Shown: positions 1-47,132 of the stretch, in pieces
Numbering within the stretch: the first letter of the stretch is position 1
How the letters are laid out: the number at the start of each line of letters is the position of its first letter
Origin: Chitinophagales bacterium
Lineage (GTDB): Bacteria > Bacteroidota > Bacteroidia > Chitinophagales > Chitinophagaceae
Length of the DNA stretch: 47,132 bases
Reading direction: 5' to 3'
NCBI GenBank assembly: GCA_017303395.1
Contig: JAFLBN010000023.1
Span: forward strand, 1-47,132
Notes under the pieces: generated by a model
Databases searched by the model: none
What the model was told of the DNA's origin: nothing
The model's input: the letters and a program-made list of their open reading frames with translations, nothing else
Made by a program: the position numbers and the translations under genes

Positions 1-175
1 TGAACGTAACGATAGATACTATGACCAGAAAACCCAACCCACGCGGCACCCATGGCACAAGGCTATCTACACTGTCGAAGACAATGTAAATGACATAGGC
101 CGTGATGGCTATGGGGCTGAGAATCAGCAGTCCCTGCAAAAACGAACGAACAAATATGGCGGCTAATCGGCGCAT
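1..175 (-). CDS. DUF502 family membrane protein (partial, N-terminal part)
   Basis: The reverse strand from an ATG at 173-175 reads MRRLAAIFVRSFLQGLLILS and continues with a hydrophobic helix ending near VFDSVDSLVPW, then a second hydrophobic start at the window edge. This basic N-terminus, the GLL..SPIAITAYV helix and the following D-S-x-V segment are typical of DUF502 inner-membrane proteins, whose biochemical role is unknown. Only about 58 residues are inside the window; the C-terminus lies beyond base 1. A perfect TAnnTTTG -7 box lies on the same strand at 192-199, 16 nt upstream, which supports this start. The family call is from memory of the family pattern and rests on a short fragment. 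Confidence 0.7.
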   Translation of the reverse strand, partial: MRRLAAIFVRSFLQGLLILSPIAITAYVIYIVFDSVDSLVPWVPRGLGFLVIVSIVTF

Positions 176-191
176 CTTAATTATGACAGGG

Positions 192-199
192 CAAAGGTA
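192..199 (-). promoter_or_regulatory. Bacteroidota -7 box for the DUF502 gene
   Basis: On the minus strand the bases read TACCTTTG, an exact match to the Bacteroidota sigma factor -7 consensus TAnnTTTG, 16 nt upstream of the DUF502 ATG. No clear -33 TTG element is visible. Confidence 0.5.
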
Positions 200-270
200 C
201 AAGATTGCAACAGGTAAAACTATATTTGCTAAATTGTAAATCTGTTAAACGTAAGCGATACAGCCCGTAT

Positions 271-1392
271 ATGAGAAAAGCCCTGTTGTATGCCATCTGC
301 CTGTTTGCACTACCGTTTATTGCATCGGCACAAAACAAAGCGTGGGATGGCTTTGGCATAGAGAGCTACTACATAGCAGGCAAGGCTTTCAGGCATTCTA
401 AAAAAATGAAGGCCGATTTCCCCGAAATGTCTCCCGCCTACGAGCTGAACTTTGTACAACAAACCTACGGAAAGGCTTCGTGGCATCAGCGCCGCAGGTA
501 TCCTATTGTAGGGCTTAGCATTGCTTATACGGTATATGATAAGGACGTGATTTATGGCAGGGCTTTCAGCATCAACCCCAATATCCGCATACCCATTATA
601 ACTGGGAAAAAACTTGAGTGGTCTGTAAGGGCAGGCTTTGGCGTGGGTTATATTACCAAAGTGTATAGCCGCTACCCCGATTGGGATACGCTGAACACTG
701 CCATGAGCAGCCACATGAACAATTATTCTTATTTTACTACAGACCTTCGCTATCGCGTTAATCAGCATCTGGATATACTGGCAGGAGCCAACTTTACCCA
801 TATCTCTAATGCTGCATTGCGTCAGCCCAATTTGGGGATTAATAAATATGGCGCACATATAGGTGTCAGGTACTCGCCTGTCGGCAACAATCCAGATAGG
901 ATAATGCGCAAAGAAGCGCCATTGAAAAACAGATGGCTGGGACAGGTGAGGCTGAGTATGGCTGGCAAAGAAGCCAGTGCGCCAGATGGGCCTATGTACC
1001 CGCTCTATCTGGCATCTGCATTTGCCAGCAAGCGCTATTGGGGCAAAAATAAACTGATGCTGGGGCTGGACTATGAGTATCATACCGACATATACATGTT
1101 CCTGAAAAACAATGAAATAATGCCCGGAAAAGAAAAACAAAACTCGTGGAAAAGCAGTGTGTTTGTAGGTAATGAGTTTTTGCTGGGCAGGATAGGTGTG
1201 ATGTTTCAAGTAGGCTATTACCTGAAAAAAGATGCTCTTACACAAACAAAACTATACCAGAAGTTGGGGGGCAATGTGTATATACTGCAACAGGAAAAAG
1301 GCATTTTGAAAGAGCTGACTGTACATGCTTACCTGAAAACCCATACCGCCGAAGCAGAACTGGCAGAGGTAGGTATTGGTGCGGCTTTTTGA
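271..1392 (+). CDS. PagL-like lipid A 3-O-deacylase (acyloxyacyl hydrolase family)
   Basis: Predicted outer-membrane enzyme of 373 residues that would remove an ester-linked acyl chain from lipid A. The ATG at 271 was chosen because it begins a clean signal peptide (MRKALLYAICLFALPFIASA, cleavage near SAQ); the frame is open further upstream only from a TTG at 205. The middle of the protein carries THISNAALRQPNLGIN, with H177 and S179 matching the His-x-Ser catalytic motif of PagL, inside a region of alternating residues expected for a beta-barrel. The C-terminal half is longer than in proteobacterial PagL and has further barrel-like strands. It stands 44 nt before another secreted-protein gene. 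Family membership is fairly sure; activity on this organism's lipid A is inferred. Confidence 0.75.
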   Translation: MRKALLYAICLFALPFIASAQNKAWDGFGIESYYIAGKAFRHSKKMKADFPEMSPAYELNFVQQTYGKASWHQRRRYPIVGLSIAYTVYDKDVIYGRAFSINPNIRIPIITGKKLEWSVRAGFGVGYITKVYSRYPDWDTLNTAMSSHMNNYSYFTTDLRYRVNQHLDILAGANFTHISNAALRQPNLGINKYGAHIGVRYSPVGNNPDRIMRKEAPLKNRWLGQVRLSMAGKEASAPDGPMYPLYLASAFASKRYWGKNKLMLGLDYEYHTDIYMFLKNNEIMPGKEKQNSWKSSVFVGNEFLLGRIGVMFQVGYYLKKDALTQTKLYQKLGGNVYILQQEKGILKELTVHAYLKTHTAEAELAEVGIGAAF

Positions 1393-1436
1393 CGGTTGTA
1401 TGATACTTCGGTGCTTACACATCGTATCTTTATATC

Positions 1437-2270
1437 ATGTTTCGCCTTTCCATACTCCTGATTGTACTGCTGCCATTCCTTGCATCTGCGCAGCAGGAGC
1501 AGCATCAGCTACAGGTTATAAAAAATTGGGATACGGCATATTGCTATTACTATGAGCTGGGCGAGAAAATTCAGAACCTGTACTTTGCCTACGACAAAGG
1601 TTATGAGCCCAAATACAATTTCAAAGATGTAATGTATAAAACGCCTTCGGGTGATAGAATTATCTATGTAACCGCCAAAATCATTTCCTCTCCCAAAATC
1701 AAAAAACTGACCCGCTACTACAATATAGAGTTCGAAGGGCTTGATACATCGCTCAACATAGGTTACCACCCTTTTACTATTGAATATTTCAACGAAAGTA
1801 TTGTCAGGTATGGCATTATCCGCAATAATGCATTGGATAAAGATGCCGTTTACAACCTGATAAGCCATTGGCGGAAGAAATCCAACATCATTACAGACGA
1901 AGAATTTGCTGAAAGCAGCAGTTGCAACTATAACAGCAGCCCCTATAGTGTAGATGCTTATGCAGACAGCTCTTACGTGCAGGTTCGTGGCGATGAGGTG
2001 TATATTCAAAACAACCTGTTTGCCCGCTACAGCAGCAATAAAATGACTTATGCCACACCCGGGGCATCAATGGAAGACATGTTTTTCTATTTTACCACAC
2101 CCGGCGGTATACGCTTTGGAGAGGTTAGGCTGATTGCTTACTATCCATACATATACATATCATCTCCATATCTGAAAGAGCCCCTGAGGGCATACATCCC
2201 CGTGCGCGAAGAAAAGCGCCTCATAATGACCTGCGCCAAAATATTGAACATCTGCCTGCAGCAGCAATAG
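1437..2270 (+). CDS. secreted protein of unknown function
   Basis: 277 residues beginning with a typical signal peptide (MFRLSILLIVLLPFLASAQ). I do not recognise a family. The mature part is rich in Tyr, Ser and Ile, with many short alternating stretches that suggest a beta-rich fold, and has few cysteines (CYYYELGEK near the start, SSSCNYNSS in the middle, and MTCAKILNICLQQQ at the C-terminus). A TATCTTTA box ends only 4 nt before the ATG, so the transcript may be leaderless. It follows the PagL-like gene on the same strand with a 44-nt gap and precedes lutB; whether it shares a transcript with either is open. Confidence 0.7.
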   Translation: MFRLSILLIVLLPFLASAQQEQHQLQVIKNWDTAYCYYYELGEKIQNLYFAYDKGYEPKYNFKDVMYKTPSGDRIIYVTAKIISSPKIKKLTRYYNIEFEGLDTSLNIGYHPFTIEYFNESIVRYGIIRNNALDKDAVYNLISHWRKKSNIITDEEFAESSSCNYNSSPYSVDAYADSSYVQVRGDEVYIQNNLFARYSSNKMTYATPGASMEDMFFYFTTPGGIRFGEVRLIAYYPYIYISSPYLKEPLRAYIPVREEKRLIMTCAKILNICLQQQ

Positions 2271-2309
2271 TATGTTTAAGCAATAAATACGCCTTTGCTG
2301 TGTTTTTAT

Positions 2310-2317
2310 TAAGTTTG
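2310..2317 (+). promoter_or_regulatory. -7 box upstream of lutB
   Basis: TAAGTTTG, an exact TAnnTTTG match, ends 10 nt before the lutB ATG. This implies a very short 5' untranslated leader. Confidence 0.45.
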
Positions 2318-2327
2318 TGGATACGTT

Positions 2328-3701
2328 ATGAGTGGTACCATTACAGAGTTTTTAGCTAAGAGCAAGGTAAAAGCCGGCGATTTGGAACACAAGCGCAAGC
2401 TTAGTTTCAATATTCAGAAATATGCCGAAACAGTAGTGAAAGGTAAACTGCAGTTTGCCGACCTGGAACTTGCGCGCAAAAAAGCGAAAAACATCAAATG
2501 GAAAACCATTGAGAATCTGGATAGTTATCTGGAACAATTCGAGAAAAATTTCACAGCGCGAGGTGGCAAAGTAATATGGGCAGAAGATGCGAATGAAGCA
2601 TTGCAAGCTGTATTGCAGATATGTCAGGAGAAGAATACGAAACAGGTAGTGAAATCAAAATCGATGGTGACAGAAGAAATTCACCTGAACGATTTTCTTG
2701 CAAAACATAATATTGAATCTGTAGAAACAGATCTTGGCGAATACATTCAACAATTGGATGGCGAAGCTCCATACCACATTGTTACACCTGCCATGCACAA
2801 GAGCAAGGAAGATGTTGCAAAACTGTTTCATGAAAAGCTGGGTGTAGAACCAAACCTTAGTCCTACAGAGCTGACACAGATTGCCCGCCGCAACCTGCGA
2901 GAAAAATATATTACTTCTGAAGTAGGTGTAACGGGTGGCAACTTTCTGATAGCAGATACAGGTGCTGTATGTGTTACCGAAAACGAAGGCAACGGCAGGC
3001 TTTCTACTGCGTTTCCTAAAACACATATTGCTATTGTTGGCATCGAGAAAATAATACCATCGATGAGCGACCTTGCGTTGTACTGGCCACTACTGGCTAC
3101 TTATGGTACAGGGCAGAACGTAACGGTATATAATACCATCTTCACCGGTGGTCGCCAACCAGGCGAAAACGACGGCCCTGAAGAAATGTATGTGATCCTG
3201 TTGGACAATGGGCGTACTAATCTGCTACGCAAAGAAGTACGCGAAAGCATGTACTGCATACGTTGTGGTTCTTGTCTTAATGCTTGTCCGGTTTATAAAA
3301 ATATTGGTGGCCACGCCTATGGTACTACCTATAGCGGGCCTATAGGTTCTGTGATATCTCCGCACCTGAAAGATGTGGCAGAGTTCAAGCATCTTAGTTA
3401 TGCATCGAGCCTTTGCGGCAACTGTACAGAGGTCTGCCCGCTGAAAATAAACATCCACGAAATGCTGTTGGAAAACCGCCACATTGCAGCAAGCGAAGGG
3501 CTGAATGGTTTTACAGAAAATGCAGGATGGAAAATGTGGAAACTTGCTATGCTGAACCGCTCGCTGATGAATAGTGCAGGGGCAGGCATTAAAGGCAATG
3601 TTGTCAACAAGCTCTTCAGCAAATCGTGGGCAGATGGCAGGGGCGATGTACACTTTGCACAGAAATCATTCAACCAGCTTTGGAAAGAGCAGCATAAATA
3701 A
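2328..3701 (+). CDS. lutB: LutB-type lactate utilization iron-sulfur protein
   Basis: 457 residues, the normal length for LutB/YkgF. Residues about 70-290 form the LUD domain (includes VGVTGGNFLIADTGAVCVTE). Two ferredoxin-like cysteine sets follow: CIRCGSCLNACP near residue 310 and CGNCTEVCP near 363, each suited to bind a [4Fe-4S] cluster. In the Lut system LutA, LutB and LutC together oxidise L-lactate to pyruvate in the cytoplasm and pass electrons onward. Here neither lutA nor lutC is adjacent: the upstream gene is an unrelated secreted protein and the downstream gene is polysaccharide-deacetylase-like. The partners must be elsewhere, or the protein works in another electron-transfer reaction. 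Confidence 0.9.
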   Translation: MSGTITEFLAKSKVKAGDLEHKRKLSFNIQKYAETVVKGKLQFADLELARKKAKNIKWKTIENLDSYLEQFEKNFTARGGKVIWAEDANEALQAVLQICQEKNTKQVVKSKSMVTEEIHLNDFLAKHNIESVETDLGEYIQQLDGEAPYHIVTPAMHKSKEDVAKLFHEKLGVEPNLSPTELTQIARRNLREKYITSEVGVTGGNFLIADTGAVCVTENEGNGRLSTAFPKTHIAIVGIEKIIPSMSDLALYWPLLATYGTGQNVTVYNTIFTGGRQPGENDGPEEMYVILLDNGRTNLLRKEVRESMYCIRCGSCLNACPVYKNIGGHAYGTTYSGPIGSVISPHLKDVAEFKHLSYASSLCGNCTEVCPLKINIHEMLLENRHIAASEGLNGFTENAGWKMWKLAMLNRSLMNSAGAGIKGNVVNKLFSKSWADGRGDVHFAQKSFNQLWKEQHK

Positions 3702-3716
3702 TTTTATGCATTGCCT

Positions 3717-5012
3717 ATGAGCAATCCCGTAGTTATATACAGCCCGCAATCCAGCACACGCCTGCTGTATATACTCAACTGGGTATTCAATATCCGTATG
3801 GGTATAGAATACAAGCTCACACATCAACGAGAAGAAAAAGTACATCTTGCATACGGAGAAAAAATAGCGGGTGCTATATATATTCCTGATGCACAATTGC
3901 TCCGGCAAAAAGGCATCAACCAACATACTATAAATACAGGTAATTGGAACAATACACCAACGCTGTATGCAGATGCAAATGGCGATATACAGTTCGATAT
4001 TTTTTCGGCGATATTTTTTCTTATTACCCGCTACGAAGAATACTATAGTTATACTCCGGATAAACATGAGCGTTATCCGCACACAGATAGTATACTTTAT
4101 AAAAACAATTGGCTGGAACGCCCAATTGTTGATGAATGGATAGAAGCACTGCGCAGATTGTTGAATGAAAAATGCGGTTTCGACATCAATTCAAAATCGT
4201 TCTCTTTTCTCCCTACATACGATATTGATATTGCATGGTCTTATAAACACAAAGGCATTGTGCGCAATGCAGGCGGCTTGTTGAAAGACATTTCGAATCT
4301 GAAACTTAGTGCCGTTGCCAAACGCTTGTCGGTTAATATCATCAATGGAGAAGATCCTTACTTCGCGTTTCCATTTATGTATTCGCTGCACAACCTGTAC
4401 AAATACAAACCGATGTTTTTTGTACTTGCTGCGTTGAAGACCGATACATACGATAAGAACATAAACCCCAACCATAAAGCCATGCAAAAACTCATTCGCA
4501 GTTTTGCAGAGCAGGGTACGGTGGGTATACACCCGTCATACAACAGTGGTAAGAACAATCAGCTTTTCAAAGATGAGAAAGCGGTGCTGGAAAAAACTAT
4601 CGATAAAAGCATCGACATTTCGCGACAGCATTTTATCAGATTATTTCTACCACATACTTACAGACAACTTATTGCAGATGGTATTACCGATGATTACAGC
4701 ATGGGTTACGGCACACATATAGGTTTCCGTGCGGGTACAGGTAGTTCTTTCTATTGGTACGATATTGAAAATGAAAAACAGACGAACTTAAAAATTCATC
4801 CTTTCTGTTTTATGGATTCTACTGCGCATTACGATATGAAGCTAAGTGCCGCAGAAGCATTCACTCGCCTGGAAAAAATGGAGCTGTTTCTACGCGGCAC
4901 CAACAGCAGGTTGATAACCGTATTCCACAATTTTTCTTTGGGAACCGATAAGGAATGGAATGGATGGCGCGAACTATACGCTAAATATCTGGAGCGACAC
5001 AGCCTTGTCTGA
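3717..5012 (+). CDS. polysaccharide deacetylase-like protein (Bacteroidota cytoplasmic type)
   Basis: 431 residues from the ATG at 3717; the frame also has a TTG two codons earlier, judged less likely. No signal peptide. The N-terminal 130 residues (including FLITRYEEYYSY) look like the domain that precedes NodB-like folds in many Bacteroidota proteins. The deacetylase-like half has TYDIDIAW (equivalent of the TFDD metal motif), VGIHPSYNSGKNN (the His motif position) and GFRAGTGSSFYWYD. The classic second His of the H-x3/4-H motif and the R-x-P motif are not visible, so catalysis is uncertain. It starts 15 nt after lutB, so the two may be cotranscribed. Its stop codon directly abuts that of the convergent L,D-transpeptidase gene. 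Confidence 0.65.
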   Translation: MSNPVVIYSPQSSTRLLYILNWVFNIRMGIEYKLTHQREEKVHLAYGEKIAGAIYIPDAQLLRQKGINQHTINTGNWNNTPTLYADANGDIQFDIFSAIFFLITRYEEYYSYTPDKHERYPHTDSILYKNNWLERPIVDEWIEALRRLLNEKCGFDINSKSFSFLPTYDIDIAWSYKHKGIVRNAGGLLKDISNLKLSAVAKRLSVNIINGEDPYFAFPFMYSLHNLYKYKPMFFVLAALKTDTYDKNINPNHKAMQKLIRSFAEQGTVGIHPSYNSGKNNQLFKDEKAVLEKTIDKSIDISRQHFIRLFLPHTYRQLIADGITDDYSMGYGTHIGFRAGTGSSFYWYDIENEKQTNLKIHPFCFMDSTAHYDMKLSAAEAFTRLEKMELFLRGTNSRLITVFHNFSLGTDKEWNGWRELYAKYLERHSLV

Positions 5013-5738
5013 TTATTTTTTAATAAACACGCGGGTGCCTACATTGACCCATTTAAACAGGTCATCTACATCTGCATTTTTTAGTGCAATGCAACCGTCT
5101 GTCCACCCGATGCCCATTTCTATCATATCATCACCTCGTGGCCATATGCCGTGTATGCCTACATCGCCACCTATACGTGCATCTTTCGGAATTTTCCCTG
5201 CTTCTTTCAGTTTCTTGAAGGCTTCCTGATTTTTTTCATTCGGATAGTTCAGCAGCATGAACTTGTTGTACTTGCTGCTGTTACGCTTGTCTGCAATTTT
5301 GTACCAGCCTTCGGGCGTGCACCTGTCGCCTTCCATACACTTATTCATTTGCGGCTGCGGACCAAATACCGCTTTGTACCCACGTATCAGTTTTTTCTTA
5401 TAATAAACGTGAACGCTGTAGCTGCTCTTATTAATCAGTAGCCATATAGAATCTCTGATAATAGTATCCGGATTGATTGCCACTTTTACACCAACTGCAG
5501 ACATGGCTTTTGAAATGACAATCGTTTCGGTAACACGGATAGAGCGTTGTGTATATTGAACTTCACGGATAGTATTACCCTTTTCATCCACATACTCTTT
5601 TGTTACTTTCAGGTTGGTAGGCCTGTCATAGTCTTTTATCTGCTGCACTTGTGCAGTACTCGCTATTGGCATCAATCCAATAAAAAGCAATAACAGAAAA
5701 CTTTGCAAAGGGTAAACGCAATGGGGTATGTTTTTCAT
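5013..5738 (-). CDS. L,D-transpeptidase (YkuD domain)
   Basis: 241 residues with an N-terminal export signal (hydrophobic LLLLFIGLMPIASTA, cleavage near STAQ). The YkuD catalytic signature is complete: HGIWPRGDD with H196 and GWTDGCIALKN with nucleophile C216. Such enzymes make 3-3 peptidoglycan cross-links or attach proteins to peptidoglycan in the periplasm; some members of this short type instead act as carboxypeptidases. A stretch PQPQMNKCMEGDRCTPEGWYK precedes the core, as is usual for the family. The gene converges on the polysaccharide-deacetylase-like gene with no base between their stop codons. The start at 5736-5738 gives the best signal peptide. Confidence 0.88.
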   Translation of the reverse strand: MKNIPHCVYPLQSFLLLLFIGLMPIASTAQVQQIKDYDRPTNLKVTKEYVDEKGNTIREVQYTQRSIRVTETIVISKAMSAVGVKVAINPDTIIRDSIWLLINKSSYSVHVYYKKKLIRGYKAVFGPQPQMNKCMEGDRCTPEGWYKIADKRNSSKYNKFMLLNYPNEKNQEAFKKLKEAGKIPKDARIGGDVGIHGIWPRGDDMIEMGIGWTDGCIALKNADVDDLFKWVNVGTRVFIKK

Positions 5739-5804
5739 CTCTCAATACACTGTTAATAACACGATAACGACTCACTAATCTAACAAAAAATACGGACATT
5801 AAGA

Positions 5805-5812
5805 TATGTTTG
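5805..5812 (+). promoter_or_regulatory. -7 box upstream of mntR-like gene
   Basis: TATGTTTG matches TAnnTTTG exactly, 13 nt before the ATG. A second, weaker box TAACTTTC lies at 5814-5821, only 4 nt before the ATG. Confidence 0.4.
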
Positions 5813-5825
5813 CTAACTTTCGGTC

Positions 5826-6485
5826 ATGCTTGCGCTTACGTACACAGAGGAAAATTATCTGAAAGCCATTTACAGTATTCAGCACAATAACACCAGTGGA
5901 GAAGTATCTGTAAATGAGATTGCAGATAAAATGCAAACCCGCCCGGCAACTGTTACAGATATGCTGCGCAAGCTTTCTGAAAAGGAATTGATACACTACG
6001 AGAAGTACAAAAAAATTCAACTCTCGGATACAGGTAGCAAAGCTGCTCTTTCTATACTAAGAAAACACAGATTGTGGGAGTCTTTCCTGCACGATAAACT
6101 GAACTTTTCCTGGGATGAAGTGCATGAGGTGGCAGAGCAACTGGAACATATACAATCTACAAAACTGACTGAGCGCCTTGACGAATTTCTGGGATTTCCT
6201 GAATACGACCCACATGGAGACCCTATTCCCAAATCGAACGGCGATATTCCTGTATCGCGAGCTAGTTTGCTGAGCGAAAGAAATGTAGGTGATGTATGTA
6301 AAATAGTAGCTGTAAAAGATACTACAAGTGCATTCCTGCAACAACTGGAACGCTTTAAGCTAAAAATAGGCAGCCGCATTACCATTACAGAAATAATGCC
6401 TTTTGATAAAAGCATATTGGTAAGTGCAGACGGCAGTAGTTTTCAACTCTCAGAAAAGATAGCTGCTAACCTGCTGGTTTTATAG
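5826..6485 (+). CDS. mntR: MntR/DtxR-family metal-dependent transcriptional regulator
   Basis: 219 residues. Residues 1-65 form a winged helix-turn-helix (YTEENYLKAIY, then VNEIADKMQTRPATVTDMLRKL), residues 65-140 the metal-binding and dimerisation domain (GSKAALSILRKHRLWESFL, HEVAEQLEHIQS, LGFPEYDPHGDPIP), and residues 150-219 an SH3/FeoA-like C-terminal domain. Family members sense Mn2+ or Fe2+ and repress metal-uptake genes. The segment FPEYDPHGDPIP is a hallmark of the family. No transporter gene is adjacent, so its target is not shown here. The last 20 nt overlap the 3' end of the convergent DUF2480 gene. The metal specificity is not decided by the sequence. Confidence 0.88.
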   Translation: MLALTYTEENYLKAIYSIQHNNTSGEVSVNEIADKMQTRPATVTDMLRKLSEKELIHYEKYKKIQLSDTGSKAALSILRKHRLWESFLHDKLNFSWDEVHEVAEQLEHIQSTKLTERLDEFLGFPEYDPHGDPIPKSNGDIPVSRASLLSERNVGDVCKIVAVKDTTSAFLQQLERFKLKIGSRITITEIMPFDKSILVSADGSSFQLSEKIAANLLVL

Positions 6486-7011
6486 CAGGCTTTTTGTACA
6501 CAGGTACTGTAGAGCATGGTTCTCCGTACATCAGCGATTTTACAACCGGGCGCAGCTTTTCTGTAACTGCTACATAGGCCGCATCCGGTACATGTATATC
6601 TCCACAACCTTTTATTACCACGCGCTTATCGTCGTATTCTGCGATGTTGATATTATTTATGGTATTCAAGAGGAAATGTTTTTTCATCTCATCTGCTGTG
6701 CCGAAATATACTGCATTTGCTAGTGGCTGCAGGAAAGATGCTGCCAACATATATGCCCATACAGGTACTATTGCATCTGCACTGCATATTACTGCCACGT
6801 ATTTATTTTCATACTGGCTCCAATCGTGTTCTGGTAATGCTGCACGATAGTCCTTCTCGCGCAATATCATTTCGCGAAACAAAAATGGCTTGATATCAAA
6901 TATGGCTATCTCTTCGTCTTTCAACAAAAAAGCTGCAAGGTCCAATGTTATTATACCACTCTCTGCTACCTTATTTCTTATTGGTTCCATATATGATGCA
7001 AAATTACTCAT
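6466..7011 (-). CDS. DUF2480 family protein
   Basis: 181 residues. The pattern IRNKVAESGIITLDLAAFL, then FREMILREKDYRAALPEHDW, then YVAVICSADAIVPVWAYML, with a C-terminal VIKGCGDIHVPDAAYVAVTE is that of DUF2480, a small soluble protein family almost confined to Bacteroidota and without known function. A start at the internal ATG at 6988-6990 (MEPIRNKV) is equally reasonable and would give 174 residues. It converges on the MntR-like gene with a 20-nt overlap of coding sequence, and lies 70 nt downstream of ppiD, separated from it by a strong terminator hairpin. Confidence 0.8.
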   Translation of the reverse strand: MSNFASYMEPIRNKVAESGIITLDLAAFLLKDEEIAIFDIKPFLFREMILREKDYRAALPEHDWSQYENKYVAVICSADAIVPVWAYMLAASFLQPLANAVYFGTADEMKKHFLLNTINNINIAEYDDKRVVIKGCGDIHVPDAAYVAVTEKLRPVVKSLMYGEPCSTVPVYKKPAIKPAG

Positions 7012-7026
7012 AATGCTTGTGAAGAA

Positions 7027-7058
7027 AAAAAGCCTGCGGTTAGTACCGCAGGCTTTTT
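7027..7058 (-). terminator. rho-independent terminator of ppiD
   Basis: A perfect 13-bp stem (7027-7039 with 7046-7058, core AAGCCTGCGG) and a 6-nt loop, followed on the minus strand by a run of T. It sits 24 nt after the ppiD stop codon. Confidence 0.9.
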
Positions 7059-7081
7059 ACTGATATGCCGTTAGATGAATC

Positions 7082-9232
7082 TTATAGATTCTCTACGTTG
7101 TATTTAATCTTAGCCGATTTTTTCAGTGTTTCCTGTACACTACCCATTACGGTATTACGCAATTGCATCATCATCATCATTTTCTCCTGAAAATCTTGTT
7201 CAGGAGCTGCTGCTACAGGAACATTATATTTATTAATCAGGCTTATGAAAAATACTGCGTCCTGTCCTTTAATAGCAGGTGATACAGTGTTTGGTTGCAA
7301 TTTGCCTGAGAATACATAACCCAGCAATCTAGGTTCGTAACCCAGTTTGTTTATGAATGGTTGTGATGCGTTAAACGAGTCTGAACGTTGCAGTGCTTGA
7401 TTTGTACTTGTAGAAAGTGATTGCAAAGAGCTTACAGATTTGTATTGATCCATCAGCATTTTTGCTTTTTTCTCATTTCTTACAGCCATTTCAATAGCTG
7501 GCCTGTTGTTCATATCTAACTTCATGAGGCCCGGTTCTTGTTCACCGCTCATTTTAGCAACTATGTAACGACCATTGAGGCTGAATACAGCAGATACATC
7601 ACCTTTTTTTGCAGCATACAACCAACGCACCAATTCACGGCTGTTGCCCAGACCATTTACCATGAAATCTGTTTCTTTTATACCCTCAGCTACACGCTTA
7701 TTGATATTTTCTTTTTTCACCGCTTCATCAAATGCTTTTTCAGAATTGTATTTACCTGCAAATTCTGATGCTTTTGCATAAGCGGCATTGTTTGTATTCT
7801 GACCTGGTTCCAGCATACGGCTGATAGTAGCCAGTTTCAGTGCCGGTTGAACACCTTTTTGGTCAAGTATTTCTATATAGTGGTACCCTGCATAACCGCT
7901 ATTACTAACTTTTACAATTTTCTTTTCGCCTGTTTTACCATCGAAAATGAAGTCTGCAAATTCTTTAGATAGTTGTTCTTTCTGTTGCAGTGTAAAAGTG
8001 TATTCTCCATTAGTTTGTTTGCTTCCTTCATCCTGAGTGTATTTAGCAACCATCTCACTGAAGTTTGCGCCACCTTTGATAGCAAGCTCCACGCTGTCAA
8101 TACGTTTTTTCACTACACTATCCGCAGCAACAGGTTGGCCACCTTCTTCTGTTTTTATGAGAATGTGGCGGCATTTTACAGAATCCGGCAGTGTTTTTCT
8201 ATCAACTACTTTTGTCAATTTATAAGAGTTGTTCTCGTAGTATGGTCCGAACACAGCTCCAGTAGACAATTTCAGAATTGAATCTGCATAAGGAGAGAAG
8301 AAAGAACCTTTATTTACATAAGATGGATTGTATTGTTCATCAGAATTTCTGTTTACAATACTTTCTACATCTGTAGTGTTAGCAAATTCGTTTTTTATAT
8401 TATTAAGAACACCTAAAGCGTTTGCAGTATCTTCCGAACTTGGTGTCAGGTCGAATGCTACATAGTCTATGCTTCTTGATTTATCAGCATTGTAGAATCT
8501 CTTTTCATTTTTCTTCATGTATTCTACAAGCTCTTCTTCTTTAACCGGAACTTTATCATCAGGAATAGTAGCGTAAGGTATCCTTACGAAATCGATACCT
8601 ACATATTCAGATTTTTCTTTCCTCGATTTTTCCAAGAGGTATTTAGGAACATAGATTGCTTTTGCTGTCAGCATTGTGTATTTCTTCAATGCATTGTTCT
8701 GCAGCACATAATTTTTAATAGTCTGCCATTCTTCCAGCAATTTTCCTGTAGGATCTACCTGATTAGCTTGTTGTTCAAATGCTTTGATACGTTGCGGATC
8801 AAACATTTTCGTTTCCGGATTCTGGAACCACTGATACTGCCTAACTATAGGATCAGCGTTCATACCATATATCAGTTCTTTTTCTTCCTCAGGTGTTGTC
8901 TGTATTCCCAGTTTTTCGCATTCTGCTTTTACCAATTCAGCATTAACTAAATCTGCAAGTGCTTGCTGGTTTATCTGTGCTCTTGTTGCATCATCCAAAG
9001 GACGACCTTTCTGACCATAAGAGTAAAGTGTTTCGTAGTCTTTTACTTTTTGGCTATATGCTTTTACATCTATAGCTTCACCATTTACTTTAGCAACGCT
9101 ATTATCTCTACCAAAAAGAGAACCTAATGGGCCATTTGATGCATCCATTAATATAAAACCTACCAGCGAAAGGGCTATTACAAAACCAGCAACTTTAGCG
9201 TACTTATTCCTAATTTTCTGAATTACAGACAT
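7082..9232 (-). CDS. ppiD: PpiD-like periplasmic peptidyl-prolyl isomerase/chaperone
   Basis: 716 residues, the usual length of Bacteroidota PpiD. One N-terminal transmembrane helix (VAGFVIALSLVGFILMDA, residues about 14-31) anchors it with the rest in the periplasm. A SurA_N-type chaperone domain follows (KVNGEAIDVKAYSQKV to about residue 200), then a parvulin-type rotamase domain near 350-460 (CRHILIKTEEGG, ANFSEMVAKYTQDEGSK, GYHYIEILD). The C-terminal 250 residues are helical and family-specific. It assists folding of exported envelope proteins, likely important for an organism with many secreted barrels. It is transcribed away from nadA across a 526-bp gap that may hold the replication origin. 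Codons lean to T-ending forms, as in strongly expressed neighbours. Confidence 0.9.
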   Translation of the reverse strand: MSVIQKIRNKYAKVAGFVIALSLVGFILMDASNGPLGSLFGRDNSVAKVNGEAIDVKAYSQKVKDYETLYSYGQKGRPLDDATRAQINQQALADLVNAELVKAECEKLGIQTTPEEEKELIYGMNADPIVRQYQWFQNPETKMFDPQRIKAFEQQANQVDPTGKLLEEWQTIKNYVLQNNALKKYTMLTAKAIYVPKYLLEKSRKEKSEYVGIDFVRIPYATIPDDKVPVKEEELVEYMKKNEKRFYNADKSRSIDYVAFDLTPSSEDTANALGVLNNIKNEFANTTDVESIVNRNSDEQYNPSYVNKGSFFSPYADSILKLSTGAVFGPYYENNSYKLTKVVDRKTLPDSVKCRHILIKTEEGGQPVAADSVVKKRIDSVELAIKGGANFSEMVAKYTQDEGSKQTNGEYTFTLQQKEQLSKEFADFIFDGKTGEKKIVKVSNSGYAGYHYIEILDQKGVQPALKLATISRMLEPGQNTNNAAYAKASEFAGKYNSEKAFDEAVKKENINKRVAEGIKETDFMVNGLGNSRELVRWLYAAKKGDVSAVFSLNGRYIVAKMSGEQEPGLMKLDMNNRPAIEMAVRNEKKAKMLMDQYKSVSSLQSLSTSTNQALQRSDSFNASQPFINKLGYEPRLLGYVFSGKLQPNTVSPAIKGQDAVFFISLINKYNVPVAAAPEQDFQEKMMMMMQLRNTVMGSVQETLKKSAKIKYNVENL

Positions 9233-9239
9233 ATCACTA

Positions 9240-9758
9240 TTATGTTTATTACAGGGACGGCAAATTTATACGAAAAATTGAGATAATAAAGCCGTTTTAC
9301 CTTAATAATACAGATTTATCAATTATATTAATAATATAGTTAATTCAACTAACCAGTCTATTAACTGTATGTTATCCAATTCTTATTAAAACTTTAATGT
9401 TATTAGACTGGTGTGTTAATTACTGTGGATAGCGAGATTATAACACCCCGTGTAAATGGAATAAACCTGATGATGTGGATAAGCGAATTTTTTTATTCTA
9501 AGAAATCAGTAGGTTATAATCACCATTCTCATAAATTCACAACAAGTTATTTATCAACGCATTCTGTAATCCACATTTCCCATTTTTTTGTGGGTATCCT
9601 TATTTAACAGGGCTTTAGGCTGTTAATAACTAATTGCTATATAGTGGACGAACTAAATTCTTTTACTTTGCAAATAGAATAAGTGATTATTATCCCCAAA
9701 TCCACAGTCCTTATTATAATAGTCCTTTTTTTTAAAAAATCTTTTTATTAATACTACT
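9240..9758. other. candidate chromosomal origin (oriC): DnaA-box-like cluster in AT-rich divergent gap
   Basis: This 526-bp gap between divergent ppiD and nadA has no credible gene. Measured against the box TTATCCACA it holds one exact copy (minus strand, 9474-9482), single-mismatch copies at 9424-9432 (minus), 9567-9575 and 9690-9698, and weaker ones at 9372-9380 and 9551-9559. Very AT-rich stretches lie at 9301-9350 (7 G/C in 50) and 9721-9757, either of which could be an unwinding element. An inverted repeat of 13 bp with one mismatch (9352-9364 and 9400-9412) frames one box. Context fits: divergent flanks, parS-like sites at 13.1 and 14.3 kb, mnmG nearby, and mostly plus-strand genes to the right. 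A promoter of nadA must also be here. No functional proof. Confidence 0.5.
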
Positions 9759-10769
9759 ATGAATGTGCAAATCGAAGAAGCTGAAAAAAATTTGACGAAA
9801 ATTGGATTTCTGGATCTGGAAATTGACCCATCGCTGGATTTGTTTGCAGAGATTGAAAAGCTAAAGAAGGAAAAGAATGCTGTAATACTTGCTCACTATT
9901 ATCAGGAGCCGGATATACAGGATATAGCTGATTATATAGGTGACAGTTTGGGCCTTGCACAGAATGCTGAAAAGACGGATGCAGATATTATAGTATTTGC
10001 AGGCGTACACTTTATGGCAGAAACTGCAAAGATTCTGAATCCTGATAAAAAGGTATTGTTACCTGATCTGAATGCTGGTTGTTCTTTGAGTGACAGTTGT
10101 CCGCCCGCACTCTTCAAGCAATTCAAGGACAAACATCCCGACCATATTGTTATATCATATATTAATTGCTCTGCAGGTATTAAGGCATTGAGTGATATCA
10201 TATGCACATCTTCAAATGCAAAGCAAATTGTTGATAGTTTGCCAAAAGAGCAAAAGATAATATTCGCTCCTGATAAGAATTTAGGTGCATATATCAATAA
10301 GACAAGTGGTAGAGAAATGGTGTTATGGAATGGCGCTTGTATGGTGCATGAAATATTTTCATTGGAAAAAATTACACGCCTCAAGGAAAGACATCCTAAT
10401 GCTAAAATGATTGCACATCCTGAGTGCGAAGAGGCAGTATTAAAGATTGCTGATTATATAGGTTCAACTACACAATTATTAAAATATACACAAGACTCAG
10501 GTTTCAATGAATTTATCGTAGCCACTGAAGCGGGTATATTACACCAAATGCAAATAGCTTCTCCCGATAAAACTTTTATACCTGCACCACCAGATAATGC
10601 ATGCGCATGTAACGATTGCCCGCACATGAAGCTCAATACTTTAGAAAAATTGTATCTGTGTCTTAAGTATGAGCAACCTGAAATACTTATGAATGAGGAA
10701 CTTAGGCTGGCTGCAAAGAAACCTATAGATAAAATGTTGCAGCTTAGCAGGAGTTTTGGCCTGATATAA
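9759..10769 (+). CDS. nadA: quinolinate synthase A
   Basis: 336 residues. Condenses iminoaspartate with dihydroxyacetone phosphate to quinolinate in de novo NAD synthesis, using an oxygen-sensitive [4Fe-4S] cluster. The expected cluster ligands are present: C108 ([12 protein letters not shown]), C194 ([11 protein letters not shown]) and one of the C-terminal cysteines in [18 protein letters not shown] (C282-C287). The active-site stretch [20 protein letters not shown] and MIAHPECE are also intact. nadB and nadC are not adjacent. The ATG at 9759 has poly-T/A DNA upstream rather than a strong ribosome-binding site. A near-consensus -7 box (TTACTTTG, 9663-9670) lies 88 nt upstream. Confidence 0.96.
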
Positions 10770-10837
10770 GAAATGATTATTTCTCATTTTGTTAAATTTT
10801 TGTAAATTGATACCCTATTTATAACAAATTAAGCATT

Positions 10838-12736
10838 ATGAGAAGATTTTACTTAGTAAATCTGCTTGTAGCATTGTTTACAATAACAGCTACCAGCAAC
10901 GTTTCAGCGCAGTTAAAAAACTTTTTGGGACCAAGGCTTTATGTACACGAACCACCAGTAATTGGTTACAAAAGCTTCACTTATTCAAGTAGTACCACTA
11001 CTCCTTGGGGTCGTGCTTTGGATTCTACCTGGAAAAATGTGCCACTGGTAAAAAGTGTTGACTCACTGGGTTGTGTACAACCGGGTACTGCAAACTATAC
11101 TGGTAAATGGGTTTTAATCTGGCGTGGTACTTGTCAGTTTGGTGAGAAAGCAAAATTTGCTCAGGACAAAGGTGCTGCAGGTGTAATCATCATTAACAAC
11201 GTTCCGGGTGCTGAGCCTGTAGGTATGGCTGCAGGTACTGCGGGTGGTTCTGTTACAATACCTGTATTGATGGTATCTAACCCTGAAGGTGCTGCTATGT
11301 GGAATACGCTTGGTACAACGCCGCTTACTATATCACTGTGTGTTTGGGGACTTGGTAATGCTAATGACCTTGCATTAGTTCCTAAATCAGGTGCATTGAC
11401 AACAGGTGCTACACCATTGAATCAAATCAGCGGATCTAGCGCTACTGCATACAAGCAATATACTGGTGCACTGATTGCAAACGTGGGCACAAATGATCAG
11501 ACAAACATCAAACTGAAGTCTGTTATTACTTTCACGCCTACAGGCGGATCAGCATCTGTTGTTTTCCAGGATTCTGCTGTTGCGACTAACTTTAATACTA
11601 TCGATTCTATAATCAGTATTACGAGTCCTAATGTCGGTACATTAAATCCTACTACTACTGGTGTATATACTACTACATATACAGTAAGTGCAGACCAACC
11701 TGATGATAATACTGCTGATAACTCTTTTAGTTACAATACTTACATCACAAACAACATCTATTGTAAAGGTCGTACGGATGCAGCAGGCAATCCTACTATC
11801 ACTAATGGTTTGCGTTTCGGTTCAGGTACATCCAGCTTTATTTGGGGCCCACTTTTCTACGTAAATAAAGGCGGTTATAAAGCTCAGGCATTACGTTATG
11901 CTATTAATGATAACGATACATCTAAACACTCTTTGGATCAAATTACTGTTGCTGATAAGACTTCAATTTCTTACCTATTGAAATGGGTTGATGGTTCTAA
12001 CGGTGGTTCTACCGATAACATCATTCAAGCTTCTGAAGTTGAAATCAAAGGAGCTTCTATTTATACATTTACAAGTGCAGACTCTAATAACAGACTGTTC
12101 ACTTCTATCATGGGTGATAAAGATGGTAAAGCAGGTATTGTAACGCTTGATGCTAATTCTTGGTATTGGGTTGTAGTTGATATGCCTGGCCCAACCTTCC
12201 TGTGTAGTGATGACTCGTATAGTTATTTCACAAGGTCTCTGGCAGCTGATAACCTTACATCTAGTGTTAAAGATTATTCTACTCCAATGTTCCTTGGTTC
12301 AATGTCTACATTCACTGATAATGGTTCTCAGAAAGCTAATATGTTGATTGGTGCAACTTCTGCAGCTGCGGCACACTTGATAGACTCTGTATCATTCCCT
12401 AGCTCTGATGGTGTTCCTGCACTTGCATTGGAACTGAGTCCATTCCAGGTTTCAGTAAATGAAGTAGCTAATCAGGGTATGAAGGAGTTCAGTGTTTATC
12501 CTAATCCTGCTACTACATCGGTTAATGTTAAATTGAATCTTTCTCAGAAAGCTGAAAAAGTACAGATTCGCATCATTGATGCTGTTGGTCGTCGTATGAT
12601 GACTGAAGATTATAATAACTTACAAAAAGAAACGCTGAATATCTCTACAGAGAAACTTTCTGCCGGTAACTACTATGTTGTGTTGATAGCAAATGGTTCT
12701 GCAACTGTTCAACCATTCGTTGTTACAAAACAGTAA
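10838..12736 (+). CDS. secreted PA-domain protein with T9SS type A sorting domain
   Basis: 632 residues with a signal peptide (cleavage after TSNVSAQ). Residues about 70-165 form a protease-associated (PA) domain (GKWVLIWRGTCQFGEKAKFA, then KGAAGVIIINN, then VTIPVLMVSNPEG). The middle is beta-rich with a CARDB-like or adhesion-like look and no protease motif that I can find. The last 80 residues (FSVYPNPATTSVNVKL, VQIRIIDAVGRRM, LSAGNYYVVLI) are a T9SS type A sorting domain, so the protein should cross the outer membrane by type IX secretion and be released or anchored at the surface. Codon use is T-rich at third positions, suggesting high expression. A strong terminator follows. A PA domain without a peptidase suggests a binding role. 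Confidence 0.85.
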   Translation: MRRFYLVNLLVALFTITATSNVSAQLKNFLGPRLYVHEPPVIGYKSFTYSSSTTTPWGRALDSTWKNVPLVKSVDSLGCVQPGTANYTGKWVLIWRGTCQFGEKAKFAQDKGAAGVIIINNVPGAEPVGMAAGTAGGSVTIPVLMVSNPEGAAMWNTLGTTPLTISLCVWGLGNANDLALVPKSGALTTGATPLNQISGSSATAYKQYTGALIANVGTNDQTNIKLKSVITFTPTGGSASVVFQDSAVATNFNTIDSIISITSPNVGTLNPTTTGVYTTTYTVSADQPDDNTADNSFSYNTYITNNIYCKGRTDAAGNPTITNGLRFGSGTSSFIWGPLFYVNKGGYKAQALRYAINDNDTSKHSLDQITVADKTSISYLLKWVDGSNGGSTDNIIQASEVEIKGASIYTFTSADSNNRLFTSIMGDKDGKAGIVTLDANSWYWVVVDMPGPTFLCSDDSYSYFTRSLAADNLTSSVKDYSTPMFLGSMSTFTDNGSQKANMLIGATSAAAAHLIDSVSFPSSDGVPALALELSPFQVSVNEVANQGMKEFSVYPNPATTSVNVKLNLSQKAEKVQIRIIDAVGRRMMTEDYNNLQKETLNISTEKLSAGNYYVVLIANGSATVQPFVVTKQ

Positions 12737-12757
12737 TCTGTTTTAATATTTCCTGAA

Positions 12758-12786
12758 GGGAGCTACTCTATGTAGCTCCCTTTTTT
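12758..12786 (+). terminator. rho-independent terminator after the PA-domain gene
   Basis: A 9-bp stem GGGAGCTAC / GTAGCTCCC with a 5-nt loop, followed by six T. It starts 22 nt after the stop codon. Confidence 0.92.
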
Positions 12787-13086
12787 GTGCTCATACAATT
12801 CAGTTAGACCGCTGTATTAATATCTATTTTACATTTCTTAATTGTGTATTTAATATTTATTGAAAAATTGGTGATTTTTTACCTGATTTAGTGTTGTTTT
12901 TTGCACTAATCATTTTTTATGAAAGGAATACACTAAGCCTGTACATTGGGTTTGATTATGAAATTTATATGGAACTCTTTTTAACAGTTTTTATCTTTCG
13001 CTTTTTATTTAGTTGTCAGATATTATAGCTGCCAACTTTTTCATAATTTGTAAAAGCCAGCGTCTAGATTTTTATCGAGACTAATA
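12787..13086. other. AT-rich intergenic stretch, no gene seen
   Basis: About 300 bases between two terminators of the flanking convergent genes. No open frame of useful length on either strand, no tRNA-like cloverleaf and no DnaA-box match. Several T-runs are present. I see nothing definable in it; a small RNA cannot be excluded. Confidence 0.5.
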
Positions 13087-13112
13087 AAAAGGGTTCCACG
13101 TGGAACCCTTTT
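13087..13112 (-). terminator. 26-bp perfect palindrome: terminator of the 13.1-kb gene, with a parS-like core
   Basis: Bases 13087-13099 are the exact reverse complement of 13100-13112. On the minus strand the hairpin follows the envelope-protein gene by 21 nt and runs into TTTTTATTAG, as a terminator should. The central 16 bases (13092-13107, GGTTCCACGTGGAACC) also fit the ParB site pattern NGTTNCACGTGNAACN exactly. The DNA could serve both purposes. With no unpaired loop bases in the perfect form, the RNA hairpin would have to open its central CACGTG. Confidence 0.7.
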
Positions 13113-13133
13113 GTAGTTATCAGGAAGAATATC

Positions 13134-13826
13134 TTAAAGCTTGTACTGAATACCAATGGAAGTATTGATGGTTGTATTTCTATCACTCAGATTATTTTGC
13201 ATTGCATAACCGTAGCTTAATGTTGGTATTCTCATAGCATTTGCACCTATTGTAGCCGTGAATGATACCTTATTGCTATGCCTGTAAACTAAAGTATTTA
13301 TCATTCCCAGTACTAGATTTGTGTTAGTATTATAAGAACGTCTATCCCTGTGTTCGCTAGTTTCTTCTATTATGTAACTGACAGTTTCTTTAGTATATAC
13401 CTTCATCAGCCCAACAGTAATACCCATGTAATTGCTGAATCTTTTCATTGCAGGACAATGTTCTTTTATCTTAGGGCAAATGATATCGTACTGCACACTT
13501 GTATTCAGTACAAAATGATTATTCTTTTCCTGGTACCAATAGTCACTATATGTATTACCACCTGCATTATCTTGCCCCCATTGGTTTCTTGTTAGCCCAT
13601 ATCCGTCTTTCCATGAGAAGTTTGACAGGCTTATTTCATAGGCTAAACCATTATTTGTCTCATATCTTCCGGCTATTTCTTTATTCCAGCAATTGTAATA
13701 AGCGTCATTGCTGTTCATTTTTGTGTAGTACCTGTTCATACCTGTACGTATACCAAGGTTGAATGACTGGCTGTATGCTGCGCCAGTAAAGCTTAAAAGT
13801 GCTATTGCAAATAGGTATTTCTTCAT
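13134..13826 (-). CDS. exported protein, probable small outer-membrane barrel
   Basis: 230 residues from the ATG at 13824-13826, which begins a good signal peptide (MKKYLFAIALLSFTGAAYSQ); the frame extends six codons further upstream. The mature protein opens with FNLGIRTGMNRYY and ends with TINTSIGIQYKL, an aromatic-flanked alternating C-terminal strand typical of beta-barrels, and has repeated short beta-like runs. I do not recognise a named family. A CPKIKEHCPAMK segment could form a disulfide loop. It is a single-gene unit, opposite in direction to mnmG, with a terminator-like palindrome at its 3' end. Confidence 0.65.
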   Translation of the reverse strand: MKKYLFAIALLSFTGAAYSQSFNLGIRTGMNRYYTKMNSNDAYYNCWNKEIAGRYETNNGLAYEISLSNFSWKDGYGLTRNQWGQDNAGGNTYSDYWYQEKNNHFVLNTSVQYDIICPKIKEHCPAMKRFSNYMGITVGLMKVYTKETVSYIIEETSEHRDRRSYNTNTNLVLGMINTLVYRHSNKVSFTATIGANAMRIPTLSYGYAMQNNLSDRNTTINTSIGIQYKL

Positions 13827-13906
13827 AAGTAGTGTTTGGTACAACTAAATTACGTGAATTAGTATTCTTATTGGTGATTAATAACAACTAATTCCAATAC
13901 TGGTTG

Positions 13907-13914
13907 TACCTTTG
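13907..13914 (+). promoter_or_regulatory. -7 box of mnmG
   Basis: TACCTTTG matches TAnnTTTG exactly and ends 6 nt before the ATG at 13921. Transcription starting a few bases after the box would give a leaderless or nearly leaderless mRNA. Confidence 0.5.
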
Positions 13915-13920
13915 CTGCCT

Positions 13921-15789
13921 ATGTTTAAGGAGTATGATGTAATAGTAGTAGGAGCAGGACATGCAGGTTGTGAGGCTGCCGCTGCTGCTGCTAATATGGG
14001 TTCTAAGGTCCTTTTGATAACTATGAACATGCAGACTATAGCCCAGATGAGCTGTAATCCTGCTATGGGTGGTATCGCAAAGGGACAGATAGTAAGGGAG
14101 ATAGATGCTTTGGGTGGCTATAGTGGTATTGTGAGTGACAAGAGCATGATTCAGTTCCGTATGCTGAACAAGTCTAAAGGACCTGGTATGTGGAGTCCAC
14201 GTACGCAGAATGACCGTATGCTTTTTGCACAGACCTGGAGGGATATGTTAGAGGCTACTCCAAACGTAGATTTCTGGCAGGATATGGTGAAGGAACTAAT
14301 TGTTTCACGTGGAACAGTGTGTGGTGTTGTGACAGGAATGGGCATAGAAATAAAATCTAAGGCTGTAGTCCTTACAAACGGAACCTTCCTGAATGGTGTT
14401 ATCCATATAGGTGAAAAGCAGTTTGGAGGAGGTAGAATGGGCGAAAAAGGGGCTACAGGCATTACAGAACAGCTTGTTTCCTATGGTTTTGAGAGTGATA
14501 GGCTTAAAACTGGTACTCCGCCGCGTATAGATGGACGTAGCCTTGACTATAGCAAGATGGAAATACAGGATGGAGATGAGGAAATAGTAGGCTTCTCTTA
14601 CCTGCCAATAGAAAGAATTAAGCCGGAACAACAAAGGGGCTGCTGGGTTACCTACACAAGTCCGGAGGTTCACGATATCCTGAAGACAGGTTTTGAGAAA
14701 TCTCCGATGTTCCAGGGAAGAATACAAGGTACCGGGCCACGTTATTGCCCAAGTATTGAGGACAAAGTGACTCGCTTTGCTGAAAGGGAACGCCATCAAT
14801 TGTTTGTGGAACCTGAAGGTTGGAATACGGTAGAGATTTATGTTAATGGTTTCAGTACTTCTTTGTCGGAAGATGTGCAGTATAAAGCACTACAAATGGT
14901 GCCCGGGTTTGAGAATTGTAAGTTCTTCCGTCCGGGATATGCCATAGAATATGATTATTTCCCGCCTACACAGCTCAAATTCACCCTCGAAACCAAGCTT
15001 ATCAATAATCTTTTCTTTGCAGGACAGATAAATGGTACTACAGGATATGAAGAAGCTGCGTGTCAGGGTTTGATGGCAGGCATCAATGCACACAGGAAAG
15101 TAAAGGAACTGGAACCTGTTGTATTGCAGCGTAGTGACGCCTATATAGGTGTGCTGATAGATGACCTGATAAATAAAGGTACAGACGAGCCTTATAGGAT
15201 GTTTACCAGCAGGGCAGAATTCCGTACACTCCTCAGACAAGACAATGCAGACCTACGTCTTACAGAACTTGGGCATAATATTGGTCTGGCAACAGATGAA
15301 AGATTGGCATTAATGAATGCTAAGAAAGAGAAAGTAGATCGTATCAAAACTCTATTGGCTGAATATCCTGTAGAACCTGCAGATGCTAACCCGTTTCTGG
15401 AATCAATAGATAGTGCTACACTGAATGAACGTAGCCGTGCTTTGAAAATCCTGCTTCGCCCGGGCATTAACCTGAAAGATATGCAGGCCGCTTTGCCAGG
15501 CTTGAAGGAAGCACTGAATGAAGATGATACTCTTGCTTTGGAACAGGCAGAGATACAAATCAAGTACGATGTGTATATAGAGAAGGAAAAGGAACTGGTT
15601 AAGAAGATGGCAACATTGGAGGATCTTGTAATACCTGATACATTTAATTATGATAAGCTGTCTGCACTATCAACAGAGGCACGGCAGAAACTGAAGAAGA
15701 TAAAACCACAAACACTTGGGCAGGCCAGTAGGATAAGCGGTGTTAACCCAAGCGATGTTCAGATACTAATGGTATACATGGGGCGTTAA
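13921..15789 (+). CDS. mnmG: tRNA uridine-5-carboxymethylaminomethyl modification enzyme MnmG (GidA)
   Basis: 622 residues. With MnmE it installs the carboxymethylaminomethyl group at U34 of certain tRNAs in the cytoplasm. The FAD-binding motif VIVVGAGHAGCEAAAAAANMG starts at residue about 7; further signatures are MSCNPAMGGIAKG, QFGGGRMGEKGATG, RLKTGTPPRIDGRS and CPSIEDKVTRFAERERHQ. The C-terminal helical domain that contacts MnmE is complete. The ATG at 13921 was chosen over an upstream in-frame TTG at 13912, which lies inside the -7 box. The gene contains a parS-like site at 14301-14316. mnmG often lies near oriC in other bacteria. A hairpin separates it from recX. Confidence 0.97.
   Translation: MFKEYDVIVVGAGHAGCEAAAAAANMGSKVLLITMNMQTIAQMSCNPAMGGIAKGQIVREIDALGGYSGIVSDKSMIQFRMLNKSKGPGMWSPRTQNDRMLFAQTWRDMLEATPNVDFWQDMVKELIVSRGTVCGVVTGMGIEIKSKAVVLTNGTFLNGVIHIGEKQFGGGRMGEKGATGITEQLVSYGFESDRLKTGTPPRIDGRSLDYSKMEIQDGDEEIVGFSYLPIERIKPEQQRGCWVTYTSPEVHDILKTGFEKSPMFQGRIQGTGPRYCPSIEDKVTRFAERERHQLFVEPEGWNTVEIYVNGFSTSLSEDVQYKALQMVPGFENCKFFRPGYAIEYDYFPPTQLKFTLETKLINNLFFAGQINGTTGYEEAACQGLMAGINAHRKVKELEPVVLQRSDAYIGVLIDDLINKGTDEPYRMFTSRAEFRTLLRQDNADLRLTELGHNIGLATDERLALMNAKKEKVDRIKTLLAEYPVEPADANPFLESIDSATLNERSRALKILLRPGINLKDMQAALPGLKEALNEDDTLALEQAEIQIKYDVYIEKEKELVKKMATLEDLVIPDTFNYDKLSALSTEARQKLKKIKPQTLGQASRISGVNPSDVQILMVYMGR
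14301..14316. other. parS-like ParB binding site inside mnmG
   Basis: TGTTTCACGTGGAACA fits the widely shared parS pattern TGTTNCACGTGNAACA at every fixed position. It encodes part of the peptide IVSRGT of MnmG. It lies 1.2 kb from a second such core at 13092-13107. Confidence 0.65.
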
Positions 15790-15794
15790 ATACA

Positions 15795-15825
15795 GAAGTC
15801 AAAACCTAATATTGGTTTTGACTTC
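15795..15825 (+). terminator. hairpin between mnmG and recX
   Basis: 12-bp stem GAAGTCAAAACC / GGTTTTGACTTC around a 7-nt loop, 5 nt after the mnmG stop codon. The tail is only moderately T-rich (TTACTTTT), and overlaps the box proposed for recX. Confidence 0.65.
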
Positions 15826-15848
15826 TTACTTTTAGGGTGTTATTAATT

Positions 15849-16301
15849 ATGTCTGCAAGAGAATCCATATACCGTTTCTGCAACTACCAGCTGCGTAGCC
15901 ATCAGGAAGCCCGCAACAAACTATACGAGCTTGGTTGCAAAACACCAGAGATAGAAGAGCTGATTGCAGAACTGATAGAGAAGGGGCTATTGAACGAAGA
16001 ACAATATGCCCGTGCCATAGCCCGGGGACGTTTTAGGCTGAAACAATGGGGAAGAGTTAAGATAATACAATATTTAAAAATTCATAAAGTGTCTGACTAT
16101 TGCATAAAGAAATCAATGACAGAGATAGACCCGGATGAATACTATGAAACCTTGCAGAAGCTGGCAACAAAGAAATGGGCTGAATTGAAGAGCGAAAAAC
16201 TTGTTCCCATCCGAAAGAACAAAACATATCGCTATCTGTTACAAAAAGGATATGAAGGAAGCTTAATAAATGAAGCGATAAACGAAATATCTAAGAAATA
16301 A
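15849..16301 (+). CDS. recX: RecX regulatory protein
   Basis: 150 residues from the ATG at 15849; the frame is open from a GTG at 15837, but that falls directly after a TACTTTTA box (15827-15834) and is less likely. The pattern of three-helix repeats is right for RecX: YRFCNYQLRSHQEARNKLYE, IAELIEKGLLNEEQYARA, ARGRFRLKQWGRVKIIQYL and a C-terminal RYLLQKGYEGSLINEAI. RecX binds and modulates RecA filaments. recA is not in the window; separate placement from recA is common in Bacteroidota. It follows mnmG after a hairpin. Confidence 0.85.
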   Translation: MSARESIYRFCNYQLRSHQEARNKLYELGCKTPEIEELIAELIEKGLLNEEQYARAIARGRFRLKQWGRVKIIQYLKIHKVSDYCIKKSMTEIDPDEYYETLQKLATKKWAELKSEKLVPIRKNKTYRYLLQKGYEGSLINEAINEISKK

Positions 16302-16393
16302 TAAAATATATTAATATAATATCTTCTTTTCATACATAGATAATCCTAACAGTTCTATAACGAAACAATAAACCATATCTATATATTATTCCA

Positions 16394-16401
16394 TACTTTT
16401 A
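16394..16401 (+). promoter_or_regulatory. -7 box upstream of apaG
   Basis: TACTTTTA (one mismatch to TAnnTTTG) ends 5 nt before the apaG ATG, again allowing a leaderless transcript. Confidence 0.35.
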
Positions 16402-16406
16402 CATAG

Positions 16407-16802
16407 ATGCCCAATATGGTTCAACAAGTAACAAACGGAGTAAGTGTTTCCGTAGAAACATTTTACCAGTCTGCTCAGTCCAATCCACTGAACGGTGAAT
16501 ACTTGTTTGCATATCGCATTACCATAGAAAACCTCAGCGTTGTACCCGTGCAGCTGCTCTCAAGACATTGGTACATTGTAGATAGTAATGGTAGCAACCG
16601 TGAAGTAGAAGGTGAAGGTGTTGTAGGAGAACAACCTATTATAGAGCCGGGAGATTCTTATCAATATGTATCTGCTGCCAACCTGCGCAGCGAAATTGGT
16701 AAGATGTATGGTACTTACAATATGGTAAGCCTTTACGATAAAAAAGGTTTCACGGTAAACATACCGGAGTTTCAACTGGTGGCTCCTTTCAAGATGAATT
16801 AA
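16407..16802 (+). CDS. apaG: ApaG domain protein
   Basis: 131 residues, the usual ApaG length. The fibronectin-like fold signatures are all present: FAYRITIENLS, VQLLSRHWYIVDSNG, and the glycine-rich EGEGVVGEQPIIEPGDSYQY. ApaG is linked in enterobacteria to Co2+/Mg2+ efflux phenotypes, and the same fold is found as a domain in F-box and other eukaryotic proteins; its biochemical role is not established. It stands alone between recX and a convergent YCII-domain gene, whose stop codon lies only 1 nt beyond its own. Confidence 0.93.
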   Translation: MPNMVQQVTNGVSVSVETFYQSAQSNPLNGEYLFAYRITIENLSVVPVQLLSRHWYIVDSNGSNREVEGEGVVGEQPIIEPGDSYQYVSAANLRSEIGKMYGTYNMVSLYDKKGFTVNIPEFQLVAPFKMN

Positions 16803-16803
16803 T

Positions 16804-17208
16804 TTATTTGAATACAGCATTCTTGGCTGTCCACCAAGGGTGTATTTCGTAAGCCAATCTGCCTGCAGCTATTGCCGGGTCTGTATTTAGTAGCTGTTCC
16901 ACTTCTTCTTTTCTTTCACAATCAAAAATGAAAATACCACGCCAGTTTCCATCGTCACCAAATGGGCCAGCAACCAGTATTTTCCCTTCTTTAGCCAATT
17001 TACCAATATTGGCAAGATGCCCTGCTTGTAGCTTATTTATGATTGCCGTTTCGGTAATCTCATTTCTGCGTTCTCCTTTGGTAAGCATTACAAAGTAGTA
17101 CTGCTTCATGGTGTATTCACCATCTTTAAACGTCTTCTCTGTCTTATTTTGACCAACTGCTGTGTTATATATAGTCAATGAAAAGAGAAAGCAAATGATG
17201 TATTTCAT
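16804..17208 (-). CDS. exported YCII-domain protein
   Basis: 134 residues with a signal peptide (MKYIICFLFSLTIYNTAVGQ) followed by a YCII-type dimeric alpha/beta barrel (YYFVMLTKGERR, LQAGHLANIGKLAKEGKILV, AGPFGDDGNWRGIFIFDC, EVEQLLNTDPAIAAGRLAYE, HPWW). The conserved HLANIGKLAKEG and AGPF segments match the family; cytoplasmic relatives have no leader, so export is the unusual part. The function of YCII proteins is mostly unknown; a few are dehalogenases or lactone-related enzymes. It converges on apaG and diverges from typA. Confidence 0.85.
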   Translation of the reverse strand: MKYIICFLFSLTIYNTAVGQNKTEKTFKDGEYTMKQYYFVMLTKGERRNEITETAIINKLQAGHLANIGKLAKEGKILVAGPFGDDGNWRGIFIFDCERKEEVEQLLNTDPAIAAGRLAYEIHPWWTAKNAVFK

Positions 17209-17271
17209 ATAATAATATTTATAGCTATAGAATTAACTTATTAATGACGTTAATATAAGATATATTTTCCT

Positions 17272-17279
17272 TACCTTTG
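17272..17279 (+). promoter_or_regulatory. -7 box of typA
   Basis: TACCTTTG matches TAnnTTTG exactly, 68 nt upstream of the typA ATG, leaving a leader of about 60 nt that contains a hairpin. Confidence 0.5.
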
Positions 17280-17294
17280 CGCGGCAAAATGAGG

Positions 17295-17322
17295 CCCTTC
17301 CTTATTTCACAATATGGAAGGG
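17295..17322 (+). promoter_or_regulatory. hairpin in the typA leader
   Basis: CCCTTCC (17295-17301) pairs with GGAAGGG (17316-17322) around a 14-nt loop, followed by TTGTTTGTT. It sits between the -7 box and the start codon. It could be an attenuator or a cold-responsive leader structure, but this is inferred only from position and shape. Confidence 0.35.
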
Positions 17323-17347
17323 TTGTTTGTTAAAAGAGGCACAGATT

Positions 17348-19156
17348 ATGAATATTCGTAACATAGCGATCATCGCACACGTTGACCACGGTAAAACTAC
17401 GTTGGTCGACAAAATCATCCACGCAACAAAGGTGTTCCGTGACAATCAGGAAACAGGTGAATTGATAATGGACAGTAACGACCTTGAGCGAGAACGTGGC
17501 ATCACCATCCTGAGTAAAAACATTTCTGTAAACTATAAAGACGTTAAGATAAACGTTATCGACACACCGGGTCACAGTGACTTTGGTGGTGAAGTAGAAC
17601 GTGTACTGAAAATGGCTGATGGCGTATTGCTGTTGGTGGATGCTTTTGAGGGCCCTATGCCGCAAACGCGTTTTGTACTGCAAAAAGCATTACAACTGAA
17701 TCTACGTCCTATAGTTGTTATCAACAAAGTTGATAAACCAAACTGCCGTCCTGATGAAGTGCATGACGCAGTATTCGAACTGTTCTTCCAATTGGATGCT
17801 ACAGAAGATCAGCTGAACTTTACAACTATATACGGTTCTTCAAAACAAGGTTGGTTCAATACTTCATTGACACCAACTGAAGATATCACTCCGTTGCTGG
17901 ATACCATACTTGAAAAAGTACCTGAACCTAAAGTATCTGAAGGTACAGTACAGATGCAAATCACTTCTCTGGACTATTCTTCGTTCCTGGGTCGTATTGC
18001 TATCGGTAAAGTAACACGTGGTGTACTGAAAGAAAACCAACCAATTCAACTGTGTAAGCTTGATGGCAGTTTTACAAAAGGCCGCATCAAAGAACTGTAC
18101 ACGTTTGAAGGTATGGGTAAGAAAAGAGTAACTGAAGTATCTGCAGGAGACATTTGTGCTATCGTAGGTATTGAAGGTTTCCAGATAGGTGAAACAGTTG
18201 CAGATTTTGAAAACCCTGAAGCATTGCCGGTTATTCCTATAGATGAACCTACAATGAACATGCAGTTCAGCATCAACAACTCTCCATTTTTCGGCCGCGA
18301 AGGTAAATTCGTAACCAGCCGTAACATTCGCGACCGCCTTTATAAAGAACTGGAGAAAAACCTTGCACTGCGTGTACAGGATACAGACGATGCGGATAAA
18401 TTCCTGGTTTATGGCCGAGGTATCCTTCACTTGTCTGTATTGATAGAAACAATGCGTCGCGAAGGTTTTGAATTGACAGTTGGTCAGCCACAGGTTATCA
18501 CTAAAGAAATAGACGGTAAGAAATGCGAGCCATATGAAACATTGGTTGTAGATGTACCGGGCGAGTATAGTGGTAAAGTGATAGACCTTGTTACACAACG
18601 TAAAGGCGAAATGCTGATTATGGAAAGCAAGGGCGAAATGCAACACCTTGAGTTCGATATCCCATCTCGTGGTTTGATAGGTCTGCGTTCTAACATGCTG
18701 ACTGCAACTGCAGGTGAGGCTGTAATGGCACACCGCTTCAGCGAGTACAAACCATGGAAAGGACCAATACCTGGTCGCAGCAATGGTGTACTGTTGTCTA
18801 AGAATACTGCAACTACTACAGGTTATTCTATGGATAAACTGCAGGACAGGGGTTCATTCTTTATCGATGCAGGGGAAGAAGTTTACTCTGGTCAAATCAT
18901 CGGTGAGCACATCAAACCGGGAGATCTGATTGTAAACGCAACAGAACCTAAGAAACTGACGAATATGCGTGCAAGTGGTACAGATGATGCCAACCGCATT
19001 GCTCCGAAAATACAAATGAGCCTTGAAGAATGTATGGAGTACATTCAACAGGATGAATGTATAGAGATAACACCTCAAAGCATTCGTCTTCGTAAAATAA
19101 TGCTGGACGAAAACGACCGTGCTCGTTTCCAGAAAATGATGAAAGCAGAAGCTTAA
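17348..19156 (+). CDS. typA: ribosome-associated GTPase TypA/BipA
   Basis: 602 residues from the ATG at 17348, preceded by AAAGAGG about 10 nt upstream; an in-frame TTG at 17327 was not chosen. G-domain motifs: [10 protein letters not shown] (G1), RGITI (G2), [11 protein letters not shown] (G3) and NKVDKPNCR (G4). EF-G-like domains follow, ending with the TypA-specific C-terminal domain ([48 protein letters not shown]). TypA acts on the ribosome in 50S assembly and in growth at low temperature or under stress. A strong terminator follows the gene, so it is a single unit. Confidence 0.97.
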
Positions 19157-19167
19157 TAATTATAGAG

Positions 19168-19193
19168 AACGCCCGCAAATAGCGGGCGTTTTT
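19168..19193 (+). terminator. rho-independent terminator of typA
   Basis: 9-bp stem AACGCCCGC / GCGGGCGTT with a 5-nt loop and a T-run, 11 nt after the stop codon. Confidence 0.93.
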
Positions 19194-19237
19194 ATTGGCA
19201 TCATATGTATCTATATGGAATTGATATAGGGATTGCC

Positions 19238-19245
19238 TAATTTTG
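19238..19245 (+). promoter_or_regulatory. -7 box upstream of the MetH module
   Basis: TAATTTTG matches TAnnTTTG exactly and ends 5 nt before the ATG at 19251. It lies inside the stretch that would be coding if the upstream TTG at 19233 were used, which argues for the ATG. Confidence 0.45.
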
Positions 19246-19250
19246 ATTTT

Positions 19251-20267
19251 ATGACTACAGAGCAAAAGCTGCGCAAGATACTCTCGGAAAGAATAATGAT
19301 AATTGACGGTGCAATGGGTAGTATGATACAGACTTACAAATTGCAGGAAGAAGATTATCGTGGAGAACGTTTTAAAAACTGGCACAAAGATGTGAAGGGC
19401 AATAACGACATGCTCGTTATTACCCAACCTCATATCATCAAAGATATTCACAGGCAATATCTGGATGCCGGTGCAGATATTATCGAGACTAATACCTTCA
19501 GTGCGCAGGCCGTCGCATTAGCAGATTATGATATGCAGGAATATGCATACGAGATAAGCTACGAAGCAGCACGTGTTGCAAAGCAGGCGGTAGAGGAATA
19601 CAAAAAAGATAATCCCGGTGCAGAAAAGTTTGTGGCAGGTGCAGTAGGGCCTATGAACAAAACATTGTCATTGTCTCCAGATGTAAACGACCCGGGATAT
19701 CGTGCAGTAACTTTTGATGAAGTAGCGGATGCATACTATGAACATATAAAAGGTATGGTAGATGGCGGTGCTGATATACTGCTGATAGAAACCATCTTCG
19801 ATACGCTGAATGCAAAAGCTGCAATCTTTGCGGCAGAAAAATATTTCCGCGATACTAACAACCGCCTGCCCGTAATGATATCGGGAACTATTACAGATGC
19901 TTCGGGCCGTACACTTAGCGGACAAACACTGGAGGCATTTTATATTTCGGTATCACATGCCAATCCGCTGAGCATCGGTTTGAATTGTGCACTTGGTGCG
20001 GCGCAGATGCGCCCGTATGTAGAGGAGCTTTCGCAAATAGCATCTTGCCATGTTAGCTGCTACCCGAATGCAGGCCTGCCGAATGCGATGGGTGAGTATG
20101 ATGAGTCTCCTGCCATCACCGCATCTATCGTTTCAGAGTTTGCATCAAACGGTTGGGTGAATCTGGTTGGCGGATGCTGCGGTACTACGCCTGCACACAT
20201 CAAAGCAATAGCAGATGCTATGAAACATTTTAGCCCAAGGCAATTGCCTGAATTAGTAACGGCTTAA
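19251..20267 (+). CDS. metH: homocysteine S-methyltransferase module of methionine synthase (split MetH)
   Basis: 338 residues, only the first of the four MetH modules. [39 protein letters not shown], and the zinc ligands in GLNCALGA (Cys) and GGCCGTTP (Cys-Cys) are all present, so the homocysteine-binding site looks intact. It ends shortly after the zinc motif at a stop codon and terminator, where full-length MetH would continue into the folate domain. Split MetH with a separate folate/cobalamin protein is known in Bacteroidota, but here the next gene is a thioredoxin-like protein, so the partner is elsewhere. The role is transfer of a methyl group from cobalamin to homocysteine with that partner. 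Confidence 0.88.
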
Positions 20268-20291
20268 TATTTAACGAAAAATAATAATGAG

Positions 20292-20320
20292 AAGTGGCGG
20301 ATAATACCCGCCACTTTTTT
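20292..20320 (+). terminator. rho-independent terminator after the MetH module
   Basis: 9-bp stem AAGTGGCGG / CCGCCACTT with a 7-nt loop and a T-run, 24 nt after the stop codon. Confidence 0.9.
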
Positions 20321-20352
20321 AATTTACGTATGCACAAATAAATCATCATCCT

Positions 20353-21777
20353 ATGCGACTAATAACTGCTATAGCCATTTGTATATTTTCTATAAATACT
20401 GTTTTTGCAGGCGATGCAAAACTATCGGGTAAAATAACAAACAAACTGGCCGATGAGGTAGAGGTTTCTTACTACACCAATCTGCTTAACTATTCACAGA
20501 AAAGCTTGACTGCAAAACTATCAGAAGATGGTAGCTTTTCTATAACAGTTCCGGTAACGGAACAGTATCTGCAGATACAAATACAAAACGGAAATCAAGC
20601 GACAGAAACATTTATACAATCCGGAGATGATTTGAAACTGACAGTTGATGGTAAAAACTTTGACAGTACACTGAAGTATACAGGCAAAGGTGCTGCCGTA
20701 GGCAATCTGATGGCAAAGCATGTAATGGAATATAGCATGATGATGATGTTTGGCTCGCGTATGCAGCAACACTATACAAAAGAGCAGGAAGAATTTATTA
20801 GCGCAGCAAATGCTGAAATGAAAAAAGAACTGGACTTTCTGGAAGCGAATAAAAAAGGAGTGCCTGAGTCTTTTGTACAATACTGGAAGACGTGGTATCA
20901 ATACAGTGTGTATGATGAAATGATTCGTTACACTTATATGCACAAGATGATGAAAGAACGCACATCAAGTGTTGTAATGAAAAAAAAGGACTACGCTATT
21001 TTGGATAAAGTGCCTATTGCATTCAACGATAATTATATCAGCATACCAAGCTATGTAAGCTATGTAACAGAACTGTACCCAAACAAGTATAGAGCTATAA
21101 CCGATGAAGACACAACAATACCGGCAGAGAAAATAAATGAATTGAGAGAGGCATATGTAGATAAAGAAGTAAAGACAAATATGCCGCCTAAAACAAAAGA
21201 ATACTACTACGCAAAAAACGTATATGACAACATAAGAAACAACACAATTGCAGATGTAGAAAAAAGATATGCAGCTTTTCTGACAATGTATAAAAACTCA
21301 AGCTACGATAAAATATTGTCTGATGCTGTAGCAATAAAAAGGAAGAAAGCAAAAGGTGCCCCTGCAATAGAATTTGACTTTACAACAATGGAAGGACAGC
21401 AAATGAAACTGTCGGACCTGAAGGGCAAAGTAGTGTATATAGACTTCTGGGCAAGCTGGTGCGGACCATGTATGCGCGAGCTGCCAGCTACTAAAAAAGT
21501 AAAAGAGCACTTCAAAGATAAGGACGTAGTATTCCTGAATGTGTCTATAGACGAAGACACGAATGCATGGAAAAAAGCTATTGAGAAAAATAATATCACA
21601 GGTATACATACATGCGAACCTGGTGGATGGAAAAATCGTGTTGCGCAATTGTATGGTGTTAATAGTGTGCCATCTTATTTCCTGATAGACAGGAACGGTA
21701 AGTTTGCATCTGAAAACACACCACGCCCTAGCGAAACAGAGCAGCTGATAAAAGAAATAGAAGCTGCGCTGCAATAA
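20353..21777 (+). CDS. TlpA-family thioredoxin-like protein, exported
   Basis: 474 residues with a signal peptide (cleavage near VFAGDA). The N-terminal 100 residues (KLSGKITNKLADEVEV, DGSFSITVP, ESFIQSGDDLKL-like pattern) resemble the DUF4369-type beta domain seen in Bacteroidota thiol proteins. A helical middle is followed by a C-terminal AhpC/TSA-thioredoxin domain from about residue 345, with FWASWCGPCMRELP (C370 and C373) and the cis-proline region GVNSVPSYFLIDRNG. Such proteins reduce or rearrange disulfides in the periplasm, often in cytochrome or envelope protein maturation. No cytochrome genes are near, so its substrate is open. The middle has a Met-rich segment (MMMMFGSRMQQ) of unknown meaning. 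Confidence 0.85.
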   Translation: MRLITAIAICIFSINTVFAGDAKLSGKITNKLADEVEVSYYTNLLNYSQKSLTAKLSEDGSFSITVPVTEQYLQIQIQNGNQATETFIQSGDDLKLTVDGKNFDSTLKYTGKGAAVGNLMAKHVMEYSMMMMFGSRMQQHYTKEQEEFISAANAEMKKELDFLEANKKGVPESFVQYWKTWYQYSVYDEMIRYTYMHKMMKERTSSVVMKKKDYAILDKVPIAFNDNYISIPSYVSYVTELYPNKYRAITDEDTTIPAEKINELREAYVDKEVKTNMPPKTKEYYYAKNVYDNIRNNTIADVEKRYAAFLTMYKNSSYDKILSDAVAIKRKKAKGAPAIEFDFTTMEGQQMKLSDLKGKVVYIDFWASWCGPCMRELPATKKVKEHFKDKDVVFLNVSIDEDTNAWKKAIEKNNITGIHTCEPGGWKNRVAQLYGVNSVPSYFLIDRNGKFASENTPRPSETEQLIKEIEAALQ

Positions 21778-21886
21778 GCATTAACACAATTGCAACAATA
21801 TTCATATCTAAATAACCACGGCATAACATTGCGGTAATCTTTAATTCGTCTTTTTGCATAACCAAACGCCCGCTATGGGCATGTAG

Positions 21887-22756
21887 ATGGCAAAAAGAGA
21901 AGTTGATATTGTGGTGCTTTCAGACATTCATCTAGGTACATACGGATGTCATGCGAAGGAGCTGCTGCAATATCTGAAAAGCATCAAACCTAAAGCCGTG
22001 GTACTGAACGGAGATATCATAGATATCTGGCAGTTTAGCAAACGTTACTGGCCCGCAACACATATGATGGTGATGAAACACCTGGTGGGCCTGATAGCTA
22101 AGGACATACCTGTCTATTATATCCCCGGCAATCATGATGAGATGCTGCGAAAGTTTAAAGACTTTCAACTGGGTTCTCTCAAAATCACCAACAAACTTTC
22201 CCTGAAGATAGATGGTTCCAACGTGTGGATATTCCACGGTGATGTGTTCGACGTTGTAATGCAGCATAGCAAATGGCTGGCGAAGCTGGGGGCAATTGGT
22301 TATGATACACTGATACTCATCAACCGTTTTGTAAACTTCATTTCTGAAAAACTAGGGAGTGGCAAAGTATCGCTTTCTAAAAAAATAAAGAACGGTGTAA
22401 AAGGTGCAGTTAAATTCATCAACAAATTTGAATCGACTGTCTGCGAAATAGCCGCGGAGAATAAATACAAATACGTTATCTGCGGGCATATACATCAGCC
22501 CGAAATCCGCACGGTAGTTACAGAAAACGGTGCGGTGATATACATGAATTCCGGCGACTGGATTGAAAACCTAACATCTCTTGAATATGCAGATGGTAAG
22601 TGGAGCATCTACAAATATTTTGAAGACGAAGTAGCACAGGCAATAGACATCAATAAAAAGAAGCAATCGAAAGAAACGCCGAAACAATTGATGGCAACAC
22701 TGATGCAGGAGCTGAATATGAAACCAGATATGCCCGGTACAACAGAAGCAGCATAA
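21887..22756 (+). CDS. LpxH-like metallophosphoesterase (UDP-2,3-diacylglucosamine diphosphatase type)
   Basis: 289 residues. Calcineurin-type metal motifs in order: LSDIHLGTYG, LNGDIIDIW, YIPGNHDEML, IFHGDVFD and CGHIHQPEIR, giving a complete two-metal site. The Bacteroidota enzymes of this type are usually annotated as UDP-2,3-diacylglucosamine diphosphatase, which makes lipid X in lipid A synthesis, at the cytoplasmic face of the inner membrane. It is a single soluble domain with a Lys-rich C-terminal tail. Only 3 nt separate it from the glycosyltransferase gene, so the two form an operon. The exact substrate is inferred by family. Confidence 0.82.
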   Translation: MAKREVDIVVLSDIHLGTYGCHAKELLQYLKSIKPKAVVLNGDIIDIWQFSKRYWPATHMMVMKHLVGLIAKDIPVYYIPGNHDEMLRKFKDFQLGSLKITNKLSLKIDGSNVWIFHGDVFDVVMQHSKWLAKLGAIGYDTLILINRFVNFISEKLGSGKVSLSKKIKNGVKGAVKFINKFESTVCEIAAENKYKYVICGHIHQPEIRTVVTENGAVIYMNSGDWIENLTSLEYADGKWSIYKYFEDEVAQAIDINKKKQSKETPKQLMATLMQELNMKPDMPGTTEAA

Positions 22757-22759
22757 GCC

Positions 22760-23791
22760 ATGAAGATATTATTTGCAATACAAGGAACGGGGAACGGCCA
22801 CCTGAGCCGTGCAAGAGATGTATATCCTGAACTGATAAAGTACGGAGAAGTAGATGTACTGATAAGCGGTATCCAAGCCGATGTACAAGTACCATTCCCT
22901 GTTAAGTACAAGATGTATGGTATGAGCTTCATCTTTGGGAAAAAAGGTGGTGTAGATATTGCAGAGACTGCAAAAAAACTAAAGCTCTTCAAACTGATAA
23001 ATGACATCAGAAAATTTCCGATAGAGGATTACGATCTTGTGATAAATGATTTTGAACCAATATCTGCATGGGCATGCAAGCTGAAGCGCAAACCATGTAT
23101 AGGCCTTAGCCACCAAAGTGCTGTATTGCATAAACGAGCACCCATTCCTAACGAGAGAGATTGGAAAGGAGAAGTGGTGCTGAAGCACTATGCGCCCGTT
23201 ACAGATTTTTACGGTTTCCATTTTCGTGCATACGACAAGAATATTTTTACCCCTGTTATACGCAAAGAAATTCGCGCATTGCAACCCACAAACCTCGGAC
23301 ACTATACCGTATACCTGCCTGCGTATAATGATGATGTGATGGTGCAACAATTATCGCAGTTTGAAAACGCACAGTGGAAGGTATTTTCCAAACACAATAA
23401 AGAACCATTCAGCTTTAAGAACGTACACATACAACCTATAGAAAACCGTGCATTTATAGAAAGTATGGCAAGTAGTGCAGGTGTACTTTGTGGTGCAGGT
23501 TTTGAAGGCCCTGCAGAAGCTATGTTTCTTGGTAAAAAGCTAATGGTAATACCCATGCAGGAGCAATACGAACAGCAATGCAATGCTGCTGCATTAGAAA
23601 CGCTTGGCATACCTGTAATAAAACAACTCAGCAAAAAATATCACGAACGCATCAACTGGTGGCTGGTAGCGGGCGAACCTGTAAAAGTTGATTTCCCCGA
23701 CCAGACAGCAGACATAGTTGCGCAACTAATAAAAGAACACGCACCCAAAAGCTATGAAAACATACAAAGAACGCTACCTGCTGTTGGTTAA
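22760..23791 (+). CDS. glycosyltransferase of the MJ1255-like family
   Basis: 343 residues, no signal peptide. It starts with ILFAIQGTGNGHLSRARDVY, the glycine/histidine-rich N-terminal motif of GT-B enzymes related to MurG and monogalactosyldiacylglycerol synthase, and carries the C-terminal donor-site pattern SSAGVLCGAGFEGPAEAMFL then MVIPMQEQYEQQCNAAAL. The family lacks a firmly known acceptor. It lies 3 nt downstream of the LpxH-like gene, suggesting a job in the same envelope lipid pathway, for example glycosylation of a lipid A precursor or another membrane lipid; that link is inference from the operon only. Confidence 0.78.
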   Translation: MKILFAIQGTGNGHLSRARDVYPELIKYGEVDVLISGIQADVQVPFPVKYKMYGMSFIFGKKGGVDIAETAKKLKLFKLINDIRKFPIEDYDLVINDFEPISAWACKLKRKPCIGLSHQSAVLHKRAPIPNERDWKGEVVLKHYAPVTDFYGFHFRAYDKNIFTPVIRKEIRALQPTNLGHYTVYLPAYNDDVMVQQLSQFENAQWKVFSKHNKEPFSFKNVHIQPIENRAFIESMASSAGVLCGAGFEGPAEAMFLGKKLMVIPMQEQYEQQCNAAALETLGIPVIKQLSKKYHERINWWLVAGEPVKVDFPDQTADIVAQLIKEHAPKSYENIQRTLPAVG

Positions 23792-23835
23792 CAGGCTATA
23801 CGACTTGGGTATGCTTGCCAATAAAATAATAATCG

Positions 23836-24612
23836 CTATTTGCCTTTGAAAACAGGCTTACGTTTTTCAAGAAACGCATTTACCCCTTCTTTAAAATCTT
23901 CGGTACTACCTGCTTCTACCTGTACATCTTTTTCCCGGTCCAGTTGCTGCACCAGTGTGTTGTTGTAGGTTTCATTCATCAGGCGTTTGGTAAGGCCCAA
24001 ACCTTTGGTAGGCATTTGTGCCAGGTTAATAGCTATTTGCTTAGTATCGTTTTCAAAGGTTTCGTCGGGGAAAGATTTGTATATCATACCCATAGCAACA
24101 GCTTCGTCTGCGCTTACTTTATCGCCCAGCATAGTCAGTGCCAGTGCGCGCTGCATACCTACAAGACGTGGTAGTATAAAAGTACCTGCACTGTCAGGTA
24201 TCAAAGCTATTTTGCTGAAAGCCTGTATGAAAGATGCACTCTTAGCAGCCAGTACTATATCTCCTGCCAATGCTATGTTGGCACCTGCACCCGCAGCCAC
24301 ACCATTCACTGCAACTACTATCGGCTTTTCTATTTTGCGCATGCGGATGATGATGGGATTGTAATGCTCGCGTACAATCTTTTCTAACTCCGGTCCTTGC
24401 GGGTCTATCGCTTCAGCAAGGTCTTGCCCTGCGCAGAAAGCTTTGCCAACGGCACTCACATAAATACTTCTTACAGTTTCATCATCTTCACAATTGTCCA
24501 AGGCTTCCTGATATGCCAATGCCATTTCGCGGTTGAAGCTATTGAATTTATCAGGACGGTTGAAGGTGATATAACCTACACCATTTTCTTTGGTAAGAAG
24601 TATTGTGCTCAT
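23836..24612 (-). CDS. paaG: enoyl-CoA hydratase/isomerase family protein, PaaG-like
   Basis: 258 residues with the crotonase fold: YITFNRPDKFNSFNREM, SAVGKAFCAGQDLAE, VNGVAAGAGANIALAGDIV (oxyanion hole), FSKIALIPDSAGTFILPRL (catalytic Asp) and EGVNAFLEKRKPVFKGK at the C-terminus. These segments agree with PaaG, the ring-epoxide isomerase of phenylacetyl-CoA degradation, more than with general FadB-type hydratases. No other paa gene is in the window, so a function in another acyl-CoA pathway cannot be excluded. The usual DSGGT is DSAGT here. It precedes a minus-strand membrane protein gene on its upstream side with 27 nt between them, so the two may be cotranscribed. Confidence 0.8.
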   Translation of the reverse strand: MSTILLTKENGVGYITFNRPDKFNSFNREMALAYQEALDNCEDDETVRSIYVSAVGKAFCAGQDLAEAIDPQGPELEKIVREHYNPIIIRMRKIEKPIVVAVNGVAAGAGANIALAGDIVLAAKSASFIQAFSKIALIPDSAGTFILPRLVGMQRALALTMLGDKVSADEAVAMGMIYKSFPDETFENDTKQIAINLAQMPTKGLGLTKRLMNETYNNTLVQQLDREKDVQVEAGSTEDFKEGVNAFLEKRKPVFKGK

Positions 24613-24639
24613 ATAACAAAATTACAGACTAAAACTATA

Positions 24640-25644
24640 CTACGCTTGTGCGGACTTTGATTTAAACATTCGCTCCTTGAAATAATTACCTATCCCAATT
24701 ACGCTGGTTACATTCAGTGGAAATTCGAGTAATACATGGAGGAAGCTCAGGAATACAAGCCACTTAAGCCCGCTGGCATAGTCATTAATATAAATGGCTA
24801 CACTAATAAGCCAAAGAATGATAACTGCCGCAAAGCGAACCTTCGGCACATTGTGCCATTGAATGATTTTTGTTTTTGAAAACCAGTTGAGGTAGTGGTA
24901 AGTATAAGCAAATGCGATGAAACGCATCAGCAAAATGCCGTCTTTAGAATGGAATATGATTTTATCCCATGCTGTCATATCGTTTTGCAATGGAACATCA
25001 TTCACATGCATCAGCCATTGCATATTTACTACTTTGAATAACTGGTATGCGCCAATACTATAGTCTGTTGGCGGGTAGAATGCCCTGTCGGGGAAGATAT
25101 ACATGAGTGCAAAAGGACAGAGTATCATTGCTATGACAGATGGTATGCCGAAACGGCTCTGGCTTTTCAGCGCACCGTATAACATGAATATAGCAGTGAA
25201 AAAATATACATGTATAAGTGTAGGTAAGAAGACAGTAAAGAATACTTTGTAATTGTGCGATACCTGCGATGACAGTATCAAAACGGCAATACCACCAATC
25301 TTGTAATAAGGATTTTTTACTGTTACGAAGATGATAGAACTGAGCAGCCCTATATATGCAAGGTTAGCATCAAAGCCATCGGGCAGGTCTATTTCAAGGA
25401 AGTTATCGAAATACTTAACCGTAATCAATAAGCCAACAACCACTAGTATAATAGCATCGTACCTGCTTTTTGTATAATAGTTTTTATCGTGCAGCCAGGA
25501 TATTTCTGTCAGGTAATGCAACGGGCCCAGTATGGCATATGAGAAAAGAAACAATTCAAACGGTAGTACCATAGCAACACAGCACGATACTATCATCAGC
25601 AATATGTTTGTAATGTCTATCTTTTCTGTGGCAGTCAGTTGCAT
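24640..25644 (-). CDS. multi-pass membrane protein with conserved-looking membrane histidines
   Basis: 334 residues with about eight predicted hydrophobic helices and no signal peptide. I do not recognise a named family. Histidines lie in or next to helices in suggestive contexts: LGPLHYLTEISWLHD (H43, H52), TLIHVYFF (H145), AYTYHYLNWFSK (H250) and FLHVLLEFPLN (H303). Four such residues are what membrane iron enzymes such as the Brp/Blh carotene dioxygenases use, but the Brp/Blh signature GxPHGAxD is not present, so this is only an analogy. It lies upstream of paaG on the same strand, with a 27-nt gap, and is divergent from comM. Confidence 0.6.
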   Translation of the reverse strand: MQLTATEKIDITNILLMIVSCCVAMVLPFELFLFSYAILGPLHYLTEISWLHDKNYYTKSRYDAIILVVVGLLITVKYFDNFLEIDLPDGFDANLAYIGLLSSIIFVTVKNPYYKIGGIAVLILSSQVSHNYKVFFTVFLPTLIHVYFFTAIFMLYGALKSQSRFGIPSVIAMILCPFALMYIFPDRAFYPPTDYSIGAYQLFKVVNMQWLMHVNDVPLQNDMTAWDKIIFHSKDGILLMRFIAFAYTYHYLNWFSKTKIIQWHNVPKVRFAAVIILWLISVAIYINDYASGLKWLVFLSFLHVLLEFPLNVTSVIGIGNYFKERMFKSKSAQA

Positions 25645-25708
25645 GGGTATTCTTGTTCTGTATTGCTATGTTATTAAAAATATATAAAATTACATAGTAC
25701 AGATGTTA

Positions 25709-25716
25709 TAATTTTA
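25709..25716 (+). promoter_or_regulatory. -7 box upstream of comM
   Basis: TAATTTTA (one mismatch to TAnnTTTG) ends 9 nt before the comM ATG. Confidence 0.35.
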
Positions 25717-25725
25717 AAACCAGTT

Positions 25726-27270
25726 ATGCTCGTAAAAGTATTCGGCAGTGCCGTTTATGGTGTAGAAGCAATCACCATCACCATAGAAGTAGATATAGTT
25801 GGCGGCGGACAAACAGGTTATTTCATTGTTGGCCTTCCTGATAATGCAGTAAAGGAAAGTACAGAACGTGTACTATCTGCTATCAAAAATACGGGCTTTG
25901 AACGCCCGCGCAATAAAGTGGTTGTAAACATGGCGCCTGCCGATATCCGTAAAGCAGGTTCTGCATACGATTTGCCCATAGCAATGGGTATGCTTGCTGC
26001 ATCGGGACAAGTACCTCCCGCAGAACTGGATAAGTATATCATCATGGGCGAGCTTTCGCTGGATGGTTCTGTACAACCAATAAAAGGTGCATTACCCATT
26101 GCTATACAAGCACGTGCAGAAAAATACAAAGGACTGATACTGCCGAAAGCCAATGAACGCGAAGCAGGCATGGTGAATAATCTGGATGTATATGGTGTAA
26201 CACATATCAGCGAGGTAATAGGCTTTTTTGCCGGAACTAAAGTGTTGGAACCCGTTACGATAAATACTCGCGATGAGTTTTTCAATTCGCAGTATGAATT
26301 TGATCTGGACTTTAATGATGTTAAAGGACAGGAGAATGTAAAACGTGCATTGGAGATAGCCGCCGCAGGCGGTCATAATGCAATACTGATAGGTCCGCCG
26401 GGTGCAGGTAAAACAATGCTGGCAAAAAGACTACCTACCATACTGCCACCACTCACGCTGCATGAAGCACTTGAAACAACCAAAATACATTCTGTAGCAG
26501 GTAAGATGCCTGGTAACGCGTCACTCATATCGCGCAGACCATTCCGTTCCCCCCACCATACAATTAGTGATGTAGCACTAGTAGGCGGTGGTGGCAATCC
26601 ACAGCCGGGAGAGATATCATTGGCACATAATGGTGTTTTGTTTCTTGATGAATTGCCTGAGTTTAAAAGAACGGTGCTGGAAGTAATGCGCCAACCGATG
26701 GAAGAACGCAAGGTTTCAATATCACGTGCAAAAGTAAGTATCGATTTCCCAGCCAGCTTTATGCTGATAGCATCTATGAATCCGTGTCCGTGTGGCTACT
26801 TCAACCATCCTGAAAAAGAATGTACCTGCAGCCCCATGATAGTACAACGATACCTCAATAAAATATCGGGTCCGTTACTGGATAGGATAGACCTGCATGT
26901 AGAGGTAACACCTGTATCATTCAACGAATTGTCTTCTCAGCAATCTTCGGAAAACAGCGAGAGTGTTAGAGAACGTGTATTGAAAGCACGCGACATACAG
27001 GCTAAGCGTTTTGAAGGTGTACAGGGTGTATATGCCAATGCACAAATGAGCAGCAAGCAATTGAAAGAAATATGCCAGATAAACCAAGTAGGGCAAACAT
27101 TGCTGAAAACTGCTATGGACAGGCTGAACCTTTCTGCACGCGCATACGACAGGATACTGAAAGTAGCACGTACCATTGCCGACCTTGCAGGCAGCGATGA
27201 TATAAGGCCTGAACATTTGGCTGAAGCTATCCAGTATCGCAGCCTCGACAGAGAAGGCTGGGCGGGTTAG
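25726..27270 (+). CDS. comM: YifB/ComM-family AAA+ ATPase (Mg-chelatase-like)
   Basis: 514 residues, full length. N-terminal Lon-protease-like domain (VDIVGGGQTGYFIVGLPDNAVKES), then the Mg-chelatase AAA+ core: Walker A GPPGAGKTML at about residue 223, GVLFLDELPEF (Walker B), and SMNPCPCGYFNHPEKECTCS with paired cysteines. The C-terminal domain ends NLSARAYDRILKVARTIADL. ComM is a hexameric helicase that promotes branch migration when foreign DNA is integrated during natural transformation. Its presence does not prove competence, as it is widespread. The stop codon TAG overlaps the TAA of the convergent photolyase gene by sharing TTAG (27267-27270). Confidence 0.95.
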   Translation: MLVKVFGSAVYGVEAITITIEVDIVGGGQTGYFIVGLPDNAVKESTERVLSAIKNTGFERPRNKVVVNMAPADIRKAGSAYDLPIAMGMLAASGQVPPAELDKYIIMGELSLDGSVQPIKGALPIAIQARAEKYKGLILPKANEREAGMVNNLDVYGVTHISEVIGFFAGTKVLEPVTINTRDEFFNSQYEFDLDFNDVKGQENVKRALEIAAAGGHNAILIGPPGAGKTMLAKRLPTILPPLTLHEALETTKIHSVAGKMPGNASLISRRPFRSPHHTISDVALVGGGGNPQPGEISLAHNGVLFLDELPEFKRTVLEVMRQPMEERKVSISRAKVSIDFPASFMLIASMNPCPCGYFNHPEKECTCSPMIVQRYLNKISGPLLDRIDLHVEVTPVSFNELSSQQSSENSESVRERVLKARDIQAKRFEGVQGVYANAQMSSKQLKEICQINQVGQTLLKTAMDRLNLSARAYDRILKVARTIADLAGSDDIRPEHLAEAIQYRSLDREGWAG

Positions 27271-28583
27271 TGTGCTTCTTTCATTTTATCTGCCAATGCT
27301 TCTTTGTACACTTTCAGGCAGCGTTCGCGTGCATCTTCGTGTACTACAATTGGTTTAGGATATGAGAACTCCTGAAACTCCGGTACCCATTTCTGAATGT
27401 ACTTCAAATCAGGGTCGAACTTCTGTGTTTGCAAGTATGGATTGAATATCCTGAAATAAGGTGCAGCATCGCAACCACTACCCGCTGCCCACTGCCAGCC
27501 ACCATTATTGCTTGCAAGGTCAAAGTCTAAAAGTTTCTTTGCAAAATAAGCCTCGCCCCAACGCCAATCTATAAGCAGGTGCTTGGTAAGGAAACTTGCA
27601 ACAACCATGCGTACACGGTTGTGCATATATCCCGTAACGTTCAGCTCTCGCATGCCGGCATCTACAATAGGATAGCCTGTTTGCCCGTTGCACCATTTCT
27701 CAAACTCTTCTTCATTATTACGCCATTTGATATTGTCATAGTCTTTATGGAAAGCTTCGCTGACTACACGCGGAATGTTCCATAATATCATCTGGTAAAA
27801 TTCGCGCCATATCAATTCGTTCAGCAGCTTTTCGCTGATGGCGCTTGCTTCTCTTGCCAGCTTGCGTATGCTGATGGTGCCAAAACGAAGATGTACACTA
27901 AGGCGTGTTGTTCCTTTTATGCCAGGTATATCTCTTGTTTCGTGGTAGTGCTTTGCTATATCTGTGTCAAGCGCTGGCAGTACAACATCCAGGTCTGTTT
28001 TTTGAAAACCAATAGCTGCAAGAGATGGTAAGGCTATTGCAGGTTGTTTATAGAAATTGCCAAAGTATTTTTCTGTAGGGTAAGACTTAAGATAAAAATC
28101 GTTCAGCTTTGCTTTGTACTTTTTGCTGTACGGTGTGTACACAGTATATGGCTCACCGTTATCCTTCATCACTTCATCTTTCTCAAAAATCACTTGGTCT
28201 TTGAAAGTATACAGCGGTATACTTTTTTGTGCAAGAAAATCGCCAACCAGCTTTTCACGCATTGCGGCGTAAGGCTCGTAGTCATGATTAGTATATACTG
28301 CGGCAACATCATATTTTTCAGTCAGTTGTTTGTAGCAATCAATAGGTGTGCCATGCATTACATGCAGTGTGCTACCCATAGCCGTAAGTTGTACCTGCAT
28401 TTTTTCTAAAGCACGATGTATGAAATCGACACGCTTATCTGCTTTGTCTTCCAGTTCTTCCAAAATGTTGGCATCGAAAATGAATACTGGCAATACAGGA
28501 TTGCCACTGCGCAATGCATGATAAAGCCCTGCATTATCTTCCAATCTTAAATCTCTGCGAAACCAAAAAACGGAAACTTTCAT
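27267..28583 (-). CDS. phrB: class I-type CPD photolyase
   Basis: 438 residues. The N-terminal photolyase domain begins VFWFRRDLRLEDNAGL; the FAD-binding helical domain has RLSVHLRFGTISIRKLAR, LIWREFYQMILW, CNGQTGYPIVDAGMRELNVTGYMHNR, VASFLTKHLLIDWRWGE and DFDLASNNGGWQWAAGSG. The last run contains residues for FAD and lesion binding. It repairs cyclobutane pyrimidine dimers with blue light. Its length is a little shorter than E. coli PhrB (about 470). It converges on comM with overlapping stop codons and diverges from the GT39 gene. Confidence 0.95.
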   Translation of the reverse strand: MKVSVFWFRRDLRLEDNAGLYHALRSGNPVLPVFIFDANILEELEDKADKRVDFIHRALEKMQVQLTAMGSTLHVMHGTPIDCYKQLTEKYDVAAVYTNHDYEPYAAMREKLVGDFLAQKSIPLYTFKDQVIFEKDEVMKDNGEPYTVYTPYSKKYKAKLNDFYLKSYPTEKYFGNFYKQPAIALPSLAAIGFQKTDLDVVLPALDTDIAKHYHETRDIPGIKGTTRLSVHLRFGTISIRKLAREASAISEKLLNELIWREFYQMILWNIPRVVSEAFHKDYDNIKWRNNEEEFEKWCNGQTGYPIVDAGMRELNVTGYMHNRVRMVVASFLTKHLLIDWRWGEAYFAKKLLDFDLASNNGGWQWAAGSGCDAAPYFRIFNPYLQTQKFDPDLKYIQKWVPEFQEFSYPKPIVVHEDARERCLKVYKEALADKMKEAH

Positions 28584-28604
28584 TTTGCTATAACAACAGA
28601 CTTC

Positions 28605-28612
28605 TAATTTTG
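28605..28612 (+). promoter_or_regulatory. -7 box upstream of the GT39 gene
   Basis: TAATTTTG matches TAnnTTTG exactly, 44 nt before the ATG; a weaker TAACTTTA lies at 28615-28622. Confidence 0.35.
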
Positions 28613-28656
28613 TTTAACTTTAGAAGCTAAGCTAAGATTAATCTTTAACCGCCCTT

Positions 28657-30102
28657 ATGAAAATCATACATTGGCTAATACTTATGCTTTTAGTTGTTTC
28701 GTTGCCGGTATTTGTGCACCTAGACGACGCCCCTGTTCAACTATGGGATGAAAGCAGACTAGCTATGAGTGCCTACGAGATGTCGCAAAACGGTAATTTG
28801 TTGGTGCCGACATTTCAACATAGTCCTGATATGTGGAATCTTAAGCCTCCATTTATGATATGGTGCATGGCATTATCTATTAAGATGTTTGGTGTTAGTG
28901 AATTGTCTGTGAGATTGCCAACAGCTATTGCTGCGATATTTACATTTACGTTGCTTTTTCTATTTGTTTACAAAGTACTCAAAAAGCCATCGATTGCTTT
29001 TATAGTATGTTTTGTATTAGTAACATCTGCCGGCTACGTGCGTATGCATGGTATAAGAACGGGAGACTATGATGGTATGCTTGCCTTGTTTACGACCGCT
29101 TATCTATGCTTTTATTTTCTCTATCTTAATACTGAGAAGACTAAATACTTCTATTGTTTTTTCGCCGCATTATTTCTGGCATCGATGACAAAAGGAATCG
29201 CCGCGTTTCTATTTTTACCCGGTGTGTTTTTATATACTCTATTTGCAAAAAAGCTGAAATCTGTACTAACAACTAAACACCTGTATATTGGGATTGTTTT
29301 ATTTTCAGTTTCTATGATCGCCTACTACGTTGTTCGGGAACAATACAACCCCGGATATTTTAAAGCTGTATGCGAAAACGAGCTACTTGGCAGATACACA
29401 AATGTTATTGAAAATCACATTGGCCCCTGGCACTTCTATATTAAAAATATGATTGACTACAATCTTATTTATTGGTATGTGCCATTTTGTTTTGCGCTGG
29501 TCTATGCCATCTATTCAAATCATGATGAAAAACACTTAATAATATACGCGGCCTTAACTGCAATCACTTATTTAACAGTAATTTCAGCATCGAAATCAAA
29601 ACTATTATGGTACGACCTGCCTGTGTATCCTATGATAGCAATACCTGTGGCCATATTTATTAACAGTGCATTCGAACTATTAAGAGATCATAAAAATGTA
29701 AAACGCTCGCTGATAAATATTTTCACAGTTTTTGCGATAGTAATTTGTGGTTTTGCATATTTACATACAATGAATGATGTAATGCACCCGGTTAAAGATT
29801 ATGATATGGATGCCAATCAGTACATGGCTTTATATATGAAGGAAGCTAAGCAGGATATTAGAAATATTAACGGCTTTGTTTTTACGGATGATACCAAACA
29901 AAATCAGAACATACTCTTCTATTACAACATATTGAAGGATAAAAACAGGTTGCAGTATAAAGAGATGAAAAATTTGACAGAAAAAGATACCATCATTATG
30001 TTCTCTGAATCAGAAATCCATAAATTAAACCAAGACTATTATGCTAAGGGTTTAGATTGTTTTGCCAATGTTAAAACATTTGTGATATATGGAAGAAAAT
30101 AA
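28657..30102 (+). CDS. GT39/ArnT-like membrane glycosyltransferase (GT-C)
   Basis: 481 residues with about ten hydrophobic helices. The first periplasmic loop carries the GT-C acidic motif in LWDESRLAMSAYEM (D-E) and is followed by KPPFMIWCMALSIKMFGV and SVRLPTAIAAI, the pattern of ArnT/PMT-like transferases that use polyprenyl-phosphate sugars at the periplasmic face. The C-terminal 100 residues are soluble. It overlaps the next gene (GT2) by 14 nt, so the two are translationally coupled. The likely plan is that GT2 makes the polyprenyl-phosphate sugar and this enzyme transfers it. DNA here is visibly more AT-rich than its neighbours (for example 18 G/C in 60 at 29221), partly from the membrane-residue codons. 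Confidence 0.8.
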   Translation: MKIIHWLILMLLVVSLPVFVHLDDAPVQLWDESRLAMSAYEMSQNGNLLVPTFQHSPDMWNLKPPFMIWCMALSIKMFGVSELSVRLPTAIAAIFTFTLLFLFVYKVLKKPSIAFIVCFVLVTSAGYVRMHGIRTGDYDGMLALFTTAYLCFYFLYLNTEKTKYFYCFFAALFLASMTKGIAAFLFLPGVFLYTLFAKKLKSVLTTKHLYIGIVLFSVSMIAYYVVREQYNPGYFKAVCENELLGRYTNVIENHIGPWHFYIKNMIDYNLIYWYVPFCFALVYAIYSNHDEKHLIIYAALTAITYLTVISASKSKLLWYDLPVYPMIAIPVAIFINSAFELLRDHKNVKRSLINIFTVFAIVICGFAYLHTMNDVMHPVKDYDMDANQYMALYMKEAKQDIRNINGFVFTDDTKQNQNILFYYNILKDKNRLQYKEMKNLTEKDTIIMFSESEIHKLNQDYYAKGLDCFANVKTFVIYGRK

Positions 30103-31045
30103 TCCGGTTCTATCAATCGTAGTTCCCGTGTTTAATGAAGAAGAAATCATAAAAGAATTAGCAATTCGTATTCTCGATGCGGCAAATAGCATTACAGAAA
30201 ATTATGAAATCATATTTGTAAATGATGGAAGTAAAGATAATACACTTAAAAACCTTAAAACAGCTTGTGCGAACGATAAGCATAGGTTGCACTATATAAG
30301 CTTTTCCCGAAATTTTGGTCATCAAATAGCTATCACTGCTGGTATGGATTACGCCAGGGGAGATGTTATTATTACCATTGATGGTGATCTTCAGGATCCG
30401 CCCGAACTAATACCAGAAATGTACAATGAGTTTTTAGATGGTTACAAAGTAGTTTACGCTAAACGCAGCAAACGAAAAGGTGAAACATTATTTAAACGTG
30501 TTACAGCAAAAATATTTTATCGTATGTTGGCACGTTTAGTATCTTTTGATATACCGCTGGATGTTGGAGATTTCAGACTCATCAGCCGTGATGTGCTGGA
30601 GTATTTGAAACAAATGAAAGAGTATGACAAATATATACGCGGACAGATAGCTTGGTTAGGGTTCAAGAGTACTTATGTAATGTTTGAACGCGAAGAACGT
30701 AAATATGGCAAAACAAACTATCCATTTAGTAAAATGCTGAGGCTTGCTTATAATGGAATTACAGCGTTTTCTGATTCTCCACTGAAAATTGCTACAGGTG
30801 CTGGTTTTATAGTATGTTTTATGTCATTTATTATAGGAATATACGCCCTATATAGCTACTTTATTTCGCATGATGCCGTACCAGGATGGGCGTCTACCAT
30901 AATTAGCATAACATTTTTGGGAGGTGTACAATTATTATCACTTGGTATATTGGGAGAATACATTAGCCGCATTATTAACAATGTTCGAAACAGGCCCCTT
31001 TACGTCATTGATGAAAATACTACTGAGGATAGACCACAATTATAG
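30089..31045 (+). CDS. GT2 polyprenyl-phosphate glycosyltransferase (GtrB/ArnC/DPM1-like)
   Basis: 318 residues. GT-A domain: LSIVVPVFNEEEII at the start, IIFVNDGSKDNTL, FSRNFGHQIAITAGMDYA, and the DxD-type motif IDGDLQDPPELIPEM. The last third has two hydrophobic helices (KIATGAGFIVCFMSFIIGIY and IISITFLGGVQLLSLGILG) followed by ISRIINNVRNRPLYVI, as in GtrB/ArnC-type enzymes that load a sugar onto polyprenyl phosphate in the inner membrane. The ATG is inside the 3' end of the GT39 gene. Its stop overlaps, by 6 nt, the stop of the convergent peptide-binding lipoprotein gene. Confidence 0.9.
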   Translation: MEENNPVLSIVVPVFNEEEIIKELAIRILDAANSITENYEIIFVNDGSKDNTLKNLKTACANDKHRLHYISFSRNFGHQIAITAGMDYARGDVIITIDGDLQDPPELIPEMYNEFLDGYKVVYAKRSKRKGETLFKRVTAKIFYRMLARLVSFDIPLDVGDFRLISRDVLEYLKQMKEYDKYIRGQIAWLGFKSTYVMFEREERKYGKTNYPFSKMLRLAYNGITAFSDSPLKIATGAGFIVCFMSFIIGIYALYSYFISHDAVPGWASTIISITFLGGVQLLSLGILGEYISRIINNVRNRPLYVIDENTTEDRPQL

Positions 31046-32695
31046 TTTATTAATTTTCACTGTCTTCAAATCAATAATATTCATCGGGTTGGCTTTAAAG
31101 CCCGTGATGCGTTTGGATGTAAAGTGCATTAGCCTGTCATATATCAATGGTATTACAGGTGCGTAGCTCATAACCAGGCTATCCATCTGCATGTAACGGA
31201 TGTGTCGTTGGCTATCGGGCAGGTTCATACATTCACCATACCATTTATCGAAGGTTGCATTACTGAATCTTGTATAGTTAGGTGGTGCAGGAAAGCGACC
31301 GTTGAAGAATGCGAGAAAGGTTTCTGCATCGGGATAGTCTGCTATCCACTGCGCACGAAACATCGGTGCTTCTGAGCGGCTCATTTGCTGGCGCAGTATA
31401 TTGGGTTGTATGATTTCTACTTCCAGCGGTATGCCTACTTCCTTTACCTGTGTGGCAACAAAGTTTACAATATCTGCCCAGTTTTCTGGTGCTAATACAT
31501 GCAGTGGTTTCAATCCTTTGCCATTCGGGTAGCCTGCCTGTGCAAGCAATTGCTGTGCTTTTGCAGGATTGTAATTGAACCCGAAGCGTCCGCTGCTATC
31601 GTGCCCCGGTATACCTTGTGGAATGAAGCCAGATGTAGCAGGCAGGACCGCACCATTGCGGAAATAGGTTGCTATCTTTTGTTTGTCTATCGCATAAGCA
31701 ACTGCACGGCGTACAAGTGGGTTCAGTTGCGGATTATCTTTTACCACATCTTTTGTGCTATCTGTAAGGAAGCCAATGTATTCGGTATTCAGATAAGTTT
31801 GCTTGCGTAAATTGATGCGATTGGAAAAATCCTTCTTCAACTCCCCGTTCTTGCTCAGCACCAGATCTTTGAAAGAACCATCCAGTCCGTTTACAAAATC
31901 TATCCTGCCCTGTAGCAACATCATAAACTCTGTTGCCTTGCTATCTATAAAACTTATCTGCACAGCATCAGCATATGGTAGATTTTTGCCTTCGGCATCG
32001 TGCTGCCAGTAGTTAGGATTTTTGTGCAACACCAATACATTACCCTCATCCCAATAATGAAACTTAAAAGGACCAGTACCACAGGGATGTGCACGAAAAT
32101 CTTTGCCCCATTTGGTAACAGCCTCGCGCGGCACTACGCTACAATAGGGCATGCTCATTATTTGTGGCAACGGTCTGAATGGTGCATTCAGCCTGATAAT
32201 GAATGTGCTGTCATCTATTGCTTTGAATGGTTGTGCTTTATCAACACGGTCGTTGAATATCCATGCACCGGTAGATGCAGTCGTAGAATCAATCAGCCTA
32301 TTGAAACTATATTCCACATCAGCAGCTGTCATTTTTCTGCCTTTGCCGTTTGCAAATGCTTCATTGTCCTGAAAGAAAACATCTGTGCGCAGGTGGAAAG
32401 TGTATTGCAATCCATCGGTACTCACCTCCCAGCTTTTTGCAAGCGATGGTGTAAGCTGCAAGCTTTCATCTGCTTCTACCAATGTATTGTACACCATGTG
32501 GTCGGTCCACATATTATACAGGTTCTTGGCAAAAGCAGGGTCTATGCTTTCCAGTGTGCCGCTGCTATAGTTCAGGTAAATGGTATTGGAACTGTGTTTG
32601 CTATCGCTGCCGCAACCGCTTAAACTCTGCAACAATATACCTGCTGCTACGTATAACATATACTTATATGAACGGTGGAAACACGAAAATGACAT
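31040..32695 (-). CDS. ABC-transporter peptide-binding lipoprotein (SBP family 5, OppA-like)
   Basis: 551 residues if started at the ATG at 32693-32695, chosen because it gives a charged n-region ([12 protein letters not shown]) before the hydrophobic stretch and the lipobox LSGC, with the lipidated Cys at residue 28. An ATG at 32657-32659 would give a leader of only 15 residues without positive charge; the open frame also runs upstream to 32815, into pdxJ. The mature part has the SBP_bac_5 pattern: [72 protein letters not shown] and [11 protein letters not shown]. It would bind peptides or related solutes. No permease or ATPase genes are adjacent, which is unusual for a substrate-binding protein. 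Confidence 0.85.
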
Positions 32696-32722
32696 TAACT
32701 GCAATTTAACTGAAAAGCGCAT

Positions 32723-32730
32723 TAATTTTG
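32723..32730 (+). promoter_or_regulatory. -7 box upstream of pdxJ
   Basis: TAATTTTG matches TAnnTTTG exactly, 17 nt before the pdxJ ATG. Confidence 0.5.
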
Positions 32731-32747
32731 GCGAAAAGAAAACAGCA

Positions 32748-33470
32748 ATGGCAACGAAGCTTTCGGTAAATATAAATAAGATAGCCACTTTGAGAAACAG
32801 CCGTGGAGGCAACAATCCGAGTGTGCTGAAAGCCGCAATCGATTGCCAGCTGTTTGGTGCTGAAGGTATTACTGTACATCCCCGCCCCGATGAGCGTCAT
32901 ATTCGCTACAGCGATGTAAGGGAGATAAAACCCATCATTACGACAGAGTTTAATATAGAAGGCAACCCTACTGAAGATAAGTTTGTGCAGCTGGTGCTGG
33001 ATGTAAAACCTACGCAGGTAACGCTGGTGCCGGATGCGTTGGGCCAACTGACATCTGACCACGGGTGGGATACTATTGGACAAGCAAAATACCTACGGGA
33101 GATCATAGACGTATTTAAAAAAGAAGGCATTCGTGTTTCTATATTTGTAGACCCAGTAGATGATTTGATAGCCGCAGCTGCCGATACAGGCACTGATAGG
33201 GTTGAGTTGTACACAGAAGCGTATGCTAAAAGCTATTTATCTGATAAACAGGCCGCTGTTGCACCATATATTAAAGCTGCAAAAGTTGCTGTTGAAAAAA
33301 AACTCGGCCTCAATGCAGGGCATGACTTGGATCTGCATAACCTGCAATACTTCGCTTCTTCCATCCCTAATTTATTGGAGGTTTCCATTGGTCACGCATT
33401 AATATCTGATGCTATATATCTAGGGCTGGAAAACACGATACAACTTTATAGGAGACAATTGGCCCTATAA
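32748..33470 (+). CDS. pdxJ: pyridoxine 5'-phosphate synthase
   Basis: 240 residues, the normal PdxJ length, from the ATG at 32748; a longer open frame from 32580 overlaps the divergent lipoprotein gene and is not used. TIM-barrel signatures: [85 protein letters not shown] and [16 protein letters not shown]. It condenses 1-deoxy-D-xylulose 5-phosphate with 3-amino-1-hydroxyacetone phosphate in vitamin B6 synthesis. PdxA is not in the window. Confidence 0.97.
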
Positions 33471-33570
33471 TCAACAAGAAATCCCCAAAATTTAATCTTT
33501 CATTTCTTTTTCAATTAATTGATTTTAATTGAATTATGCATGTTTTTATTTTATTTATAAAATAATTGCT

Positions 33571-33660
33571 AACTTTTCCACATTTATACACAAAAAATAA
33601 CAGTTTATCCACAATTTATATAAATTTGTGACAAGATTATATGTAACGCTTATTCACAGT
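33571..33660. other. array of DnaA-type boxes next to AT-rich DNA (second oriC candidate or DnaA-regulated promoter)
   Basis: Four boxes in the same direction: TTTTCCACA (33574-33582, one mismatch), TTATACACA (33584-33592), TTATCCACA (33605-33613) and TTATTCACA (33650-33658); the last three fit TTATNCACA exactly. The first three are spaced 10 and 21 nt, so they face the same side of the helix. The preceding 80 bases (33491-33570) have about 11 G/C. The whole gap, 33471-33716, is only 246 bp and also has to contain the promoter of the giant gene; a TAnnTTTG box (TAAATTTG) lies at 33621-33628 among the boxes. It may be an origin, or a DnaA-controlled promoter. Confidence 0.45.
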
Positions 33661-33716
33661 CTGGATTCATTTCAAAACAAAAAATAGGGGATACGCTAAA
33701 CCAGACAAACCAACGT

Positions 33717-36700
33717 ATGAATAAATACTTGTACGCATTTTTGTGTGTATGCTTTTCTATCCTGTCTGCTAACGTAGCCTATTCGCAGGTTCCGGTGGCA
33801 AACTTTAGTGCAAGCACTACATCGGGATGTTCACCCATCGTATCAAACTTTACAGACCTTAGTACCAATACCCCAACAAGCTGGTACTGGGATCTTGGCA
33901 ATGGTAGTACCTCTACCCTTCAAAATCCGTCAACAACATATATCAATCCCGGAACATATACCGTTACACTGATAGCCACAAATAGCAATGGTGCTGATAC
34001 ACAGGTATTTACAAATTACATAACAGTAGCACCTTCGCCTACTGTTGCGTTTACAGCAGACTCTACCCCATCTTGCCAGGTGCCGCGTACTATAAGTTTT
34101 ACGAACAATTCTATAGCTGGTGGTTCGGGTACAACAACATATCTATGGGACTTTGGTGATGGTAATACATCTTCATCTGCAAATCCTACCCACACATACA
34201 CTGCTTTTGGCAATTATACGGTTACACTACTAGTAACAAATGGTAACAGCTGTTCTAAATCGCTGATAAAAAGTAACTATATAAAAATATTACCAAAGCC
34301 AACAGCCTCATTTACAGCTACAGGCAATAATTCTTGTACGTCCCCTGTAACAACAACTTTTACAAATACATCAACCGGGGCAGTTGCTTACGATTGGAGT
34401 TTTGGTGATGGTGGTACATCTACCGCTACCAACCCAACTCATATATATACTGCAAATGGTTCGTACACCGTTAGGCTGATTGCAACAAATGCTGCAGGCT
34501 GTAAAGACACATTTACGAGTAGCTCTTTTGTAAATATTGGAGCACCGAATGCGTCATTCAATGTAAGTTCACTTTCTGTATGTACAGGTAAAACGGTAAA
34601 CTTTACCAATACATCTACCCCAGCGGGTTATACAAGTGCATGGAGTTTTGGTACAGGAGGTACATCTACCGCTACCAGCCCTACATATACATACAGCAGC
34701 GCAGGCACATACACTGCAACACTTATTGTTTCAAGATCTGGCTGTAGTGATACAGATTCAAAAACTATCACTGTAAATCAAAATCCTAGTGTCAACTTCA
34801 TAGCGTCACCTACAGAAGCTTGTGCTGCACCGCTTACAACCAACTTTACTAATACATCAGCAAACGCAGTATCATACTTGTGGCGTTTTGGTGATGGTAA
34901 TACGTCTACCGCAGCCAATCCTTCAAATACTTACAATGCACTTGGCAGCTACACTGTAAAACTGATAGCTACTAGTGCATCAGGTTGTACAGACTCTTTT
35001 ACAAGAACAACCTATGTAAAGGTACAGCAACCGACAGCTACAATAAGCATCGGTTCTTATTCTGGCTGTGCACCTGTAACAATTTCATTTACTGCAAATA
35101 TTACTACCGTTATACCAGTAAGTAATTACACGTGGGATTTTGGTGATGGTTCAGGAACGGTATCTTGTTCTACATGTAATACGCAATCGCATACATACAC
35201 ATCATCTGGTACCTATACAGTAACACTTACTTATACTACTGGTAGTTGTACATTAACAAAAACAACAACAGTAACAATTGCAACGAAACCTTCTGCTGCT
35301 TTTAGTGCCACACCAACTGCATTGTGTCCCGGAAGTCCTGTAACATTCAGCAATTCTTCTACAGGTGCTACAACCTATACATGGCTATATGGAAATGGTG
35401 GCACATCTACAGCTACTAACCCTGTGTACAACGGATATACAAGAGGTACATATACTGTAACGCTTATAGCAAATAATAATGGTTGCAGAGATACTGCTAT
35501 CAGAACTAATTATGTAACAGTGCATCCGCCCGAGGCAAATTTTGGGCTTGCAACTTCTTGTACCAACAGGTCTACAATTACATTGACAGACAGTTCTGTT
35601 GGTGCCAATACATATAGTTGGGATTTTGGAGACGGAGGTACATCCACTCAGGTAGGCGGTACTTTAACACACACCTATTCTACCCCGGGTACAAAAACAG
35701 TAACACTGAATGTATATAACACAACATTTGGTTGTTCAAGTACGTTGACAAGAACAGTAAATATTCAGCCATTGTCGCCTGCATTTACTGTTACGGATAC
35801 TACCCTTTGTAAAGGCGAGACTACAACTTTTGCCGTTAATACACTTGGTACAGGCCATCTGTATACATGGTATTTTGGTAACAATACTTCATTTACCACA
35901 GCAGCGGAATCTTTGTATTATTCTTACCCTGCAGGTGGTACTTACAGCCCAAAACTGGTAGTAACTGATGCGTATGGTTGTAAAGATTCTTTAACCAAAG
36001 TAAACCATGTACGCGTAGGTAGCGCCAATGTAGATTTTTCTGGTACACCACTTATAGGTTGTTTACCATTTACCGCAACATTTACCGATCTCAGTACACC
36101 TAACGGCGGGTTCGCTATCACAAACCGTGTATGGGATTTTGTGTACGGCGGCTTGCAGCCAACTACCAACACCACTATTTCGTATACTTATATTTATGGT
36201 GGTACATGGCCTGTAAAATTGGTAGTAACTGATGCTAACGGCTGTAAAGATTCACTAATAAAGAATAACTATGTTACCGCAAGCAAACCGGTAGCACAGT
36301 TTCAAACACCTGATACAAATATATGTGTGGGTCAGACGGTGCAGATGTATAACTACTCAGGTGGTGCAAGCTTCACATGTATGTGGTATTGGGGAGACGG
36401 AGGAACATCTACACAATTAACTCCTACACACATATACACAGTACCTGGTATTTACACTGTGAAATTGGTAGTGACAGATATGTATGGCTGTAAAGACTCC
36501 ATGACAAAAACAGCATACATCAAGATAAACAGTCCGGCGATAGGATTTACAATGAGTGATACGGTGGCAAATTGTCCACCACTTCTGGTAAACTTTACCA
36601 ATACTTCTACTGGTGTATCAAGCTATGCATGGAACTTTGGCAATGGTGGCCAATCCTCTCTTGCAAACCCTACTGCATTATATACCTACCCGGGAGTGTA

Positions 36701-39700
36701 TAATATAAAACTGATTGGCACTACGAATGCGGGCTGTAAAGACTCTCTTACCAAGCAAGTAACTATATACGGACCTACAGGTTCGTTTACCTATACACCG
36801 ATAGCAGGTTGTAATCCTGTAACGGTAAACTTCTCTGCAACTACTACCAATGCCACATCGCTGATATGGGATATGAGTAATGGTTTTACACAGACAACAA
36901 CAGGCAATACTTACAGCTATACATATACACAAACAGGCCAGTATTTACCAAAATTAATATTGAGTGACGGTGCTTCATGTCTTGTACCGATATTTGGTAC
37001 AGACACTGTAAAGGTAGATAAGATGGACGCTGATTTCAGCTTCTCGCCAAATGCAATTTGTAACGCAGGTACTGTACAGTTTACAGATACGGTATTATAT
37101 ACAATAAGTAATGTTGTAAGCCGCAGTTGGGACTTTGGTGATGGTGGCACAAGTACCGTACACAATCCTTCTCATGCATATACAGCACCGGGCAACTATA
37201 ATGTAAGATTGATTGTAACCAATGCACAAGGTTGTAAAGACACTATAATAAAAACCGTGATAATACATTATCCGCCAAATGTAACGGTATCAGGAGCATC
37301 TTCAATTTGTCAGGGAGCAACAACAGGTGTTGTACTTACAGCAATTGGTGCATCTACTTATTCATGGGCTCCACCTACAGGGTTGTCTTGTACAAACTGT
37401 GCAGTTACCACTGCATTGCCTGCAAGCACAACAACATACATAGTTACGGGTACTGATGTAAATGGTTGTACTGATACTACACATGTAACTGTGAATGTAA
37501 ACAACAGACCTAATGTAAATGCATCTTCAAATAAAGCTGCGGTATGTATAGGCTCCAACGCAACACTTACAGGTAGTGGTGCAACAAGCTATGTATGGAC
37601 CCCTGCAAGTACATTGTCGTGCAGTACGTGTGTAAGCCCTGTAGCTACCCCAACTGCTACAACTACATATATTGTAACAGGTACCGATGCTAACGGTTGT
37701 ACTGATACTGGTGTAGTGACAATAAATGTAAATCCATTGCCCACAGTAAGTGCTGGTAGCAATATAGCCATATGTAATGGTTCGTCAACAACGCTTACAG
37801 GTAGTGGTGCAAGTACCTATGTATGGACCCCTGCAAGTACATTGTCGTGCAGTACATGTGTAAGTCCTGTAGCTACCCCAACTATTACAACCACATATAC
37901 CGTAACAGGTACCGATGCTAATGGTTGTGTGAATAGCGCAAATGTGACAGTTAGTGTAAACGCCCTGCCAACAGTAAGTGCTGGTAGCAACGTAGCCATA
38001 TGTAATGGTTCATCAACAACGCTTATCGGTAGTGGTGCAAGTGCCTATGTTTGGACCCCTGCAAGTACATTGTCGTGCAGTACATGTGTGAGCCCTGTGG
38101 CTACCCCAACAACAACAACAACTTATACAGTAACGGGTACGGATGCTAACGGATGTTCAAATACAGCTAACGTAACGGTAACTGTAAATAACTTACCAAA
38201 CGTTAATGCCATATCTAATAAATCGGCTGTTTGTATTGGCTCTACAGCTACACTTACAGCAAATGGTGCAACAAGTTATGTTTGGACACCGACTGGTAGT
38301 TTGTCGTGCAGCACATGTACAAACCCAATTGCAACACCAACTACTGCAACTACGTATACCGTAACAGGTACCGATGCCAACGGTTGTGTGAACACAGCGA
38401 ATGTAACAGTAAATGTAAATGCTTTGCCTGTGGTAAGTGGTGGTAGTAACGTAACCATATGTAATGGTTCATCTACAACATTGAATGCAACGGGAGCATC
38501 CACCTATGTTTGGACCCCTGCAAGTACATTATCGTGCAGTACATGTGTGAGTACTGTAGCAACACCAATAACAACTACCACATATACCGTAACGGGTACG
38601 GATGCTAATGGTTGTGTGAATACATCCACTGTAACGGTAAATGTAAACCCATTGCCAAATGTAAGTGCTGGTAGCAATGTGGCAATATGTGCAGGGGCAT
38701 CAACTACATTAGGTGCAAGTGGTGCGACAAGTTATGTGTGGACGCCTGCAAGTACATTATCGTGCAGTACATGTGTGAGCCCTGTAGCTTCACCTGCAAG
38801 TACTACTACATATACATTAAAGGGTACGGATGGCAATGGATGCTCTAAAACTGCAACCGTTACAGTAACCGTGAATCCGTTACCAAATGTAACAGCAACA
38901 GGTAGCAATGTGGTTTGTGCTGGCTCTTCAACAACATTAACTGTTAACGGTGCGACAAGTTATATATGGACGCCATCTGGTTCATTATCTTGTAGTACAT
39001 GTGTAAGCCCAGTGGCTACTCCATCTTCACCTACTACATACATAGTAACAGGTACTGATGCCAATGGTTGTATTGATACAGGCATGATTACTATAAACAT
39101 CAATACAAAACCTGATGTGGATGCAGGTATAGATAGAACGATATGTTTTGGTGCATCAACCAATTTATCTGCAACTGGTGCGGTAAACTATCAGTGGTCA
39201 CCATCAACAGGTTTATCATGTTCTGCGTGTGCCAATCCTTTAGCAACACCGGCCACTACCACATTATACAGAGTAGTAGGTGTCGCCGCTAATGGCTGTA
39301 GTGATACGGATTTTGTAAATGTAACTGTGAATCCTTTGCCAAACGTTGCCGTAACAGGTATAACAACAATATGTGCAGGCTCTAATACTATATTAGTGGC
39401 AAGTGGTGCCACATCTTATGTGTGGACACCAGCAGGCTCATTGTCTTGCTCAACGTGTAGCAATCCTGTAGCATCACCGGCTGCTACAACATCTTATGTG
39501 GTGACAGGTACAGATGCCAATGGATGTACGGACACAGGAAAAATAACAATAACTGTGAATCCGCTACCTGTATTACAAACCACAGGTTCGGGAACAATAT
39601 GTGAGGGTACTACAAGACAACTGAATGTAACCGGTGCAGCTAACTATAATTGGTCGCCTGCTACCAATCTTTCTTGTATTGCTTGTAGCAATCCTGTAGC

Positions 39701-41003
39701 CTCGCCTACCACTACCACTACTTACACAGTTACTGGTACAACAAATGGCTGTTCTATTTCGGCTACTGTTACTGTAAATGTTTTGCCTATGCCCGTTCTG
39801 TATGTTTCATCAGACCAGACTATTTGTGAGGGTGGAAAAGTTAACCTAAGTGTAGGAGGTGCAGCCACTTATGTTTGGACTCCTTCATCAGGACTATCTT
39901 GCACTACTTGCGTAGATCCGGAAGCATCACCTGCTAGCACTACTACATATTTGGTGACAGGCACAAGTTCCGATGGGTGCTCTAACACGGCAAGTGTTAA
40001 GGTAACAGTAAACCCTAAGCCTAAAGTAGATGCCGGTGAAGATATAGTGATATGTGAGGGTTCTTCTGCACAATTGCAGGTAACTGGCACAGATACCTAC
40101 ACGTGGACTCCTTCAGCTACACTTTCATGTTCTACATGTAGTAACCCTGTAGCGAAGCCGTTGACAAATACGACGTATACAGTAATAGGCCAAGATAATA
40201 TTGGCTGTAGTGATTCGGATAAAGTGACTGTTTCAATAATAGAGCGTGGTCCGGTTACTTATGGGCCTGATGCAGAATTCTGTATCGGAGGCTCTGCAGA
40301 GTTGTATGCTACGGGAGGATCTTCTTATACTTGGATACCTTCCGACGGTTTGAATAATCACCAGCAAGCCAAGGTAAAAGCTGCACCAAACAATACGACA
40401 AAATATACCGTTATAGTAAAACAAGGAGATTGTTTCGTGGATACAGGATACATAAATGTGACGGTACATCCATTACCAGTTGTAGAGCTTGGCCCTGATG
40501 TGACAATTGGTGGCGGTAATAGTACGCAACTCAGGGCTGCAGGAGATAATATAGTAATATATAGTTGGACTCCTTATTACCAACTTAGTTGCGATGATTG
40601 TTCAAGCCCTGTAGCATCGCCAAGACGTACTACAGAGTACAAGGTAAATGTGACAGATAGGTATGGCTGCGAAGGTTCTGATAATATTACTGTACGAGTA
40701 CTGTGTGAAAACGGACAAATATTTATACCAAACACATTCACACCGAACGGTGATGGTATAAACGATATGTTCTTCCCACAGGGCAAAGGTTTGGATTATG
40801 TGAAGAGCTTCCGTGTGTACAGCCGCTGGGGCGAACTTGTATTCTCAAGAGATGATATGAAGATAAATGACCCTGCTTCAGGTTGGGATGGTACTTTCAA
40901 AAATACACCACTGAAACCGGATGTATTTGTGTACGTTATCAGAGCCTATTGCGAGTCTGGTGAACTGATAGAGTTGAAAGGTGATATTTCGTTGGTCAGA
41001 TAA
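33717..41003 (+). CDS. giant cell-surface PKD-repeat protein with T9SS type B (CHU_C) sorting domain
   Basis: 2428 residues. Residues 1-24 are a signal peptide (cleavage near AYSQ). Residues about 25-1187 hold 14 PKD-type repeats, each with a WDFGDG-like core, an NPTHTY strand and a final G-x-Y-T-V strand. Residues about 1188-2325 hold 15 repeats of close to 76 residues with YVWTPASTLSCSTC and YTVTGTDANGC cores. Residues about 2330-2428 (FIPNTFTPNGDGINDMFFP, RVYSRWGELVFS, GWDGTFKN, PDVFVYVIRA) are the gliding-motility-associated type B sorting domain, so export by type IX secretion and surface attachment are expected. No enzyme domain is visible, so an adhesin or filament role is likely, possibly in gliding. 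The PorP/SprF gene 28 nt downstream is the expected partner. Confidence 0.9.
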   Translation: MNKYLYAFLCVCFSILSANVAYSQVPVANFSASTTSGCSPIVSNFTDLSTNTPTSWYWDLGNGSTSTLQNPSTTYINPGTYTVTLIATNSNGADTQVFTNYITVAPSPTVAFTADSTPSCQVPRTISFTNNSIAGGSGTTTYLWDFGDGNTSSSANPTHTYTAFGNYTVTLLVTNGNSCSKSLIKSNYIKILPKPTASFTATGNNSCTSPVTTTFTNTSTGAVAYDWSFGDGGTSTATNPTHIYTANGSYTVRLIATNAAGCKDTFTSSSFVNIGAPNASFNVSSLSVCTGKTVNFTNTSTPAGYTSAWSFGTGGTSTATSPTYTYSSAGTYTATLIVSRSGCSDTDSKTITVNQNPSVNFIASPTEACAAPLTTNFTNTSANAVSYLWRFGDGNTSTAANPSNTYNALGSYTVKLIATSASGCTDSFTRTTYVKVQQPTATISIGSYSGCAPVTISFTANITTVIPVSNYTWDFGDGSGTVSCSTCNTQSHTYTSSGTYTVTLTYTTGSCTLTKTTTVTIATKPSAAFSATPTALCPGSPVTFSNSSTGATTYTWLYGNGGTSTATNPVYNGYTRGTYTVTLIANNNGCRDTAIRTNYVTVHPPEANFGLATSCTNRSTITLTDSSVGANTYSWDFGDGGTSTQVGGTLTHTYSTPGTKTVTLNVYNTTFGCSSTLTRTVNIQPLSPAFTVTDTTLCKGETTTFAVNTLGTGHLYTWYFGNNTSFTTAAESLYYSYPAGGTYSPKLVVTDAYGCKDSLTKVNHVRVGSANVDFSGTPLIGCLPFTATFTDLSTPNGGFAITNRVWDFVYGGLQPTTNTTISYTYIYGGTWPVKLVVTDANGCKDSLIKNNYVTASKPVAQFQTPDTNICVGQTVQMYNYSGGASFTCMWYWGDGGTSTQLTPTHIYTVPGIYTVKLVVTDMYGCKDSMTKTAYIKINSPAIGFTMSDTVANCPPLLVNFTNTSTGVSSYAWNFGNGGQSSLANPTALYTYPGVYNIKLIGTTNAGCKDSLTKQVTIYGPTGSFTYTPIAGCNPVTVNFSATTTNATSLIWDMSNGFTQTTTGNTYSYTYTQTGQYLPKLILSDGASCLVPIFGTDTVKVDKMDADFSFSPNAICNAGTVQFTDTVLYTISNVVSRSWDFGDGGTSTVHNPSHAYTAPGNYNVRLIVTNAQGCKDTIIKTVIIHYPPNVTVSGASSICQGATTGVVLTAIGASTYSWAPPTGLSCTNCAVTTALPASTTTYIVTGTDVNGCTDTTHVTVNVNNRPNVNASSNKAAVCIGSNATLTGSGATSYVWTPASTLSCSTCVSPVATPTATTTYIVTGTDANGCTDTGVVTINVNPLPTVSAGSNIAICNGSSTTLTGSGASTYVWTPASTLSCSTCVSPVATPTITTTYTVTGTDANGCVNSANVTVSVNALPTVSAGSNVAICNGSSTTLIGSGASAYVWTPASTLSCSTCVSPVATPTTTTTYTVTGTDANGCSNTANVTVTVNNLPNVNAISNKSAVCIGSTATLTANGATSYVWTPTGSLSCSTCTNPIATPTTATTYTVTGTDANGCVNTANVTVNVNALPVVSGGSNVTICNGSSTTLNATGASTYVWTPASTLSCSTCVSTVATPITTTTYTVTGTDANGCVNTSTVTVNVNPLPNVSAGSNVAICAGASTTLGASGATSYVWTPASTLSCSTCVSPVASPASTTTYTLKGTDGNGCSKTATVTVTVNPLPNVTATGSNVVCAGSSTTLTVNGATSYIWTPSGSLSCSTCVSPVATPSSPTTYIVTGTDANGCIDTGMITININTKPDVDAGIDRTICFGASTNLSATGAVNYQWSPSTGLSCSACANPLATPATTTLYRVVGVAANGCSDTDFVNVTVNPLPNVAVTGITTICAGSNTILVASGATSYVWTPAGSLSCSTCSNPVASPAATTSYVVTGTDANGCTDTGKITITVNPLPVLQTTGSGTICEGTTRQLNVTGAANYNWSPATNLSCIACSNPVASPTTTTTYTVTGTTNGCSISATVTVNVLPMPVLYVSSDQTICEGGKVNLSVGGAATYVWTPSSGLSCTTCVDPEASPASTTTYLVTGTSSDGCSNTASVKVTVNPKPKVDAGEDIVICEGSSAQLQVTGTDTYTWTPSATLSCSTCSNPVAKPLTNTTYTVIGQDNIGCSDSDKVTVSIIERGPVTYGPDAEFCIGGSAELYATGGSSYTWIPSDGLNNHQQAKVKAAPNNTTKYTVIVKQGDCFVDTGYINVTVHPLPVVELGPDVTIGGGNSTQLRAAGDNIVIYSWTPYYQLSCDDCSSPVASPRRTTEYKVNVTDRYGCEGSDNITVRVLCENGQIFIPNTFTPNGDGINDMFFPQGKGLDYVKSFRVYSRWGELVFSRDDMKINDPASGWDGTFKNTPLKPDVFVYVIRAYCESGELIELKGDISLVR
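37281..40690 (+). repeat. 15-copy tandem coding repeat with 228-bp period
   Basis: The tryptophan-threonine-proline core of each copy can be placed at 37373, 37604, 37832, 38060, 38291, 38519, 38747, 38975, 39203, 39431, 39659, 39884, 40112, 40340 and 40574 (third base of the proline codon). Ten of the fourteen steps are exactly 228 bp; the others are 225, 231, 231 and 234, all multiples of three. Copies at 37604, 37832, 38060, 38519 and 38747 are nearly identical at DNA level over their cores, while outer copies have diverged. Each copy has a CxxC in LSCSTC plus a Cys in DANGC and usually one more in ICNGS. Confidence 0.92.
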
Positions 41004-41030
41004 TGTGTAACTGCTAAAAAAGATTTTATC

Positions 41031-42095
41031 ATGAAGAAATTATCAATTGTATTATCTGCCATTATGCTGCAAACAGCGGCTTGTGCGCAGGATATACACT
41101 TCTCGCAGTTTTACGAAAATGCAATTCTTCGTAATCCTGCTCTTACGGGTATTTTCAGCGGCGACTACAAAGCCGGTGTAAACTATCGTACGCAGTGGAG
41201 CAATATTTCTGTTCCGTTTCAGACAATGCTGGCATCTGCAGAAACACGCATTGCAGTAAACAGAGAAGTTGGGGACTATATAAGCTTCGGCGTAAGCGCT
41301 ACTTACGATCGTGCAGGCAGTATCAACTTTACCAGTATGCAGGTATATCCTGCTATCAACTACAATAAAGTAATGGCAGACGGTCGCCGTTCTTATTTGT
41401 CAGTTGGTTTCACGGGTGGTTATATACAGCGTGCATTCGATATGTCGAAAGCTACATTCAGTACACAATATGTTAATGGTGGTTTTGACCAGACGGCCGC
41501 CACTGGCGAAAACATGCAGAATGTAAGTATGCAGGCATACGACCTTGGTGCTGGTATGAGCTTCAATAGTACTATAGGTTCTACAAGGAATGTAAACTAT
41601 TATATAGGTGTTGCAGGTTATCACGTGGCAAAGCCAAAACAATCTTTCAATGATAACGGTGAAGTGCTGCGATTGGATACTAAATGGACGGGTAATCTTG
41701 GTGTGAAAGCAGCCATTACAGATCAGATGGGCGTTACAGTACATGCCAATTACACTACACAGGGGCCATATACAGAATTTATTGCGGGTGCACTATTCAG
41801 CTGGAGAGCAACAAACAGTGAAATGTCTAAATCTGTAATACTCTACGGTGGTGCGTTTATACGTGCAAAAGATGCGTGGATACCAACAGTGAAAATTGAT
41901 TACAATCAGTATTCTGTTACTGCTTCTTACGATTTCAATACATCGGGACTAAGGCCTGCTACTAACGGTACTGCAGGTTATGAAATATCATTATTCGTAC
42001 GTGGCCGCGTTAAACATCGCGATGGATACAGGAGCAGCGTTGCCTGCCCTCGTTTCGAACAGATGCTGGATGGCGAAGGTGCGGAACAATTTTAG
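41031..42095 (+). CDS. PorP/SprF family type IX secretion membrane protein
   Basis: 354 residues with a signal peptide ending near ACAQ. The start of the mature protein, DIHFSQFYENAILRNPALTG, then IFSGDYKAGVNYRTQW, is the diagnostic opening of PorP/SprF proteins, followed by a barrel of alternating strands. In Flavobacterium johnsoniae SprF is needed for secretion of the adhesin SprB, and porP/sprF-like genes often follow genes for giant T9SS cargo with type B sorting domains. Here it is 28 nt downstream of such a giant gene, so a dedicated exporter or anchor role is a good inference. A strong terminator follows. Confidence 0.93.
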   Translation: MKKLSIVLSAIMLQTAACAQDIHFSQFYENAILRNPALTGIFSGDYKAGVNYRTQWSNISVPFQTMLASAETRIAVNREVGDYISFGVSATYDRAGSINFTSMQVYPAINYNKVMADGRRSYLSVGFTGGYIQRAFDMSKATFSTQYVNGGFDQTAATGENMQNVSMQAYDLGAGMSFNSTIGSTRNVNYYIGVAGYHVAKPKQSFNDNGEVLRLDTKWTGNLGVKAAITDQMGVTVHANYTTQGPYTEFIAGALFSWRATNSEMSKSVILYGGAFIRAKDAWIPTVKIDYNQYSVTASYDFNTSGLRPATNGTAGYEISLFVRGRVKHRDGYRSSVACPRFEQMLDGEGAEQF

Positions 42096-42115
42096 CGTTA
42101 CATATAGAGGATAGA

Positions 42116-42145
42116 AAAAGCGATGGGTGTCTACCCATCGCTTTT
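42116..42145. terminator. bidirectional rho-independent terminator
   Basis: 13-bp perfect stem (core AAAAGCGATGGGT, loop GTCT), with A-run on the left and T-run on the right. It lies between the convergent porP/sprF and response-regulator genes and can serve both. Confidence 0.93.
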
Positions 42146-42177
42146 GCATTTAAACTAAGTTGTAAAAAACTGATAGA

Positions 42178-42873
42178 TTACTGTGCGTTGTACACAAATT
42201 TGAAGCCGATACCGTGTATGGTTTGCAGCTCAACACCTGGTTGTTCTTTGATAAACTTGCGCACTTTGGTAATGAATACGTCCATACTACGACCGAGGAA
42301 GTAATCTTCTTTACCCCATACATTCAGCAGTATTTCATCGCGCTTCAGTACACGGTTGGCATTCTGTACCAGAAATTTGATAAGGTCTGCCTCACGCTGT
42401 GTAAGCTGATGCTCTATTTTATCATTTTTCAATACCAGATTGTTGTAGTCAAACTGTAGTGTACCCAGCATTACATCTTTAGGAGAGTCATCTTCTTTCT
42501 TACGGGTGCGTTTCAGGAATACCTCAAGACGCAGCAACAACTCCTGCATGTTAAATGGCTTGGTGATGTAGTCGTCTGCACCACTACGGAAACCAGCAAT
42601 CTTATCATCATCCATGTTTTTGGATGTGAGGAGCAATATCGGAATACTTTCGTTTTTCTGCCTTATCTGTGTAGCAAGATGCATACCGTCTTTTTTAGGT
42701 AGCATTACATCAAGCAGGCACACATCAAAGTTGTGCTTCATAAACTGCGCCCATGCAGTTTCTGCATCAGCACAGTGTATTACTTCATAGCCGTTGTTAG
42801 AAAGGCTATCACGTACTACATAACTAAGCGTCGGGTCATCCTCTACTAAAAGTATTTTGGCTTTATCGGGCAT
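42178..42873 (-). CDS. OmpR/PhoB-type response regulator, orphan
   Basis: 231 residues. Receiver domain: KILLVEDDPTLS (acidic pocket), CLLDVMLPKKDG (phosphoacceptor Asp, about residue 55), LLLTSKN and DDYITKPFN (conserved Lys). The C-terminal winged-helix domain (QLTQREADLIKFLVQNANRVL, VWGKEDYFLGRSMDVFITKVRKFI, TIHGIGFKF) binds DNA. The overall pattern resembles RprY of Bacteroides. No histidine kinase gene is adjacent, so its partner is elsewhere. Divergent from the lipoprotein gene with a 215-bp gap. Confidence 0.93.
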   Translation of the reverse strand: MPDKAKILLVEDDPTLSYVVRDSLSNNGYEVIHCADAETAWAQFMKHNFDVCLLDVMLPKKDGMHLATQIRQKNESIPILLLTSKNMDDDKIAGFRSGADDYITKPFNMQELLLRLEVFLKRTRKKEDDSPKDVMLGTLQFDYNNLVLKNDKIEHQLTQREADLIKFLVQNANRVLKRDEILLNVWGKEDYFLGRSMDVFITKVRKFIKEQPGVELQTIHGIGFKFVYNAQ

Positions 42874-43088
42874 ATGAATTCGATAATGTTTTTCTGAATT
42901 GTCTTCAAGTTATTATTGAGCAAAACAAAATACACACCATGTGTATGATGTCTTGATAGGCTTTACGGTTTTTAACGATTTAAAAGTAAGCAAAACCCTT
43001 TGCCTATGCAAGTTCGTATATAATTATTTTGACCAAAAGATGTCGAATTATTTACGATATATTACATTTAACTTTAGCATAATTTGAT

Positions 43089-43754
43089 ATGCGTTACTTG
43101 CTATTTGCAATTATTCTGTTTATTACCGGCTGCAAGAAGGAAAAGTCCGAAAATCCCATAACTGATAAAAAGCCTGTTCATACTACACAACAATCTTCAG
43201 GTGTTTCTGCTACGCCAAATAATATCCAATACAATCCTTCAAAATCAGAAATAGGCTTTGCTGATAGTTTCAAAACATACTATAACAGAAAAGGGAACAA
43301 TTACTGCGATAATAATGACTACGCATTGACACAATACACTTTTCTGCATTTTCGTGCTATACTGGATAGCAGTTGTATCTATGCGACGGTAGATCCTACC
43401 AATCAGTCAGATATCAATAAACTGTTCGGTTTTGCCGACTGCACAAGCCATCACCAGACAAATAGTGCCCGATTTGGCTGGAATTGGGAGAACGGTGCCA
43501 TGCATGTATATGCTTATTGCTATGCAGGCAATGTGCGTAGTTATAAAGAATTAGGTACCGTAGCACTAAACAAAGCCTTTGATTGCAAACTATACGTACT
43601 GCCCGATAGATATGTTTTTGAACTGGAAGGCAAGAAAGATACCATGACGCGTGGCTGTGCAGATAATGCTGCCATAGGCTATAAGCTGCTGCCCTACTTT
43701 GGTGGCAATGAGCCTGCCCCGCACGATGTGAGGGTAAAAATCCGCGAGATGTAG
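43089..43754 (+). CDS. lipoprotein of unknown function
   Basis: 221 residues. A short lipoprotein signal (MRYLLFAIILFITGC, lipidated Cys at 15) is followed by a Lys/Ser/Thr-rich linker to about residue 55 and then a compact domain with six to eight cysteines, probably disulfide-bonded (YYNRKGNNYCDNND, DSSCIYATV, FADCTSHHQTN, AYCYAGN, DCKLYV, GCADNAA). I do not recognise the family. A TAACTTTA box lies at 43069-43076. The stop codon is 1 nt from that of the convergent ruvC. Confidence 0.7.
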   Translation: MRYLLFAIILFITGCKKEKSENPITDKKPVHTTQQSSGVSATPNNIQYNPSKSEIGFADSFKTYYNRKGNNYCDNNDYALTQYTFLHFRAILDSSCIYATVDPTNQSDINKLFGFADCTSHHQTNSARFGWNWENGAMHVYAYCYAGNVRSYKELGTVALNKAFDCKLYVLPDRYVFELEGKKDTMTRGCADNAAIGYKLLPYFGGNEPAPHDVRVKIREM

Positions 43755-43755
43755 T

Positions 43756-44352
43756 TTATTTTTTCTTTACTACCCTGTCAGGGTTTTCGTTGAGGAAGGC
43801 TGCCCAGCTTGTTTTCTTGGCTTTGGCAGTTGTTTTCTTGACGGGTGTTTTTGGTACGGGCAGTTTTGTCTGGTAATGGTGGCACAGTGCTACGCCAACA
43901 GCATCGGTAGCATCCATAAACTTTACATCTTCCTGAAAGCCCAGTGTGTGTTGCAGCATTTCCCACAACTGTTCTTTGCTGGCATTACCACGCCCTGTTA
44001 TAGACTGCTTTATTTTCCTTGGTGCATACTCTTCTGCCCTTAGCCCGAACTTCATAGCAGCCGCAATGGCAACACCCTGTGCCCTGCCTAGTTTCAGCAT
44101 ACTTTGTACATTTTTGCCAAAGAAAGGAGCCTCGATAGCTACGGCAGATGGCTTGTGCAGCGTGATGAGCGTTTCCATCTTTCGGTATATCAATTCAAGG
44201 CGTTCTGCATGGTCATCGTGCTTAGATAATTGCAACACCCCCATTTCCACCAACGAAACCTTATTTTTGTTCACGGCTATCAGGCCATAACCCATAACAA
44301 GTGTACCGGGGTCTATACCAAGAATGATTTGCGTATCCTGTTGCAACAGCAA
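43756..44352 (-). CDS. ruvC: Holliday junction resolvase RuvC
   Basis: 198 residues. The four acidic catalytic residues are present: D14 in LGIDPGT, E74 in AIEAPFF, and D147 and D150 in MDATDAVGVA (numbering from 44352). RuvC cuts Holliday junctions with RuvAB. The C-terminal 45 residues are a Lys-rich tail (TPVKKTTAKAKKTSW) longer than in E. coli (173 aa). There is no ATG or GTG in frame between an upstream TAG and the IILGIDPG core: the start must be one of two TTG codons, at 44350-44352 or 44344-44346. The second gives MQQDTQIILGIDPG. A perfect -7 box for it lies inside the neighbouring gene. Confidence 0.94.
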   Translation of the reverse strand: MLLQQDTQIILGIDPGTLVMGYGLIAVNKNKVSLVEMGVLQLSKHDDHAERLELIYRKMETLITLHKPSAVAIEAPFFGKNVQSMLKLGRAQGVAIAAAMKFGLRAEEYAPRKIKQSITGRGNASKEQLWEMLQHTLGFQEDVKFMDATDAVGVALCHHYQTKLPVPKTPVKKTTAKAKKTSWAAFLNENPDRVVKKK

Positions 44353-44360
44353 AAATTGAT

Positions 44361-45302
44361 TTGAACAAAACTACTAAAATATGGCTTAATTATGTAATCG
44401 GCGGATGCATATCCTTACTGCTTTTGTGGGGTATATGGTTGCAGGTTCAGAAGCAATTGAGCAAGGTAGATTGGGACGCAATCTGGGTAACAGGCCCGAT
44501 GTATCTGTTGATAATAGCCATTGTACTGATGCCGCTGAATCTCTTGCTGGAAGCGAAGAAATGGCATTTGCTGGCTGGCTCTGCACAACCGCTTACGTAT
44601 AGGCAGGCGCTCAGCAGTTATTTTGCAGGTATAGCTGTTTCACTTGTTACACCCAATCGTATTGGCGAATATCCGGGCAGGCTTTTGTACCTGAAACGCA
44701 AGAATACCATCAGGTTGGTAGGAGTGTCGATACTCGGTGCATTGGCGCAGATGCTCACGCTGTTTATTTACGGCCTTGCAGGGTTGATATATTACAACAT
44801 ACATTTTCCCGGTACGTTTTCTACCATTGTATTGGTGGCATGTGCCGTAGTACTGGTAGTAGTGTTTATAATCTATTGGCGTTTCGAAACATGGATGCCG
44901 ATAATAGAGCGCATCAAATGGCTGCGAAAATATAATGTGTATGCAAAGCTGCTGAAAAGCTTTACCCCTGGGCAACAGTTAACAATTCTTTCAATATCAC
45001 TATTGCGCTATGGTATCTATACGGCACAATATTTGTTTTTGCTATGGTGGATGAACGTAGATGTACCTGTATTTGGCGGCTACATGATGTCGTCGTTGTT
45101 TTTCTGGGTGATAGCTGTGATACCGTCTATAGCCCTTGTAGAACTGGGTGAGCGCGGACAGGTTGGTTTATACCTGTTTCATCATTTCAGCGACAATACA
45201 GTGGGCATACTGGCGGCAACTGTGGGTATATGGGCCATCAACCTGATACTGCCTGCTGTGGTGGGTAGTATATTATTATTCAGGATGCGTCTTTTGCGTT
45301 GA
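44361..45302 (+). CDS. flippase-like / lysylphosphatidylglycerol synthase TM-region family protein
   Basis: 313 residues, about eight transmembrane helices. LSSYFAGIAVSLVTPNRIGEYPGRLL-type sequence (ALSSYFAGIAVSLVTPNRIGE at residues 80-100) is the family signature, followed by RLVGVSILGALAQMLTLFIYG. It is the membrane part without the LPG synthase domain; such proteins are thought to move or handle lipids but have no established reaction. It starts at TTG (44361, MNKTTKIWLNY), since no ATG occurs before residue about 51. Start codon is 8 nt from the divergent ruvC TTG. Its stop lies just ahead of the DUF3108 gene. Confidence 0.75.
   Translation: MNKTTKIWLNYVIGGCISLLLLWGIWLQVQKQLSKVDWDAIWVTGPMYLLIIAIVLMPLNLLLEAKKWHLLAGSAQPLTYRQALSSYFAGIAVSLVTPNRIGEYPGRLLYLKRKNTIRLVGVSILGALAQMLTLFIYGLAGLIYYNIHFPGTFSTIVLVACAVVLVVVFIIYWRFETWMPIIERIKWLRKYNVYAKLLKSFTPGQQLTILSISLLRYGIYTAQYLFLLWWMNVDVPVFGGYMMSSLFFWVIAVIPSIALVELGERGQVGLYLFHHFSDNTVGILAATVGIWAINLILPAVVGSILLFRMRLLR
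44366..44373 (-). promoter_or_regulatory. -7 box for ruvC inside the neighbouring gene
   Basis: On the minus strand TAGTTTTG matches TAnnTTTG exactly and lies 13 nt upstream of the TTG at 44352 (19 nt from the second TTG), within codons 2-5 of the divergent membrane-protein gene. Confidence 0.4.
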
Positions 45303-45340
45303 TTCGTTTCGCTAAATTTATAATGCAAAGAATGGACTGC

Positions 45341-46150
45341 ATGAAAGCTACCATGAAATTTTTACTCCCGATATGTATTGCACTACTGGCAGGTACTAAA
45401 CCCGTTGCGGCGCAGCAGGTAGATTTCTGTGGTATTAAAAACACCAGTTTCAAAGAAGGGGAAAGGCTGAAGTTTAAAGTGTACTACAACATGGGTATGA
45501 TATGGGTAGGCGCTGGCGAAGCTGTTTTCAATACCAATATGGAAAGCATGAATGGCAGGCAGGTTTACCATATAACAGGCGATGGTAAAACCTACAAATC
45601 GTACGACTGGTTTTTTAAAGTGCGCGATAAGTATGAGACTTATTTAGATGCAGAAACAATGTTGCCACAGAAATTCATCCGCAATGTAGATGAGGGCGGC
45701 TTTAAGATATACAACCACGTAGTCTTTAATCATTCTGTAGGACAGGCAGTTTCTACCAATGGTCCGTTCAAAATTCCCGCATGTGTGCAGGATGTGCTTT
45801 CAACAATCTACTACGCACGAAGTATAGACTACAACAAATACAAACCGGGCGATAAAATACCGTTCTCCATGTTTCTGGATGATAAGGTGTACAACCTGTA
45901 CATCCGCTACATGGGCAAGGAACGCGTAACTACCAAATATGGTACGTTTAATGCCATCAAGATAAGCCCGCTGCTAATTGAGGGTACCATCTTCAGCGGT
46001 GGTGAAAAAATGATGGTATGGGTAAGCGACGATGCCAACCACATACCTGTGCGGGTAGATAGCCCCATACTGGTAGGTAGCATAAAGGTAGACCTGGTAG
46101 GCTACGACAGGCTTCGCCACCCGTTTACATCGCTCATCAGCAAGGAATAA
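45341..46150 (+). CDS. DUF3108 domain exported protein
   Basis: 269 residues from the ATG at 45341, which gives MKATMKFLLPICIALLAGTK and cleavage near VAAQQ; other in-frame ATGs at 45323, 45332 and 45353 are possible, and a TTG at 45299 overlaps the previous gene. The mature protein has the DUF3108 pattern: FKEGERLKFKVYYNMGMIWVG, GEAVFN, YHITGDGKTYKSYDWFFKV, DKYETYLDAETMLPQKFIRN, VQDVLSTIYYARSI and a C-terminal WVSDDANHIPVRVDSPILVG. These are probably envelope beta-clam proteins; function unknown. A TAAATTTA box (45313-45320) lies upstream, so it may have its own promoter. Confidence 0.8.
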   Translation: MKATMKFLLPICIALLAGTKPVAAQQVDFCGIKNTSFKEGERLKFKVYYNMGMIWVGAGEAVFNTNMESMNGRQVYHITGDGKTYKSYDWFFKVRDKYETYLDAETMLPQKFIRNVDEGGFKIYNHVVFNHSVGQAVSTNGPFKIPACVQDVLSTIYYARSIDYNKYKPGDKIPFSMFLDDKVYNLYIRYMGKERVTTKYGTFNAIKISPLLIEGTIFSGGEKMMVWVSDDANHIPVRVDSPILVGSIKVDLVGYDRLRHPFTSLISKE

Positions 46151-46156
46151 TCGAAT

Positions 46157-46179
46157 AAATACCGTTTACTGGGTATTTT
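46157..46179 (+). terminator. weak hairpin after the DUF3108 gene
   Basis: 7-bp stem AAATACC / GGTATTT with an 8-nt loop, starting 7 nt after the stop codon; only a short T-run follows. Confidence 0.35.
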
Positions 46180-46225
46180 ATGCCAAACGTGGGGGTAAAC
46201 ACTATATTCACCCGTTTAGTTTTCA

Positions 46226-46233
46226 TATTTTTG
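46226..46233 (+). promoter_or_regulatory. -7 box upstream of the ammonia-lyase gene
   Basis: TATTTTTG matches TAnnTTTG exactly, 28 nt before the ATG at 46262. Confidence 0.45.
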
Positions 46234-46261
46234 CACACTTTACCAATTATCCTTATTGAAT

Positions 46262-47132
46262 ATGGTATCCCTAGGGGGCAAAGCGATAGACATTGCAGCA
46301 TTTGAGCAGATTGTACTTCAAACAAAAGAAGTGAATCTGGCAGCTCCTGCTGTAAAAGAAGTGACGCGTAGTTATGACTTTCTCCGCACCTTTTCTAAAG
46401 ACAAATTGATATACGGTATCAATACGGGCTTTGGCCCTATGGCACAGTACCGCATCAACGATACTGACCGCAAGCAGTTGCAATACAACCTCATCCGCAG
46501 CCATAGCTCGGGTATGGGGCAGTTGCTTTCTCCGCTGCATAGCAGGGCTATGTTGCTGGCAAGGCTGCATACCATGCTACTGGGCTTTTCGGGCATACAC
46601 CCCGATACCGTGCAGCTGATGACAGACCTGCTGAATAACGAAGCCTACCCTTGTGTATATGCACATGGTGGTGTAGGCGCCAGTGGAGACCTCGTACAGC
46701 TGGCACACCTGGCGCTTGGCCTGATAGGTGAGGGCAATTTCTGGTACAAAGGCAAGGTTACACCTGCCAAAGAAGTGTACAAAAAACTGGGCCTGAAGCC
46801 GATGGATATACACATCCGCGAAGGTTTGGGTATGCTGAATGGTACGTCTGCTATGACAGGTATTGGTGGTGTGAATGTGATAATGGCACACAGGCTGGTG
46901 GTATGGAGCATGCTAATGTCGCTGATGGTGAATGAGATGATGGAAGCGTACGACGACCATTTTTCTGCCGAACTGAATAATGTAAAACAACACAACGGGC
47001 AACGCGCCGTAGCAGAGTGGATGCGCATATTGGGCAAAGACAGCAAGCTGATGCGCAAGCGCCACGAACATCTCTACGACAAGAAGGTAACCGTTGATGT
47101 AATAGAAGATAAAGTACAGGAATACTATTCGC
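46262..47132 (+). CDS. aromatic amino acid ammonia-lyase, probably tyrosine type (partial, 5' part)
   Basis: 290 codons are in the window; the gene continues past the right edge. VGASGDLVQLAHLALG holds the Ala-Ser-Gly triad (A140-S141-G142) that cyclises to the MIO cofactor. Other family segments: IYGINTGFGPMAQYR, YNLIRSHSSGMG, REGLGMLNGTSAMTG and EAYDDHFSAELNNVKQH. It resembles the flavobacterial tyrosine ammonia-lyase more than enteric HutH, which suggests conversion of tyrosine to 4-coumarate, the starter of flexirubin-type pigments; a histidine lyase cannot be excluded without the C-terminal half. No hut genes are upstream. Confidence 0.88.
   Translation, partial: MVSLGGKAIDIAAFEQIVLQTKEVNLAAPAVKEVTRSYDFLRTFSKDKLIYGINTGFGPMAQYRINDTDRKQLQYNLIRSHSSGMGQLLSPLHSRAMLLARLHTMLLGFSGIHPDTVQLMTDLLNNEAYPCVYAHGGVGASGDLVQLAHLALGLIGEGNFWYKGKVTPAKEVYKKLGLKPMDIHIREGLGMLNGTSAMTGIGGVNVIMAHRLVVWSMLMSLMVNEMMEAYDDHFSAELNNVKQHNGQRAVAEWMRILGKDSKLMRKRHEHLYDKKVTVDVIEDKVQEYYS

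Follow-up and report, generated by a model that had tools for sequence, protein, structure and literature searches.

The 526-bp gap between ppiD and nadA at positions 9233–9758 is proposed as the chromosomal replication origin (oriC) of this Chitinophagales bacterium of the family Chitinophagaceae, a candidate that is very likely its standard origin. The gap lies in the window, by which we mean the whole stretch of 47,132 nucleotides that was analysed; the window is an entire contig (C16) of a genome of 3.76 Mb in 44 contigs, and dnaA of the same genome is found on a separate contig (C2). Bacteroidota origins are often not beside dnaA. An earlier note on this DNA had read the gap as a candidate replication origin, and that reading is now supported by a short module with the layout of a known origin-opening element, by the conservation of DnaA boxes in relatives, by linkage to parS and by a GC skew switch in some relatives.

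The gap is gene-free and divergent. Its left neighbour, a gene for a ppiD-like peptidyl-prolyl isomerase (7082–9232), lies on the minus strand and its right neighbour, nadA for quinolinate synthase (9759–10769), on the plus strand. Both genes point away from the gap, as the earlier note had described, and mnmG (gidA; 13912–15789, plus strand), which the note had placed 4 kb off, starts 4.2 kb away. The arrangement recurs in relatives: a gap of 473–970 bp separates ppiD from nadA in 45 of the 110 nadA loci examined, other families included, and the window's gap aligns at 91% identity with that of G002 and at 70% with that of G004. The two very AT-rich stretches pointed out before are both real, but they are not the most AT-rich of the window. 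The one at 9709–9758, beside the DnaA boxes, is 84% AT, and some other places in the window equal or exceed it; by AT content alone the gap does not stand out. Its part from 9726 to 9758, adjoining the module and reaching the nadA start, is our proposed unwinding stretch; the second AT-rich stretch lies at about 9295–9344. An inverted repeat around a box had also been claimed. A repeat with a box in each arm is present (9473–9488 and 9561–9576), though it is imperfect (81%), whereas the other imperfect repeat (84%; 9347–9365 and 9399–9417) contains no box.

Four DnaA boxes at no more than one mismatch occur in the gap, distributed over both strands, in line with the one exact and several single-mismatch boxes first noticed there. 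The single exact copy of TTATCCACA lies at 9474–9482 on the minus strand; boxes with one mismatch to it lie at 9424–9432 (minus strand), at 9567–9575 (plus strand) and in the module described below. Dinucleotide shuffles of the gap contain 0.20 such boxes on average, and none of 100 reaches four. Boxes exceed chance at the level of at most 1 in 100 shuffles in 39 of 45 ppiD–nadA gaps, the window's own copy included, and do not in the other six; this test was limited to gaps of up to 1200 bp, which placed L009, L014 and L067 (gaps of 2.9–3.0 kb) outside it. The conservation of boxes in relatives, which the earlier note had named as a check, was thus confirmed both by these counts and by the retention of the module across the family. 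Box counting as the sole proof was rejected. The whole window holds 22 boxes against 15.7 expected, which is not unusual (7 of 100 shuffles reach 22), the genome holds 33 exact boxes and thereby fewer than the 58 of a reversed control, and a second cluster lies near 33.6 kb. Since this other spot in the window has an equal number of boxes, counts alone do not prove an origin.

More specific is a 37-bp module on the plus strand at 9690–9726, which by its sequence has the layout of the published ‘basal unwinding system’ (BUS). In the BUS, tandem DnaA boxes, of which the upstream one is nearer to the consensus, are followed by a spacer of 10–13 bp and then by DnaA-trios (PMC8287927). The window's module likewise begins with two boxes in tandem, the first of which is followed by a spacer of 12 bp, and continues with DnaA-trios and AT-rich DNA. 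Its upstream box, TTATCCCCA (9690–9698, plus strand), has one mismatch to TTATCCACA. The weak downstream box, AAATCCACA (9698–9706, plus strand), was assigned by eye and has two mismatches; its CACA core is kept in the genus and at most family sites. The trio tract TTATTATAATAG (9711–9722, plus strand) is degenerate relative to the family consensus TAATAGTAATAG, which has three or more trios. Read by eye, it gives the loose NAN trios TAT-TAT-AAT from 9712, while a strict TAA/TAG run is only two long (9717–9722). Judged by eye, the window therefore agrees with the BUS rule of three or more loose NAN trios no further than 16 bp from a DnaA box. Alignment of 13 genomes of the window's genus revealed a conserved block by nadA composed of TCCCCA, the box, a TA-rich tract and a T/A run, and the wider-family consensus at the same place reads TTATCCACA AATTCACACCCC TAATAGTAATAGG.

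Compared with known systems, the module resembles the BUS of Bacillus subtilis incC in its tandem boxes with the better one upstream, its 12-bp spacer, its trinucleotide tract on one strand and the AT-rich DNA beyond (PMC6669920, PMC8287927). It differs in lying just upstream of nadA and not at dnaA and in its degenerate trio tract. Boxes in a gene-free gap, mnmG (gidA) nearby and a skew switch in some relatives are shared with the oriCs predicted by DoriC and Ori-Finder. The E. coli oriC lies between gidA (mnmG) and mioC (PMC10225481). In the window mnmG is also near the gap, but it is 4.2 kb off with an internal parS-like site, and the direct neighbours are ppiD and nadA.

Matrix searches singled out the module. 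With a matrix of 36 family sites, position 9690 scores 32.9 bits and the next position of the window 2.8; of 45 loci from the family but not the genus, nine had given no site with the regular expression and were left out of training. Because the named metagenome loci used for training lack a stated genus, we tested the window again using 12 sites whose genera are known and differ from the window's. Here 9690 reaches 32.2 bits, against 12.0 for the runner-up among 94,192 window positions and 17.3 for the best of 200 mononucleotide-shuffled gaps. In G004, of the same genus, the module site is the best of 749 kb sampled, yet it reaches only 8.5 bits, with the next at 5.5. We also built a sequence-only model, R1, from the matrix sites other than L002, 35 in all. 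A single site is what would be looked for in an oriC, and under strict filters R1 returned a single match at E<=0.1 in the window's own genome, at 9690, albeit with an E value of only 0.0098. In the family sample of 195 genomes, R1 finds the module in 166 at E<=0.01, once in 160 of them and twice in the other six, and misses it in 29; some of these genomes supplied training sites and match by construction.

Within the genus, the model match lies directly upstream of nadA in 12 of 14 NadA-bearing genomes, the exceptions being G013, where the site was found by a sequence pattern only, and G003, where the match lies at the end of another contig. The matches listed comprise 149 genomes with the module, 149 with NadA and 118 with both. 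Of these 118, all but G015, G138, G210 and G136 carry the module on the nadA strand, 33–215 bp upstream of where nadA matches, which makes 114 genomes. Outside the family, three of 23 genomes of the order match at E<=0.01 (G058, G038 and G044). Two of these matches, G058:C6:169168 (E 6e-5) and G038:C25:4982 (E 0.0044), belong to another family of the order. A search upstream of ppiD covered 24 genomes, with a partial match in G049 left out; in the stretches of the other 23 (22 outside the family and G015), some of them shortened by contig ends, no strict module was found. In these stretches, and by the strict pattern, a ppiD-linked origin common beyond the family was thus not found.

A parS site near the origin is common in bacteria, though not universal, and the candidate origin has a parS-like site nearby. 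A parS-like site with one mismatch to TGTTTCACGTGAAACA lies inside mnmG at 14301–14316, 4.5 kb from the gap, and is the only one in the own genome at no more than one mismatch. Of the two parS-like sites reported earlier at 3.3 and 4.5 kb, this second one is good, while the first, a weaker palindrome at 13092–13107, has four mismatches. A parS match at no more than one mismatch occurs in only 87 of 195 family genomes. Pairing about one listed parS row per cluster with the module, we found the two 3–20 kb apart in 22 of 31 genomes with both, among the matches listed; in the remaining nine they are unlinked, eight times on different contigs and once 761 kb apart. Around parS in nine order-level relatives (L284–L292), mnmG overlaps the site or is no more than about 1.5 kb from it in eight, and was not found in the ninth, G036; by the strict pattern, the origin module was not found there in any of the nine. 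Of the 11 parS-side stretches searched, from G015 and the nine order-level relatives, only that of G015 holds it. Weak module-like sites of 11.6 and 11.7 bits at L286:14566 and L287:12449, 1–1.6 kb from parS in two genomes of another family, are possibly divergent origins.

The GC skew of the window changes from negative to positive around 8–10 kb, which gene direction alone could yield. Skew, a check proposed in the earlier note, was measured in five relatives, the own genome being in 44 contigs. The outcome differs between genomes. It is clear in two near-complete relatives, G032 and G028, sampled in 20 stretches of 20 kb each. All ten stretches that precede the site in G032 have negative skew, and 8 of the 10 that follow it have positive skew; in G028 all ten on the one side are negative and all ten on the other positive. 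The interval in which the switch fits best encloses the site in either genome, with its ends about 10–11 kb off and neighbouring intervals near-tied. Two genomes are compatible with a switch at the gap, with the best fit elsewhere. In G059 (Chitinophaga sp. E66, CP079103), the skew stays negative through the eight stretches between -1.9 Mb and -12 kb, is positive in the one at +12 kb and mixed in later ones; the best fit lies 393–781 kb from the site and the gap comes second. G018 shows weak skew, and the gap ranks third among nearly tied intervals. G004, sampled in 40 stretches, is unclear, with a best fit 143–161 kb away and the gap outside its five listed intervals. Balancing GC3 skew by gene strand gave noisy values of little further use. 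The distance from dnaA to the site ranges from 0.41 Mb (G028) to 1.94 Mb (G032) among G004, G018, G028 and G032, and is about 0.78 Mb in G059. The findings as a whole indicate, as far as sequence can tell, that the origin of Chitinophagaceae is not at dnaA. In G059 the dnaA domain matches fall into two pieces (G059:C1:108782-109266), one with an internal TAG, reflecting either a sequencing error or a damaged gene.

Boxes and module could instead belong to a promoter or leader through which DnaA controls nadA or ppiD. The nearly constant place of the module just upstream of nadA, described above, agrees with this, as does the promoter-like motif TAnnTTTG, a Bacteroidota promoter element: it occurs within 92 bp before the boxes at 25 of the 50 family loci, where 4.2 would be expected, and 18 of its 28 occurrences lie 27–28 bp before the boxes. 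The plus strand of the window's own gap, however, has no exact TAnnTTTG, and the module is kept where the neighbouring genes are not. G031 has no NadA match, yet it retains the order ppiD–module–parS–mnmG with a module matrix score of 40.1. In G015, nadA (446 kb), ppiD (108 kb) and parS (67.6 kb) are all on one contig; the module, sought beside parS, was found 4.2 kb from it and thus about 383 kb from nadA and about 45 kb from ppiD, and a search of the 38 kb taken around parS and module yielded no NadA or PpiD. A NadA homologue is absent at E<=0.001 in 17 of 195 family genomes, and among the matches listed nine of these 17 carry the module. As it persists without nadA in G031 and far from both genes in G015, the module is not merely a control part of nadA or ppiD, and a nadA promoter as the main explanation was rejected on these two genomes. 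Its proximity to parS in the 22 genomes above argues in the same direction, and so does its position at the skew switch in two relatives. In one of the two, G032, which has 12 boxes at no more than one mismatch in the 800 bp upstream of nadA, ppiD is not adjacent and was not found in the stretches taken beside nadA. We therefore regard a purely regulatory role as very improbable; the sequences rather indicate that the origin outlives the loss or exchange of its neighbour genes.

Even less credible is the alternative that replication starts at another place, either by dnaA or at the four DnaA-like boxes clustered at 33574–33658, with the gap serving as a DnaA-titrating or regulatory cluster. 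Such a reading would suit the skew of G004 and G059, which is not best at the gap, and the second cluster matches the gap in box number. The matrix, however, gives that cluster a score of 0.0, it has no trio module, and in G004 all its boxes but the exact one have changed. The window genome's own dnaA locus (L001, 3486 bp) contains a single box at no more than one mismatch, no module and a best matrix score of -5.1, and the large dnaA distances in the five relatives likewise speak against an origin beside that gene. The region at 33574–33658 is 94% identical in G002 (277 columns) and 75% in G004 (252 columns), and precedes an ORF of 2428 aa (33717–41003) with nine PKD-domain matches in its first 828 residues, perhaps a large surface protein.

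With the ppiD–nadA gap as the origin, we infer the following course, its opening steps by analogy with the known BUS. DnaA would occupy both the tandem pair at 9690–9706 and the boxes scattered elsewhere in the gap, and would then spread, as a growing filament, along the trio tract (9711–9722) on one of the strands. The filament would melt the AT-rich DNA at 9726–9758, where the helicase would be loaded, and two forks would depart in opposite directions from the opened DNA. ParB on the nearby parS would organise the new origins. A further proposal, which we consider unlikely, places the opening machinery in the transcribed leader of nadA. Transcription of nadA would then run through the melting element. 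In a few relatives (L087:2496, L091:980, L089:1507 and L109:1814) an opposite-facing box-trio tract starts within or at the first nadA codons, so the AT-rich core may open from both sides. If true, this would link origin firing to NAD synthesis and represent an unusual two-sided BUS.

No publication on the oriC of Chitinophaga or Chitinophagaceae was found in a search that had most subscription papers and DoriC outside its reach. The conserved signature around the tandem boxes and trios very probably marks the origin in most sampled Chitinophagaceae, away from dnaA. As a sequence-only and mostly single-copy marker, the module would be usable in draft genomes of the family and may serve growth-rate estimates that need the position of the origin.
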